This document shows positions 1 to 64,000 of a DNA stretch of 64,000 nt, piece by piece. This DNA is from Karstenula rhodostoma CBS 690.94 (taxonomy: Eukaryota; Ascomycota; Dothideomycetes; Pleosporales; Didymosphaeriaceae), in the NCBI GenBank assembly GCA_010093485.1, contig MU001503.1:765132-829131 (forward strand). Reading direction: 5' to 3'. The position numbers were made by a program, and so were the translations under genes. Below the pieces are notes generated by a model. It had not been told where the DNA came from. It worked only from the letters and a program-made list of their open reading frames with translations, and made no database searches. How positions within the stretch are numbered: position 1 is the stretch's first letter; every line of letters begins with the position of its first letter.

Positions 1-1228
1 CAACATCCGAGAGGTTCAGCGGGCACCTGCATCGGCGAAGAGGTACTTTGAAGATCCGCACATTCCCAATTTGCTCGCCCTCCCGCCAAAAGCCGATCTT
101 ACCAAATCTGAGGCATACGCGAAAGGGGCCATCATATTCCAAGACAAGGCCTCCTGCTTTCCAGCTTATCTTCTGGATGTAGGACCGGACGATGGGGATG
201 CTATAGATGGATGTGCTGCACCGGGGAACAAGACAACACACTTGGCCGCGATGTTAGCTCAGAGGAACATGCATGCTAAGCGACAAAAAGTGTTTGCCTA
301 TGAGAGAGACAAGGCCAGGACTATAACGCTAGAAAAGATGGTTAAGCGCGCTTCCGCGGACTCGGTCGTTCTCATCAAGCGTAGCGCAGATTTCCTTGCA
401 GCGGACCCAGATTCTGAAGAATTTGCGCATGTCGGTGCGATTTTGCTTGACCCAAGCTGTTCAGGGAGCGGTATAGTCGGTAGAGACGATGCAGTCAAGA
501 TGCATCTGCCGATTCAAGTTTTTGGTGGTGCTCCTGTCGCTACAAGCCAGAAGAACAAAAAGCGGAAAAGAGATAACGACGCATCTCAAGCCAATGGCAG
601 CACAACGTTCAGTCTTCGCCTGGACGACACAGTGCCCGAAGAAACGCCTGTTGAAGGGCAGCTTTCCGAGAGACTGACCGCTCTTTCGACTTTCCAACTT
701 CGCATGCTCATGCATGCGATGCGTTTCCCCAAGGCAAGTAAGATGACTTACTCTACTTGCTCCATCCATTTCGAAGAAAACGAGGGCGTCGTATTCCGAG
801 CGCTGGCATCGAAGATCGCGAGAGCGAGAGGCTGGAGGATCTTGCCTAGAGATCGCCAAGTGCAGGGCATGAAAGACTGGAATAGGAGAGGCGTCTTGGA
901 AACCGAAAAGATGGATGTTGACATGGATTTGGACCATCTACAGAAAGAAGAGATATGCAACGCTTGCATACGCTGCGAGAAGGGCACCGACGAAGGTACA
1001 ATGGGATTCTTTGTCGCCGCGTTTGTTCGGGATGCCGAGTTTGTGTCTGAAGGTGTCCTTTCAAACGCTGGTGCCGTTGAGAACGTGGAAGAGGAAGAAG
1101 AGTGGAATGGATTCAGTGATGGTGGTGAGACGAGCGTGGCGACCCCAATGCGGCAGCAAGCGTCCACCGCCTCCAAAAGCCTAAAGAAAAAGAGGAAACA
1201 GCGACGCACGATGATAGAAAATGAGTGA
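1..1228 (+). CDS. rcm1: 25S rRNA (cytosine-C5) methyltransferase, Rcm1/NSUN5 type, 5'-truncated by window edge
   Basis: SAM-dependent RNA m5C methyltransferase of the NOL1/NOP2/Sun family; Rcm1 methylates a cytosine in large-subunit rRNA in the nucleolus. The reading frame is open from base 2, so the true start lies upstream of the window. Seen in order: the segment around HIPNLL before base 80, the SAM-binding motif DGCAAPGNKT (about bases 206-235), motif IV DPSCSGSG (about 448-471) and motif VI TYSTCS with the catalytic Cys (about 745-765), followed by the family's FEENE segment. The C-terminus is acidic, then ends in a KKKRKQRR basic tail that could serve nuclear or nucleolar targeting. 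A low-complexity basic insert (KNKKRKR) sits between motifs IV and VI. Family assignment is firm; Rcm1 rather than Nop2 is inferred from the sequence around motif IV. Confidence 0.88.
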   Translation, partial: NIREVQRAPASAKRYFEDPHIPNLLALPPKADLTKSEAYAKGAIIFQDKASCFPAYLLDVGPDDGDAIDGCAAPGNKTTHLAAMLAQRNMHAKRQKVFAYERDKARTITLEKMVKRASADSVVLIKRSADFLAADPDSEEFAHVGAILLDPSCSGSGIVGRDDAVKMHLPIQVFGGAPVATSQKNKKRKRDNDASQANGSTTFSLRLDDTVPEETPVEGQLSERLTALSTFQLRMLMHAMRFPKASKMTYSTCSIHFEENEGVVFRALASKIARARGWRILPRDRQVQGMKDWNRRGVLETEKMDVDMDLDHLQKEEICNACIRCEKGTDEGTMGFFVAAFVRDAEFVSEGVLSNAGAVENVEEEEEWNGFSDGGETSVATPMRQQASTASKSLKKKRKQRRTMIENE

Positions 1229-1641
1229 GAGTGCGGAGGTTGGATGTTCAGGCGATATAGACGGTTGAGGATAGATTTATCACCATGGAGAGAGCCAACA
1301 CAAGTAAGCTCTGTAGCCTCTAATTTCTCCAAGCATCAAGTGAAGTGAAAGACAACAAGGAGTACATCATCAAGAGTACAAAATCGCTGATTGGCTGTGC
1401 CGCGCGGAAGGAACATTGAATGCCAACCTTCACACGCTAGTCCCTTCCCTTCTGATCGCTGTTTCCCATCGCAGCAATTTAGGGGAGCCACAACTGCAAC
1501 AGGGACCACCAAGGGGCTTGCCCTTGTCTGTTTTCATTCGAGTGGGACATTGTTCAACAACCACAACATCATCACTTAGGTTTCCTGAAACACCTGATGG
1601 TGCGACGCTTCTAGTTAGCACACAGATCCTACTTCGATTCG
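1229..1641. other. intergenic, 413 bases
   Basis: Lies between the stop of the methyltransferase and the ATG of the SRA gene. It must hold the 3' UTR of the first and the promoter and 5' UTR of the second. Short open frames here have no family character. No convincing TATA box or RNA gene seen. Confidence 0.5.
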
Positions 1642-4066
1642 ATGGCGACCGCCACCATTTCGACACTCGACCTCTCTCGTCCAAGATTGCGCCAGGTCTC
1701 GCACTGGATCCGTGATGAGCTTGATCCGCTCGTTGCTCGGGAGGGCCCTGAGTTGCTTCGAGCTGATGACGTATTGACTTTACACGACATCTTCCAGGCC
1801 CTGGAGACATCTCCCAGTGTAACCGCTCTCGATTTGCGCGCTACCGGAATTCATAGAGCTGTCATGGAAATTTCGGGTATAGCCACCAGGTGGCCGGGCC
1901 GGTTAGCAGACGACTGCGACAAACTCATCGACCTGTGGACAACTAAATTCGGGCGTCTCGAGGATCTGCATCCTTTTCTTTACGGTAGAGGTGGGCGTCT
2001 TGAGGGCATTGCCTCGATTGAGGAGACCTCGAACCTTGTCAGTCACATTACCTGTACGACTAAACGAGGTACAACCACTCACTGTTCCTAGGCATTACTC
2101 AAACGATGGCAAGATAGCTGTCCCGACAGGATCTCACCGAAAAGGGCGCGTCGTCGTGGCGGTTTGGGCTTCCAACCGGGCTCGTATGCGTGTGGAATCC
2201 TCTGCTCTTCACCCAAGCTTATCCCTCTTTCTAGATGGTGGATCAACACTCTATTCGCTTGTTACGCTAGCATAATCGATGTCGACACGATTGACGGTGG
2301 AGTCTGCTATGACAAACACGGGGCATATGCAATTGTAATCCAGGAGGGAGGGGAGCTTGATGCATCAACCGAGTCGACTTTGACATACCGCTGTGGAACG
2401 GACGACCGAGGCCGATTTCGTTTAACAACCGCTACACCGAGAAGTAGAGAACCGCTTCGCGTTTTGCGAAGTCACAGTGTCAATAGCATATGGGGACCAA
2501 AGGCCGGCGTGAGATACGAGGGACTGTCAGTGCACTGCATCCCTTCGCAACGTTGTCTGACCAAATCACAGGTATCGCGTGACCGGGTGGGCGGTCCATC
2601 AACCTAGGACACCGTCCTCCAATGCTGGGCAAAAGGCTCGTCTTGGTGATATGTACTTTGATGTTCATCTTGAGAGATGTAAACGACCCTGAAAACACAT
2701 GCAACACGTACGATCATCACTAAATCCTGCTCCAGGCGATCCTGTTCCTTTACACGAAGTAGTTAAGTCCCCCACCGCGTCCGAGCTTGACGACTACTCC
2801 GAATATAAACGGCTGCGTAAGGTCCACCGAGACTTTCGCAATATGGTAACTACTGCCTCGGTCGATACGACCAGAATGCTTCCTGTGCCCGTGAAGGCCG
2901 CACCGGTCATCCTTCCGCCGGCTCTTACACCGTCGGATAGGGTATCATCTTTCAAAGTCTCTCCAGCCGCATCCCGATCAACTACATACACATGGGCCCT
3001 CGGTAAGGAATCTCCGGGTACGTCGCAGTATATACCCAGAGGTTGGCCAATCCTAGCAACTGAAGGGGAGACATACGTGGGCTCTAAGAGCCCGACCGCT
3101 ATACCATCTCCAGTACGGGCTGAGACATCGCGCCGCGATCTTCCTCGGACTCGCCCGGGTTCAATCGCAAGTACGTCAAAAAGCCGCCAGTCAATCACAG
3201 AATTCGCGCCCTGGATCGACTATGAACTCCCTCACCTTACCCTGCCTACGACTGGCGACTTGGCCCTTACGAAGCGTTCAACGATTCGCAGCAATTCCTC
3301 CCCTGATCAACCCGACAGCCATACCCCAGCCAGAAGAAAACTAACCCATAAGAACGGTGGTGATGAATATACCGTACTCCTACGTCCTGAATCATCGATA
3401 AAGGATCTAGATCCAGGAATAGACTTGCGCGCGAAGACGAGTAACAACTCGATTTTCGTACGAAGTCGCAACCCGGTGGCCAAACTCTTTGATGGTACGG
3501 AAGACGAGGCTAGCGCGGCTAACGACTACTTTTCTCTACGGCGACCGAGAGCTGCATCTGCTAGTTCAAAGTGCACCGCGGTTGTGTCCAGACGCCGTGA
3601 GCGTGCCAGCTCTACCGGGGACACGCTGCAGCCCGTGGCACCAATACCAGTCAAGCACGTGAGCCCTAGTCTATTATTTTTCGAAAGGCGAGATGCGGTA
3701 GCCTTTCCGTACGGCGACGCTATGTCTCCACTTTCTCCTTTGGACTGGAGCTCGGGGATTTTGTCCTGTGATCCATCAACGGAAGACGAATCAACACAGG
3801 GCGTGCCTACTACAGCTACCGGAGCGTTACTCACACCCCTCAAAGACTTCATTGCAAGCCGTCCCGTGGCTACCACCAGTAGCACGCTTACCTCTTTATG
3901 TAGGGCTGTACGGACAGACATCCATCGTCGTGGTGGTTACTGCGATGTCTCGCCCATGCAAACACATACTACACCTCGACCGCACGATATTGTGAGTGAG
4001 ATTGAAGAATCGGAGATCGAGGTTGCGTTTCTCGATCCTTTTCAATCGTCGCGCAAAAAAACATGA
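1642..4066 (+). CDS. SRA-YDG domain protein (five exons)
   Basis: Predicted reader of modified or hemimethylated cytosine; SRA-YDG domains of the UHRF1/SUVH class flip 5-methylcytosine. I join exons 1642-2037, 2092-2183, 2235-2525, 2572-2678 and 2736-4066 (introns of 54, 51, 46 and 57 bases, each GT...AG; the first has an ACTAAAC-like branch site). The total is 739 codons including stop. An N-terminal helical region (residues 1 to about 130, with TGIHRAVMEI and TRWPGRLADDCD) precedes the SRA domain at about 140-295, recognised by GSWW, HGAYAIVI, EPLRVLRSHS and GVRYEGLYRVTGW, the last appearing only after intron 3 is removed. The remaining 440 residues are polar, Ser/Thr/Pro-rich and probably disordered. 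No RING, SET or methyltransferase domain is fused. Splice sites are inferred; the domain call is strong. Confidence 0.8.
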
Positions 4067-5177
4067 CAGACTGAGGACTCAGAGCTGCAATGTATCCCCG
4101 CAGACCATCTTGTGATGCGATTGGTGCTCTCTGCGGCGAGGAGGGGTGATGGTGAAGATGGACTCTGTTTCGATTAGCAGGAAGAGGGCAAGGGCTACGC
4201 TCTATATCAAGAGGTATTCCACTCAGGCACAGAGATCCCGTGGATTTTATGTATAAACCCGTATATCTAGTGAAGCAGTGTTTTCATCTGCGACTGGAAT
4301 GTTTTTGTTCTTACGCTAAGATACCCTACGGGTCCGAAGTCGGTCACCACTTCTTCGGCGTACGCCATTCGGCAAATATTTCTTCAGAACAAGTCAAGTA
4401 ATTTTATCAAACCCAAAGGAATAGCCAGGTCTTATTTAGTGTCATGGTTTGAATGGCCCGGCATTTTCACAGTGTAAAACCACGGGCTGCGTGTGGGAGC
4501 GTTGCAAACACGGGGGAACCTGGCCACGTAGCTTGCAACGCGCAACTGTACCCCGAAATTTGAATCCTGCTGCGCCCCTACCGTTTCCCATGGTCCCTAG
4601 TTGTTAGGGCAATGTGTCCATCTCGTGACGAAAGTTTCGCTAAGACTCTTCTTGACATCTGCTCACGTCACATGATGTAACATTCCATGGCTAATCCTCG
4701 CTGATACTGTGCCAATGAGAGAGGTATGGTCCGTGTACCGCTTCTTTTTGCCACAACCACCACCCAGCCTGTATGACTGCAATGTAGATACAGGTACGAA
4801 TGAACAAGATCATGGGACGTAAAGGGGAAGTCTCATGCACAGACGAACAAGGTAACCGAGTTGGAGGTATATGATCACATTTTATTGAGTAAATTGAAAG
4901 GAATTGGGGCAGCAATGTAACATCGAGTTGCACGGTGACGTAGGCCACGTTGCGCGGTGCAGATAGGAACGTACCCACGTACTCGGTATCTCGCGGTCTG
5001 GTTCGTTGGCAGCGATGGATCTATCGTAGGCTATGCCTGTTGTCTGCTAGAGCTACCCACCAATAGTCTTAACCCAGACAAGCTAGCTAAGCTTTCAACT
5101 TCTCGTACGGATGGGCCATGAACCCACATCTCGTTATCCGGACATAAGCCTGCTCTCGCATGCCCCTAGTGATCCTT
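4067..5177. other. gene-poor stretch, 1.1 kb
   Basis: Lies between the stops of the convergent SRA and UstYa-like genes. I see no supported gene. One minus-strand frame (4691-4978) holds a WWLW segment but has no repeats, no signal peptide and no family resemblance. It should contain the two 3' UTRs. Confidence 0.45.
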
Positions 5178-6234
5178 CTATGGCCACTGAGTCCTATCGA
5201 GAGGGGTCGCATGCTTGACATACCCGATCCTGTTATCTAGTTTCGTCTGCCTGCCGTTCGGCAGGACAGGACCGAATTTTGGATGCACAAGCAGGCCAGG
5301 TGTAAAAGGATCCACTTTGTTCTTCTCCATGCCTTCTAGCAGCCGGTCCCAATTGACGCACTCGTGCGCGATTGTCCGGTTTCCACCGGGGAGGATGCTC
5401 TCATCGAACCAATGCATAGTGAGGGGTACGATATCGGCGTTGCACATAACTTGCTCGACGAGCATTTGCAGGCAGTGTACTATAGAGTTTCAGTCAAGAG
5501 AGCGCTAGGAGGGGCGGGCTGGCGAGAGTGGCTTACAGCTATGCTCATGCTGGAGCTCGGTCTCTTCCTCGGTCATGTCGGGCCAGTAGTAATCGGGGAA
5601 GTACGACTGATAGAGACGTTTCTGGGTGTCTCGTCAGTTTGATGCTAGGTTATATAACAGGACGTGGAAGCACACCAAACAGTGTAGTTGATGGATAAAA
5701 GCGTAGTTGGCTAGGTAGTTGCCGTTGGGCAAGCGAATACCCTCTTTGGTGCGTTCAAGCTTTTCCATGTATTCTTTTGGTATTTCCGCGTAGAAATACT
5801 GCATGATGTTGCTCCAGTTCCTGTCGAGCTCCTCGCTCGGCTGTCCGACTAAACCGTAGTCTTTTGAAGTCTCTGTCATTTTGAAGTAGGTCGGCTCATA
5901 CTCGACGTATTTCCGGATCGGAGCTACCGTCTCATGGTAAGCATGCTGCAAGAGGTGAACGTGTGGGAAGCTTACTATCGATCACATTGGCGCCGTGAAT
6001 ACGTTGTTTTTTCCACCAAATTGAAGTGGCTGTAGTGATAACGATCGAGTACGCAAGTAGAGCTACAACACCAGCGATGACGATCAGGACTTGTCTCTTG
6101 CGCGAGGTCCTATGAGGGCGTGCTGTGGGGTAGCCATCATGGAGGAGCTCATCTGACTCCATGGCAGAGTCAGAAGACTGGTCATCTTTGATGGGCGAGT
6201 ACGCCGGTCTGGTATCCTTCTCCGAAAATGGCAT
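5178..6234 (-). CDS. UstYa-family (DUF3328) oxidase, likely RiPP-maturing enzyme
   Basis: Membrane-anchored oxidase of the UstYa family, which carries out oxidative macrocyclisation or hydroxylation of ribosomal peptides in ustiloxin, phomopsin, asperipin and victorin pathways. Exons on the minus strand: 6234-5986, 5945-5676, 5621-5537, 5479-5178, summing to exactly 302 codons (301 residues, usual for the family). Residues 49-68 form one hydrophobic helix after a basic stretch, giving a type II anchor. Both signature metal-binding motifs are present only after splicing: H168-QL-H171-C172 and H200-SL-H203-C204, the second followed by a conserved-type segment with VMCNADI. A CVNWDRL segment lies near residue 245. 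Intron 1 uses an unusual GTGATC donor and is only 40 bases; introns 2 and 3 (54 and 57 bases) are ordinary. It is divergent from the repeat precursor 850 bases away, which suggests co-regulation and an enzyme-substrate relation (inference). Confidence 0.85.
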
Positions 6235-7083
6235 TGCAAAAGTCTTGCACGGGGTAGAAAAACAGCAAGAGATGGGGAGACTTGGGGTTCTACGGATCTA
6301 ACATAAGAAGTGCGGGTGCAACGAGTGGCCTAATTGCGGGGGTTAACGGGTGGATCCGTGACGAAGAAACAAGAAAGACAAGAGTAGCTAAGCATACGCT
6401 TGATTATCACGCTAGCCTCTCGACTATGCATGGCATATCACGCTGACGACAGCAACCGAGCAACCTTCCTGAACAATACTTCAGGCAACCCGAGATCTGC
6501 AACCTCAACATCATTGTGCTGACAAGGCGCTACAGGGGGAGAGGGCAACGGCTGTGTCGGAGTGATGTTTATTGAAGCCGGGTGACAATGTGTATGCGGG
6601 ACCTGCCTATCACAGCTAGAGAATGATGTCGAAGGGTGATGTTGATGCAGCATTGCACGATCTGGCAATTGGGCTAAGCTAAAATGGCATTAGTTGGAGC
6701 TTATCAAGTTCTTCGCGTTAATCATGTACACCTCACTACCGTACGAGACCTCACGTTGAAGCCGATATCAACAAATCACTGTCTGTCCGAGTGTCAACAC
6801 CCTGTTGCAGAGGATGGTTTGTACGTCGAGCTACGCTAACTGCGGCAGGTGAGAAGTAACTATCGCATATCGTACTTCGTCTCGGCCATGGATACACAGT
6901 ACCTTTCATCCTTCCGATGCCGGGCTGTGAACTGTCAGTAACTTGGACTGGTTGTTCCGGTTATTGAGGGCCACCCGTTACTACTTCAATGTCCGCGCGG
7001 ACACCCCAAGCCTAACTCTTGCTCTTTTTTTACCACCCAACTCTTCTGCTCTGTTCCAAACATCACATCCTTTATCATTCACG
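6235..7083. promoter_or_regulatory. bidirectional intergenic region between UstYa-like gene and precursor gene
   Basis: 849 bases separate the two divergent start codons, so this must hold both promoters. A pyrimidine-rich run (about 7018-7080, ending CTTTATCATTC just before the ATG) is typical of fungal 5' leaders of secreted products. I could not identify a specific regulator site. A minus-strand frame at 6438-6668 has His/Pro-rich sequence without coding character. Confidence 0.5.
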
Positions 7084-7560
7084 ATGCACTTCAAACAACT
7101 TGCCATCATTGTGCCTCTGCTTGCGATTGCTGGTGCTTCTCCAGTCGCGGAGCCAAGTAAGTACACGGCCTGCATGGTCAGATACAGCACGTTGACAAGA
7201 CCAGAGCCTGAGGTTGCGGATGTTGCTGCTCGGGCTCAGCTCGAGAAAGACTCTGACGACGTCTGGCTGTGGAAGAAGCGTGGGGCTGCCCAGCTCGAGA
7301 AGGATTCTGATGACGTGTGGCTGTGGAAGCGAGCCGACGACTCGGACGATGTTTGGCTATGGAGGCGGGGACAAGAAGCGACCATCAAACGTGCCAAGCT
7401 CGCAAAAGATTCGGACGATGTCTGGCTGTGGAAGAAGCGCGAGGCCGCAAAGCTAGAGAAGGATTCTGACGACATCTGGCTGTGGAAGAAGCGCGAAGCC
7501 AGCGAGAAGAGCAAGAAGAGCAACCTCGTGAAGGACGCTGATGATGTCTGGCTGTGGTAG
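7084..7560 (+). CDS. Kex2-processed repeat precursor, candidate dikaritin-type RiPP precursor
   Basis: Secreted precursor with repeated cores. Exons 7084-7156 and 7205-7560 (48-base intron with GTAAGT donor) give 142 residues. Without splicing the frame also stays open because the intron is a multiple of three; splicing is favoured by the donor and by removal of a Cys/Tyr-containing stretch unlike the rest. Residues 1-18 are a signal peptide (MHFKQLAIIVPLLAIAGA). Six core units follow, of the form D-S-D-D-V/I-W-L-W at residues 40-47, 58-65, 70-77, 93-100, 111-118 and 135-142. Units 1-5 are followed by KKR, KR, RR, KKR and KKR; the sixth ends exactly at the stop codon, so Trp is probably the mature C-terminus. 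Spacers carry acidic or EA-containing segments (LEK, EAAK). The architecture matches UstA/PhomA-like precursors; the UstYa-like neighbour makes a cyclised product likely. No product is known to me for this core. Confidence 0.85.
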   Translation: MHFKQLAIIVPLLAIAGASPVAEPSKYTACMVRYSTLTRPEPEVADVAARAQLEKDSDDVWLWKKRGAAQLEKDSDDVWLWKRADDSDDVWLWRRGQEATIKRAKLAKDSDDVWLWKKREAAKLEKDSDDIWLWKKREASEKSKKSNLVKDADDVWLW

Positions 7561-8092
7561 AGGGTAAAGGGAGCCTGAGTAGATAGCGACGAGGTTGTCT
7601 TATGTAGCGATGATGATGCGCGAGGGCATGTTTTGTAAAGACACTCATTTGAAGCCAGCCGACGCTGGCATCACAAAGAAGTGCAATTCCGAGCAAAGAT
7701 TCGTCAAGGTGAACAAGCGTGTGGACTGCATGGTGCACCGCTCTTCTTGGTTCGCGCTTGGCCGCATGGTGTTGTATGAGTCAGGTGACAGCCTAGTGCT
7801 CCTTTTGGAGTTGGGGAAGGTTGTCAAGTCGACGGGCAGAGGAAGAGCATGATGCCTGGCCGTGGCAGAGGTCGTGGTTCCTGTGAGAGGGTGAGCATGC
7901 TGCCTGGCCGTGGCAGAGGTCGCGGTGAGTGAGTGGGCGAGTGAGTGAATGTAGTGGGGGGGGGCGGCGCGGGACGGGACGAGGGTGCTTCCCCAACGTC
8001 ATCCATCTCGTCCCACCTCATCTCGACTGGAATGGCAGCCACCATCAGGCTCTAGCTGCCCCGCGCCTTCCCTCCCTCTGCGCGCCGCAACC
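7561..8092. other. intergenic with a 48-base-spaced direct repeat
   Basis: Precursor 3' region and arabinonolactone oxidase promoter. A block with the core TGCCTGGCCGTGGCAGAGG occurs twice (about 7852 and 7900, 48 bases apart). The open frames across it give low-complexity sequence on both strands. No gene is supported. Confidence 0.5.
7845..7925. repeat. two-copy direct repeat, 48-base spacing
   Basis: Two near-identical blocks begin with GAGCAT at 7845 and 7893 and share about 30 bases with two mismatches (GATGCC/GCTGCC near the start, GTCGTGG/GTCGCGG at the end). They look like a recent tandem duplication in the leader of the downstream gene. Confidence 0.7.
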
Positions 8093-9868
8093 ATGGCGCC
8101 CCCGCAACTGGCAGCGCTCAGCATGCCGCCCAACTTCCTCATCGAACTCGACCGCCTCGACCTCGACGTGCCCTTCCGCGCGTCGCAGGCGCACATCCAC
8201 CACACCTGGGCGCGCACCTTCCACGCGCGCCCCGAGCTGTACCTGCGGCCGCAGAGCGTCGTCGAGGTGCAGAAGATCGTCACCCTCGCCCGCCGCATGC
8301 GCCGCCGCGTCGTGACGGTCGGCTGCGGCCACTCGCCCTCGGACCTCACGTGCACGTCGGCCTGGATGGTCAACCTCGACCACCTGGCCAGCGTCCTGGA
8401 CGTGAGCAAGGAGCGCAAGACCATCACGGTGCAGGCCGGCATCCGCATGCACGCCCTGAACCTGGCCGCGCGGGACCATGGCCTGACGATGCCCTCGCTG
8501 GGCTCCATCGACGTGCAGTCGCTGGCAGGCGCCATCGGCACCGCCACCCACGGAAGCTCCATGAACCACGGCCTGCTGTCCGACTACGTCCGCAGTCTGC
8601 GCATCGTGCTCGCCAACGGCCAGGCCGTCAAGTGCTCGGCCTCGCAGTCGCCCGACCTGTTCCGCGCCGCCCTCGTCTCCCTCGGCGCACTGGGCATCAT
8701 CGTCGAGATGGAGTACGAGCTGTCCGACCACAGCAACATCGAGTGGGCCCAGACCATCCTGCCCATCGACCACGTCCTCTCGCTCTGGGACAAGGATCTG
8801 TGGACCTCCCACGAGTTTGTGCGCGTCTGGTGGCTTCCCTACATGAAGCGTGCCATTGTGTGGAAGGCGAACAAGACGGACAAGCCCCACGCGAAGCCCG
8901 CCTACAACTGGTATGGCGGCAGCGTCGGCTTCCACACATACCACATCCTCCTCTGGATCTCCCAATACGTGCCCCGCTTCTTGCCCTGGGTCGAGTGGTT
9001 CGTCTTCGGCATGCAGTACGGCTTCAAGGATGGAGCCACCATCCGCGCCGTCGAGGAACAGCGCACGGGGCTGCTCATGAACTGTCTATACTCGCAATTC
9101 GTCAATGAATGGAGCATCCCGCTCGCAAAAGGCCCCGAAGCCCTGACCCGCCTAACAAAATGGCTCCACGGCGACGAACCCGGCTCCGCCATCCCCTTCA
9201 GTCCCAACGGCCTCTACGTTCACTCTCCCATCGAGGTTCGCGTGGCCAACACCGTTGACCGACACCCTCGTCCTTTCCTCGATACCTCTTGCCCCAACGA
9301 GCCATCCCTTTATCTGAACGCCACACTCTACCGTCCCTACAACCAAGATCCGCCTTGCCGCGAGCGCTACTACCAAGCCTTCGAGCACCTCATGAAGGAG
9401 TACGATGGCCGCCCGCACTGGGCAAAGAACTTTGAATCTGTAGACCACAGCTACCTATCAAAGGCCTACGGCGACGATTTGGATGAGTACCTCCGCGTCC
9501 GCAATGAAGTCGACCCCGACGGCATGTTCCTCGGCCCCTGGCACCGCCGCACCATCTTACCACCCACAACCGAACTCGCCGCATTTCCGCTCGAAGAGAA
9601 GGAAGTTGTAAGGCGACAGCGCCATACAGGTGGCGTGGACTGGGTAGGCGAGCAGGCACGCTGGTACGATGGCGGCGTAGACGTGTTTGAGAAGAATGGC
9701 AGTGAAAGTGGCGAGAGCTTTGATTTGATGGCTGGAGCCGAGGCCGAAGCCAGCGTGTTGTTAGAGAGTTTGCGAGATGACGATGAAGACCTAGAGGTGG
9801 AGAAAAGACGGCGAGAAGACACAGAAGAGTTCTTCATCTCTGGAACCAACGTTTTCAACAAGATGTGA
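8093..9868 (+). CDS. ALO1: D-arabinono-1,4-lactone oxidase
   Basis: Mitochondrial FAD enzyme that oxidises D-arabinono-1,4-lactone to D-erythroascorbate, an antioxidant. One exon, 591 residues. The start is the first in-frame ATG, in a good context (CAACCATGG); the frame is open further upstream but only from non-ATG codons. Visible: an N-terminal segment with HHTWARTF, the PP-type FAD-binding motif VGCGHSPSDLTCT (residues about 78-90) whose His is the usual covalent flavin site, IGTATHGSS and GALGIIVEMEYEL of the FAD domain, and the ALO-domain motif RPHWAKNF near residue 445. A roughly 60-residue acidic tail extends beyond the yeast protein. Strongly GC-rich with C/G at third positions, which opens long antisense frames that are not genes. 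It is not part of the RiPP pair as far as can be judged. Confidence 0.93.
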   Translation: MAPPQLAALSMPPNFLIELDRLDLDVPFRASQAHIHHTWARTFHARPELYLRPQSVVEVQKIVTLARRMRRRVVTVGCGHSPSDLTCTSAWMVNLDHLASVLDVSKERKTITVQAGIRMHALNLAARDHGLTMPSLGSIDVQSLAGAIGTATHGSSMNHGLLSDYVRSLRIVLANGQAVKCSASQSPDLFRAALVSLGALGIIVEMEYELSDHSNIEWAQTILPIDHVLSLWDKDLWTSHEFVRVWWLPYMKRAIVWKANKTDKPHAKPAYNWYGGSVGFHTYHILLWISQYVPRFLPWVEWFVFGMQYGFKDGATIRAVEEQRTGLLMNCLYSQFVNEWSIPLAKGPEALTRLTKWLHGDEPGSAIPFSPNGLYVHSPIEVRVANTVDRHPRPFLDTSCPNEPSLYLNATLYRPYNQDPPCRERYYQAFEHLMKEYDGRPHWAKNFESVDHSYLSKAYGDDLDEYLRVRNEVDPDGMFLGPWHRRTILPPTTELAAFPLEEKEVVRRQRHTGGVDWVGEQARWYDGGVDVFEKNGSESGESFDLMAGAEAEASVLLESLRDDDEDLEVEKRRREDTEEFFISGTNVFNKM

Positions 9869-10079
9869 TGCATTTCAGAGAGATTTAACCCAATTCAAAA
9901 TGTACATATTCCATCTAATTCATGATGAGCAACCTTATTCTAAGGTTGGACGGCTTAAGCGTGATCCGACTAGCTCCCTCCTACCTGGCTCCCAGCAGTG
10001 GCCATGATGGACGTGAATCCCGCAACCTCCAACTTACCCTTCTTCAATGCCTCGCGCCTGTCATTTCTCACGTGCATTG

Positions 10080-10964
10080 CTATATTTCATACAGAATCTT
10101 CTTGACCTTCCACACTTTCAGTCCACCACGGGTACACAAAATCTCCACCAAATCCGCAACAATCATACACGTAAAGAACACAACTAGTCCAAGAATCGCA
10201 AATATAAGGAACAGGAACAACCAGATCGCCACAGGAAGTGGATAGGGCGACATCGCCAGCTCGTCGAGGCCGTCGTCTGAGTCGTCTCAAGCACTCGTCA
10301 ACGATGCCACGGTTGTAGATGAAGACGTCCTGGAAATTGATCTTGAGGACGAGGGCGACCGTTTGGGCGGAGAGTAGGTGGAGAGAGAAGATTCGGATAC
10401 TGAGCGGTAGAAGGCAGGTGAGACAGCGCGTGCGGGTATGCGGCTGGAAGGCTGCTGACGTTGATTAGGTAGGGCGGTGGCGTATTTTTTTTTATAGATA
10501 CGGGTGGCTTTGGATATGCTGTTGAAAGAGGCGCGGGAGCTTTTGATGACGTGCGAGGCGTAAGCCGGGGAGGGAGCGCGATAGCGATGGCATGTGGATC
10601 GAGGCGGTGCGAAGATGCAGTCTTGCTCTCCTCTAGGTTGTGCTGAGGGAAATGCGAGCATGTCTGCCAGGGCATGATCCTCATCTCGATGTCGCGCCGT
10701 GGTGTGGCCTGCCACCTTGAGTATGCAGCTTGGTCCGAAGCGCATGTTGTTCGAGGTGAGGCCAGCTCGTTGTGGGAGAGATGCGTTGACGTGTTTTCCG
10801 AAAGGGATTCCTCGGTGGTGTCCGCTCCACAACGCCGTTACACTGGCCTCTGATAGAGGAAGGAGATGATCCCAATTTTCGACCCAGAGTTCACGACACC
10901 ATTTGTGGCCGCGCCATACCGATCTAAGCTTTTCGCGGTCTTCTTTCTCGGTAGAACCGCTCAT
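10080..10964 (-). CDS. uncharacterised protein with C-terminal membrane anchor; in-frame stop or weak intron
   Basis: I do not recognise the family. The frame from 10964 runs 225 residues to a TGA at 10289-10287, then continues in the same frame with an acidic segment (DDSDDGLDELAM), a hydrophobic helix (VAIWLFLFLIFAILGLVVFF) and a basic tail to a TAG at 10082-10080. Either the TGA is real and the membrane part is lost, or a 51-base intron (10310-10260, GT...AG, weak donor GTGGCA and poor acceptor) removes it, giving 277 residues. The middle is basic and Ser-rich. The membrane segment looks real because hydrophobic and flanking charged residues are well placed. A second frame over 10300-10390 also reads protein-like but breaks at both ends. 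Confidence in exact structure is low. Confidence 0.45.
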
Positions 10965-11360
10965 ATGATGGACATTACAGATGCAGCAAATTGTTACGGT
11001 TGTGGTTGGTGAACTCTTTGCAATCGATCAAGTCGTTCCGTGGTACGGGCACGGATGCGAATGACGGGTTGCATTGTCAACGAGATGCACTATAATGGAT
11101 GCGCACCAAAATAATGACATATAATCACGGGATGGGTGATAAAAAGATGAGATGTTCTGTATCTGTCAGCCATTGTGGACTCGTGCTCGAAATCAAGTCT
11201 ATCATGCAGAAGACATATGCGCTATTAGTTGGAGACCGTCATATTATGTAATGGATGGCATTGATGGATCGCAGTCCATCTAATTGATTAGAGAAGTACC
11301 AGTGAACATATTCAGCTCTTCGGACGTAGTGTCGTGGCTCATGTAGACCCACCTCTTTCA
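10965..11360. other. intergenic, about 400 bases
   Basis: AT-richer than the flanking genes. No supported gene. It separates the membrane-protein start from the 3' end of the beta-glucosidase relic. Confidence 0.45.
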
Positions 11361-12575
11361 TCACTGGTCCAAATAAACGTTGAATGCGTTGACGTATTCA
11401 AACGCACTGGCTTTAAAGAAGCGCTCTTGGGTGGTGAGATTGACGTACTATCATTGTCAACGATGTTGTTCTTTTTGGCTTTCGGTTGACAACGTACCTG
11501 AATTCCAAATTTGACCGAATAGCCCTGGCTCCACTCACAGTTGTCGTAGATGCTCCCCGCCAAGTACCTACCACGTTCACACCCTCCGAAATGGCTTTCA
11601 AGATAACCTCAAGATAGTCACGGTAGTAGGCAGAGCGGAGAGGTTTCATGAAGATGGAGGGCAGGTCATTTCGAAGGGCTTCATAGGGTTCGCCTATATT
11701 CTGTTATAGCGACGCCGCCCTACAACCTGTGAACTAAAATTTCGAACGGACGAGTGGCAACCCTCAATCGAGTCATCCCTCGTGGCTTGGTACATGCTTA
11801 CCCGCGGCTTCCACCTATCTTGCATGTAGTGCAAGGACGCTGGCACTCAATCTGTAGTTTTGATTAACCAGAGCCAGGGTCCACGGCTGGACCGATGAGC
11901 CAGTAACCGTTTGCATACGTCTTGGTGGAGTTGTAGCAAGACGGAAAATTGGATGGCTCTCATTCTTCGTACACGCCTCAATTTCGCTGTCATGAAGTCA
12001 CTGGTAAGCGTCATGTGCGTAATGTTGGTCTGGGCTTTCTGGTCGTCTGTGAAAGGGTCCAAGAATGTCTCGACGTACTCTTTCAGGCCAATTTTTTTTA
12101 GTATTGCATTGCTCATCGTGGGGCAACACACGGTACTCAAGCTTTTGTCCGGACATTGCAGTCTAACCGTACCTTCTTTGTACTGATAGTAGTTGTTATT
12201 CGCAACATCTCCAGTCTCATTAGTCACTACGTAGCTGGGAACCCGGTGAGACAAAACGTCCCATATGCTAGGGACCCGGCTCTCTGCTTTGGCTGCAACT
12301 TCAATCTGATATGCGGCACCAGCATCGCTGTACCAGAAGTTTTTGGGAAACTTCCAGCTCTCGTTCTTCGCTCGGAGCGGCACTTGCTGTCCCGTGGGAA
12401 GCGAAGGGTAATACAATGGAAGTGGAAGGATCACAGAACTCGACGGGATGGGAGCTGGCTGGACGGTGGCATTGATCGAGAATGTCGAGATTGGGCCCAC
12501 GTATGGATGGCTGACTGTCTGCGGGGAAGAAGGTACGCAGGCGCAGGGTATCATCCATTGGCAGGCTACAACCAT
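11361..12575 (-). pseudogene. GH1 beta-glucosidase relic with internal deletion and frameshift
   Basis: Fragments of one glycoside hydrolase family 1 gene in correct order on the minus strand. N-terminal part (about 12500-12200): FSINATV, a Pro-rich linker, then WKFPKNFWYSDAGAAYQIE and PSIWDVLSHRVPSYV, matching the start of the GH1 barrel. C-terminal part (about 11650-11361): YYRDYLEVILKAIS, VNVVGTW, a frameshift, IYDNCEWSQGYSVKFGIQ, an intact-looking 3' intron and TTQERFFKASAFEYVNAF to a TGA at 11363-11361. The central barrel, including the acid/base NEP region, is absent; about 200-350 bases between the parts carry unrelated sequence. Sequence degeneration (WYSD where WG.AS is expected) fits loss of function. 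The N-terminal frame still encodes 242 codons, but no active enzyme could result. Confidence 0.75.
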
Positions 12576-13027
12576 TGGGGCCTGGCATCACATTGCATGC
12601 AAGAAGACGATTTCGGGATGCCGGAGTTCAAGCGAGAAGGGGTGCGTGCGGGCCGGTCCTAGGTGCAGCTGGATCCTTGGAGACGCCCAGGTCAGGTGAT
12701 CTAATCATCACGTGACGGATAAGCCACCTGGGCTGCTGTTGAGGCTGGCGCAACGCTGGCGGCGAAGACCGTGTAACTGCTTTGCTTAAGTAGCCCAGCA
12801 CCATGCAGAGGCCGCCAGCATTGTTGCGCGTCCACAGCTGCGCCACCTGTTGACCACCATCGCCCGTAGTCCACTGCGTCGCCCGCTCCCAGGTCGCTGC
12901 GGGAGCGCCCGAGACGCCTCAGTCCTGTCGCGCGCCGGCACCCCACATTTGTTCCTCCGCTTCGCGCCGTCGTCACCACCTGCACGTCCCACACAGCGCG
13001 TTGCTCGTCGGGAGCTCTCGCCTTCGC

Positions 13028-13058
<31 letters not shown>

Positions 13059-13079
13059 CTCGCCCTCGCCCTCACCGTC
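12576..13079. other. intergenic / Spt20 5' leader
   Basis: Between the GH1 relic and the Spt20 start codon. The last 60 bases are the CCCTCG repeat entered separately. The minus-strand frames here (to 13445) are low-complexity shadows of that repeat. Confidence 0.5.
13018..13075 (+). repeat. CCCTCG hexamer repeat in Spt20 leader
   Basis: About nine tandem CTTCGC/CCTCGC units stop a few bases before the Spt20 ATG. The sense strand is C-rich, the opposite strand G-rich. Similar repeats precede other starts in this window. Confidence 0.8.
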
Positions 13080-14466
13080 ATGTCGACTACAATCGCCGCT
13101 GCCCGCCCGTCGCAGGCGCTCCGCCAGCGCCGTGAATCCCAGCGGCCCCGAGTCGTAGCAAAGGCAAGCATGGAGAACGGCGCGCCCAAGGAGGACACCA
13201 GACGCTATGTCAACCGCCCAGAGGACATCCTCGCCAAGTTCAATGGCCGCCCGCCCTCGCTGCGCATCTATCTCTACCAAAGCCACTTCCGCCTCAATGA
13301 CTCCCAAGAGACGCTTTCGTACGCCTCCCCCATGCGCGAGCTTCTCGAACATGTCCGCCATAAGACGGTCCCGCACAACATGCTCGAAGATCTCCACGCC
13401 ATGGGAGTCCAATTTTACGACAGCTGCCTCATTGTCGAGGTGCACAATTTCCGCAGTTCAGGTATCAAGGCCAAGGAAGACACGAACAGCTCCGCCGAGG
13501 GATCGGGCGCAGACCCCTTCTCCATCCACAACAACAACAATTTCATCACCCCTTCCCCGCATGCTAAGCATCCTGCTTTAAAGGTCAACGCTAAAGTTGA
13601 GCCAGCAGACGCACAGAATGCCGGCGCCGACGCGAAAGCGGACAAGGATGTGGACAAGGAGAACATGCCGGCACCTGGCCAGCCAGTGTCGCAGAAACAG
13701 GGCAACAAGGCTAAGATCACCACTGCCGTGCTGTTCCCAACGACCCAATCTCATGTCGCCGATCTCACACAACTGGTCCATACGCCCGTTCCAGATGTAG
13801 CCACCATTCGCCGAAACCAGGCGGCTGCGCGCGCCGCTGGCAATCCACCTACCCCCCTAACAGCTGTGCCACCTACACCCAGTGCCCTAGCGGCGGGATG
13901 GAGTCCCAAACGACAGAAGATGATTCTGGATGAAACCAACCTGCATGAATTTGAATCGGCCGTTCTCAACGAGACCTGTCCCAAGTTGTATCTGGAACCG
14001 ACGAAGACTTTCGGAGAGACTCTTGCGCTTATGGAGGCCAATACTCACCCGAACAACCAGTATTCACCGCCTACACGGAAAACACGCAAACGGACCACTG
14101 CCGAGTTGGCCGCAGACGAAGCCGAGGCTGCTGATATGCAGCGCTACATGCTTGCAGGCGACGAGCATCAAGCCAGCAACACCACCGCAGCGGCAGGTGG
14201 AGACGAGAGCCAGCACGCTGTTCGGGCGGGCGCCAACCAGCAGACCTTCTCACGCTTTAAGACCTTGGCGGCTATCAAGAGTAACCACGAGGAAGCTGAA
14301 CGAAGGAAGAAGGAAGAGGAGGCGCGACAAGCCCAGGTCAAGAGACAGGCTCAGCAAGACGCGGCGGAAGTGGCTAAGCGCCGTGAGCTGGAGGCCAGCC
14401 ATCAAGCCGAGCAGCAGAATGCTGCCTCTGCTATGCTGCAAAAGAAACAGGAAGCTATGGCTCGTC

Positions 14467-14515
<49 letters not shown>

Positions 14516-15464
14516 CCAGCAGCAGCAGCAGCAGCAGCAAGCACTTGCGATGCAGATGGCTAATGCGAATGCTCAGGTTTCGCAGACCCCACTATCCGCA
14601 ACTCAGCCACAATTCTCTTCTCCCGTTGTCCGCCAGCAAACGCCTATGGCGGCCGCAGCCTCACCTCTCAACCAAGTCCATGCCACCCATCCAATGGGTG
14701 GCACGCCAATGGTTGCCACGTCTTCAAATCACGCCGCCGGTAGTCCCGCTCGACCACTTTCTGCTATATCTCATCATCCCAACGCAATGGCGCGTACTGC
14801 CAGCCAGCAGCAGCACCAAAACTTAAGTCGCACTGGAACGCCACAAATCATGCAAGGAACCCCAGTCATGAACTCTGCTATGCCAGCCCGAAACATCTCT
14901 TCCACACCGACGCCTCGAATGAACAACCAGGGAAGCCCGAATATCCCTGTGCCAGGAGCTACGCCAATCATGATGCACACACCCCAACCTGGTCAGAACA
15001 TGACTCCGGAACAAATACAGTATCTTCAGGCTCAAAATGCACAGAACCAGCTGCGCGCTCAAAGCATGCAGCAGGCAAATATTTCCCCCAGCAACCATCA
15101 ACAGTTTCAGCAGGCGGCTTTCCAACGGGCGAACATGCAGATTCAGGCGAACGGTGTCCCTCAAGGTCAGAATCCTCAGCAGTACAGACAAATGCTGGCG
15201 TCAAGATTCTATCAGCAATTGCAACAGCAACAGCAGCAGCGCATGGCCGCGAACATGTCACCTCAGGGCATACCCCAGGCTGGAACTCCCAATGCTGGGC
15301 AAACGCAGCTTGCTAATTTGAATTTGCAGCAACTTCGTCAGCAATACGTCACTCGCAAGCAGCAGCTCTTACAGACCTACGGACAAAACGTACCCCATCA
15401 GCACCTGGTACAGATGAACCAAATGGAAACAGCCATCAGGCAGAGAGAGGTACAGGTACAGGCA

Positions 15465-15508
<44 letters not shown>

Positions 15509-16001
15509 AGCAGTACAGCAACAAGCAATGACCCAGCCTAACCAGATGAATATGCAAGGCATGTCCAACCATATGAACATGCAAGGTGGTGGCAACCCCC
15601 AAGCGTCGGTCCAAATGCAACAATACCAGCAAATGCTTCAACAGCAGCGCGCTCAACAACAGCGACAGAGCCAAATCATGCAGATGAGACAGCAGGCGAT
15701 GCAGCAGGGTGGGCAGATGAACATGAACAACATGCCGGCCGGTTTCAACGTCAACAACATGGGCAACATGGGCAACATGAACGGGATGAACATGGCGAAT
15801 ATGCAGACAATGAGCCAGGGCAACATGGGCATGCAGGGCATGCAAGGCATGCAAGGGATGAACATGGGAGGCATGCAAGGGATGAACCAGCAACAGATGC
15901 AGCAGATGATGATGATGCGGCAGGCGCAAGCGAGAGCTGCGATGCAGCAGCAGGGCCAACAGCAACAGCAAGGTGGGGACATGAATTGGAGCGGCGTTTG
16001 A
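13080..16001 (+). CDS. SPT20: SAGA complex subunit Spt20 homologue
   Basis: Structural subunit of the SAGA histone acetyltransferase co-activator in the nucleus. One exon, 973 residues. The Spt20 domain lies near residues 40-340: PEDILAKFNGRPPSLRIYLY, SYASPMRELLEHVRH, PHNMLEDLHAMG and FYDSCLIVEVHNFR, then later ALMEANTHP-type residues after LYLEPTKTFGETL. The rest is Gln/Met/Asn-rich, with a pure run of sixteen CAA codons at 14466-14513 followed by CAG codons, a second CAG tract near 15465-15510, and a Met/Gly/Asn-rich end. A charged coiled-coil-like segment (about 405-450) precedes the first poly-Gln. The ATG directly follows a CCCTCG repeat and has an acceptable context. The poly-Gln arms fit activation-domain contacts. 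The conserved N-terminus makes the assignment firm. Confidence 0.9.
14466..14540 (+). repeat. poly-Gln coding tract, 16 CAA then CAG units
   Basis: Sixteen consecutive CAA codons, one CAC, then seven CAG and one CAA. The purity of the CAA run marks it as length-unstable. Confidence 0.9.
15463..15510 (+). repeat. second poly-Gln coding tract, CAG-rich
   Basis: Run of CAG codons with an occasional CAA inside the Spt20 gene, about 1 kb downstream of the first tract. Confidence 0.85.
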
Positions 16002-16529
16002 ACGTCGTGGTACGTTTATTGAACGCTGAAGTTTGGGTACTGGGTTGCGTATCTTTCTTTCCTGTTTGTATTCTGCTGAAGCATATGCATTGAATACACG
16101 GTATGGGTCTGGGGTGGTGGCGTTTGGCCAGTCACGCGGTAGATACCCTTTCTGCGTCGCACGGGCTTGGGTGGGAACTGTATCAAAAGACGGTGTACCT
16201 GGCGTTGTTCCGGGACCAGACATTTTTCGGCATTTTTGTGCCCAATGTCAACATTTCTAGGACAGTAAAGTTATCATTGATATTACGACATGCATCAGGT
16301 CATCATCAAATGCCATATCATACAGCTGCCGGTTTATGTGATGAAAGGTCCAATCCGGTTCTGTTCCTGCACCTTTGCTTTGGGTGCTCATGCCATGCCG
16401 TTTGAGTTCCACCTACCACACCGTGTCGTATGCTCGTCCTAGACCAGACGCTGTATGAGCCAAGCCCAATATCCGATGCAAGATATGGTGGGTATTGACT
16501 CACGTGATTATACTTTCTCGTCGAGTTCT
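16002..16529. other. intergenic between convergent genes
   Basis: 3' regions of Spt20 and the SRPBCC gene. Nothing further recognised. Confidence 0.5.
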
Positions 16530-17110
16530 TTATTGGGCGGCGGCTTTGGCGAGGTCGGCGAGCGCGTCGCGGCGTTTAAATTTTGCGTCCTCGATCACTC
16601 CTGCGATTGGTCAGATTTGCTTGTCGACGGGTTGGAGAGGGAGGAGCGTTGACATACCGGCATCAGCATCGCTAGAAAAGTTGCCTGTCCAGGTGATGAA
16701 GGTTTGTCCTTCGTGCTTGCCTGAGGTGACAGGGTACGCGCGGATAGTGCTCACGACGCTGGTGTAGCTGAGCGCGGGCTGGCTCGAGATGACTGAGTAG
16801 GTGATGAAGTGGTCGATGCTCTGTTTGCACGCTGTTAACAAGCCATGATTCAGAGTTGAGAAAAGCGAACTGGGGCCAAGTGTACCGAGTGCTCCTCCTG
16901 CTTCACGTCCAGCTCAGTGCCATCCTTGAAGGTCCACTTGACGACGTCGGTCTCGGGTGAGGAGCTCTGGACGACCTCGCTCTTCTCGAGCTTGCTCCAG
17001 AACTTGGAGAAGTCCTGCAGCTTGATAAGGTGCCAAACGGCGCTGAAGGGGGCTTCGATGACGGCGGATTCCCTGACCGAGGTCGACGTGGGGATGCGCG
17101 AGTCAGACAT
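16530..17110 (-). CDS. SRPBCC-fold (polyketide cyclase/Bet v1-like) small protein
   Basis: Small ligand-binding fold protein of the START/polyketide-cyclase superfamily; substrate unknown. Exons 17110-16886, 16820-16658 and 16600-16530 with introns of 65 and 57 bases (second has a CTGAC branch site) sum to 153 codons. The N-terminus reads SVRESAVIEAPFSAVWHLI, the hallmark first strand and helix of the fold, then VVKWTFKDG, HFITYSVISSQP, TFITWTGNFSSDA and a last helix after VIEDAKFKRRDALADL. The size (152 residues) is normal for stand-alone members. Start is the first ATG after a GGGTGC-type repeat in the leader. It is divergent from the PhoD gene, sharing a 719-base promoter region. No catalytic residues can be named. 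Confidence 0.82.
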
Positions 17111-17829
17111 TGTTGCTGGTAGTCAGGTTTGGGTGTGGTGCGGGTGCGGGTGCGGGTGCGGGTAGCGTGGTGGGTGTGGATTTGCGATGCGTGTTGGTGT
17201 TCAATTGGGCGGGAGGGGGGTACTTGAGTGCAGGAGGAGGGGTGTGAAGTTTGCTTGCTAGTGGCGTCATAGTAGGGCAGTGGGGCGATTCTGGAAGCTG
17301 CGAGCTACCCCGCCGCGCCCCGCGTTCGTGCCTGCTTGGCTCGAACAAACATGCCACAAGCGGATACAAAGCCATGTGATGTGAGCTCACACGCATGTCA
17401 ATATTTACTATACATTCTTCAGGAGTCTACTACCAACAGATGGAGGATGGCTGCCGTTGCGGGGAGACGGCGTAGACAAGCTCCACCAAGCTTCGACGAC
17501 GCACGACGCACGACGCACGACGCCCAATCGCACAGGTCCGTTGGCGCACGCACGACTTGGACCATCTGGCTGATGATGGGCCTTTGCAACCTACGCCGGC
17601 GCATGCTCCCGACTGCCATGGTGATTGGGACGGTTCCTGCAGGCGAAGGCGATGACGACGCAGCCATGCGAAGAGGCGGGGATCCAATGGATGCTGTCGC
17701 TCTGGAAGCTGCGGCTGCTTGCAAGAGACGCTCTGCGGTCTTGAGGGTACAAAAGGGTCCGGGAGAGTCCGGTAGTCCTGCAGTCCTGCAGTCCTGCAAG
17801 CTGCTGAGTTTCGCCAGCCAATTGTCAAG
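17111..17829. promoter_or_regulatory. shared divergent promoter region (SRPBCC gene / PhoD gene)
   Basis: 719 bases between divergent starts. Contains the GGGTGC repeat near the SRPBCC start and short CGACGCACGA and TCCTGCAG repeats (about 17500 and 17775). Open frames on both strands here are not supported as genes. Confidence 0.5.
17134..17164. repeat. GGGTGC hexamer repeat in SRPBCC leader
   Basis: About five tandem units on the plus strand, hence C-rich on the sense strand of the minus-strand gene, 25 bases upstream of its ATG. Confidence 0.8.
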
Positions 17830-19763
17830 ATGAAGCTTCCATTGCTCGCAAGCTCGCTCGCCCTCGCCGTCGCTACCGTCGGCGCAGCCTGGTCAAAGAA
17901 CATCAACTACCGCTCGCCCTCGGAGCACCACCCTTCCCTGGCTATCGCTATCCACAAGGTTGTCAAGCGCAACGACTACCAGACCTCGTGGAACCCGTCT
18001 CAGTTGAACTTCACCCACGGTGTTGCTTCCGGTGATCCCTACCCGGACAGCGTCATTCTCTGGACCCGTGTTAGTCCTACGAGCGACAACGACAGGTCCA
18101 ACGTGACCGTCTCTGGCTACGTCCAGCTGTACGATCATGAAAACGACAAGTTTGTGTCCGTGTCAAAGGCACCCGTGTGCGTAGAGTACAAGGTCGCCAA
18201 GGACAGCCAGCTGCAAGATATTGTACATGGCGCCAAGGTCTACACATCTTCCGATGTTGACTACACGGTCAAAGTGCGAGAAGCCATCCCAAACGTTGAT
18301 GTTTGCTGATGCCCAATCAGGTCGAAGCCAAGAACCTCGAGCCCTACACAAACTACTACTACCAGTTCAACGTGTGCAACTCCAACAACACGAGCCCTAT
18401 CGGCAGGACCAAGACTACGCCCAATGCCGACGATGACGTGACCAAGGTCGGCCTAGCAATCTACTCGTGCTCAAACTATCCCTTCGGCTTCTTCAATGCC
18501 TACGGTAACACTGTGCGAAAGGACTCCGTCGATTACGTTGTGCATCTTGGTGACTACATTTACGAGTACAAGAACGGCGACTATGGCTGGGGCCAGAGCA
18601 TTGGCCGTGTACCGCAACCCGACAAAGAGATCTTCTCTCTTTACGACTACAGGAAGCGTCTCGCCACCTACCGCACCGACCTTGACCTCATTGCTAGCCA
18701 TCAGCAGTTCCCTTGGATCCCTGTCTGGGACGACCACGAGGTTGCCGATAACGTGTACCGAGATGGCTCTTCCGAACTCAACAACACCGAGTCCTCTTTC
18801 GTTAAAGATGGTGGCGTTTCCGTCGACCAGCGTAAAATGAACGCCGTTCGCGCTTACTTTGAGTGGATGCCGATCCGCCAGGTGGAGATGGATGACAACC
18901 TCCGCATTTGGCGCACTTTCAGCATCGGAAAACTGCTTGATCTTGTCATGCTCGACACGCGTAATTACGACCGTTCAATCACCGACTTGTACTGGAACAC
19001 TGATTATGTACACGACATCTCCAACGATGCTGGCCGCTCCCTTATGGGCGCGAGACAGGAGCACTGGTTCTACTCGCAGCTCTCCGAGTCGGCGTCCCGC
19101 GGCGCAACATGGCGTATCATCGGTTCTCAGATTGTCTTCAGTCGCCTTAATGAGTCTGCTGCCCTCGGTGACGAGAACCCGCTCAACTACGATTCCTGGG
19201 ATGGCTACCTGTCTAACAAGAACCGTACCCTGAACCATCTATACAGCAACAACATTGGTAACAACATCTTCCTTGCTGGTGACAGCCACGCATCATGGGT
19301 CTCGGACCTCGCCTGGTTGGATGAGAAGCCCTACGACAAAGAGACTGGCGAAGGCGCTATTGGTGTTGAATTTGCAGGCACGGCTGTGACATCCCCTTGC
19401 CCCTTCGGCGCCAACATCTCGCTCTCTACAGCGAACAACTACTCATCCATCCTCCAGAACTCCAATGACGAACTGCAGTGGCAGGACCTGTACTACCGTG
19501 GGTACTACGAGCTGCACATTAGCGGCGAGGAAATCGTAGCAAACTTCTTCGGTTTACCGACGGTAGTTGAGCGTAACGGTTGGGAGATCCCGATTGCGAA
19601 CTTTACGGTGAAGGCGGGCGCAAACAAGCTGCAGCGACCTGTTGGTGGAGGTGTGGTGGAAAGTGGAAGTTTGAAGAGTGGAAAGACTATGCAGACCAAT
19701 GCTACGGTTGACACGAGCAACGGGATGTGGTTTGTCAGTCACGCGCCGTTGGAGGTACTGTGA
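17830..19763 (+). CDS. secreted PhoD-family alkaline phosphatase
   Basis: Metal-dependent phosphomonoesterase or phosphodiesterase of the PhoD family, exported. Exons 17830-18273 and 18321-19763 (47-base intron, GTGCGA donor, TGCTGATG branch) give 628 residues. Residues 1-19 are a signal peptide. A PhoD N-terminal beta domain follows ([21 protein letters not shown]), then the metallophosphatase domain: [46 protein letters not shown] and [13 protein letters not shown] supply the usual Asp, His, Cys and Asn metal ligands. Several N-X-S/T sites fit secretion. Such enzymes are commonly induced by phosphate starvation, but I found no clear Pho4-type site. Confidence 0.9.
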
Positions 19764-21638
19764 GTACTGGTCCTCGGCGCGAAAGTCTTGGACGTGCATA
19801 TGATAAAATAAAAGTAACGTAGTGTTTGAATAAACAAAACAACCCATGTTGATCTTGAGCAAAGGCAACTCGTATGAATCTCTCCCTGTGGCACCCATGA
19901 TCCCAAGCTGATTTACTAGACAGGGGTTACCTCGATAGGTATGTGACTTTGAGTCATTGTTGGGGCCCGTGGAGTATATCCAGGTTACCGTCTCTAAACT
20001 CGAGCAATGTTAAGGAGGGTCCTCATCAGTCGGGCTTGCTGTGAGGCATTCCGAAGCTAAAACATGCCGAGGCAGACCCGGATGAACTTGGGTACTATTC
20101 AAAATTATGTGGCTACGTCTGTGGCACGATTTCGAAGACAGATGCAAGGAAGATGGGTTTCGCGTATTTGTATAGATGCGGGGAAGATTTCAAGAAAGGG
20201 CCTGCTCGAGGTCCAGGGTGCCACGTGCGTAAGCCATAACCCGGTAAGGTGCATAGAGAACCCACACGTTAGCACCAATGCCCCATTAGAAGAACACAGG
20301 CGACGGTAATAGAAGGAACGGGTCTGTCAGGGGAAGAGAGCTCAAGGGTGGGAGGTCTCGTGAGTGCTGATAGTGAGGTCTCGTACGGAGTGTACACAGT
20401 AAACCACGTTTGGACTGCTTGGGGTGGGATCGGTGCCGCACTGTGCGCACGTGTAAATGGGCCGCAGTCGAGACTTGGAGAGGCTGAATACGATATGGAC
20501 CATGGAGAATCCAGGTACCCGCGCTCTTGTTATGTTTCAATACCACAAGCCAATAGTCGAGCGAAGTGCGGCAGTGCAAGGCTAGAGGTGCAATAGTCGC
20601 GTCATTGTGGTTCAGGGTAGACATCTGGAGATGTAGCATATTGGTACGAGGACGGATATGTCGGCCGTTGAACTGCAAAAGGATCGTATCTAGTCATGGC
20701 TCGCTCGACGCACACTGCGCACAGGCGAGCGCGACGGGGCGCCGTATGGGGGGACAAATCCTTTAGCCTCCATGGCGGCGAATGTTTTCTACTTGTCGCG
20801 CAATCTTCGGCGGGCCGGCAGCTGGATGGAGAGTGGTTCGGAATCATGTAGGCGTGAAACCCATCGGAAATTCGAGCTGTTCCCGGTGATGTTGAAGAAA
20901 AGGGTGGTGCGGCGCAGAGGCCAGGCACATGCGTGACTCGCAGCGTGTCCACTTGGGTCCTGTAGAGATGGACTAAGGTAGCGGCCGCGGCGGCGCGCAG
21001 TGCAGCCGCACGCTGATCTGTGGGAGCCCTACGGCTGTAAAGGTACAACGTTCAACGACGTTACATCATGGGACATCTGCATCTGGAGTGTGCTAGCTAT
21101 CGTCCATGGGCGTGTCTTGGAGCGCCGAGGACAGAGGACAAGACGCGCCTCGGCGAGACGAGCCCTGGGGCAGATCGGGACTCTAGCGCTCATCGGACTT
21201 GCATACACGGCTGGGCTATTGAACCTGAAGGCTGGTCGGGGCTGGAGGTCATGGTTGCAGCGCCGCTCAGCACCAAGCTCGTGGCTGTGGGCCAGGATGT
21301 GCGTCTCTCCGCCTCGTCTCGTCCCATGGTGACCAGCCGCCATCCTCCTCCTCCTCCTCCTCCTCCTCTTCCTCCTCCTCCCCCCCTCCTCCGCAGCCGC
21401 AGCCACAGCCTGATATTCGCCCTTCTGCCCCTACCCTCGCCTTCTCCCTTCTCCTCCGACCGCTGGCGCCCATTTGTTCGCCGCTGTTGTTTGTATTCCC
21501 GACACTCGTTTTATCCCACTACACGCGACCGGTGCATGAGGGGTTGCCGTTCGCAGCCTCCTCGCGCCTGAGCAGCACCGTTCGCAAGCACACCTCGACC
21601 GCCACCCCACGCCCCGAACGCGCGTCACGACCGCTCCA
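19764..21638. other. gene-poor stretch, 1.9 kb
   Basis: Between PhoD and the membrane-protein gene. Short frames on both strands show no domain, no consistent codon bias and no clear exon joins. The last 300 bases hold a CTC/CCT pyrimidine repeat (about 21344-21391) and are the probable 5' leader and promoter of the next gene. Confidence 0.5.
21344..21391 (+). repeat. CCT triplet / pyrimidine tract upstream of membrane-protein gene
   Basis: About 14 CTC/CCT triplets ending in a run of C, roughly 250 bases before the start codon, C-rich on the sense strand. Confidence 0.8.
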
Positions 21639-22705
21639 ATGCGCTTCCGCTCCGGTTCGAAGCGCTACACAAACCTGGAGAGCAAGTCTAGCGCAAATGG
21701 CGCGAAGGAAGCTTGGTACTGGCGCTTCATCGCGCTGGCCGCCTCGTGGATGATACTGTGCGGGTAAGAAAGATTTGTCCGGAAGAAATGTGTGATGATG
21801 CAAGCCAACGACCCTTTTTAGGTACCTCATCCTGCCGGGCCTCTACGCAAAAGACTCGTATCTCATAATCAGCCGAGCCGTACTCAACGTCTTCGTTGTC
21901 GCACTCCTCACCGCCGGCTACTCGTTCACTGCGCTGCTCTGCTTTGCGTGCAGAAATGAGCTCTTCCAAGCCGAATCCATCTTCCTGTACGCCTCTTTCT
22001 GCAACTCGCAGTGTTTTTCATGCCACTAACATCGCTCGCAACAGTCCTGCTCTCACTTCCTCTGCGGTCGGCCTCCTGACCATAGCTTACAACTTCCTCG
22101 TTTCCACCGCCTACGTATGGAAAACTGCTGCCATATCCGGCACCGTCATATCCACCACCTCCACCTTCCTCTACGGTATGCTTCTTCTATGGACACACCG
22201 CCGCATCGTCAAACTCCGGGAGCATGGATCTACTCGCTCTCACAACCTCTATAATGAGCCAGGTTATTACAACAACTTCGTCCAAAATATGTACCCCGCC
22301 GCCGCACGATCGCCCTCCGCCCCACCCGAGATCCCTCTGTCTGATGAAGACAGGATAAATCAACAGATGGCTCTACTACTCATGAAGCAAGACCAAGGAA
22401 CAAGTCCAGACGCGAGTTCTGCGACTTTCAGAATTGACCTGCCCGAGGACCACGAGGAAAGGGAACGAATAGCCAACAGCCAGGAACTAGTGGGTACTCC
22501 GCCCGTATCGCACGCAGATTGGAACCGCGCACGATCGCAGAGTAGGCCGGACAGCCTAGGCGAGACCCAGGCCTGGGAGCGATGGCAGGATAGAGGGCGC
22601 ACCACAGATCGACCAGCCAGCATCGGCGCGCGAAGTAACCACTCGCGAGCAATGAGTCGAGAAGAGCGGAGAAGAGAGATTGAAATGGGACTAGGCCCAG
22701 CATAG
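21639..22705 (+). CDS. uncharacterised fungal four-helix membrane protein
   Basis: Not assigned to a named family. Exons 21639-21763, 21822-21986 and 22045-22705; both introns are 58 bases, the second with a perfect CACTAAC branch site; 316 residues. Four hydrophobic helices: after FIALAAS (about residues 28-50), IISRAVLNVFVVALLTAGYS, SSAVGLLTIAYNFLVSTA and a helix ending FLYGMLLLW (to about 155). The C-terminal half (from RRIVKLREHG) is hydrophilic, with EDHEERERIAN and Arg-rich segments, and probably cytosolic. The pattern suggests a small membrane scaffold or transporter-like protein; function cannot be stated. Start is the first ATG in the exon and precedes the first helix by a basic stretch. 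Confidence 0.75.
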
Positions 22706-23757
22706 CCTGATGTCGCCTCTTCCTTCCTCGTATATTCAGCTTACCATTTTACTCGCAACTTTTGCAACGCATTTTCGGCAGCGACGGTGTTCACGGAGGG
22801 TGGGTTTCCGGCGTTCTGCGGCGAGCGGCATGACTCGCACGACAGCGACTCGTTCAGATCCTGTCCGATCGTTTATCTATTTTCTTTGTTGTAAGTTTCT
22901 GGAGCGGCGGATTTCCGGCTTTGGCCAATTTCTTCCATCTGGACGACCTTCTACATCCATGTATGCGTTGCATATACCTCTGTTTATGTTCCTCTGGAAG
23001 CGGCGCGTTGTGTCGCGTAGAAGTAGAGTGACATACATATCATCTGAGCGCCGTATCGCTTGAGTGGCCACTATCAATAGTACATATCACACCGCAAATG
23101 CTTGGTCACTGGATAAGCGCCGTGCCGCAACTGCGAGAGCGAGCGAGATGCGGGTGCTGCCTCATGAAACGGACTCGGCCCCCAGCCTTTGCTGCGACCC
23201 GCACAAACGCCGCCGTGCTGCACCGGAAGCTGATGATTCTAGAACAGCAGCTTACCCGTTTCGCGCCACTGGCCCCCGATGCTCTAATTGACGAGCGCAT
23301 TCCGCCGCAGGCCTTCGCCCCCTAAGCACCTAGGGGGATTGGCCCTTCAGCGCAATAGACAAGAATCAAAATGATCGGAAATCGCCGATTGCTCCAGCAT
23401 AAACTGCTTCTGTGGGACCCAGATAGGAACGTGGGCGCAGTGGCACTGCGGAACGACATTTAGAGTAAGCAAAAATGACTTCAGCAAGACGGCCGTCATT
23501 AGATGGTGCGGTTCGTTCAGGACCGTTCTTTGTACCTGTATTCTAGTGATGCTCTTCGGTTTTCTCTTACAAATGGAAAAACTCTCCAAGAGCAATAGCC
23601 AGATACTCTTCTCGGTCATGAACGCTTCAAAGAGATGCTGACCTGACGATTGAGTGTTAAAGCCTCCTCGAATGGTCGCCTTCCACCTGATCTCATGGGA
23701 AGTTCGTTCCCTGGTCTATCTCTGCTCTATGATTCCGTGTGGTAGCGGAGCCGACGA
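22706..23757. other. intergenic, about 1.05 kb
   Basis: Between convergent genes; 3' UTRs expected. Small frames (for example 23347-23619 minus) lack domain or splice support. Confidence 0.45.
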
Positions 23758-25460
23758 CTAGTTTGACACTGGCTTGATGGCAAACTGCTTCAAGTACTCG
23801 TAGTCCGCCTCGTTCTTCTTCACGGTGTCTCTGATCCAAGTGGCGGCCTTCTCGCCATACTTCTCTTCCCAGTCGGCATACAGTTGATCGTCAGTCTTGG
23901 GCGCTTTTTTCTGTTACGGCATCAGTCGAGGTGCTTCACATACAGCGCGAGCATGTAGCTTACGTGCGTCCTGGCCTTGAGCTCTGAGCTGTTGATAGCA
24001 TCCTCGTGCCAACCCCTCCATTTCTCGAACACCTCCCTGGCATACTTCTGGTGATACTCTTCGTCCCATTTGAGCATCAGCGGTTCGTACTTGATGCCGG
24101 TAGACTTGCAATAGGCCTCGATCATCGCCGAAGGGTTATCGAGGACATCGTCCGCGTCGAGAACACATATCTCAATGCCGGAGTCTTTTACGTTCTCGTC
24201 ATCTGTGCCATTTGTGCTCTGCCCAGCGACACGTGGCCCAATAAGACCTTCCTCGCGCAGATAGTCGAAGAGACGACGGAGCTCGGCATACCCGGCTTCA
24301 TTGGTATCGACGTAATTCCAGCCCGTTACGTCATTCAGCGGCGCCGTAGTGCAGCGCTGGTAGCTCGGGATGCTGTGCTTTGGGTGCCGGATCAGGAAGG
24401 TGAAGTGAAACTGGGACAACAGAGCCTTAGGCAAAACGGTCGGGTTTCCAGACTCGCCTTCGGTCGGATATGGGTACGGCGGTCCGTCTTTCTCGGTTCT
24501 TGTCGTAACAGGCGAGAGCTCGGTAGTGTTCGTTCCAACTCCGGGCTTGTAGTTGTTGAGAGAGGGTGCAATTTTGGAAGGCTTATTGTCAGGTGGCATC
24601 CAGTAGTAAGCCATGTCCTTGATGAAGACGCGTTTACCCTGTGGTATCCGTGAGCACGCACCATTTGCCAATGTATGTGCAGAAAAAGAAGTGTGGTGGT
24701 GGTGAGGGGATAATAGTTTGATAGGACATGGTGAATGGTAAGCTTGGGATGTTGCCGGATCGGATGCTTCCGACGGTAGGCGAATACGTAAATCAACAAT
24801 CTAGGAGCTCGAGTAGAACCAGGAGAAACATAAAATGAGAGTGTGACATTAGGCAAGAGGACGAAATTGAGAAAGTGATCGTGTGACATATGAGCTGGAA
24901 AACTGGTGTTGGATGAAGCTTTCGTGATGGTATAGACGTCGAAGATGCGCTTGTTTTGCGAATCAACTCGCTCGTATCTGACGTTAGACAGCCACCAAAT
25001 TCGCCAATGCGTCCGCTAGGAGAGCGTCTAGGGAGAATCAAGCGACAAATAACGGAGAGAAGGTGTAGACCCGAGCTTGAATGCAGTGTATGGAAGAAGA
25101 AGGGCGGCGAGAAGCAAACACGTGCGGAATGAAAGTGGAATAGACAGAAAGGGAGCAGCGAACCTCTGCGCCATCGCGTGCAATGTTATCGAAGATAGTC
25201 CGGTAGGTGCTGTCGCCAAAACCACTGGTTTTCCTCTCTTCGGGGTTGTCCTCATAGCGATCGTGAAGCCTCTCGGGGCCGAAGTAGAATGCGTCACCGA
25301 AGGGTTCGTGAACAGTTTGAAGCGTATCACGGCGGGTCATGAACACCTGGAACATGTGAGCCTGAACACTGAATAGCTGCATGTTAAATATACGCACGCG
25401 CTCAAAGGCCGTAGAGCAAGCTCTCGGATGGGTGGCGCAAAAGATTGGTTTGTTCGACAT
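23758..25460 (-). CDS. sulfotransferase-like P-loop NTPase-fold protein
   Basis: Cytosolic P-loop protein of the fungal sulfotransferase-like family; the donor and acceptor are unknown. Exons 25460-25398, 25346-25164, 24638-23964 and 23910-23758 total 358 codons. The 5'-PSB loop-like segment CATHPRACSTAFER ends exon 1, and removing a 51-base in-frame intron joins it to VFMTRRDTLQTVHEPFGDAFYFGPERL, the conserved follow-on. Later motifs: KDMAYYW, FTFLIRHPKHSIPSYQRC (3'-PB-like region) and ICVLDADDVLDNP. The C-terminus ends QFAIKPVSN. The second intron is 525 bases, about ten times the local norm. The exon-1 join shows the intron is real, since retaining it would split the conserved motif. Confidence 0.82.
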
Positions 25461-27701
25461 GGTGACTACCGCCTAGCAATAATGCAATGCAAAGACTTGA
25501 GGTTAGAAAACTGGAATCCTGTAAAGGGAGCAAAGCTGGCGAGCAACGTTCAAATAGGGCTCAGACGAGTAATCGCGGCCGGGCTTGCGGGCACTAGCAG
25601 GCCTTTCAGATGCAGATTCCCAGAGCAATAGACACGGAAGCGACAATGACTGGGGTCAAGCCCACAATTCGACGAGGCAGGCGGTCTAAGTATACTAGCA
25701 GGCTTTCGATGGCTGCTAAGAAGCAATCACTCAGCGCCGGAGACGCTGCTGCTGGTTTGGCGCAACGCCACCGTGTGAGTGGCATCGAGGCATTCGGTAG
25801 GGAGACTAATTGGAAGCAAGCAGGGCACCTGCAAGTGCCGTACTTGTTCCGCATGTTGACGGCAAGCTCGGCCATTCACTGTTGTTTGTGGACGTTTGCC
25901 AGGAGGAGAATCTGTCGTGCATACGTCACTAGAAAACGCTGCGGCTCGTCCAGTCTAATTTCGGTTAGTACACGCAGGGTGGATTGCCCCTCCAACCCTC
26001 CAGCCCCTCCAGCCCCTCACAGCTTGCGTTGTTTTCTATTTCACTTACCTTCGAGTAATTCGATTTCTGGTTAGAACGTCCGATGATAAGTGTGACGCCG
26101 CGTTCGCCGCCGTCTTTGCATACACATATCCCATCTCGTTGGGAAGCTTCACGGGGAGCTCAACAATTCCATTGTAAGCCATGCTATACTAACGTTGAGC
26201 TCCTCGGACCACCCAAAAAAAGACTGAGCGTACTCTGTGCTCCACTGTAGTCATTGGAATTGAGGCGTTTCTTTAGAAGCATTTCGCGGATTGGAATAAG
26301 CTTCAGGAAACCTAGCAGCACACGTGATCGTAAACCACAAGTTGATGTATGAGCACTTGGGTTCTTAGCAACTCACGCAGCGTGGGAATATGACGTGAGC
26401 GATACTCGGTCATCTGCGTGATGCTGGAAATGATGTCGCAAGTCGTCTAAGACGCCGACCTATATGCTTGACAGACAAATCGCACGTTCGAACCTGTCCG
26501 TGAAAGCAAGATCTTGCTGGGTTCCCTCCCAATCATCTTTATACTGCCAACGTTCAACATCAGAAGATTCCAATGCGGTTGGCAATACCAAGTCCACTTA
26601 CTTTACGAGTGCCTCTTCCGACTCGAATCACAGTGTCATCCTGCTGCATCGACTCGCGTTGATGTAGCAATGTTCCCCGAATCTCGAACGTGACCGTGAT
26701 ACACGACGATAAGTCTGCGGTCCATCTTCTTCACTTGTCCTCTAGCGAGAGGAGAGATGGGTCTGTCAAGCCAGTCGCGTATGCCTTCCCACCACGTTTC
26801 AGGCAGATCCCAATTCCAATAGTCGATATCGTGGGTGAGTAAATCGATCTTGACTTCCTCGACGAGGGAAGATGCTGCAGAAGAGTGTTGATGGCCACGC
26901 TGAGGGGATTTGGTCAAAATTCGAGACTATTATTCGTACTCTTTTGTGCCCACACGGTTGGCCTCGTAACCTTGTCGTCCTGATCTGCCGATACTCTTGA
27001 GAATCGCGCCTTCTGCAACCTCTTGACTTTGGAGATAGGCCGCGTGTCTCCTGGTACGAGCATCCGGGTAGCGACAGCGGGACGATCTGAACGGTCGAAG
27101 CAAGCAGAGCGAGACGGAGATGACATGACAAGTCAGATCGTGGCGCGCACTGGGCGCAGACGCAGATGCAAGCGATGCGGGACCAGCCAGCCAGGCGATC
27201 GCCCCACGAACGCGCCTGCAGCTTTGGCGGGTTGGCGGTTGGCGGGGCCCCCAACTAGGTATCAAAGAATGACGCTCGACATTGAGTCGTTTGCAGCTCA
27301 GCGCAGGACAAACACGCTGCTGCTCCATCGCCAGCCCGTTCCTCTTCCGTCTGCTCGATCCATGTTCTGCTCCGCGCTGGCGTGTCCAAGGAGAAGCTCC
27401 ATGCGGCGCGTTGAGAAGCCAATTCGCCGTAGTAGACGACGCATCGTATCGTTCCGGACGACATGGAGAACTCGCGCGCCCATCCCAGACGCTCCTCCTG
27501 CCACGGCCTGCAGCCCAGCGGAACTTTCGCAAGCAATGGCTCCCCCTCAGCCAGCGCCAGCTCGGTGCGTGTTGTTCCCATGTAAAGGCTGGCTGGCTTG
27601 CCTGCCGTCTCTCACACAGTCCACCTTCCACCTTCCACCTTCCACCATCCACAGCCCATATCGCTATTATACTGACCCTCCCTCGCTGTACACAGCACGG
27701 A
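25461..27701. other. gene-poor stretch, 2.2 kb, with a possible eroded gene near 26600-26910
   Basis: On the minus strand 26917-26636 reads a protein-like stretch (KIDLLTHDIDYWNWDLPETWW, RRLIVVYHGH) that then breaks into another frame ending at a GTAAGT. This faintly recalls the YYxGH strand of caspase-fold proteins but is too short to claim. Frames near 25610-26074 and 27023-27650 are not supported. The last 100 bases before the F-box start hold TTCCACC repeats. Confidence 0.35.
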
Positions 27702-30700
27702 ATGGCAAGCTGCGCGCCCCGCGCCCCTCACCTTCACCCACAGGACGGCACAAACGCCCGCGACGCCGCCAGCTCTCACGTCCCCGCTGCTCTTCCTCCC
27801 CCGCGCGAAGCAGTGAACCGAAGCAGTAACAGGGCCCTCCGCGACCGCACCCCGAGACGCCGCAACAATAGGAGCAATCGCAGCAGAGGCCGCGCCAGCT
27901 CCGTGCCCTACAATCAGCCTCGCATGAGCAGCGACCAGCTTGACGACAACCCGCCTTCGTCGCTCTTTGCTGGCATAGACGCCATCGATTACCCCAGCGA
28001 CGAAGACGATGCCGGCCCCTCGAACAGCTCCCAGCTACCACCTCCGCAAAACCACCCTGCAACTGCCGCTCCGCCTCCCCAGCACCAGGCTTATTTCCCA
28101 GACCTCTACGACCTCTACGACCTCCAGGTGCAGCAAGTCTTTGCGGGAGATCCGGACAGCGAAGGCTGGGACGGGACTACCTTTGCTGCACAGTTCCAGG
28201 ATAACAGAGACGATTTTTCGAACATCTGGCGAAGGTCCGATCTGCACAGAGCCTGGTCGTCACACGCAGCGGTGGATGATACCATGAAGAAAGGCAAGCT
28301 CGAACCGACAAAGCCGAGACATGCACATGAGAAGTTCGACAACGTCGATACCAAAGACGTGGCGGCCATGCTACGCAGTCAGGAGGCGGTCGCAGTCATC
28401 ATGTATCGAAATGCAGCTTCTGCTGACCCCTCGGCCAACGATGTCTGGCCTCACTTGCGAGACTTTAGCAAATTGCCCTCGCGATATTACCGGGTCGATA
28501 AACGTCTGAAGAGACAGACATGTCCCACACCACGTCGGCGCTCTGCGAAACTATCCAAGACACATCGTTCTTCCGATGTGACCACGGCACAGCTGTGGAA
28601 CGCACCCCCCGGCCGACCGCGCTGGATGCTTCCTGTCGAATTGGTCGAGATGATAGCTAGCTATCTCAATCGCGATGACATCAAGTCATTGCGCTTGGTC
28701 AGCCGCGAATTGAACCAGAATATTTCACAAACCTTGTTCAAAACTGTCGTGGTCCCTTTCAATACAGAGATCTATGGCATGTTAGGACAGGAACAAGCAT
28801 TGGACGTCAAAGGCAAGAAGAAGGCAGGCACGTCCAACTTCGTCTGGAAGAACGCCAATGGCGACGATGTATACAACGGCCACGGTCTGGACGTATTCCG
28901 TGGTTTTGGTGCACACATCATCAGATATGGTATGAGTTTTGAAGTCAGCGAGGTTGCTCTTGCGAAACCGCCCGTTAAAACGCTCACCGACCGCCATGAA
29001 AGCTTCTGGGGCACGTTCGATTGGCCCTTCGTGGAATATCGACGTTTCGAAGATGTTGCGGGTTTGGAGTCAGCGGTACGTAACGCCCAGATATGAGAGA
29101 TATGACTAGGCTGACTTTTCATTCCTCTCTTAGGCCGATGAGACCCCGCGCATGAAGACTGCTTTCTCCGAGCTTACCAAAGTACAAGAGTTGGCGCTTT
29201 CCGTGGATGCTGGACTTGGCTGGCTAAATGGACCTGATCGATCGATTCGCGCACGCATCCTTGAACGACCTCCTGAAGTATTTGGGACTCGGAAGGACAT
29301 TCCTGATCGTCGCACACACGCACAACGTGAACTGTGGCACCACATCGAAGCTTGCCACACAGCGGCTGAGAGCGATCTGACTTTGGCGACACTATACAAG
29401 CTGGAGGTAACTCGACTACCATCTGACACTCAGATAGCCAATTTAGCCCTGGAACAGCAGCCCGAGATACCATTTGCGGAGCCGCGTTTAGTTTCTGAGG
29501 CACTCCCTCACGATACTACAGACCTATTGGTGCCGACGTCTTTCGATGATCCTGAGGTCTTAGACCGATTTGTGGCACCTCAGACGCCTTCCAGCTCTGG
29601 TTTCCTCTACACTTCAAAGATCCACCCAGTTGACGCTGGACAGCTCATTAGTCCAGTCATTCCATCCACCCTCACCAAAGCGCAGAAAGAGTGGTTGATG
29701 GAAACCGAGTGGGCCCAGCGAGCCTTCTTATCTTCATACATGCTCTCGATCATCGACAACCCCAAGACGTTCAATCTAGTCCACACATTGAATTTTTCAC
29801 GCCTGTCCGACCGACATGTGTCTTTGCTCAATCGACAAGACTTCTGGTCCGCGTTACCGAGTTTGAGCAACATCACGTTGATGGTCTTACCCGGCTGGCG
29901 TACCATATGCAAAGACGACGCAGGCATTGTGGATACTCCTACAATCAACCCTTCCTCCGAAATCGACTCTGTCGTCGCACTCTTGAAGCGAATCGTCAGC
30001 GATCGACCCAAGATTCACACCCTGACCGTTGGATGGGCAACCGGTGGTGAGCATGCCGAGGGTGTGCATGCCAGAAATAAGCTGCTTCAGCCTGCTCCGT
30101 TGGTTGGGGTCGACATGATCACGACTCAGACCGCTGCGGCGCTGCAGATGACACTGTTGCAGTTTCCCCATGTGGAGCGTCTAACTCTCAAGAACTGCTG
30201 GATGACACCGCTTCTTCTACAAGAGTTCGTAAGGTTACACGACAACCTTAAATTGAAACATCTGGTACTCGACTCGGTCTCTCTGACTGGGGTATTGAGA
30301 CCTCAACAAAACATACCCATAGCCGCGCAGCAAGCGAACAACCTGGGTGGAAATCCTTGGGTAACAGGACTTGCCCAAGCTCAAGGATTGCATGCACATG
30401 CCTTGGCGATGCAAGGCAATGGACAAGGACAGCAACACAACCTTCTGAACCCACAACAACTGTTCCAAGCCCAGTATCAGTTGCTTCAAATCCAGCTACA
30501 TCAATTGCAAAATATACCAGGTGGTAATCAAGTTCAGATGCAGGCGCTGCAGGGCCAATTGCAGCACCTCGCGACACATGGTCCAGCACAGGTGACCAAC
30601 GGGACTAATGGCAACGCTAATCAGCTCCAAGTTCACGCACCTCTTATGAATACCATACAGCAGATTCTCCAGAATCACGGTCAGGGGCAGGGGCAGCCTG

Positions 30701-31254
30701 TGCCGCAGGGACCTAACGTTGTTGCAGGTGCACCATCTGCTACAATAAACCATACTCTTCTAACTGCTCGGCCTCGGGAAGGCTCTTGGGTAGAAATGAT
30801 TGACGTTATTACACCCGGACCCAATCTCAAGGATTTTGGCTCTGAGCATTCCCAAGCAGCCGAAGAGCGCATCACATCTTTGAAGAGGATCGATTTCATT
30901 TCCTGTGGGTATGCACGTCTCCCGTACTCGTCTTTCGAGCAAGGCATCCTTGAAGACAGGGTCGGGGCCGGTGGACGACACCCTGACCCTGTCTTCAATA
31001 AGCGTGCCCAAACACTTCTACCATCGATGCTGAGTGCTAAGTGGCCTCTGCTAGGCGAAATCATACAAGAGACAAGTGCAGAAGAGCTAGCCACCTTGTA
31101 TGCAGGTTGGAATCTGGAAACAGGCTGGAAAGACGAGGAGCTAGCAAAAGCACCACAATACGATGGTCTGCTGCCTGGTGGAACGGGTAGATTCACGGGC
31201 ACTGTGCGTGCAGACGACCGACTTATTTACGAGGAGGCGACTGCTAGTCAGTAG
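27702..31254 (+). CDS. large F-box protein
   Basis: Probable substrate adaptor of an SCF ubiquitin ligase. Exons 27702-29075 and 29134-31254 (58-base intron) give 1164 residues. The start is the first in-frame ATG; frame upstream is open only from non-ATG codons. Residues 1-300 are polar with Arg-rich (TPRRRNNRSNRSRGR) and acidic Pro-rich parts. The F-box lies at about 306-350: RWMLPVELVEMIASYLNRDD followed by IKSLRLVSRELN. A Leu-rich region follows with spaced LxLxxC-like segments (VERLTLKNCWM, LKHLVLDSVSL). A Gln/His/Asn-rich segment at about 860-975 interrupts it. The final 160 residues return to folded-type sequence. This is long for a fungal F-box protein. Confidence 0.8.
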
Positions 31255-32080
31255 TTGCCCTGCTTCCTAAAGCGTCTGGTGACGGTGTGTTGACCGATCG
31301 TACAGATGTTGACAGCTGCGCTACGGTGCTGAAGCGGCTGCATCTTTGAGCGCCATGAGACAAAGTCCTGAACCAACGCACTCATTGCAGCAACAGTGGT
31401 CGTTCGTATCTTGCAATTTTTCGTACGGTCCAGAGCACGGCGGAAAAGTCTTCGAATTTTTGTTTCGATACAGATATAACCGGGCCGGCGTCTTACACGT
31501 TTCACTTCTGCTCGTTCAGTTTATCGTTAGAGAAGTGTACGGTTATTAGCAGGGCGCATGTACCGTCCCTTGGGTTTTCTATATCTGTAGGATATCGTGT
31601 ATCTGGTACCATGGGACACCATTGGCGCGTCCAGTATGGCACAACTAGTGTCCATGTGGGAGGCTTCCACAAATGAAATCAATTACTACTGTACTCTGCT
31701 GGACCGGATTGCACGGCATTTGACGATGGCTGCCCCGCAACTGTTGATGTGCAGCATATTGTGTGGCTGTACGATGAAGTGATCTCGTGAGGGCTTGCAG
31801 CTGTGTGTTCGGTATCTCCAATCGAAGAGACCGCCACTCAACAAGGTATTCCCTTAGACCACAGCATTTCCGCGCTTGCCTCACAGCACGACTTCGTGCA
31901 AGTATCGCCTCCCGGTGATGTTGCTGTCGCTCGTCAGTGGTGGAGACGACGCTTTAGCGTGCCAAGGCCAACTGCGCTGATTGGCCCGAGAAGCGAAGAA
32001 TTTCGAGAAGCGCACACCCAAACCTAACTCTCGACCTCTCTTGTCGACAGCAACTCCCTCTACCACACAACACCGTCGCC
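31255..32080. promoter_or_regulatory. F-box 3' region and uL2 promoter
   Basis: 826 bases. The last 100 contain CTAACTCTCGACC and pyrimidine runs usual for ribosomal protein leaders. No separate gene is supported. Confidence 0.45.
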
Positions 32081-33125
32081 ATGGGTAGGGTTATCAGGAA
32101 CCAGCGTAAGGGTCGCGGCTCTATCTTCACCGCCAACACCCGCTTGAACAAGGCGCCCGCCCAGTTCCGCACTCTCGACTACGTACGTCCATGCCGCCGC
32201 CCGCACGATGCGAACACGCAACGACCCAACGACCGTGGCTAATTGGTATAGGCTGAGCGCAATGGATACATCCGGGGCGTCGTGAAGGAGATTGTCCACG
32301 ACTCTGGCCGTGGTGAGTACCTGGCACGACATACAGACCTAAAATGTGCGCTGACCAAATTGAATAGGTGCTCCTCTCGCCAAGGTCGTCTTCCGCAACG
32401 TATGAAACTACAGCTCGAACCGCACTGCCTCATCCGCTGACAGCATTGTAGCCGTACAAGTTCAAGCATGACACCCAGACTTTTATCGCCAACGAGGGCA
32501 TGTACACTGGCCAGGTCAGTGGGAATAACGCTGGGGTTTGCGAACACTAGGGCTGACAGTGCAAAGTTCATCTACGCCGGAAAGCACGCCGCTCTCACCG
32601 TCGGCAACGTCCTCCCGCTCTACTCCGTCCCCGAGGGTACCGTCCTCACCAACGTCGAGGAGAAGGCCGCTGATCGTGGTGCGCTCGGTCGTACCTCCGG
32701 CAACTACGTGACCGTCATTGGCCACAACCCCGATGATGGCAAGACCCGTGTCAAGCTCCCCTCCGGTGCCAAGAAGGTCCTCTCCAGCCAGTGCCGTGGT
32801 ATGGTCGGTATCGTTGCCGGTGGTGGCCGAACAGACAAGCCCCTCCTCAAGGCCTCCAGGGCTAAGCACAAGGTATGTTGGAGCATATCCTGCACACTTT
32901 GAGTAGTTGGCTAATACCTTACAGTTCGCTGCCAAGCGCAACTCATGGCCCAAGACTCGTGGTGTTGCTATGAACCCCGTCGACCATCCTCACGGTGGTG
33001 GTAACCACCAGCATATCGGTAAAGCCTCTACCATCTCCCGCGAGGCCGCACAAGGTCAAAAGGCCGGTCTCATCGCCGCCAGGAGGACGGGTCTGCTCCG
33101 CGGTACCCAGAAGACGAAGGATTAG
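32081..33125 (+). CDS. RPL2: 60S ribosomal protein uL2 (yeast L2, L8 in animals)
   Basis: Large-subunit protein near the peptidyl-transferase centre. Six exons: 32081-32182, 32252-32312, 32368-32399, 32452-32514, 32567-32872 and 32925-33125, total 255 codons, 254 residues, the same length as yeast Rpl2. The sequence is collinear with the family from [14 protein letters not shown] through [41 protein letters not shown] to [17 protein letters not shown], whose His is the conserved tip residue. Introns are 69, 55, 52, 52 and 52 bases with good donors (GTACGT, GTGAGT, GTATGA, GTCAGT, GTATGT). Intron-rich structure is normal for ribosomal genes in filamentous ascomycetes. Assignment is essentially certain. 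Confidence 0.97.
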
Positions 33126-33539
33126 AGGGACTGATGACAATGGGGTGGCGTCGGAGTGGCTCAACAAAGCGGTCGGTTATTCTCATCACCATTCGAAATG
33201 CTGGTGGCCGGGCGTTATGAACTTTCTGGGCAAGCTAGGCCTCTGCCTGCTTGCATGCATGATAGGACCCTAGGGAAATGCGAATCCGAAAATGCATGGG
33301 CTGTATCTTGGAAATGTGATCTCATTACGACTTAACGTCTCTTATACCGGCCACCCAACGAGGAAGTGACGTCTCTCAACCAGCGCGGATAGCCTCACAT
33401 CGTACACAAAAGCGAAGAATTTCATCAATGTACTTGTACGGTGCTCGATCAGTGCAGCTTAATGGTGTAATGTTTATCCTTGAAGTGCTACCGCTGGCAT
33501 GGAACACCTTGAGGTTCCCGTTTTTCTTTTTACCCACAT
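33126..33539. other. intergenic between convergent genes
   Basis: 414 bases; 3' UTRs of uL2 and Apc4. Nothing else seen. Confidence 0.5.
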
Positions 33540-36150
33540 CTACGCCCCACCCATCTCGACATCGCTATCCTCGTCACTACTCCCCCCTCCCCCCTCTTCC
33601 CCTCCTCTTTTTTCAGTGAAATCCAGATCCAAAACCCGATAATGCTTCTTATCGCTCCCCAGCACAACCACCACTCTCCTCCCCTTCCTCCCATTAACCA
33701 CCAATCTCAACGGCGTGAACCTCCCTTCGAACACGTGCCGCGTGTGTTTCGAAAGCATCTCAGCAGTAAGCTCAATCGTGTGGTGTGCGGAACTAGGTAG
33801 AGCATGGCCTCCAGGCAGCAAGGTAGGTTGCACGGTGTTCGAAGTGATGGTCGAATATGCGACGACTTGGTCGGCTTTGGTGGCGAGAGCTTCGTTGCCA
33901 GCGGGGGTGTATGGGAAAGATATGATAGAGCAGGCCTTGGCAGCATCGGTGGACTGCAGAAGGAGCAGGAGCGTCACATCGTCTGCGAACTTGGCGTCGA
34001 GGATGTCGTGTGATTCCGTTTGGAGAGATGTTATAGACGAGGCTCGTAGGGAGGACGGAAGGCTAGCTATTCGGGGGTCGTGGGTATGGCGATGGATGGT
34101 GATGGATGGGCCCGGTGTGGTGGCCGTAGGGAGGGCAACGTACGTTGATATCGTGTCTGCATTGTGCTGTGTTTTGGTGAGTAACACTCCGACTAGGTAA
34201 GTAGTAGGGCGACAAGGAACACACCTCAGGTACCATACGCATATCCAGCGGCGCGCCGACGTCACCCTCCCCAAGCACTATCCCACTGTCCATACTGGTG
34301 TTGGTTTCTTGCCACTGACTCACTTGCTTCAACAAGTTCCGCACGCCATCGCCAAACTGCAAGAGTACTTTTTCCAAGCATAGCGCTTCCGCCTTGTAAA
34401 TACCGCCCCCTCGTAAGAGCTCGATCGCCTTGAGCGTATCTTCGTAGTCAGTCGCCTCCCCAGGAATCTCTTTCGCGCTGGTAAGGTATGGTTGCACATC
34501 AGAGTTCGACATTCCGTACTGGATGTACTCGAGAACGATGCCGATATCGACACCAGCAGGCTGCGACTCCATCTCCGCACGTGATTGGCTTCCCGGCTCC
34601 GTGGTCTCGAGATCGACGCTGTACTTGAGCCACTTGCTGAAGCTGGTGAAATACCGCTTCTCATCCGCGGCGTACAGTAACGTCGTATTCGCAAGAAGCC
34701 TCATTGTTTTCAGCACGTCAAGGAGAGCAGTGAACTCTGTCATAGGTCCGCTGAATATCCAGTCTCGATCGTGGAACTCAGCAAGACCCTTCAGACGCGA
34801 GATTATGATCGAACAGCGGTCCAATGCTGGTAGAAAATTCTCGTGCAGGAGCTGGAGGACAGTGGCAAGGCCGGACGTCACAGCATTGTCCCAGCGTTTG
34901 TGACCCTGTTCGGCGAGTTCGTCGACCAGCCATTCGTGAATGGGGGGAGGGCAGTGTCCGGTGCAGGCGAGATGGTACAAATTCTGCACGAGGTTGCCTT
35001 CTTTTTGCTCTTCCAGCGTTTCGCTGATGTTCATCATGAACTTGCCCGGTAGATCTTGGGCTTGTTTGAAATATGTATGGATACGGTTCAGCGTGTGCGA
35101 AAGGTATGATACCAGATTTTGAAGTTGTGCGGTTTTGGCCGCGATGAGGTGGAGGTAGATGCCTGCTGAGGGTATGAACCCGAGTGTTAGTGGTACCCAT
35201 GCGATCTTCTTCTGAGTATTTGTTGGGGATCTGATTTCCATAAGGAGCGAGTGTGTGCAAGCATATGGATGGCTCGCGTGCATCACCACCTTACTCTGCA
35301 GATTCCAAGCCCTGGGTAGCCTAACATACACCGCCTCCATCGAGTCGTAGATGCTCGGATGCACGCTGCCCTCTTCCGTGAACCTGAGAAACATGTCTAC
35401 GCTATTGTGATCTCGCAAGTGCTGCGAATGTAACAAGCCATCGACTTCAGCTTGCGAACTGAACGCACCAGAATCTACTGGTTGGCGCACGAAACGCATC
35501 ATCGGATTCGCAGGTGGAAGTGGTATGACGGGAAGCTTTGGGAGCAGACTCTCAGTATCCATCATGGCTAACTGATCAGGAAGATCCGGCGCAATATCCA
35601 GGCTTGCGAAGTCTGGTTGGCGCTGCAAAAAGTCCTCCAGATTCGTGTCGTCTTTGAAAGCGTCCCAGTCTTCGGTTGTGGGGTTGCTGAGATCTAACGC
35701 ATTCTTCTTGGTCGAACCTCTGCCGCTCTGAGACTCGCCCGTCCTCCTCTTAACCCTCTTTACATCGATGAAGTTCGGTCCCCACCCAATGCACCTGACT
35801 GTACTTTTATCTCCATCTCTGAGCGAAGGTAGCTTGACGTTGCCGTGCACCACCTTTCCCGTCTCCACGCCCAGCACGTCCACGCACCCATCGCTCCACG
35901 CAACCGCCAACCCCGCGCCGTTCCATTGCCACTTCAGCGCCTCGACCACAACGTCCTCGCTCTTCCGCTTGAGACCAAATGCTCTCTGCCCATTTACACG
36001 ATAGACATCCAAATTTTCTTCGTCGGTCACGAGGGCGATGAGATCCATAGTAGGGCAGTAGGAAATCAACTGCGGGTGGATGGGGTGAAGCAGAATCTTT
36101 TCTGCCTGCTGCAGCAGTTTGGGTTCTGGCGAGGCGTTCATGGCGGCCAT
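33540..36150 (-). CDS. APC4: anaphase-promoting complex subunit 4
   Basis: Scaffold subunit of the APC/C ubiquitin ligase controlling mitotic exit. Exons 36150-34225 and 34166-33540 (58-base intron) give 850 residues. The N-terminal WD40-like part has CPTMDLIALVTDEENLDVYR, ALKWQWNGAGLAVAWSDG and IGWGPNF (residues 30-130), the hallmark of Apc4. The central helical Apc4 domain follows (about 280-480; VSYLSHTLNRIHTYF, LYHLACTGHCPPPIHEWLVDEL, SGLATVLQLLHENFLPALDR). The last exon encodes the C-terminal propeller blades and an acidic end (SSDEDSDVEMGGA). The LADELGEQGHKRW-type segment is well conserved. Start is the first ATG of the frame. Confidence 0.88.
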
Positions 36151-36871
36151 TGCGAGTGTCCTGCCGAAATACGGCCTGAACGGCCGTGATCAAGTTTGTG
36201 TTTACAGGTCGGTGTGTTCAGCGTTGAAGGCAGGCGCGACTGTGCTGAACTAGGCTAGTGCGATCGCGGTCACGCTCTGGCGCCTGAGCACAAAGAGTAA
36301 CGTGCGCTCCGACTTCACACTCCCCGGCAGCGGATTGTTCCGGAAAGTGTTTCGAAAACTGGATGATGACGCTGCTCGCCGTACAAGCTTCCTTGTCCCT
36401 TGGTCCAATATGGCAGGAGAAACGCACATACTTTGGCGAGGGGCCATGATCACACAGTGCATGATATCTGCGATTTGCAAACAACGGAAAACTCAAGCAT
36501 TTCTGATAGCGCGAAACGAAAGCGCCATTGCTAGACCTTACCCGACCTGGGGTATACCATCCCAATGTAAAAATACAAACGAGCAAAGCTTGGAAACATG
36601 CCCAACCCCCCGTGCCGTGCCAACCCGGCTCATGCTCCGCATGCGTAACGCCCTTAAACCCATACAACAGTATCCGTGTAAATGCATTCGCGGCCCACGT
36701 AGGAAGTAAGCTGGTTGATGCAACCGCGCAGCCAGCCGAGCGGTAAGTCCCATTCCACGCCGCATACTAATCAGAACCTCATGTCATCCCATATATACAT
36801 GCATCTCTTCTCGATGAGACGCAGTGAGGTTCGTTCGTTACGCATGATTTGGCATCTGGTCTTCGCAAGCA
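36151..36871. other. intergenic, about 720 bases
   Basis: Apc4 promoter and 3' UTR of the transporter gene. No gene supported on either strand. Confidence 0.45.
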
Positions 36872-38547
36872 TTATCGACTTGAACCCTTGGCGATCGGTC
36901 GTACGGATGCTTTCTGGACTCTCACACTACCGCTCGGTCGGCGTCCATTTAGGCCCACATCTTCTTCGTCAAAGCTCGTCCTCTTGACACCACCTTCTGC
37001 CTCATCACTGTCATCTGCCAGGTCGCCCAGCTCAAATTGATTATTCTCGATATCGTAGTCGTGCATCATTGCCCTTCTCTCCCCGAAACTTTGCCGGCTG
37101 CCATTCCCATGGCCGCCCAAGAATGGAAGCGCAGGGCTCCGGAAGCTAGAATCGGTACTGCGTCGCAATTGCATGCTTCGCCTTGTAGGGAAACCCGAGA
37201 TGCCGTCCGTGGGCACACCGTCGCTGAAATTATTCCCCATAGCACGGTTGCCGTCAGGGTCGTCGCGCGAGAGATTGAGAAGATAGACGCCGGAGAAGAT
37301 GACGAGAAAGCCGCAAAGGAGGGAAATGGTATTTACGGCGGAGGTAGTGTTGAAGCCGCGGAAGAGGAGGAAGGAAGCGACGAGTGTGCATGTCGTGAAG
37401 GTGACATAATATAGCGGGTTGACACTGTTTTCCGTCAGCAAAAATCCAATCATCCTCATTTTGGATTTCGTACATGTTGGTTGAGAACTGACTGAGCGCT
37501 TTGTTGAAGTAGTTCATCTGCGTCAAAATGCAGCCAACCGTTATGATTACGAAGACGTAAGTAGAAGGGTGTGTGAACTGGTTGTTTCCAGCAAAAGTCA
37601 TCTTGAGCGCGATACCGAATGCCTTGATTGCCATAATAGATACTGAGCCAGTCGTCGAGCAGATGGAGAGGTAGATGAGCGGATTTCTTTTGCCGTATTT
37701 GGGCGCGATGTTGTAGATCATGAAGATGGAGAAGGCGACCACGAAGACACAGTAAATTAGGAAGCCTGCATCTGCTCGTTAGCTAATGTGCCGCATGTGC
37801 AGAGCAAGCCATCATACCCGGCTGTATCGCATAGTTGAGAATTTCGTCAACAGACTCGACTTCCTCGTCCGGCGGCGCATGGAGCACGATGATGACGGAT
37901 CCTATCAGACATATCGCGCAGCCAATCTTGCCAAGCACGCCTAGATATTCCTGCAGGAAATAGGACCCCAAGACGGCACTGTCTTCGTATTAGCAAAGCC
38001 TTCGTTCATAGAACACGTCTTTACGGACCCGATCAGCACCGATAGAGCTCCGAGCGGAGTCACCAGAATCGCAGGCGCAAACGCGTACGCGGCGAAGTTG
38101 AATATCTCTCCCAATACCACTGCGCAATGTCAGGCAATGCTTCACAGCGGGGTGGCAGTACCACTCACTCGTGACTATACCGGCCCACCAAACGGGATTT
38201 CGCAAATACGAGAATCCATCTCCGTCAAAACCATGTTTCTCTGCGGAGGCATTCAGGCCCTATAGATGTAGCATTAGCCGAAGCTCTTCCAAGTTGCGAC
38301 TTCGAGGCGACGGCGGGACAATTGAGCCAAGAGAGTGGCGCGGTGACGGACCTTCTTCGTGATGACAAAACTCGTGCCTGGTCGCAGCATGTTAGCAACG
38401 AAAGAGGCATACGTGGTAGGATAGTGCTTACCAATGGCAAGCGAAGACGACACGGCCAGTATGAGGCCAACGTATCTGTCCACAATGAGCACCACTGATG
38501 CCTCGGGCGCAGCGCTTCTGGTTCGGCACGTACTTGTCTTCTACCAT
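36872..38547 (-). CDS. NIPA-like magnesium transporter (eight exons)
   Basis: Membrane Mg2+ transporter of the NIPA (DUF803) family. I join 38547-38534, 38475-38432, 38377-38352, 38259-38169, 38119-38029, 37978-37818, 37765-37474 and 37424-36872; total 424 codons, 423 residues. The first exons are tiny (14, 44 and 26 bases). The assembled start [20 protein letters not shown] then [11 protein letters not shown] is the family's first helix and loop; later helices include [62 protein letters not shown] and [20 protein letters not shown]. About nine helices, then a hydrophilic 130-residue tail with acidic and Arg/Ser parts. Introns are 49-92 bases. Retaining any intron breaks a helix or adds a stop. 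Confidence 0.88.
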
Positions 38548-40038
38548 ACTTGCGCCCCAAGATTCCCGAGCACTGCAGTGTCGTGCTATCCGATGCGAAT
38601 GGTGTTGGGTGCGGTGTGCTGCAAGCGTCGGTCGCGAGGGAAGGTCGTGGGCTAGGTCTATCGATAGGCGCGGACAGGCGCAGGTGGTCAACGGCGCTGG
38701 GCCTCGGCGGACAGTGGCGGAGCGAAGATGGATGCGACAGGCACGCGCACGCCCGGTTCTCCAAAGCAACCAAGACGGTACGCGTATGGCGCGGCTCGTG
38801 TTCCTGGCTGGGTCTCGTCTCGGCAGGAACGATGGCTGCGCGTTTCACCAAACGCTGTGTGGCCGGTTGTGACGAACGAACGGCGAGGGGGAGCCTGTGT
38901 GAGCGAGCGGCAGGCGGGGGTGCGGCGATGTCAATGAAGGGTGCGCAAAAGGGTTGCAGGCAAGGGAGGGAGGACGATGGCAGCTTGGTGCGGCGTGTCG
39001 CCGTCTGTTCAACGGCAGGGCTTGGGTGGCGTGCATGTGGACGCTTTGGGACGGCTAGGCTAGCTGTCGATTAAGCCCTCACGGTCCCTGCCGCAGGGGG
39101 CACCGGCACCCTTAGTGGGCTCGGGGGGCAGCACCCCAACACGCGGCCTCAGGCCTGCCACCACCACCAAGCACCAAGTGCCAGCATTCTCGAGCGCGGC
39201 TGCTGGGAACGGCCATCCATGTTCTACAGTTACGCTGTCCTTGCTACGCCCATCGCATTGTTAGCATCACAGTTCGCACGCACACGCTGACGACTGTGGA
39301 GAAAGACCATTGTGGCGTCTGGGGCTGAGTAGTTTAGTTGACTCAGATCAAGCCAGTACAGAAGAGTCCACTCCATCCGCTATAGCTTATCGAATATTCA
39401 ACCGTCTGGGGCTGACGCGTCGTCGGCCACACTTCTGTTCTTGCTTCTCTTCACCCGAGCAAGGGGCGCGCGTACAGTTGCAGAAGGAAAAGACTTGTGA
39501 ACGCCCGATTCCGGAGTCCCATGCGGACATGCTGGGTATCAAACGCCGTATGACGACCAATGCTCCGTTCCGTCTTGTACCATGTTTCCGTTGCGCCAAA
39601 CTCCGGATGCCGAAAACTATCTTATAACCGCAACCCGTTCCCTCTCCACCGCCTGCTCACTACCGCCACGGGGAAAACCACCCGATGCCAGTTGTCGCTA
39701 TGCCTTCCCGAGTATCTCCATTGCGAGCAAAAGGGTCGCAAGCATATCCTTAGTTAGTAGAGCGTTTTACATACCTTCTGCAGTCGACACTGCAGCAATA
39801 TGAAGCTGGTCACCCGCGCCAGTGAAGGAAGCTTACACTTGTTGCACATACCTGCCATTAGTATCCAGCTGAGATGTCAAAGTGCAGTGAGCTTCGTGTC
39901 CGGGTCTGTCTACGTCAAAGAGCATTCGGTTGGCCGTAGCCAGGTGTTGTATCGCCATGTCTTAGGGTTAGTACACGTTCACGTCGAAGTCGCAGCCAAA
40001 GAGGACAGCGGGGGTCTACACTCGAGGTCGCTTTGCAT
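38548..40038. other. gene-poor stretch, 1.5 kb
   Basis: Transporter promoter side and 3' side of the acidic protein gene. Plus-strand frames to 39074 are composed of rare-looking Arg/Gly/Ala runs and lack support. A GC-rich patch with G runs sits at about 39090-39170. Confidence 0.45.
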
Positions 40039-42483
40039 CTAGAATGACCAGTCAGCACCCTGCTGCAATCTTGGGCGCCTTCGAGAAGGCATACCTGTTG
40101 AAGTGGTTGCGTCCACCACATCATTGCCAACCTCGTCAATTGTTCTCTTCTGACCCTGTGGAGACAGGTTTCGAGGCTCGGTAGACGAAGTGACAACGGT
40201 GTCTGCAGCCGCAGATGCGGCGACCAGAGCTTGACCGGCCACGCCATCCTCCTCGTCATCAGAGTAATCTAATTCGTCTTCTGCGGCGTCATGGTTTACT
40301 GTTTGCTGCGGGACTGCAGCGGTATCGCCAAACTCCGGGAAGTCGTCCGAGCCTTCGAAAGCATCGTCTACAACGCCATGTTCTTCGACGTAAAATTCCG
40401 CAGTTACATTGAGGTCACCAGCGTGACTTGCTGATTGCTGTTCGCCGTCACCAACGTGGTTAGTGTGTTCAACGTTTGCTTGAGCAATATCGTAGCCTGG
40501 GTAGCCCTCAGCTTCTTCGTCCTCGGGGAAATCTTGCTCGTACTCTTCATATATTTCTCCGTAGGCTTGCCTATCGAACTCTCCGTAAGAGTAGTCATTG
40601 CCTTCATATTCAGTAAGGGCATTAACACCTGAGGCTGCCTGTCCACCAGGCGAGCCTTCAACAGGATGCTCGCTCTGCTGCTCGGCTTGAGCTACGTTCT
40701 CCACGTAGTCCTGTGCCTGGGAGGGATCGTCACCCTGAACCGTTGCAGAAATTGACTCGATTCGGCTCGCCTGGGCTCGATCATCAGGTGCGTCCTCGTC
40801 GTACTCGTCGTCACTATAATCGAGGAAATTTTCCTCGGGATCCTGAAGATTTTGCTCTGAGCCAGCAGTGTCGATGATGGGCTGCTCCACATCTTTGCTA
40901 ACGCTAGCTGTCGTGGTGCCAGAAACAGCATTGCCGCTCGCTGAAGTTGCTGCTGTTACTTGCTCCTCAGAAATATCAATTGTAAGCTCAGGTTCGGGCT
41001 CAGGATCATGCTCATGGTTGCTCTCTTGCTGCCAGTCCCTATCGCCGGAACCCTGCTCTTCATGTGACCCATGTACATCTTCGCGTTCATAGTTTTCTTG
41101 CTGTTCTTCCTCATGTTGAACTTGCTCCCCCACATCAGGGTCGTCTTGCACCTTTGACACTTCTTGCACGTCGTCACCCTCCCATTCCCCAAAACTATAT
41201 TCAGTTGGGCTCTGAGATTTGTGGACAGAGAAAAGACTCTGCCCAGACGCGATGAGATTGTCTAAGCCCGAGTAGCCAATGCCTTCCGTAGCGGCTCTAG
41301 AGAGTTCGGCAAGGAGGGAGGAGACTCGTGGGCGAGACACGAGAGAGATGCAAAAATATTCCGGGTCAGTAATCCCTTCTTGGACGTAGAGCTGCAGGTA
41401 TACACGAAGTATGTCATTCAAGCTGAAAAAGGCACACGTCGAATGCTCTTCGAAAAGCTCGACCTGGTGAAGACTGTCGAGACAGAAGCCAAGCTCAAAG
41501 TCACCGGGAACATCAACGTCAAGAGCACCGAGAGCTTCCCGACAAGCATTGATGACGGAATTGAGAGGCTGTTTCAGAAAAGAGTCATCCTCTAGGAGGT
41601 AATCTCCACTGCCCTCATAATCATGACGCTGAAATAACCAGTAGTCCTTTCCGTTGAAGTTGACATTGACAGGGTGGAAGTTGACATCTGGATCATCTTG
41701 CTCAGCCTGCCCGGTTGAAGACTTGTCAATGCCGGCAGCAGTCGGGAAGACAGTAGGGGCGCTCGTCCCATGGTCTGAGCTGTGGGTTTCCTGGCCCGAG
41801 TTTTCTACGTCATCATGTATACCAGGTTGCGATTGTTCGTCTGGCTGAGCGGAATCATCGCCAGGTTGCTGCGTTGTGTGCAGGTCCTGTGCTTGCAGGG
41901 GGACCGAGTCAGTTTGCTCATCATGCGTATTCGTGGTATGTTGTGACTTGATTTCATCCTCTCCAGCTTGACTTCCGTGACGAGACAGGTTGTTGACGCC
42001 CGGTTTGTCTCCGAGCTCTGCGGCAATCACAGGGTCATCGAGAGCATCAGTTTGGGGCGCGTTTGTGGCTACTGTGTCCCCGTCTACGGCTGCGTCTTCG
42101 TCATCTGAGTAATCAATCAGATCTTCTTCTGGGCCAGCTGGTGGGGACGGTTCAAGCGCGTTGGTATGCTCGGCTGAGTGCGGGTAGAGGTCTAACTCGA
42201 CGTCTTCGTTGATATCCTCTTCAATAAGATCTTCGTTGTCAGCCATAAAGTCGTCCTGGTCACCCGGCACGGCCTGCGGATCCTGGCCAGCATCTATCCC
42301 AGCATCGCGAAGTGATTCGTCGTCATCAACACCACCTGCAGAACGCAAGTCGATGTCGATGTCGACGTCACCATCATCGAATCCCAGGCCGTCTTCGGAA
42401 TGTAGGTCCATGGTATCGGGTGCAGTAGCCTCCAGATGAAGAGCTGGCAAGGCAGCGGTCGACATAGGGCAACCTTTGGTCAA
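40039..42483 (-). CDS. uncharacterised acidic protein with repeated DYSDDE motifs
   Basis: Family not recognised. One exon, 814 residues, very rich in Asp, Glu and Gln. A DYSDDE motif occurs at three widely spaced places (LIDYSDDEDAA near residue 121, FLDYSDDEYDE near 555, LDYSDDEEDG near 744). Between them lies one folded-looking block at about 275-430: VNVNFNGKDYWLFQRHD, LNSVINACREALG, CAFFSLNDILRVYLQLY and SLVSRPRVSSLLAEL. The C-terminus is basic (PSRRRPRL). Acidic composition and repeated short motif suggest a chaperone-like or nuclear scaffold role, which is only inference. The start is uncertain: Met at residues 1, 7 and 25 are all possible. It is divergent from delta-COP across 820 bases. 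Confidence 0.7.
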   Translation of the reverse strand: MTKGCPMSTAALPALHLEATAPDTMDLHSEDGLGFDDGDVDIDIDLRSAGGVDDDESLRDAGIDAGQDPQAVPGDQDDFMADNEDLIEEDINEDVELDLYPHSAEHTNALEPSPPAGPEEDLIDYSDDEDAAVDGDTVATNAPQTDALDDPVIAAELGDKPGVNNLSRHGSQAGEDEIKSQHTTNTHDEQTDSVPLQAQDLHTTQQPGDDSAQPDEQSQPGIHDDVENSGQETHSSDHGTSAPTVFPTAAGIDKSSTGQAEQDDPDVNFHPVNVNFNGKDYWLFQRHDYEGSGDYLLEDDSFLKQPLNSVINACREALGALDVDVPGDFELGFCLDSLHQVELFEEHSTCAFFSLNDILRVYLQLYVQEGITDPEYFCISLVSRPRVSSLLAELSRAATEGIGYSGLDNLIASGQSLFSVHKSQSPTEYSFGEWEGDDVQEVSKVQDDPDVGEQVQHEEEQQENYEREDVHGSHEEQGSGDRDWQQESNHEHDPEPEPELTIDISEEQVTAATSASGNAVSGTTTASVSKDVEQPIIDTAGSEQNLQDPEENFLDYSDDEYDEDAPDDRAQASRIESISATVQGDDPSQAQDYVENVAQAEQQSEHPVEGSPGGQAASGVNALTEYEGNDYSYGEFDRQAYGEIYEEYEQDFPEDEEAEGYPGYDIAQANVEHTNHVGDGEQQSASHAGDLNVTAEFYVEEHGVVDDAFEGSDDFPEFGDTAAVPQQTVNHDAAEDELDYSDDEEDGVAGQALVAASAAADTVVTSSTEPRNLSPQGQKRTIDEVGNDVVDATTSTGMPSRRRPRLQQGADWSF

Positions 42484-43304
42484 GAAAACTGACGAGACTG
42501 CAAAAATTTATGAGGGAAGAGTGGCGTCGAGGGCGCGGAGCAGCGGGCGGGCGCGAGTCACAGGCGCGACGGAGGCGAATGCGTGTGGCAGGGAATTTGT
42601 AAAGGTTGGCCGGAGGTGAGCCTTGTTCTAGGGCAGCATCACGCTGTGCGCGTCGCGTGAAATCGGTATTCCTGCGGGTAGTGAGGTGGTGATGGAGGCC
42701 TTTATCAAAGTAGACGGAGGACAAAGGTCGCGCCAAGGACGAGCTGCAGGTGCCGAAGCCAACGCAAACGGAAGCTGTCAGAGCACGTCGGCGGGCCGGG
42801 GAAATCTTTTTATGCAGTGGGAAGTAAGTGAAAAGACAAGGGGGGCCGCTGCGGAGGGGTAGTGGGTGAGGTCGCGGTAGCTAGGCAAAGAACGCGGTTG
42901 TTGAAGAGAAAAAGGGTTGGGTCGAAGGGCAGCTTATGTGGCAGGCTCGACCGCCGAACCGGCTTAGCGTAGGCAGGCGCGAGCACGTGACTAAATTAAC
43001 ACCTGGACCATCGCGAACCTCCACAAGGTACAACGAGCCAGCAACGCGAACGCAAGGGACACAGTAGCCTTGCTTCGCTCACGATACGCGGTCATCATTC
43101 TTTGTCTGTGCCTCTTGTCCGTCGCCAGCTCTACTTCCCTGCGCGATTGCCAATCAGTCTAGGCTTCCAATTTCCACTGTGGACAACATCCCCTCCATAC
43201 ACACAGACCGCGGAAGCTCTGCGATCGAACGCGCGCCCAACCCCGGGACAACCCATATATCTAGCTCGAAGGTTATACGCCCAGGTCACTAGTTCTGCGT
43301 CAAC
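42484..43304. promoter_or_regulatory. shared divergent promoter region (acidic protein / delta-COP)
   Basis: 820 bases between divergent starts. No separate gene. The plus-strand frame starting at 43102 runs into the delta-COP leader and is not supported. Confidence 0.5.
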
Positions 43305-44993
43305 ATGGTACAGTGGCCCAATGTCGCATCATGCCTGCTCATCACGTCTTACGATAATCGCAGGTCGTTCTCGCAGCGTCGATATGCACCCGCGGCGGGA
43401 AGGCCGTCCTCTCCCGTCAATTCCGTGAGATGCAGCGCTCGCGCATTGAAGCCCTCCTCGCCTCGTTTCCCAAGCTCGCCGACGGAGCCTCCCAACACAC
43501 CACCGTAGAGCAGGACAATGTGCGCTACGTGTACCAGCCGCTCGACGAGCTGTACATGGTGCTCATCACCAACCTCCAGTCTAACATTCTGCAAGACATC
43601 AACTCTCTGCATCTTTTCGCCCAAGTCGTGTCCTCAATATGCAAGTCGCTGGACGAGCGCGAGATTCTGAAGAATGCGTTCGAGCTGCTGGGTGCTTTCG
43701 ACGAGATCGTCACACTGGGTTATCGGGAGAATTTGACCCTGTCCCAGATCAAGACTTTCTTGGAGATGGAGAGTCACGAGGAAAGGATCCAGGAGATCAT
43801 TGCACGGAACAAGGAACTCGAGGCTACCGAGGAGCGCAAACGCCGCGCCAAGCAGCTCGAACTGCAGCGCAAGGAAATGTCAAGGTCGTCACGCGGAATG
43901 GGAGGCGGTGGAGGCATGGGAAGCATGGGCGGCATGGGCAGCGCTCCTCGCACACCCCAGTATCCCTCGTATACGCCCAGCACCCCTGCCACTGTTCCCG
44001 ATACCTACGATTCGTATGAAGCCGAGAAGAAGAAGACAAGCAAGCCACTGGCATTGGGCAAGAAGGGCATGCAGCTCGGCAAGAAGAAGACAACTTCCAA
44101 CATCTTCGAACAAGTGGCCGGCGATCTGCCCCCGGAAAGCGAACCCCTCGTTACCTCGCCCAGGACCTCCGCCCCCGCCGCAGCGCCAGCGAGCGCTCGT
44201 CAATCCACCTCCACCGACCGCGAAGCTGTACACATCACCACCAACGAGTCCATTTCGGCACGCTTGGACAGAGAAGGTCTGCTCAAGTCGTTCGAGGTCA
44301 AGGGAGAAATGCAACTCAAGATCTCCGACCCGGCCCTCACACAAGTGAAGCTCGACCTACAAGCCGGCGACACCCGAGGCGCTCAGCTCATGACACATCC
44401 AAAGGTCGACAAGGCTGCTTTCCGCAACGGTCAGGTCATCCAGCTTGCCGATACCAGCAAGGGTTTCCCTTCGAATATGGGTATCGGTGTCATGAAATGG
44501 AAGCTCGCACCCAAGGCAGAAGATGTATCGGATCCACCGATCACGTTCCGCGTCTGGGTCGAGGACTCGGGCAAGATGTTCAACATCACTGTAGAATACG
44601 AGTTGGCTGGCGGTGACGCACTGAAGGACGTCAGTGTCACCATTCCGTTCCAGACAGATGAGCCGAACGTGTCATCCTTTGACGCAGTGTACGAAGTCAG
44701 CGGCGACAGCCTTGAGTGGAACATCGGTACTGTAGATGAGGAGCATAGCTCAGGCAGCTTTGAGTTCGAGGCTCAGGCCGAAGGCGAGGCTGAGTTCTTT
44801 CCCATGAGGGTACGCTTCAACAAGACGACTCCGTTTGTGGACGTCAGCGTAAGTGTTGAACATTTCCTCTGCTTGAATTGCACACTAACAAACGTGCGCA
44901 CAGGTTGCCTCCGTAACGCTTTTGTCCATGAACCAGGACATCAACTTCACCACGGATATCAAGTCTTCCGCGGATGTTTACGAGATCGTATAG
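43305..44993 (+). CDS. RET2: coatomer subunit delta (COPI)
   Basis: Subunit of the COPI coat for retrograde Golgi-to-ER transport. Coding exons: 43305-43307 (ATG only), 43364-44848 and 44904-44993; total 526 codons, 525 residues. Splicing the first 56-base intron gives M followed by VVLAASICTRGGKAVLSRQF, the canonical delta-COP N-terminus; reading through it would not. A longin-like domain at about 1-140 (YVYQPLDELYMVLITN, IVTLGYRENLTLSQI), a charged helix, a Gly/Met linker (GGGGMGSMGGMG) and a mu-homology domain at about 280-525 (GEMQLKISDP, FNITVEYEL) follow. The last intron has a CACTAAC branch. The shadow frame that reads past 44848 to 45064 is an intron retention artefact. Confidence 0.93.
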
Positions 44994-45220
44994 GCCCCTA
45001 TAACGGTGTGCGTTGCTTGGCTTGGTGGAGTGTTCGCATATACTGTGCATGGGAATTGGCATAGACCGGGGCGAAGCAAAATTATTGAAGATGCACATGT
45101 AACGACGGCTTTGAGAGCTGGCGACCTCGCTGTGTGCCGTTGCAATGCTCATGCGTTAACCAACTATCCTCACGTCTAACACTGCCATGCTTTACCGGAG
45201 TCTCCTGCTGTCAAAACAAA

Positions 45221-45970
45221 TCAAATCCCCTGCTCTACCCTCTTGAACACCCACTTCACCCCATTTACCCTGCCGCCTGCCTCTCCATCATCATCGTCAT
45301 CATCCTCCTCGTCCCCGTCAGGCAACGGCATCATCGCCGCTTGTTCCATTTCCCTTCGCGCTTCCCTGCGCATTTCCTCCGTCCGCTCTGTGTTCGGCCA
45401 TCTACAGCATATCGCGACTGAAAGCGGGACGCCTTCCCAGTCGATCTCGTCGTCATCATCTCCTTCTCCTTCTCCTTCGCCTTTGCCTTCGCCTTCCCTC
45501 TCTTCGCTTGCGCCGTGAACCGGGGTGTCATTCAGGCCATCCCCGCGTACCTGCTCGTCCAGATCTGTCGTAGGTGTATCACCTCCAGCAAAGCCCACGA
45601 GATCGACCGCACCTGCATCCGCTGGCATACAAGGCGACGACCCCGTCGACACGGCTGCGTCGTCAGGGCTCTCCACCCCGGGACAAGCCGTCCCTTCCTG
45701 CACGGCAATGTTGGTGTTCAGACCTTCGTTCATCAATGCGATCGCCTGTCCAAGTCTCTCTAGGAGGGCGTTGTCCACCTCCTCTTCCTGGCCTGCCGAC
45801 CGGACGTTGTTCGTGTTCTGGGGCCCGGCGTCTGTGCTGGTACGTTCTCCCCAGATACTTGGGCCGTCGCTGTCGTTCCAGAGGCGCGCATCTTCTACAC
45901 GTCCTTGGAGCAACTTTTTGCGCTCTTTGGCGTCGAGTCCTTCGACGAAGTTCGTGAAGGTGCGCTTCAT
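45221..45970 (-). CDS. uncharacterised small acidic protein
   Basis: Single-exon frame of 249 residues. N-terminal MKRTFTNFVEGLDAKERKKLL is a clear helix, then a polar middle, a Gly/Glu/Lys repeat (EGKGEGEGEGEG, coded by a GAAGGC-type repeat), an EIDWEGVPLSVAICCRWP segment, a charged helix REARREMEQA and an Asp run. No known domain. It lies tail-to-tail with delta-COP. Codon use is reasonable, and the hydrophobic patch around VPLSVAICC looks like folded or interaction sequence. Function unknown. Confidence 0.6.
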   Translation of the reverse strand: MKRTFTNFVEGLDAKERKKLLQGRVEDARLWNDSDGPSIWGERTSTDAGPQNTNNVRSAGQEEEVDNALLERLGQAIALMNEGLNTNIAVQEGTACPGVESPDDAAVSTGSSPCMPADAGAVDLVGFAGGDTPTTDLDEQVRGDGLNDTPVHGASEEREGEGKGEGEGEGDDDDEIDWEGVPLSVAICCRWPNTERTEEMRREARREMEQAAMMPLPDGDEEDDDDDDGEAGGRVNGVKWVFKRVEQGI

Positions 45971-46668
45971 CTCTGAGAGTTTTGGAGAGTTGCCTGAAAA
46001 AATAATTTTTTGGGTAATGATTGAGTTTGCCTATAGCAAATTGTTGTATTCTTAAGGCATAAGTTAGGGCCACTTACGGACCTGTTGTGGACGGTAAGGT
46101 CGTTAGGTACGCCCGGCGTGGCGCAGCGAGTCCAAGGTTATGGTGGATGCATAGGCGACAACAAGCGCAGGCATCCATGCTCGGCTACTCGTGTATGCTT
46201 TTGAAAACGTTGACACATGCTTTGATAATTATCAATTGTTGCGCTACTGATTAAGCTGCAAAATATTCCCTTGGACCTTGTCCACCCTTAAATGCATCGA
46301 TATCCTTCTGTCATACGACAATATGTCATTCCATTGCCCACACCGCTATGCCGTCGACCCCCGACCGGCACAAAATCATGTTCGTGACATGGTGAGTATG
46401 AAAATTGTAATTGGGGTTGCTCCCATAAAATCAAAACGCCGTCGCTAAATGAAGCATTGCTGCAATATGTAAAGAGTGGAAGTTGAAGTGAAGGCCAAAA
46501 TCTTGGATATGAAGCGTAGGTAGAAGACTCGCTTTAAAAGTCGGCAATAATGTGGCTCGACAGGGTTACGAGGCTAAAGAACCGAAAATGGGTATAGCAA
46601 GGAATCTAAAACAGAGGAAATGTAACGTCGAATATATACTGTGAAGCGAAAGAAGTGCCGGGGGACTT
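45971..46668. other. intergenic, about 700 bases
   Basis: AT-richer, with TTTTTTGGG and poly-A type runs. It should hold the promoter of the small acidic gene and the 3' UTR of the next gene. No gene seen. Confidence 0.45.
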
Positions 46669-48769
46669 CTAATTGACGGCATCGCCGAGGAAGCCGAAAT
46701 CGTTGACGAGCGTTTCGGAACGGGTGACGAAGCTACCGCGGACGTGCTGTATAGCAGATTGGGGATCAGCGACGGTCGCCTTGGACGCAGTTTCGTCTTC
46801 TGGCAGTTTGTAGCTCTGGAATCCCAACCCGAAGCATGCCGCTTGCCTACGAGGCGCAGACTCTGCGTATTGAATATCGAGATCGAAGAGATTGGGTCCG
46901 AACGATGATAGACGGAGCTCCTCTAACTTTGGAGGCAAGGTAGAGACGTCTTCTTTGGCCGTGGAATTATCCTGCTCTTCCTTTTTGTACTCATGCTCAG
47001 TGAATGTAGAGTCGCGGTCGGGGCTATGTATGTAATCGCTAGTGGAGAAACGAGAGGATCGCTGTGGCGAGCCAGCATCACTACAGTCGCTAGTAAAGGA
47101 GCTGAAAGTTGCCGAAGACGTGCCAGACTCGGCGCTCCAGATTGAAAAGTGTCCCTTACGTTCTGAAAGCATTTGGAACTTTGCATCCTCTATCTGGATC
47201 TCTTGATACTCGTGTTCTTCAAGCGCATCCTCCGTCTTTGGGCTGGAATCGGCACTGCTGCATGAATAGAGTGGAGCGGGGACGAGGTAACGTGGTAAAG
47301 GAGGCAAGTCCTTGTTCTTGTCAAGCGCTGAGTTCCGCAAGCTAGAACTGCGATCGCCGCCATGGCTTGAAGTTGGGCGCGCGTCGGTAGATGGTGGCTC
47401 GAGGGCTACAGTCGGTCTTTGAAGGATAGGAGCCTCATCGGCTGCCACTTCAGGGTCTATCTCATGCTGTCGCGGCAGTCTCGGCGATGATATCCATGGC
47501 TCATTGCAGAAGAGTTTCGTGCGCCTCGTGTCAGTCGAGTTGGCTCGGACAATGTTGGCCGGCGCACAAAGTGAGCCTGCTGTAGTTGGGGCAACGTCCG
47601 ATCGAGAACGCGGCCGCGCTCCGTAAGAACATTCACTGGGTGCCAACGAAGACGGAACACAGTCTTTGGCGGGCTCTATTGGGTGAGATCCAAGAGGCAA
47701 GAACTGCTGCAACTTTCCCCTGACAGATGCTGACAAGGAAGAAGCCGTTTGGGGCGCCGTGGGAGGAGAGGGGAGGGACTTTGACGTCTGGAAAGTCGGT
47801 AGGGGCGAAGGGAGTGGAGTCCTGTGGAGCGATGATAATGATACAAGGTTGAGTTCCTCAGCGGTGGTGCTGATCAAAGTAGGGGCTCCTATTTCTAGAT
47901 CGCGGATGTTCTTCGATCCTGCTCTTGCATGTGATGCTGACCTCTTCTGCGCAAACTTCTCCTTCAAGCCCTTGAAGTCTGCGAACAAGGCCGTCGAGGA
48001 AAGTGCAGGTGTCGTAGAGGCACTTCGGGCATGCCGTGCGGGACCGGGTGAGTATGCCGGGGTCGTGTAGGGATATGTGGCGGATCGTGGAGTGGTGAGC
48101 GAGACCATGGGGACACGATACGGCTCGCTGCAGAGATCTCCAAGGCGAGGAGATGGAAGTGCTTTCTGTGGAACAGGCGGGACTGGCGTCAAGAACTTGT
48201 CTTTTGGGTTGCGGGTGAAGACGTCTGCGTCTCCCATGCTGTGATTGTTCCCTGACTCACGAGGAACTTCCAAGATGTTCAGTCGTTGACCGGGAAGTAA
48301 GGGGCATGCAGTTGTCGATGGTTCCGAAGGATTATGGCGTTCCTCAATACCATCCACACTGTACTGGGGAGGGTCAGCAAATGTTGTAATACTGTGGAAC
48401 GATGCTCGAGAGATGGGCCATTCTACCCGAGTCGTTCAATAAGTGGGTTTGCAGCGTTGAGGTACGTACATAATACCAGTAGGTTCCGCCCATTTTGAAG
48501 GCACCACTACGACGCTGACCGACGTTCTCAAGGTCGCCGTCACAGATGATGTTGTCGAAGGTATAACAACCGGACCAGACCCCGTGACCTCTTCTTCGGT
48601 CGCGTTGGAGCTGATATGGTTTGGAGAAGTTGTCCCACGAGCCGAACAACTCTACACTTTGAAGCCGAGTAGGATGGTCACTAGAGTAAAGTCAGCGGGG
48701 CAATGTATTATAAGGCAGACATGGGGGATCGACATACAACAGGAAGGTGAAGAGTGTTGTGGAACCCAT
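46669..48769 (-). CDS. AMPK-type glycogen-binding (CBM48-like) domain protein
   Basis: Fungal protein with an N-terminal AMPK-beta-like carbohydrate-binding fold; role unknown. Exons 48769-48738, 48680-48470 and 48363-46669 give 645 residues. The fold is split by introns of 57 and 106 bases and appears only after joining: MGSTTLFTFLFDHPTRLQSV, ELFGSWDNFSKPYQLQRD, GVWSGCYTFDNIICDGD, KMGGTYWYYYSVDG and RHNPSEPSTTACPLLPGQ, ending with LNILEVP (residues 1 to about 110). The remaining 530 residues are Ser/Pro-rich and disordered, with a short basic helix (FADFKGLKEKFAQKRSAS). The aromatic residues WDNF and TYWYYY fit glycan binding, but direct binding is inferred. Confidence 0.78.
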
Positions 48770-49009
48770 GATTCTGGGGCGCCCAGGGCCTTAAAGCGAG
48801 AAGGATGCGGGACGGGGCAGTGTCTTGTTTAGATGGCAGAAGCTAACCGCATATCATGAAACTGCAGTGACAGGTGGCCGAATTAGAAGGTCATGTTGCA
48901 GACCCTGCTATATTCGTTTTAGTTGAGCAACTTGATAAACGGCGACTGCAGACATACCTGGAGGAATATAGGCACGTGCGGCAGCTATGGACAAGACAAG
49001 ACTGAATAA

Positions 49010-49562
49010 TTACGCGGAAGCTTGATCGACGAAGATGTTATGCAACTCGACAATGCAAAGTAACTGGACCAAAAAGCGCAAGAGCTGGGTAGCGGTGACG
49101 TGCCGAGCGATGATGCGGTCGAAGGGCGCTTGGTTCAAGCACTTGAAACGGACAGGGCCAAGTTTGAGGACCTTGTCGATGAGGCCCACGCAGAGGGCAA
49201 TTTGGACCCACTCGGAGAATTGCAGCTGTCCAGAGCAAAAGCTGTTTGAGGCAGCACGAGGGTGCGGCGTAGGATGGTAAGGTCTGCGCCGCAAATAGTC
49301 GAAGACGGGATTGGCCCAATTGGCGCTGGAGATGTTGGATGGAAGGAGAAGGCAGCCTCAGCGCTTACTGCAGAGCGTAGCGTAGTCGAGACTGGGGAAG
49401 GCGAAACCTAATCGTTAGGCGGTCCAAAAAAAAAGTAGATGGCGTGTAGAGCGGTGTGAAGAGGAGAGGAGAGGAGAGGAGAGGAGAGGAGAGGAGAAGA
49501 GAAGAGAAGAGAAGAGGGAAAAGAAAGCTGGGCATGAGGTTGTGGTGCGCCTGCGCGTTCAA
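49010..49562 (-). CDS. tentative two-exon gene, unrecognised
   Basis: Exon 2 (49325-49010) shows strong C-ending codon use and folded-type sequence (ANWANPVFDYLRRRPYHP, FSEWVQIALCVGLIDKVLKL, DRIIARHVTATQLLRFLVQLL) to a TAA. It has no ATG in frame; joining to 49562-49369 across a 43-base intron (GTAAGC donor, CTCCAG acceptor) gives 169 residues. The first exon, however, is built partly from a CTCTCC repeat and reads like low-complexity Leu/Ser sequence, so the start may lie elsewhere (for example the ATG giving MPSFLF). No family recognised. Confidence 0.4.
49456..49515. repeat. GAGAG/GGAGA purine repeat
   Basis: About ten GAGGA/GAAGA pentamers on the plus strand, hence CTCTCC on the sense strand of the tentative minus-strand gene that includes or follows it. 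Confidence 0.85.
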
Positions 49563-49995
49563 TGGAACTTGGAAGGCGCCGTCGGTGTCCCTGGTTGTTA
49601 TTTAGTGTACCGGGAAGGCACGGCGTGCGCCATTCATGTTTAGCTGAGCACCAGGCGAAAGTAGGTTTGTCATGAAATGAGGATAGTGATTAGATGGGAA
49701 TCAACAGACGAGCGAGCGGGCGACAACCGCAGACGCTGATAGGGGGTCCCAGCGCTCCTTCATCTCGCGGGGGCCGCTGGACAGGGCACCGTCGTCATTC
49801 AGGTTCCGCATGAGCCGGAGGGGGAGTGAAGACGGGGCCGGACCACGGCATGCAGCTGAGCGGGCTGAGCGGGCTGAACGAGTCCCATGAGATGTGAGAG
49901 AGACGGATGGCTGGGTTGCGGGAGGACTTGGGTGTGTGGTGTGCAGTAGAACCCCCTGTCTCGCCAATCAGACAGGCGGCCATCCCAGCCAGCCA

Positions 49996-50036
49996 TCACC
50001 ATCGCCATCACCATCGCCATCACCATCACCATCACG
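49996..50036. repeat. CATCAC/CATCGC hexamer repeat
   Basis: About seven units of CATCAC or CATCGC in tandem. Confidence 0.75.
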
Positions 50037-50207
50037 CACCGGAGACTGGAGACTGGAGGCGCGACACTACGACCTGACAGATAACAGGTGAACAGCCAGT
50101 CGCTCAGCTGCACCGACGGGATGAGATGGGATGGCGTCAATGCAGGTGGACGCTGAAACGGCCACTCCCTCTTGGAAGCTCCCTGGCCGCGCTGTCAAAC
50201 TTCATGT

Positions 50208-50279
50208 CCACTGTCCACTGCCCACTGCCCACTGCCCACTGCCCACTGCCCACTGCCCACTGCCCACTGCCCACTGCCC
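50208..50279. repeat. CCACTGC heptamer minisatellite
   Basis: About ten exact or near-exact 7-base units. A period of seven shifts reading frame every unit, which opens long repetitive frames in all three phases of both strands; these are not genes. Confidence 0.9.
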
Positions 50280-51343
50280 GCTCGCTCGCTGCCCGTAAGC
50301 GCTGTCCGCGGCGCAGCATGCACCCGACGACGGCAGACGGCAGACGGCTGCACGCGCGCCTTGCTTGCGTGCCTCTTCCCACGCCGTTCCACAGGCCCAC
50401 CATGTTTCTCAAGAGCCGCCAGGAAACATTCCAGCACACGCCCCCCCACAGCCGCGCGCCCTGCAACCAGGCGCAGCTATTTCGGGCTGTGGAGCGCATC
50501 AAAAATCAAGTTTCCCACCTTCGCCGCCGCGTTTGATCGCTCGCATCCTCGTTGTGCCTCATTACGGGCCCAGGCGAGCGCACGGCCACGTGCTTTTCAT
50601 CAAGCTGGACCTGTTCATGCACCCCCACCGCCTTGAACCTGGAAGAGCGTCCATCACTACGCAAACCCCTCATTTGTTACCTGACACACCGCCGGCTGAT
50701 CCGAGATGGCTTGCCTGCGTTTTGGTCATGGTTGCACCGCTTTCCCGCCCAAGCCCACTCAAACGTCCGTAGTTGCAGAAGCCTACCTCGACGTCGTCGT
50801 ATTTTCCGCTTGCAGACGCATGACAAGACATGCAGATGCACACCTGAACAGGCAACTTGTACGCTCGCCTGCTCTCCGCAACGAGCATGCAATAATCCAT
50901 CATTGCTGCGAACTCGGTCGCCATCGGCCAACCTAGCGCACCGTCTGGAGAGCTCGCACCGCTAGAGAACAAGGCTTTCCACGAGCACACTGTACCTTTG
51001 TAGCACCGCGTCGCATGTGTCCGCATGTGCAGCTTTCCCTTCGTCCCAATTTCCTGCATCACGACGATCGGAATTCCCTGGCAGCTTCCAGGTTGATCAT
51101 GGACACGGCAGGTCCCTGCAGCACCGAGACCCTACCGCCAGCCTCTGCTGAGCATGCACGTGTGCGTGGAAGGAGTCAACGTGTTGAGCAACGTCACATG
51201 TACCCCTTCGCATTTCACGCCATCTGCAATAGCAACCACAAAGTTCTCGAACCAGGACCAAGCAGGACTTTACGCGTACCATTAGCTGATGATTGATGTT
51301 GACCATCACCATTCATGGTGCTGCGTCACCCCGCACGCTTTCC

Positions 51344-52882
51344 TCACTGGAAGCTCGTGCTCAAGATATCCGGCTTCCTGTCCTCCAAATCTAGGATCAT
51401 CTGTCCGAACAAGCCGTTCGCCCAGCTGAACCATTGACGTGTCCAGTCTGTCTCGTTGAAGCTATTGATGCTCTCGTGTACCAGTCCAAGCCCCGCCGTG
51501 CTGCTGACAATCTGCTTCAGCTGCCCCTTGATCTCGTCGTCATCGTCCGTCGTCAATATCCTGACAATGGATGCCATAGGCCACGCCATCCCAGGTCCTT
51601 GGTGGGGTCCGCCTACCGCGTTGATTACAGGTCCACGCATAAAGTATGGGTTCGATGCGCCGAGGACAAGCTCACGCGTGTTGGCGTATGTCTCTTCGTT
51701 CACGGGGTATGTGTTGAAAGGAGCGGAGAGGAGCGAAGGAATGTTTGCATCGTCCATGATGTTCTGAGAGCCAAATCCATCAATCTCAAAGGCATAGACC
51801 TTTCCGTATTTCAGATGGTTCACCGTCGCCTGTGTTTCGATGGCTTCCTGTATCGAACTCGAGAGGTCCGACATCTGCGTCGCAAGAGATGCCGACTTGT
51901 CGCTGTTGATGTTCCCCATGATTTCAGAAGCTGACTTCAAGTAGGCGCTGAACATCATGTTGGCAGGGATGTAGAACTGGTAGATGGTAGAATCGTCGCT
52001 AGGGCGGAACCCACTCCTGATCAGACCGGTCCCGTTTGCTACAGGGTTCCCAATCCCGTCGTTGGCGAATGTTTCCGTTGCACGATCAGTGTCGCGATTG
52101 AACTTGTATGGACTCTCCAGAACCCTCCCATCCTCGCCGTACGTGGGTGTTGTCATCTCCTGCGCAACTTTGAGAACTGCCTCGATAGCTTCCACCCAAT
52201 GGAACTTGCCGAAGAATTCCACGTCCCCCGTGGCATTGTAATAATTGGTCGACACCTCCAAGAAGGCCGCCAACGAGTCGAGCTCGTATTTACATTCGAA
52301 GACCGACTGGTTGTTGTATGCTGGCACAACCACGTCGTTGCTCGCCGAGGGGTTTTCCGCCGGCGGGATGTTGCTCTCCACCGGGGGCTGGAAGGAATTG
52401 CAGTAGGGTGATGTGAGCAGATATCTCGCCTGCAGATTGATCACGCCTCTGTAGAGACTCGCGAGGGAATTGGGATCGCTACTTGCGTTCAGCAAGGGGA
52501 GGTAGCTTTGCATCTGATTAGAGGAGTCACGCAGCCACATGGCATTGATATCGCCCGTAATCAGGAACGTCAGTTCTTCTTCTCCGTTGTCTGCTGCAAC
52601 ACCCTTCCATTTGACGGCCGTGTCCAAGCTGTTCGGATACGCGTTTTGAAAGAGGCGGTAGAGGTCTGGATCTTTGATGATGCTCTCGAAACGCGTCAAC
52701 GTATCTTCTACACCCTGCGATTTGAAGGTCCGACAGTCTTCCGAGGGCCTCTGGTATGCAAGTTTGTATTTCCCTGAGCTTAATGGTTCGTGAACGACCT
52801 TGGAGTAGTCTGAGTAGTCAGGACATTCTGCAACTGCAAGTAGTGGTATCGCAGCCGAGGCGAACAAGGTGAGACCGTGCAT
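51344..52882 (-). CDS. GH125 exo-alpha-1,6-mannosidase, secreted
   Basis: Glycoside hydrolase family 125 enzyme removing terminal alpha-1,6-linked mannose from glycans. The frame opens at 53017, but the Met at 52882 begins a clean signal peptide (MHGLTLFASAAIPLLAVA) and gives 512 residues, the usual size; the 45 residues before it would bury it. Motifs: ITGDINAMWLRDSSNQMQSY, LYRGVINLQARYLL, CKYELDSLAAFLEVSTNYY, DGIGNPVANGTGLIRSGFRPSDD and GGPHQGPGMAWPMASIVRIL. N-X-S/T sites (NQSVF, NATGD, NGTGL, NETDW) suit a secreted glycoprotein. No intron is evident. Confidence 0.9.
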   Translation of the reverse strand: MHGLTLFASAAIPLLAVAECPDYSDYSKVVHEPLSSGKYKLAYQRPSEDCRTFKSQGVEDTLTRFESIIKDPDLYRLFQNAYPNSLDTAVKWKGVAADNGEEELTFLITGDINAMWLRDSSNQMQSYLPLLNASSDPNSLASLYRGVINLQARYLLTSPYCNSFQPPVESNIPPAENPSASNDVVVPAYNNQSVFECKYELDSLAAFLEVSTNYYNATGDVEFFGKFHWVEAIEAVLKVAQEMTTPTYGEDGRVLESPYKFNRDTDRATETFANDGIGNPVANGTGLIRSGFRPSDDSTIYQFYIPANMMFSAYLKSASEIMGNINSDKSASLATQMSDLSSSIQEAIETQATVNHLKYGKVYAFEIDGFGSQNIMDDANIPSLLSAPFNTYPVNEETYANTRELVLGASNPYFMRGPVINAVGGPHQGPGMAWPMASIVRILTTDDDDEIKGQLKQIVSSTAGLGLVHESINSFNETDWTRQWFSWANGLFGQMILDLEDRKPDILSTSFQ

Positions 52883-53598
52883 GTTGATTGAGAACCACCA
52901 GTTCGCACACAGTATGGGGAGTAAAAGCAGAATGTTTGCAAAAGGACGAGTAGCGCGGCGAGACGATATTTTAGGCTTTTGTGCCAGGCACGTTCGTTTG
53001 CTAGCCATCCATGCCATATCACTATACCCCGCAGTTGATCATGAGTACTATGTCAAGGTACCGAATGTAACGGTGAGGGAGACGATCCGCAAGTGATCAC
53101 AGTGGTAGCTTTGGATCGACGTCATCCAAGGTCCGCCTCAGCAAACCAGTGCCAAACGGGAAGCTGGAGGATGCAGCTTGGAGCGAACGACAACGTCGCT
53201 CACCCGATCAAACAGAGTTGGGCAAGCCGGCGCATGCGGAGAGGACTGTGAGTGGGGCGCGTGCATCGTTGCAGGAATCAAGGATAAAATGCGGGGAGCT
53301 CTCCTCGTGCATCCAGTGTCGATCTTAGCTTGGAAACCAAGATGGGAAGGCGGCTGGGCGTGTATAGGCGCGTGTTCACAGACTGCTTCATGCAAAGAGC
53401 GAGACATTGACAGATGTAAACGATGTTGATGCAAGTTGATCACGAAGGCAGAACAACACGAAGAAGATGGCGGGTGGTCCTCCCGGACAGCGCGAGCTTA
53501 CCTGTTGTGGCCTAGGCTCCAGGCCTCCACTTTTTCCCCCTGTCGGTCATCTCCGTGTCACTTCAACAACGGAAACGGATACGCAGAGCCGCAAAACA
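52883..53598. promoter_or_regulatory. shared divergent promoter region (GH125 / Zn2Cys6 gene)
   Basis: 716 bases between divergent starts of a secreted mannosidase and a transcription factor. No specific site identified. Nothing else supported. Confidence 0.45.
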
Positions 53599-55090
53599 AT
53601 GTCCACGAAGCCTCGCACACAAAGCAAGCAGGGGTGCACTCAGTGTAGGAAACGTCGTATCAAGGTCAGCCAATGTTCTCTTGAGGGAGCGACACCTGCC
53701 CGCTGAACTCACGTAGCCGCCCTACCGTGTCTGACAAACACAGTGTGACGAAGGTCGTCCAGACTGTAAGAACTGCGTGAGACGCAGGAGCGAGTGTAGC
53801 TTCCGCAAATACGACCCAGTTCCCAAATCTTTCCTTGCGAGGTCTCCACGATCAAATAGACCTTTGAGCAGCCCGGAGGGGTCCATTGCGTCTATACCAT
53901 CTCCGACTTTCTTGGATTACCTTCCTCAAGACGAGTTGATCATTCACTTCCCAGAAGCTCTACGTCCACGATTTCGACATCTGTTGCAGCATTTTGTGGA
54001 AGAGACCAGCTTCACAATCACGCACAATGATACTGCTAGAGCAGCTTGGTGTGCAGCCGTTCCCCAACTTACAGCGAAACACGTTTTCGTCCTACAGGGG
54101 ACAGTTGCCATTTCAGCTCTACATATGTCCAAACATGCAGAGACAGAAAACGAGAAGAAACATTTCCGCGATATTGCGACCTACCAAATGAGCATGGGAC
54201 TTATCAAGTACCGCCAAGCTATTGCAGACGTAACAGAAGCGAATGCGGAGTCACTGTTAGCTTTCTCCATCACTACTACAGCATGGGTTCTTTACACAAC
54301 AGCAGACGACTTCAAGACTCTTCTGCATCCACTTAAGGAAATGGGACAAGGACTGAATCGAGACCACACCGTAAAGGCTCTAGTGACCACTACGTCGAAG
54401 ATCCTCCGTACACTCCGAGGCGTACTTGTTATATTAGTGCCTTGTTGGCATCTGATAGTGAGTGGGGTGTTTAAAGATGTCGCAAAGCGCGATTGGTGGC
54501 CGTATGCTGTGCCAGCGACACCCAACGCGATCGAGGATGACAAGCGACTCATGAATCTAGAAAGCATATGGATGAAGCCAGGTCGTCCCTATGAGTACTA
54601 TTTTGATGCCTTGCGACAGGCATTAAAAACCTTGCGGGAAGACTTCGCGCGTGTCTCGCAGCTCACTATTACCGACAATGCACCAAAAAATCGGTATGGA
54701 AAGCTTGTCGATTGGACTTCGGTGATAAGCTGGCCCATCCAGTTACCTGTAGCCTTTGTGGAACTCATGGAAGCACGGAATCCCGAGGCCTGGGTCATCC
54801 TTGCGCAGTGCGTAACGCCCCGGTACCAAGTCGCTATGTCTTAGACACAGATACCTTGTACCTAACCTCACTTCTCTGGCTTATACTGACATTGTACCGG
54901 TGCGTGTAGTTATGCCATACTCCCTGCCAAAGTCGAATTTGTGTTCTGGATCAAAGATTTTGCTCCGAATCTCGTGTCCGCCGCTGCTCTTGTCCTAGGA
55001 GAGCAGATGCGCAGCTCAATCGAGTGGCCTGCCAAAGCTGTCGGCGTTGACTTGGATCAGCTCTACTCGATACATCGGAGTGAATGTTGA
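53599..55090 (+). CDS. Zn2Cys6 fungal transcription factor
   Basis: DNA-binding regulator. Exons 53599-53664, 53744-54807 and 54910-55090 (79- and 102-base introns) total 437 codons, 436 residues. The first intron splits the binuclear zinc cluster; joined, Cys residues follow CX2CX6CX6CX2CX6C from GCTQCRKRRIKC to ECSF (residues 12-40), with the basic RKRRIK recognition helix. The middle resembles fungal_trans_2-type regulators (FPEALRPRFRHLLQHFVEET, LLAFSITTTAWVLYT). Exon 3 restores AWVILAHYAILPAKVEF and ends with a helix, EQMRSSIEWPAK. A single adjacent GH125 gene is the only hint of target; it is divergent from this gene. Confidence 0.85.
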
Positions 55091-55524
55091 CCGGGAATAA
55101 GTTGTAACTACGAAAAAACCACTTATGGTTCTCATTGTGTTCATATTCATCCTCCACGACTATCTTTTAGGTGTTACATGGGGCCAAATCCTTGGCAGTA
55201 AGTTGCGATTACGTCTTCCGCTCATCCATATCCTATCAGGGCGTTTCTTCCGCTTGTCCTTCTTTCTGTCCATGTATGTGCTCGACATGTAGTTCCAAGT
55301 CACACCTCCTTGTGGGTACCCCTTGCCAAAAGCCAGTACGCCGTAGGTATAATCCTTCTACCCAGCAACTGCCCACGCATGAAGTTTCGATTGTTCCGTT
55401 TCTCGGCCGGCGCTTCGTGTCAACGTTTGCTCTTGGCATTGCAATCATCTACTTGACGACGCTGCGTAGCTTCCACATATATTAGCCGTTCGTTGGTCTT
55501 GCAAATGGCCCTCGTTCCAATGAC
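55091..55524. other. intergenic between convergent genes
   Basis: 434 bases; 3' UTRs. Nothing further seen. Confidence 0.5.
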
Positions 55525-55821
55525 CTACCTATGGTTTGACTGTCGTTGCCGATAAGGTCCTCTCGGTGCATAGTCTGCCATCAGATTGTTCAAGCTCCTC
55601 ACTCTGACTTCGCGCATATAGTCGGCTTGTTCTGGGCCCACCGGCTTCATGTTTTCCTTCTCCGGAAACATGAACCGGGCGAGGCCATAGATTACAACAA
55701 CGAGCGCGCCTCCGGCAAGCATGATGAGAACGACCAAAAGCCCTTTAGGGATGCCGGCAATGTTGTCGTCACCGCGCTTGGCTAGCGAGTGTACTGTTTC
55801 GAGGAAATTGATTGGTGCCAT
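55525..55821 (-). CDS. small single-pass membrane protein
   Basis: 98 residues from the ATG of MAPINFLETVHSLAKR (the frame is open further upstream from 55896, but this start sits just before a helix). One hydrophobic segment at about 27-49 (GLLVVLIMLAGGALVVVIYGL) follows KRGDDNIAGIPK; a charged tail carries EVRVRSLNNLMADYAP. Not recognised. The combination of helix, membrane segment and conserved-looking tail makes a real small gene likely. Confidence 0.65.
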   Translation of the reverse strand: MAPINFLETVHSLAKRGDDNIAGIPKGLLVVLIMLAGGALVVVIYGLARFMFPEKENMKPVGPEQADYMREVRVRSLNNLMADYAPRGPYRQRQSNHR

Positions 55822-57882
55822 CGTGCGTTTGTGAGAGAGGAGGTGGTGATGAATCGAGAAGATGGTATTCGGAGTCGTTACAGCAATACACGGCACGATG
55901 CTGTCTTAGGGAGGGTGCGTTATAAGATGGAAGGAAGAGAAAGAAATTTAATGAGTGGATGACGGCCGGTCTGCAAGACGATCTCCTTTTTGACGGACGA
56001 CGAGTGGCCGAAAGGAAACCCCAGCCCACGAAGAAAGCGTCACAGTCCTTTATACACCAATCTAGGCCCCATGGCAATGCATGCTCCGTCAGCAAACAGC
56101 CCCCCCAATCTGCACATTTGGTACTGACCGGTAGACAGCCGCGTGGATGCAAAGCTTAGCGCCGCTCGTACCTTTTCGCGATGCTCGTACATTTCCTCTT
56201 AAGGTTAGTAGACCTCGTCCGTCCTCCATTGCGATTGGTCCATTCGTAATATCACGTGCACTTCCGGGCTGTGGGAGCCATACGCGAGCCGGGCCCACTT
56301 ACAGTAGATCCTCCTCGCAAGATTACGACGGTTTTCAGCGAAATGCCGAGAGCCCGGTGCCTATTCGCCTGTGTACCAATGTAATTTTCACCTTTCGGGC
56401 GATTGCCCATTTCCATTAGCGGGACGATATATCCATGGATTGATTGCCACCATGATCACTGATTCTATTTCGGGGGCTCTTGGTTGCCCAGCTAAGTATG
56501 GTCTGTTGTCTCGGCTACGCTCTTCCCCTTGCTTGCGCATGAAGTTTGTCACGTCAAGTCTTAGCTGCTGGCTTGTCATACATGTAGCGAGCCTTCGGCC
56601 GCATGGTGTTCGATCGTTCGAAAAAAAAACGAAGGAAGCTCCTTTATGTGTTTCCTAAACGCTCCCAGTGTACCGGTTTCTCTGAGCCCATGACAGAAAA
56701 TGACAGCATGAAAATCTCTGCCTCTACTTCTGAGCGAATAACACCTTGGTGTGACAGACGATGGCTTTGAAGCGCAACAGCACACGCCAATAGTACCATT
56801 CACTTGATAGTTCCCATGGCAATTGGGCTCCATGGAAATCCTATGCTGCGGCTGTTTGTCTTTTTGTTTGAGTGATGACCATCACGGCTTACAAGTCTTT
56901 CCAGGCTTTTCTATTAATCGATGAAACACTCTCCACTAGAACCACTCCTCCCAGCATCTTTTTTTTATGGGTGGAAGGCTTCTTCGAAAGAAAACTCTCT
57001 AGAAAGCCCGTCATTGTGGTTTTAGAGAGGAGAGTCACTGCACACATGCGTCGAACGTCTATATCTTTTCTTGAAGCATCTCCACGAAATCCATCGCATG
57101 TTCCCATGCGTGATTTCGATACCTAACAACGACCGCACATATTCCCCATAGCCTGTGTTTTACACAGCGCATGTGCTTCATTCAATCGTAAACGACTCGC
57201 CCACAGCTTTTGAACGCCGCAACCACGCAGTCCCATGGCTCTGCTCATACAAATTTTTTAGACACCCCAAAGGTAAGGCATTGCGGTTCGCGATTGTTCT
57301 CAGTCTACTCTGCGCAGTGGAAGACAAGTGTGAAGAACAATAAAGCTCTGCGGGAAAGCAACCCATATACCCTCCCAGCACCCGCACCATGCCCATTACG
57401 ACAATGCAGCGTAACTCGTAGCCGCAAACACAAATACGTCACGCATCTTTCCATTTCACCAAGCCTCCCGTATACTTGAACAACGCGCCCAGTACCCGTA
57501 ATAATAGTCCACATAAATTCATTACTCTATTCACGAACTTTCTCACCTTCCCCACCCTCCCCATTACACCACCTACGCACACGATCCCTCCCCTTCCACC
57601 TAAACATCCACACCTAAGAGAGTTTATATCCAGTAAATATCGATCGGTATCGTGCTCGCAGCTCCGCCAAAACAAAACCACAAACAACAAGACAAGACAA
57701 AACAACGCTAACCCCCATAAAAGCGCCATCGCTACCCTATCCGCGCAATGCATACATAAGAAAGCCCAAAGGCAGGTATATCCACCAAAAGATTCACACC
57801 AAAGACCAAAATCCACTTCTATCCTCTATCCGCTTCACCCGCTTCACCCTCGTACGTCCCCGTGGACTTCGTCCCACCTCGC
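55822..57882. other. gene-poor stretch, 2.1 kb
   Basis: Promoter of the small membrane gene and a long AT-richer region up to the RhoGEF stop. The frame 57476-57886 is Asn/Pro/Thr-rich without domain and is likely 3' UTR on the other strand. No gene supported. Confidence 0.45.
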
Positions 57883-60800
57883 CTAATACCTCATCTTCCC
57901 CAACAACGAAAAGCAAAAGGCGCATTCCTGCTCATTCTTCATCTGCACCATAAACACCCTCGCCCGACTCCCCATCACACCCCCGGTATTCGCCGCTCTG
58001 CCCGCCACCCCATCAGCACCGATAATATCTTCCCACACACTCACTGCGATACCGCTCCTCGCCACGCGCTCAAAGCAGCTCTCGCTCAGTGTCACATCCA
58101 GCAGCGTGGTTTGGTCTTTCTTGCCCGTCACCACAATGCGCTTTTCCTGGCTGGGGTTGCGCGAACCGGGGCTGCGGGAGAGGGGATTCGAAGGCGAGGC
58201 GGTCGGGTCGAGAGACGGCAGCATGATGGTGAGGCGTGCGGCACCCATGTCGCGCCATTTGGTAAGGGTCTCGCGCTCGTAGAGGCGCACTTTGGTGTTT
58301 GTTATGCCTGCCGGTGCGCCGAGTGCGCGGCCGGGGTTGGGAGTGCTTGAGCCGGAGCCCGGACCGGAGCCACTCGAACCCGTGTCGAAGCTGTTGAGAC
58401 TACGAGACCCTAATGTCGAGCCTCTGATGTTGAAGCGCCCGTGCTTGCCGAAGCTGAAGCGGCCGAGCGCACTGCGCAGCGCTGTATTCATTGTGCCAAC
58501 GGAGGACTCGGTGGCTGCAGAGGTGGAGGCCGCGCGAGTGGTTGTTTTGCGGTAGGAGCTACGGCGACCAAGCGTGCCAGTCCAGAAGCTGGTCTTGTCG
58601 CCGGGATTTGGGCGAGATGCGTTTTGGCGTTCCATGACCTCGGCCCAGCTTGACTGGCCATATGGACCTCGTGCGTTCTGAAGGGCAATGTAGGTGGGAT
58701 TGTTAATGCGCGAGTGGTTTATCATCGCGTAGAGCTGCGCGCATTCTTGCGCGTTGCGACTCCGCAGCATGATGTTGTTCCCGCTCTTGATGCGTGATTC
58801 GGCCGTGGGTGGGGAGCGGATCGAGATATCAATGGCTGTCGATTTGCGGAGGGGGACCAGCGGCGTCAGCTCAACTGCAATCAAGGGAGCTTTGGTTTCA
58901 GGCGGGATGATCTCGTCGCCGTCCTTCAGGAAGGGTTTCGAGTGCGCTGCAGACATCTCATGAACCTCGATCTTTCCTGGCATCACAACAATGCTGCATT
59001 CGTTGGGATGCAAGCTGTCCCATCGACCAGCATCCGACCACGTGAAAATGGATGCTATAGCTTTGGATGCTTGAACGGAGTCTTGAGGAACCGTTCTATA
59101 TGGAGTGTTTGATGCTGACTGAGAAGGCGTGATCGTCCCATTGGGGAGTGTGTATATTGAGCCGGGAGGTGACACCTTGGGGAAAGGCTTTGGTTCAGGC
59201 AGTTGACTCAGCGGCATCAGTGGCGTAGGAACATCATCTCCAAGCTCATCCTCAGACGACTCCGAAGTTGCTGATTCTTCCGTATCGGATATCTCTTCCT
59301 CGCTCTCGCTTGACGTCTCTGAACAGGTCGAAGGCTCATATTCATGTTTGAGGGGGGACGACGATCGCCGCTTGTTTCTGAAACCAGGAAGAGTGGGTGC
59401 GAGCACCGGGGTATTGGATCCTTTTAGAGTGACGGGCGTCGTTGGGGTTTTCGAACGATGCGGTGGAGGTGGAGGTGGAGGTGGCTCATCGTCCACTGCT
59501 GCAGGTGTAAGGCCTTCATCGATTATTTCTCGCACTTCTTCGAATTTCGAAGGTGCTGACGCAGGTGGTTCTGGAGTCTTGCTTCGCTCGTCGGCTTTTA
59601 CAGGAGTGGAAGGCCCGCTAGACTTGCGTAATCTCGGAATGGTCGGCATATCCAATGTTGGCACCGAAGATGCGCGTCGATGCACAAGGGGCCGCACGGG
59701 AGGTTCATAGTCGTCGTCCACAGAACGATCGGAGCGATCGTCTTCCTCAGATTCATCCGAATAATCCTGATCGATCTCGGACGAAGTAGGCAGCCAGACA
59801 CTGAAGCCCTTGCTTGACTGAGACAACATCGACGATGCCGTCGATTGTGACTGATCAGATTGCTGGCGCTTAGACATCTTCCTGGGAGGCTTCACTTCTT
59901 GCACCGGTTTCTCTTCGATGGGATCATCTAGCGTAATTTGTCTGGAAGGACGAGATGTAGAAATGGAAGATGTAGAAATGGAAGATGTAGAAATGGAAGA
60001 TGTTGAAATGGAAGATATAGTCTTGGATCGCCTGTGCGCTTTCGCGCGCCTCAGACTCGAAGGAGAGCCACTCGAGGCAAGTTGCAAAGCGTCATCCAGA
60101 CTTCTTGGTGTACGCTGGTTTGGATCTTCCTCTTCTCGGTGTGGAGATGTGGCCTTCGCGCCACGTTTCTGAACGCCCAAAGGTGACGGCGGGAATACTG
60201 GACTTGGTTGAGCAGCAGCAATGACATCGCTGCTCGGCGGAGTGATCGGTGAGACAGTACGTGACTGTCGCTGCCGATCTGGTGTATCAAAACTCCATCG
60301 TTTTGACGTAACAAGAGCCTGTTCGCCAATGGGTATTTCAATCTCATGGGGGCTAGGAGTGCGGCTCTTGTGTGGCGGCGTAGATCCAGTGGCTGCTGAA
60401 ACCAGGGAGGAGGAGGCGTGGCTGCTTGTCGGCCGTGTAGTTTTCTGGGGTGGTAGGTCCCGCACGAGCTCAGACAGCTGAGGAGGAATTGGCGTAAGAC
60501 CCAGCATCTGCACCCATTCAAATCCAGCTTGCTCGTCGTCTATTGTCAGAGACATCACTTCACTCCACTCATTGCCATCAGCGTGGCAACCTCGGATCAT
60601 CACTATGATCTCGCCCTCACGGTCCCCATTCCGGGCGGATATGCGGTTCAGTTGGATAGGTGGTAACAGTAGCCAACGTTCTGTGTTACCCATTTCGCAG
60701 ATGAGTAAATCTCCACTATTACCATAGCCTGGAGCATCGTCCCGAAGGAGCACTTCAACACGGCAGTTGACCTCCTGTCCACTCGAATGATATAGGTGTA

Positions 60801-63611
60801 GGTCGAAATGATCTCGAGCGCGTACACACCGGTTCCGGTCGACACGGACGCCTGCGAGAGGTGCAAGACTGCGAGGATCGCGCGAGCGTGTCGGATCGAT
60901 ATTCGCAGCAGCTTCGTCTTCAAGACGTGTGTGCTCATCGTTGGAGCGCTTTCGAGCAGTGGCTACGAGGTCTTGAAAAACTGCCATCATCTTCTCCGAT
61001 CGTTCCGTGGGCTTGAGGTGGTTGATACCCTATCGGAGGTTAGCAAACAACGCATACCGAATCCTTCAATGACACGGACCTTAATGCTCTTGGCAAGATA
61101 CTTCAGTCGAACCAAAGGGCGTTTGAGCATGTATGCCACGTCGACACGCTCGCCATCACCGTTAACCACATAGCCTTCTGCGTTGCGAGGCATACCCTCG
61201 TCCCACGGTGCTCCATCTTCGGGCCCTTTCACGATTTTCGCTGGCTTGAAAGGATCTTCATCAGCAGAAGCGAGACTGATGACAACGTCCTGGAATCCAA
61301 GACGCCATGCGGCAATGTAATCGTTGTACACTCGTTGTGCACTTTGTGCCCATGACAGGAATGCGTCCGAGTCTTCCTTGGGGATCCGTTTGTGTAGTGT
61401 CTTCAGACGCTCGAGAGAAACTCCCATGTCAACGATGGGCTTCGTAACGTTACTTGGATCCGTGTTTGATGACTTGCTGAAGAGTCCAGCAGCAACGGCG
61501 GAGTCGGATTTGGACAGAACACAACTGAGGAGGACAGGAATGACCCCATCAACGAGGGTGCGGAGCTCGCGCATGTATTTGCTCTCATCCGAAGCAAGCT
61601 CGTTCATGATATCGCCGATTGTGGCAGTAGCTAAGCGGCTCCTGTTTGTCCTGATGCTCCGTGCGGACACGATACTCCTCGTGCCTGCCTTGGGCATGGA
61701 CAACACTGAAATCAAGTCCGCGTGGCTCGCGAGCCTACTGCGCCTCGTGCTCTTCCGGCTGACAATGGTCGAAGTCTCTGCGCGAAGCTGCGATCCTACT
61801 TCTGATGCAATCGCATCTTTCGTAGCATTGCCTCCCTCGACTCCCGATTCTGTAAGCTCAGTTTCTGCACCCTCCGAGGATGGGGCTTGCTGTGTGTTTG
61901 TCGTAGATGTGTCCATAGACACAATTGTCGAAAGGCGCTTTCCTGTCGATGGGAATAGTCGACGCATCGCCGGACTCTCGTATGGCGCACCAAGAGTGAT
62001 GTTATCAAGGTCTAGTGACTGCGAGCCTACGGAAGAGGATGGGGCAGCCGACGCAGCTTCCTCGTCTTTTTCCGATAATTCGCGATTGGGAAGCGACGTG
62101 ACAGGTTCCTTCGTGGGCGAATGTTGGGTTCGTCTCGCACCACGGCGCTTAAGGGTTGGTGTAGGTGTCAATTCATCGGTTTTCGAAACAGACGACGGCT
62201 CTGTAGACTCGATTGAAGACACCACCGACACTTCTTCTTTCTCTGGCGTTTCTAGCGGCATCGTGGAGCTCCTCTTTTTCCTCCGACGCCGGCTGTCACT
62301 CGTGCGGGGTCGCTCTTCTTCAACAGGCGGTTTTTTGCCATCAGTAGTTGCGCTCACATCCGATCTCTCCCCAGCCGGAGGCAGTTCCAATGTAGAAATG
62401 GACTCTTTCGACTTCCGCCTACGCCGGGAGTCTTTGTCGTCAAGTAGATCCGGGGTCGTTTGCAACCACATCTCAAGGCGGCTCCCTAGCTTCTGTGGGG
62501 GTGTTGCAGGTGCAACTGGATCCGCTGGTCTCGGTGGAACATCTTGCTCGTCCGTTTGATATGATCGCCGACGAGGCTTACGCCTGTCATCCGTGGCCCT
62601 AACATCAGGTGAAGACTCCCCTGATACGTCGCTATGTCGGCCCCTCCTGCTCTTTCGTCTTCTCTCTCGGATCGCATCGCGGACCGCCGCTTCGGACTCG
62701 CTCGGTTCGTATTCGACCGTGATCAAGTTTGCTGGGTCCGCACTGAGTGCCGTTTCGGATCTGTGAAATGTACGTATCTTCACCGGTGTGACTTCACTCG
62801 CGGACAACGACCCCCGAGGCGATGTCCGCGCGCGTGGCCGCCTTCGCACCCGTATCATCTTTGCCTTGTCCTTCTCTGGCGAAGGAGAAGCCTGCGACAC
62901 CGACACCGCTCCATCGTCCCCGCTCTTTGCATTCTTCCCGCTCCCAGACCCGCTGCTGGTCGGCCGCTCATCGTTCCCGGCGCTGGCCGGGCGCGACAAC
63001 CTCCTCTGCCGTTGAGCTCGCGCGCGTTGCGCCTGTGGCGTGAGCCTCGGGGTAAATATGAGAAGCGGATTGGGCGCTAGTGGTGGGCTTTTGGGGGCTG
63101 CTTTCTGTTTGTCTTCCTTGTCCTTGTCTTTCTCCTTGGCCTCCTCTTCTGCCTTCTCCAAGGCTTTGCGCGCAGCCGGGCGCACCCAAGCGGTGGGCAG
63201 CTGCTTGGGAGAAGGCTTGTTTGCCGGGTTCTTGGGCGGCGAGTTCTTGTTGCGCCAATGGGAATCACTCACAACGCGCTTCTTAGGCGCGGTCGCGGTC
63301 AGGACTTCTTCGTCGAGCGCATTGTGGACAGGCGGCGGTTTCTTCGCGCTCTTCGGACGTTCCGGGGTGGCTTCTGCTGGCTTGGCTGGTGTGAAGGCAT
63401 GCTTCGGACTCGGTTTCGCTTCGAGGGGCTTCGCTTTGGGCGTCGAGGGCGGCTTGGGCGACGGCGGAGGTTTGGCCTGTGCCGCGGGGGACGCAGCGTC
63501 TGGGGCGATCTCGGGCTCTGCGTTGAGCTCGACCTGCCATTTCTTGATCTTGTCTTTTATGTTGGCGGGCCTGTCGATACCAATGGCCTTGCCGAAATCA
63601 GCACCTTTCAT
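57883..63611 (-). CDS. very large RhoGEF (Dbl-homology) protein
   Basis: Predicted guanine nucleotide exchange factor for a Rho-type GTPase. Exons 63611-61080 and 61029-57883 (50-base intron) give 1892 residues. Residues 1-660 are Lys/Pro/Ser-rich and disordered. The DH domain spans about 665-905: IMNELASDESKYMRELRTLV, VDMGVSLERLKTLH and YMLKRPLVRLKYLAKSIK, which the splice joins to GINHLKPTERSEKMMAVFQ. A PH-like region follows (about 910-1040; FDLHLYHSSGQE, RWLLLPPIQLNRI). Another disordered part includes a tandem SSISTS repeat and a PPPPPPP run; a C-terminal beta-rich domain is at about 1755-1892 (TNTKVRLYERETLTKWRDMG, RARVFMVQMKNEQECAFCFSLL). Start is the first ATG, downstream of a G-rich hexamer repeat. 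Confidence 0.83.
59950..60015. repeat. 15-base coding tandem repeat in RhoGEF gene
   Basis: About four units of GATGTAGAAATGGAA on the plus strand, coding SISTS units on the minus strand. The period is a multiple of three, so length changes keep the frame. Confidence 0.85.
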
Positions 63612-63758
63612 CGTAATGCTGTGTGTGCAACCCTTGGCTGTGACATGGTTCTTCGGGCGGCACAGATTACGGGTATGTTGCAGGGCGGGCGATGGGCTTG
63701 TGCAGTTCCTGCTGGACGCGCAGCACAGTCAGCGAGTGCGCGGTGAAGGCGTGCGGGT

Positions 63759-63792
<34 letters not shown>

Positions 63793-64000
63793 GTGCGGGC
63801 GTGGGCGTGGGCGTCTTTTGTTTTGGTGGATGACAGCTGCTCGGTAGAGACGTCAACAGTGGCTGCTAGATAGACAGTTTACCCCCGCACTTTACTCTGA
63901 TACACCTCCCTGAAGCATGCGCAAAGCCCCGGAAATACTGCAAGAGGAGCGAGCGTCGGTAGGAGAAAGCGAGAGACGTCAGGTGTTGAGTTGTTCGCCG
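63612..64000. promoter_or_regulatory. RhoGEF leader and promoter, window edge
   Basis: Holds the GGGTGC/GGGCGC hexamer repeat at about 63748-63815. The plus-strand frames through the repeat are shadows. No further gene within the window. Confidence 0.5.
63748..63815. repeat. GGGTGC/GGGCGC hexamer repeat in RhoGEF leader
   Basis: About eleven units of the form GGGNGC/GGGCGT on the plus strand, C-rich on the sense strand of the minus-strand RhoGEF gene, about 140 bases before its ATG. Confidence 0.85.

Follow-up and report, generated by a model that had tools for sequence, protein, structure and literature searches.

What does a fungal locus make in which a gene for a short, repeat-bearing protein stands divergently beside the gene of a single UstYa-family oxidase, when the repeats hold neither Tyr nor Phe? 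We addressed this question in Karstenula rhodostoma CBS 690.94 (Didymosphaeriaceae, Pleosporales, Dothideomycetes), using a window, by which we mean the whole analyzed stretch of 64,000 nucleotides, that sits in contig C12 (1,867,176 bases) of the 44.3-Mb genome. We consider it probable, with appreciable room for doubt, that this is a stand-alone two-gene RiPP locus whose UstYa protein most likely cross-links a Trp-only acidic peptide.

A six-unit precursor divergent from one oxidase gene

The two genes and their parts are as follows.

5178..6234, minus strand: UstYa/DUF3328 oxidase gene, ATG at 6234, stop at 5178, 297 aa spliced
6234-5976, 5923-5676, 5621-5537 and 5479-5178, minus strand: its four exons
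5975-5924, 5675-5622 and 5536-5480, minus strand: its three introns
6235-7083: intergenic region between the divergent UstYa and precursor start codons, 849 bases
7084..7560, plus strand: precursor gene, ATG at 7084, stop codon at 7558-7560, secretory-type N-terminus, six D[SA]DD[VI]WLW units
7157..7204, plus strand: probable precursor intron, 48 nt, GTAAGT donor
7249..7272, plus strand: unit 1, DSDDVWLW, then KKR
7303..7326, plus strand: unit 2, DSDDVWLW, then KR
7339..7362, plus strand: unit 3, DSDDVWLW, then RR, with KR just upstream
7408..7431, plus strand: unit 4, DSDDVWLW, then KKR
7462..7485, plus strand: unit 5, DSDDIWLW, then KKR
7534..7557, plus strand: unit 6, DADDVWLW, stop codon directly after

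An earlier note on this DNA had described a six-unit precursor, five of its units followed by dibasic residues, about 850 bases from a divergent UstYa gene, and both statements hold: dibasic sites follow all five internal units (KKR, KR, RR, KKR and KKR, in order), the sixth unit ends at the stop codon, and the start codons are 849 bases apart. Both promoters presumably lie within the intergenic region. Unit 3 would be excised as ADDSDDVWLW, since KR lies immediately upstream of it. The precursor has 142 aa spliced versus 158 aa unspliced; because the frame is open with or without splicing, the 48-nt intron is probable rather than proven, and its removal makes the N-terminal region resemble that of the Xylariales relatives more. 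This N-terminus is hydrophobic, with a mean hydropathy of up to 2.99 over 11 residues, and the relatives look similar; by hydropathy it reads as a putative signal-peptide-like start.

Among the six octamers, an average of 74% of synonymous sites are changed versus 3.5% of non-synonymous sites, so the repeats are old, their likeness is no accident and selection has kept the peptide. No second precursor was found in the organism's own genome at E <= 10.

Two unit-like stretches, window positions 7842-7871 (EEHDAWPWQR) and 7890-7919 (GEHAAWPWQR), lie some 280-330 bases past the precursor stop. They are 90% alike over 41 bases and rank seventh and eighth on the plus strand of the window, at 17.6 and 13.5 bits (the next scores 13.1), the 7890-7919 copy being close to background when taken alone. 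They are perhaps decayed former units.

The oxidase is a UstYa-family protein

The spliced oxidase matches the UstYa profile PF11807 with an E value of 5.4e-41 and 141.3 bits (Pfam cut-off 25), and it carries two HxxHC motifs, HQLHC at residue 164 and HSLHC at residue 196, the latter arising only after removal of intron 3. The note's proposal of a genuine UstYa-family gene with both motifs thus withstood the DUF3328 profile search that it had named as a check, and its count of 301 residues for the spliced protein has to be corrected to 297. The hydropathy maximum at residues 49-67 marks a membrane stretch near the N-terminus, where the predicted structure of the orthologue P0010 has a helix (46-78).

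Introns 2 and 3 are supported by the public gene model P0019 (P171DRAFT_363646, 196 aa), which matches the oxidase exactly over its 196 C-terminal residues. At intron 1, our reading agrees with that of the homologue P0011, and P0010 has four extra residues. In an alignment of 44 UstYa relatives (A2, which took in 44 of 51 search matches), both His and the Cys of the first HxxHC are invariant; in the second, the first His is invariant and the other His and the Cys are at least 90% conserved.

Related precursors share the unit across two fungal classes

A search with the precursor as query returned nine proteins at E <= 0.01 among 130 candidates, and a search with the alignment of those nine returned 11 at E <= 1, with 7995 candidates scored, two of them new. 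P0001 is 80% identical to the window's precursor, and 10 of the 11 relatives come from Xylariales or Thyridium; a taxonomy check places Biscogniauxia, Thyridium, Xylaria and Camillea in Sordariomycetes. Neither search returned a public Karstenula precursor; the gene has apparently been missed in annotation.

Across the 12 precursors (11 relatives plus the window's) there are 48 WLW units, every one with Asp at positions -5 and -3 and Val or Ile at -1, and all 12 precursors end exactly in WLW; the constancy of WLW itself is by construction, since it served as the search key. The window's precursor has no Tyr after residue 20, nor do 10 of the 11 relatives, and P0002 has a single Tyr, located in its N-terminal extension.

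All 36 internal units directly precede Lys or Arg, followed by KK in 19 cases, KKR in seven, K then E or T before K(K)R in six, KR in three and RR in one. KK without R is a weak kexin site, and its presence at 19 of 36 internal units is counted against the explanation that we prefer.

No Pfam match to the pheromone profile was found for the window's precursor or for the nine relatives scanned. PF28562, listed for P0062, was set aside; the Pfam scan of nine of the 11 relatives gave nothing above cut-off.

Some relatives hold Trp outside the WLW units: four in P0009 (Xylariomycetidae sp. FL0641), one in P0005 (Thyridium curvatum) and one in P0002, the last within the N-terminal extension. In P0009 and P0005 these form a second type of Trp-bearing segment between basic sites, and precursors of this kind may yield two peptide types.

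The precursor/UstYa pair appears to recur in relatives

For six of the 11 precursor relatives, the same organism has a UstYa protein on a contig of equal length, and in four of these six pairs the protein numbers are one or two apart.

Xylariaceae FL1272: pair on same-length contig, protein numbers 474023/474021
Biscogniauxia mediterranea: pair on same-length contig, protein numbers 645333/645331
Xylaria scruposa: pair on same-length contig, protein numbers 445704/445705
Xylaria CBS 124048: pair on same-length contig, protein numbers 690495/690496
FL0255: pair, with the same-length contig as the sole match
Xylariomycetidae FL0641: pair, with the same-length contig as the sole match

Equal contig sizes and, in four cases, close protein numbers suggest that the two genes are adjacent in these relatives as well, which to that extent contradicts the refuting outcome named in the earlier note, that the two genes are never neighbors. 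For the remaining five relatives (P0001, Thyridium, Camillea, the second B. mediterranea and Biscogniauxia FL1348), no UstYa protein on a same-length contig is among the representatives listed. These are not counted as negatives, because the UstYa search (51 proteins at E <= 1e-20 among 465 candidates) retained one representative per 90%-identity cluster.

A tree was built from 43 of the 51 UstYa matches and the query, with P0033, P0035, P0044, P0045, P0052, P0057, P0060 (partial) and P0019 (query fragment) outside it. The six paired UstYa proteins and that of Karstenula fall in one clade of 25 entries with support of 100/98. Against the pairing, no precursor was found for 15 of the 22 named entries of this clade, including all six named entries of a Thermothelomyces-Coniochaeta-Rhypophila subclade (8 entries). 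Small repeat genes are easily overlooked in annotation, as Karstenula's own seems to have been; it is equally possible that these members have a different substrate or have lost theirs.

Dothideomycetes are represented among the named entries of this clade by Karstenula and Kalmusia alone. Classes were looked up for these two, Biscogniauxia and Xylaria, and the remaining entries we take to be non-Dothideomycetes. We make no claim of horizontal transfer into Didymosphaeriaceae: in an AU test on 30 entries, a single clade of the six Dothideomycete entries was not rejected (p 0.083).

Surroundings of the pair

The genes on either side are the following.

Left of the pair: Arf-type GTPase, NSUN5-type rRNA methyltransferase and a 455-residue frame without Pfam match
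Right of the pair: D-arabinono-1,4-lactone oxidase (ALO), GH1 fragment, Spt20, PhoD and F-box

We took open reading frames of at least 110 aa, with overlaps thinned, from window positions 1-30000 and the adjoining stretch L012; of 36 in total, three belong to the pair and 33 were scanned against Pfam. No tyrosinase, P450, transporter or peptidase was recognized among these 33, a scan that short or intron-split genes may escape. The methyltransferase matched among them is of the NSUN5 rRNA type, and one sulfotransferase match fell below cut-off. Exon matches across the genome revealed about 43 UstYa loci and no second one near the precursor; the 850 bp upstream of any UstYa locus make up 0.08% of the genome. 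Since no further recognizable RiPP gene is present among the scanned frames, the locus consists of two genes as far as visible, as the earlier note had supposed. One match to the kexin-type P-domain was found in the Karstenula genome.

The 455-residue frame (window 2699-4066, plus strand) lies between the NSUN5-type and UstYa genes. For another frame (11850-12587, minus strand), the match to the glycosyl hydrolase family 1 profile is confined to positions 4-62 of 453; this frame is either an intron-split gene or a fragment. To the left of the window, a block of at least 18 kb with a GC content of 0.14-0.22 (L011 and L012:1-8000, C12:745132 to about 763131) holds no open reading frame of at least 110 aa and stops abruptly about 2 kb before the window; it looks like a decayed repeat block. 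Elsewhere, near 37 kb of contig C17, two UstYa loci lie in opposite directions within 1 kb. The genome's other UstYa loci are candidates for further RiPP pathways.

Class membership and known systems

Whether the locus is "dikaritin-type", as the note had called it, depends on the definition. A recent broad one takes a DUF3328 protein with two HxxHC motifs as the class-defining enzyme (PMC12048977), and the term stands on this basis: the locus has the UstYa profile match, both motifs and repeated cores between kexin sites in a precursor 849 bases away. It does not stand under the older five-gene definition of Ding et al., as retold in PMC12048977, with a tyrosinase, a methyltransferase and several DUF3328 genes; neither a tyrosinase nor further DUF3328 genes were recognized among the 33 frames scanned, and the Tyr in the core that marks the ustiloxin/phomopsin subtype is absent. 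Nor does the precursor have the marks of an alpha-type pheromone, given its unmatched pheromone profile and its DUF3328 neighbor. The pairing itself is typical of the KEP class, since for 22% of fungal KEPs a DUF3328 gene is found no more than 15 genes away (PMC7329392); nine dikaritin clusters are described in Venturia (PMC9632046).

Asperipin-2a likewise has a repeat precursor and one UstY-type gene, with no peptidase gene as described (PMC12048977; PMC7329392). However, asperipin is cross-linked through Tyr (PMC9233826), which the Karstenula core lacks, and its cluster has a reductase, as implied in PMC12048977, whereas none was recognized at the Karstenula locus. Ustiloxins and phomopsins share the multi-core precursor with its putative Golgi routing, the kexin sites and a UstY protein with two HxxHC (PMC9233826; PMC12048977), and the acidic residues before the core recall their conserved EDYXI (PMC6339444). 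Their rings start at Tyr and a tyrosinase is needed (PMC9233826; PMC7329392), in contrast to the Trp-only cores and one oxidase gene of Karstenula. Victorin, compared here by description, has a ring from a C-terminal aromatic residue to an internal Leu, which recalls the C-terminal Trp beside Leu, but the residue is Phe rather than Trp, the product is chlorinated and the cluster has peptidases (PMC9233826). A chemical analogy is offered by plant BURP-domain peptides of the lyciumin type, in which a copper enzyme joins the Trp indole nitrogen to carbon (PMC12186524), although this is a different enzyme family, in plants. The alpha-type pheromone precursors of fungi resemble the Karstenula precursor in repeats, kexin sites and its putative signal peptide, but they nearly always lack a DUF3328 neighbor according to the survey PMC7329392, and the Karstenula precursor has no profile match.

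Proposed pathway and its alternatives

In the pathway that we propose, the precursor would enter the secretory pathway through its signal-peptide-like start, kexin would cut after KR, KKR or RR, and a Kex1-type carboxypeptidase would trim the basic residues. Both steps are read from the dibasic residues and from a last unit that would require neither of them. The products would be acidic peptides, (x)D-S/A-D-D-V/I-W-L-W, with a free C-terminal Trp, as the last unit already ends. The membrane-anchored UstYa protein, a dicopper oxidase by family, would act on the units, with the constant DxD as a probable recognition element.

UstY enzymes have a dicopper site and form side-chain cross-links (PMC12186524), and DUF3328 proteins also hydroxylate, chlorinate and desaturate (PMC12048977; PMC10880069). 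The cross-links that PMC9233826 and PMC12186524 describe for the family use Tyr or Phe, both absent from the WLW cores, and this weighs against our reading. Since Tyr, Phe, Cys and His are all missing from the core, oxidation could fall only on Trp, Leu, Val/Ile, Asp or Ser. Most likely, a Trp ring would be linked to the other Trp or to the side chain of the adjacent Val/Ile or Leu, with desaturation or hydroxylation as the main alternative. We judge Trp cross-linking the most likely outcome, desaturation or hydroxylation the second and an unmodified peptide the third.

A UstYa protein that modifies without cyclizing would leave a linear peptide with desaturated Val/Ile or Asp, or with hydroxylated or chlorinated Trp. 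PhomYc, PhomYd and PhomYe make dehydro-Ile, dehydro-Asp and dehydro-Pro in phomopsins (PMC10880069), other DUF3328 proteins hydroxylate or chlorinate (PMC10880069; PMC12048977), and the strict V/I position and constant Asp suit such a modification. However, the phomopsin cluster has five DUF3328 genes (PMC7329392), so its desaturases need not cyclize, whereas one is seen beside the WLW precursor; moreover, asperipin-2a, from a single-UstY pathway, does become cyclic (PMC9233826; PMC7329392). We regard this outcome as unlikely, though deserving serious attention.

Less likely still are linear unmodified peptides, secreted as a hormone, a pheromone-like signal or a surface-active agent beside a UstYa gene that is unrelated or has another substrate. 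That two classes conserve the core with such unusual strictness would fit a signal, KEPs include linear pheromones, 78% of KEPs have no DUF3328 gene within 15 genes (PMC7329392), and a WLW precursor was not found for 15 of 22 named UstYa orthologues. Against this, the pair recurs on same-length contigs in six of 11 relatives, four with protein numbers one or two apart, pheromone KEPs almost all lack a DUF3328 neighbor in the survey (PMC7329392), and the pheromone profile is unmatched. A degenerate or silent relic, either an unexpressed locus or a secreted, repeat-rich protein that escapes cleavage altogether, would fit the two decayed-looking unit copies 3' of the precursor gene and the missing public Karstenula precursor but is very improbable, given the open frame, six intact units, mainly synonymous divergence and intact UstYa frame and motifs.

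Novelty and meaning

Returning to the proposed Trp-cross-linked peptide, its core appears to be new. The earlier note knew of no matching core, and a literature search with the motif letters and "WLW" found no relevant text; nor was this core found named in two KEP surveys (PMC6339444, PMC7329392), whose supplements may list it unnamed. Trp in DUF3328-associated KEPs is not new as such, since Trp-containing KEPs account for 20.5% with a DUF3328 neighbor versus 24.5% without, so that they are not commoner beside one (PMC7329392), a point against the preferred explanation. What that motif search did not find is a conserved family with C-terminal WLW in a two-gene form. Most KEP types are found in a single genus (PMC7329392), and a core that is near-constant across two fungal classes suggests a conserved target or signal. 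Tentatively, and with rather more doubt than belief, we extend this to a minimal two-gene macrocycle family across Dothideomycetes and Sordariomycetes, in which one dicopper UstY would cross-link through Trp and aliphatic side chains only.

With no Tyr, Phe, Cys or His in the core, any modification must involve Trp or side chains that are aliphatic, acidic or small and polar, and the WLW pair directly probes the limits of dicopper UstY chemistry. Should the pair prove sufficient, placing just these two genes in a laboratory host would reveal the product. The pair seems to turn up again in fungi only distantly related to Karstenula, an indication of a conserved natural peptide that has so far gone unstudied.
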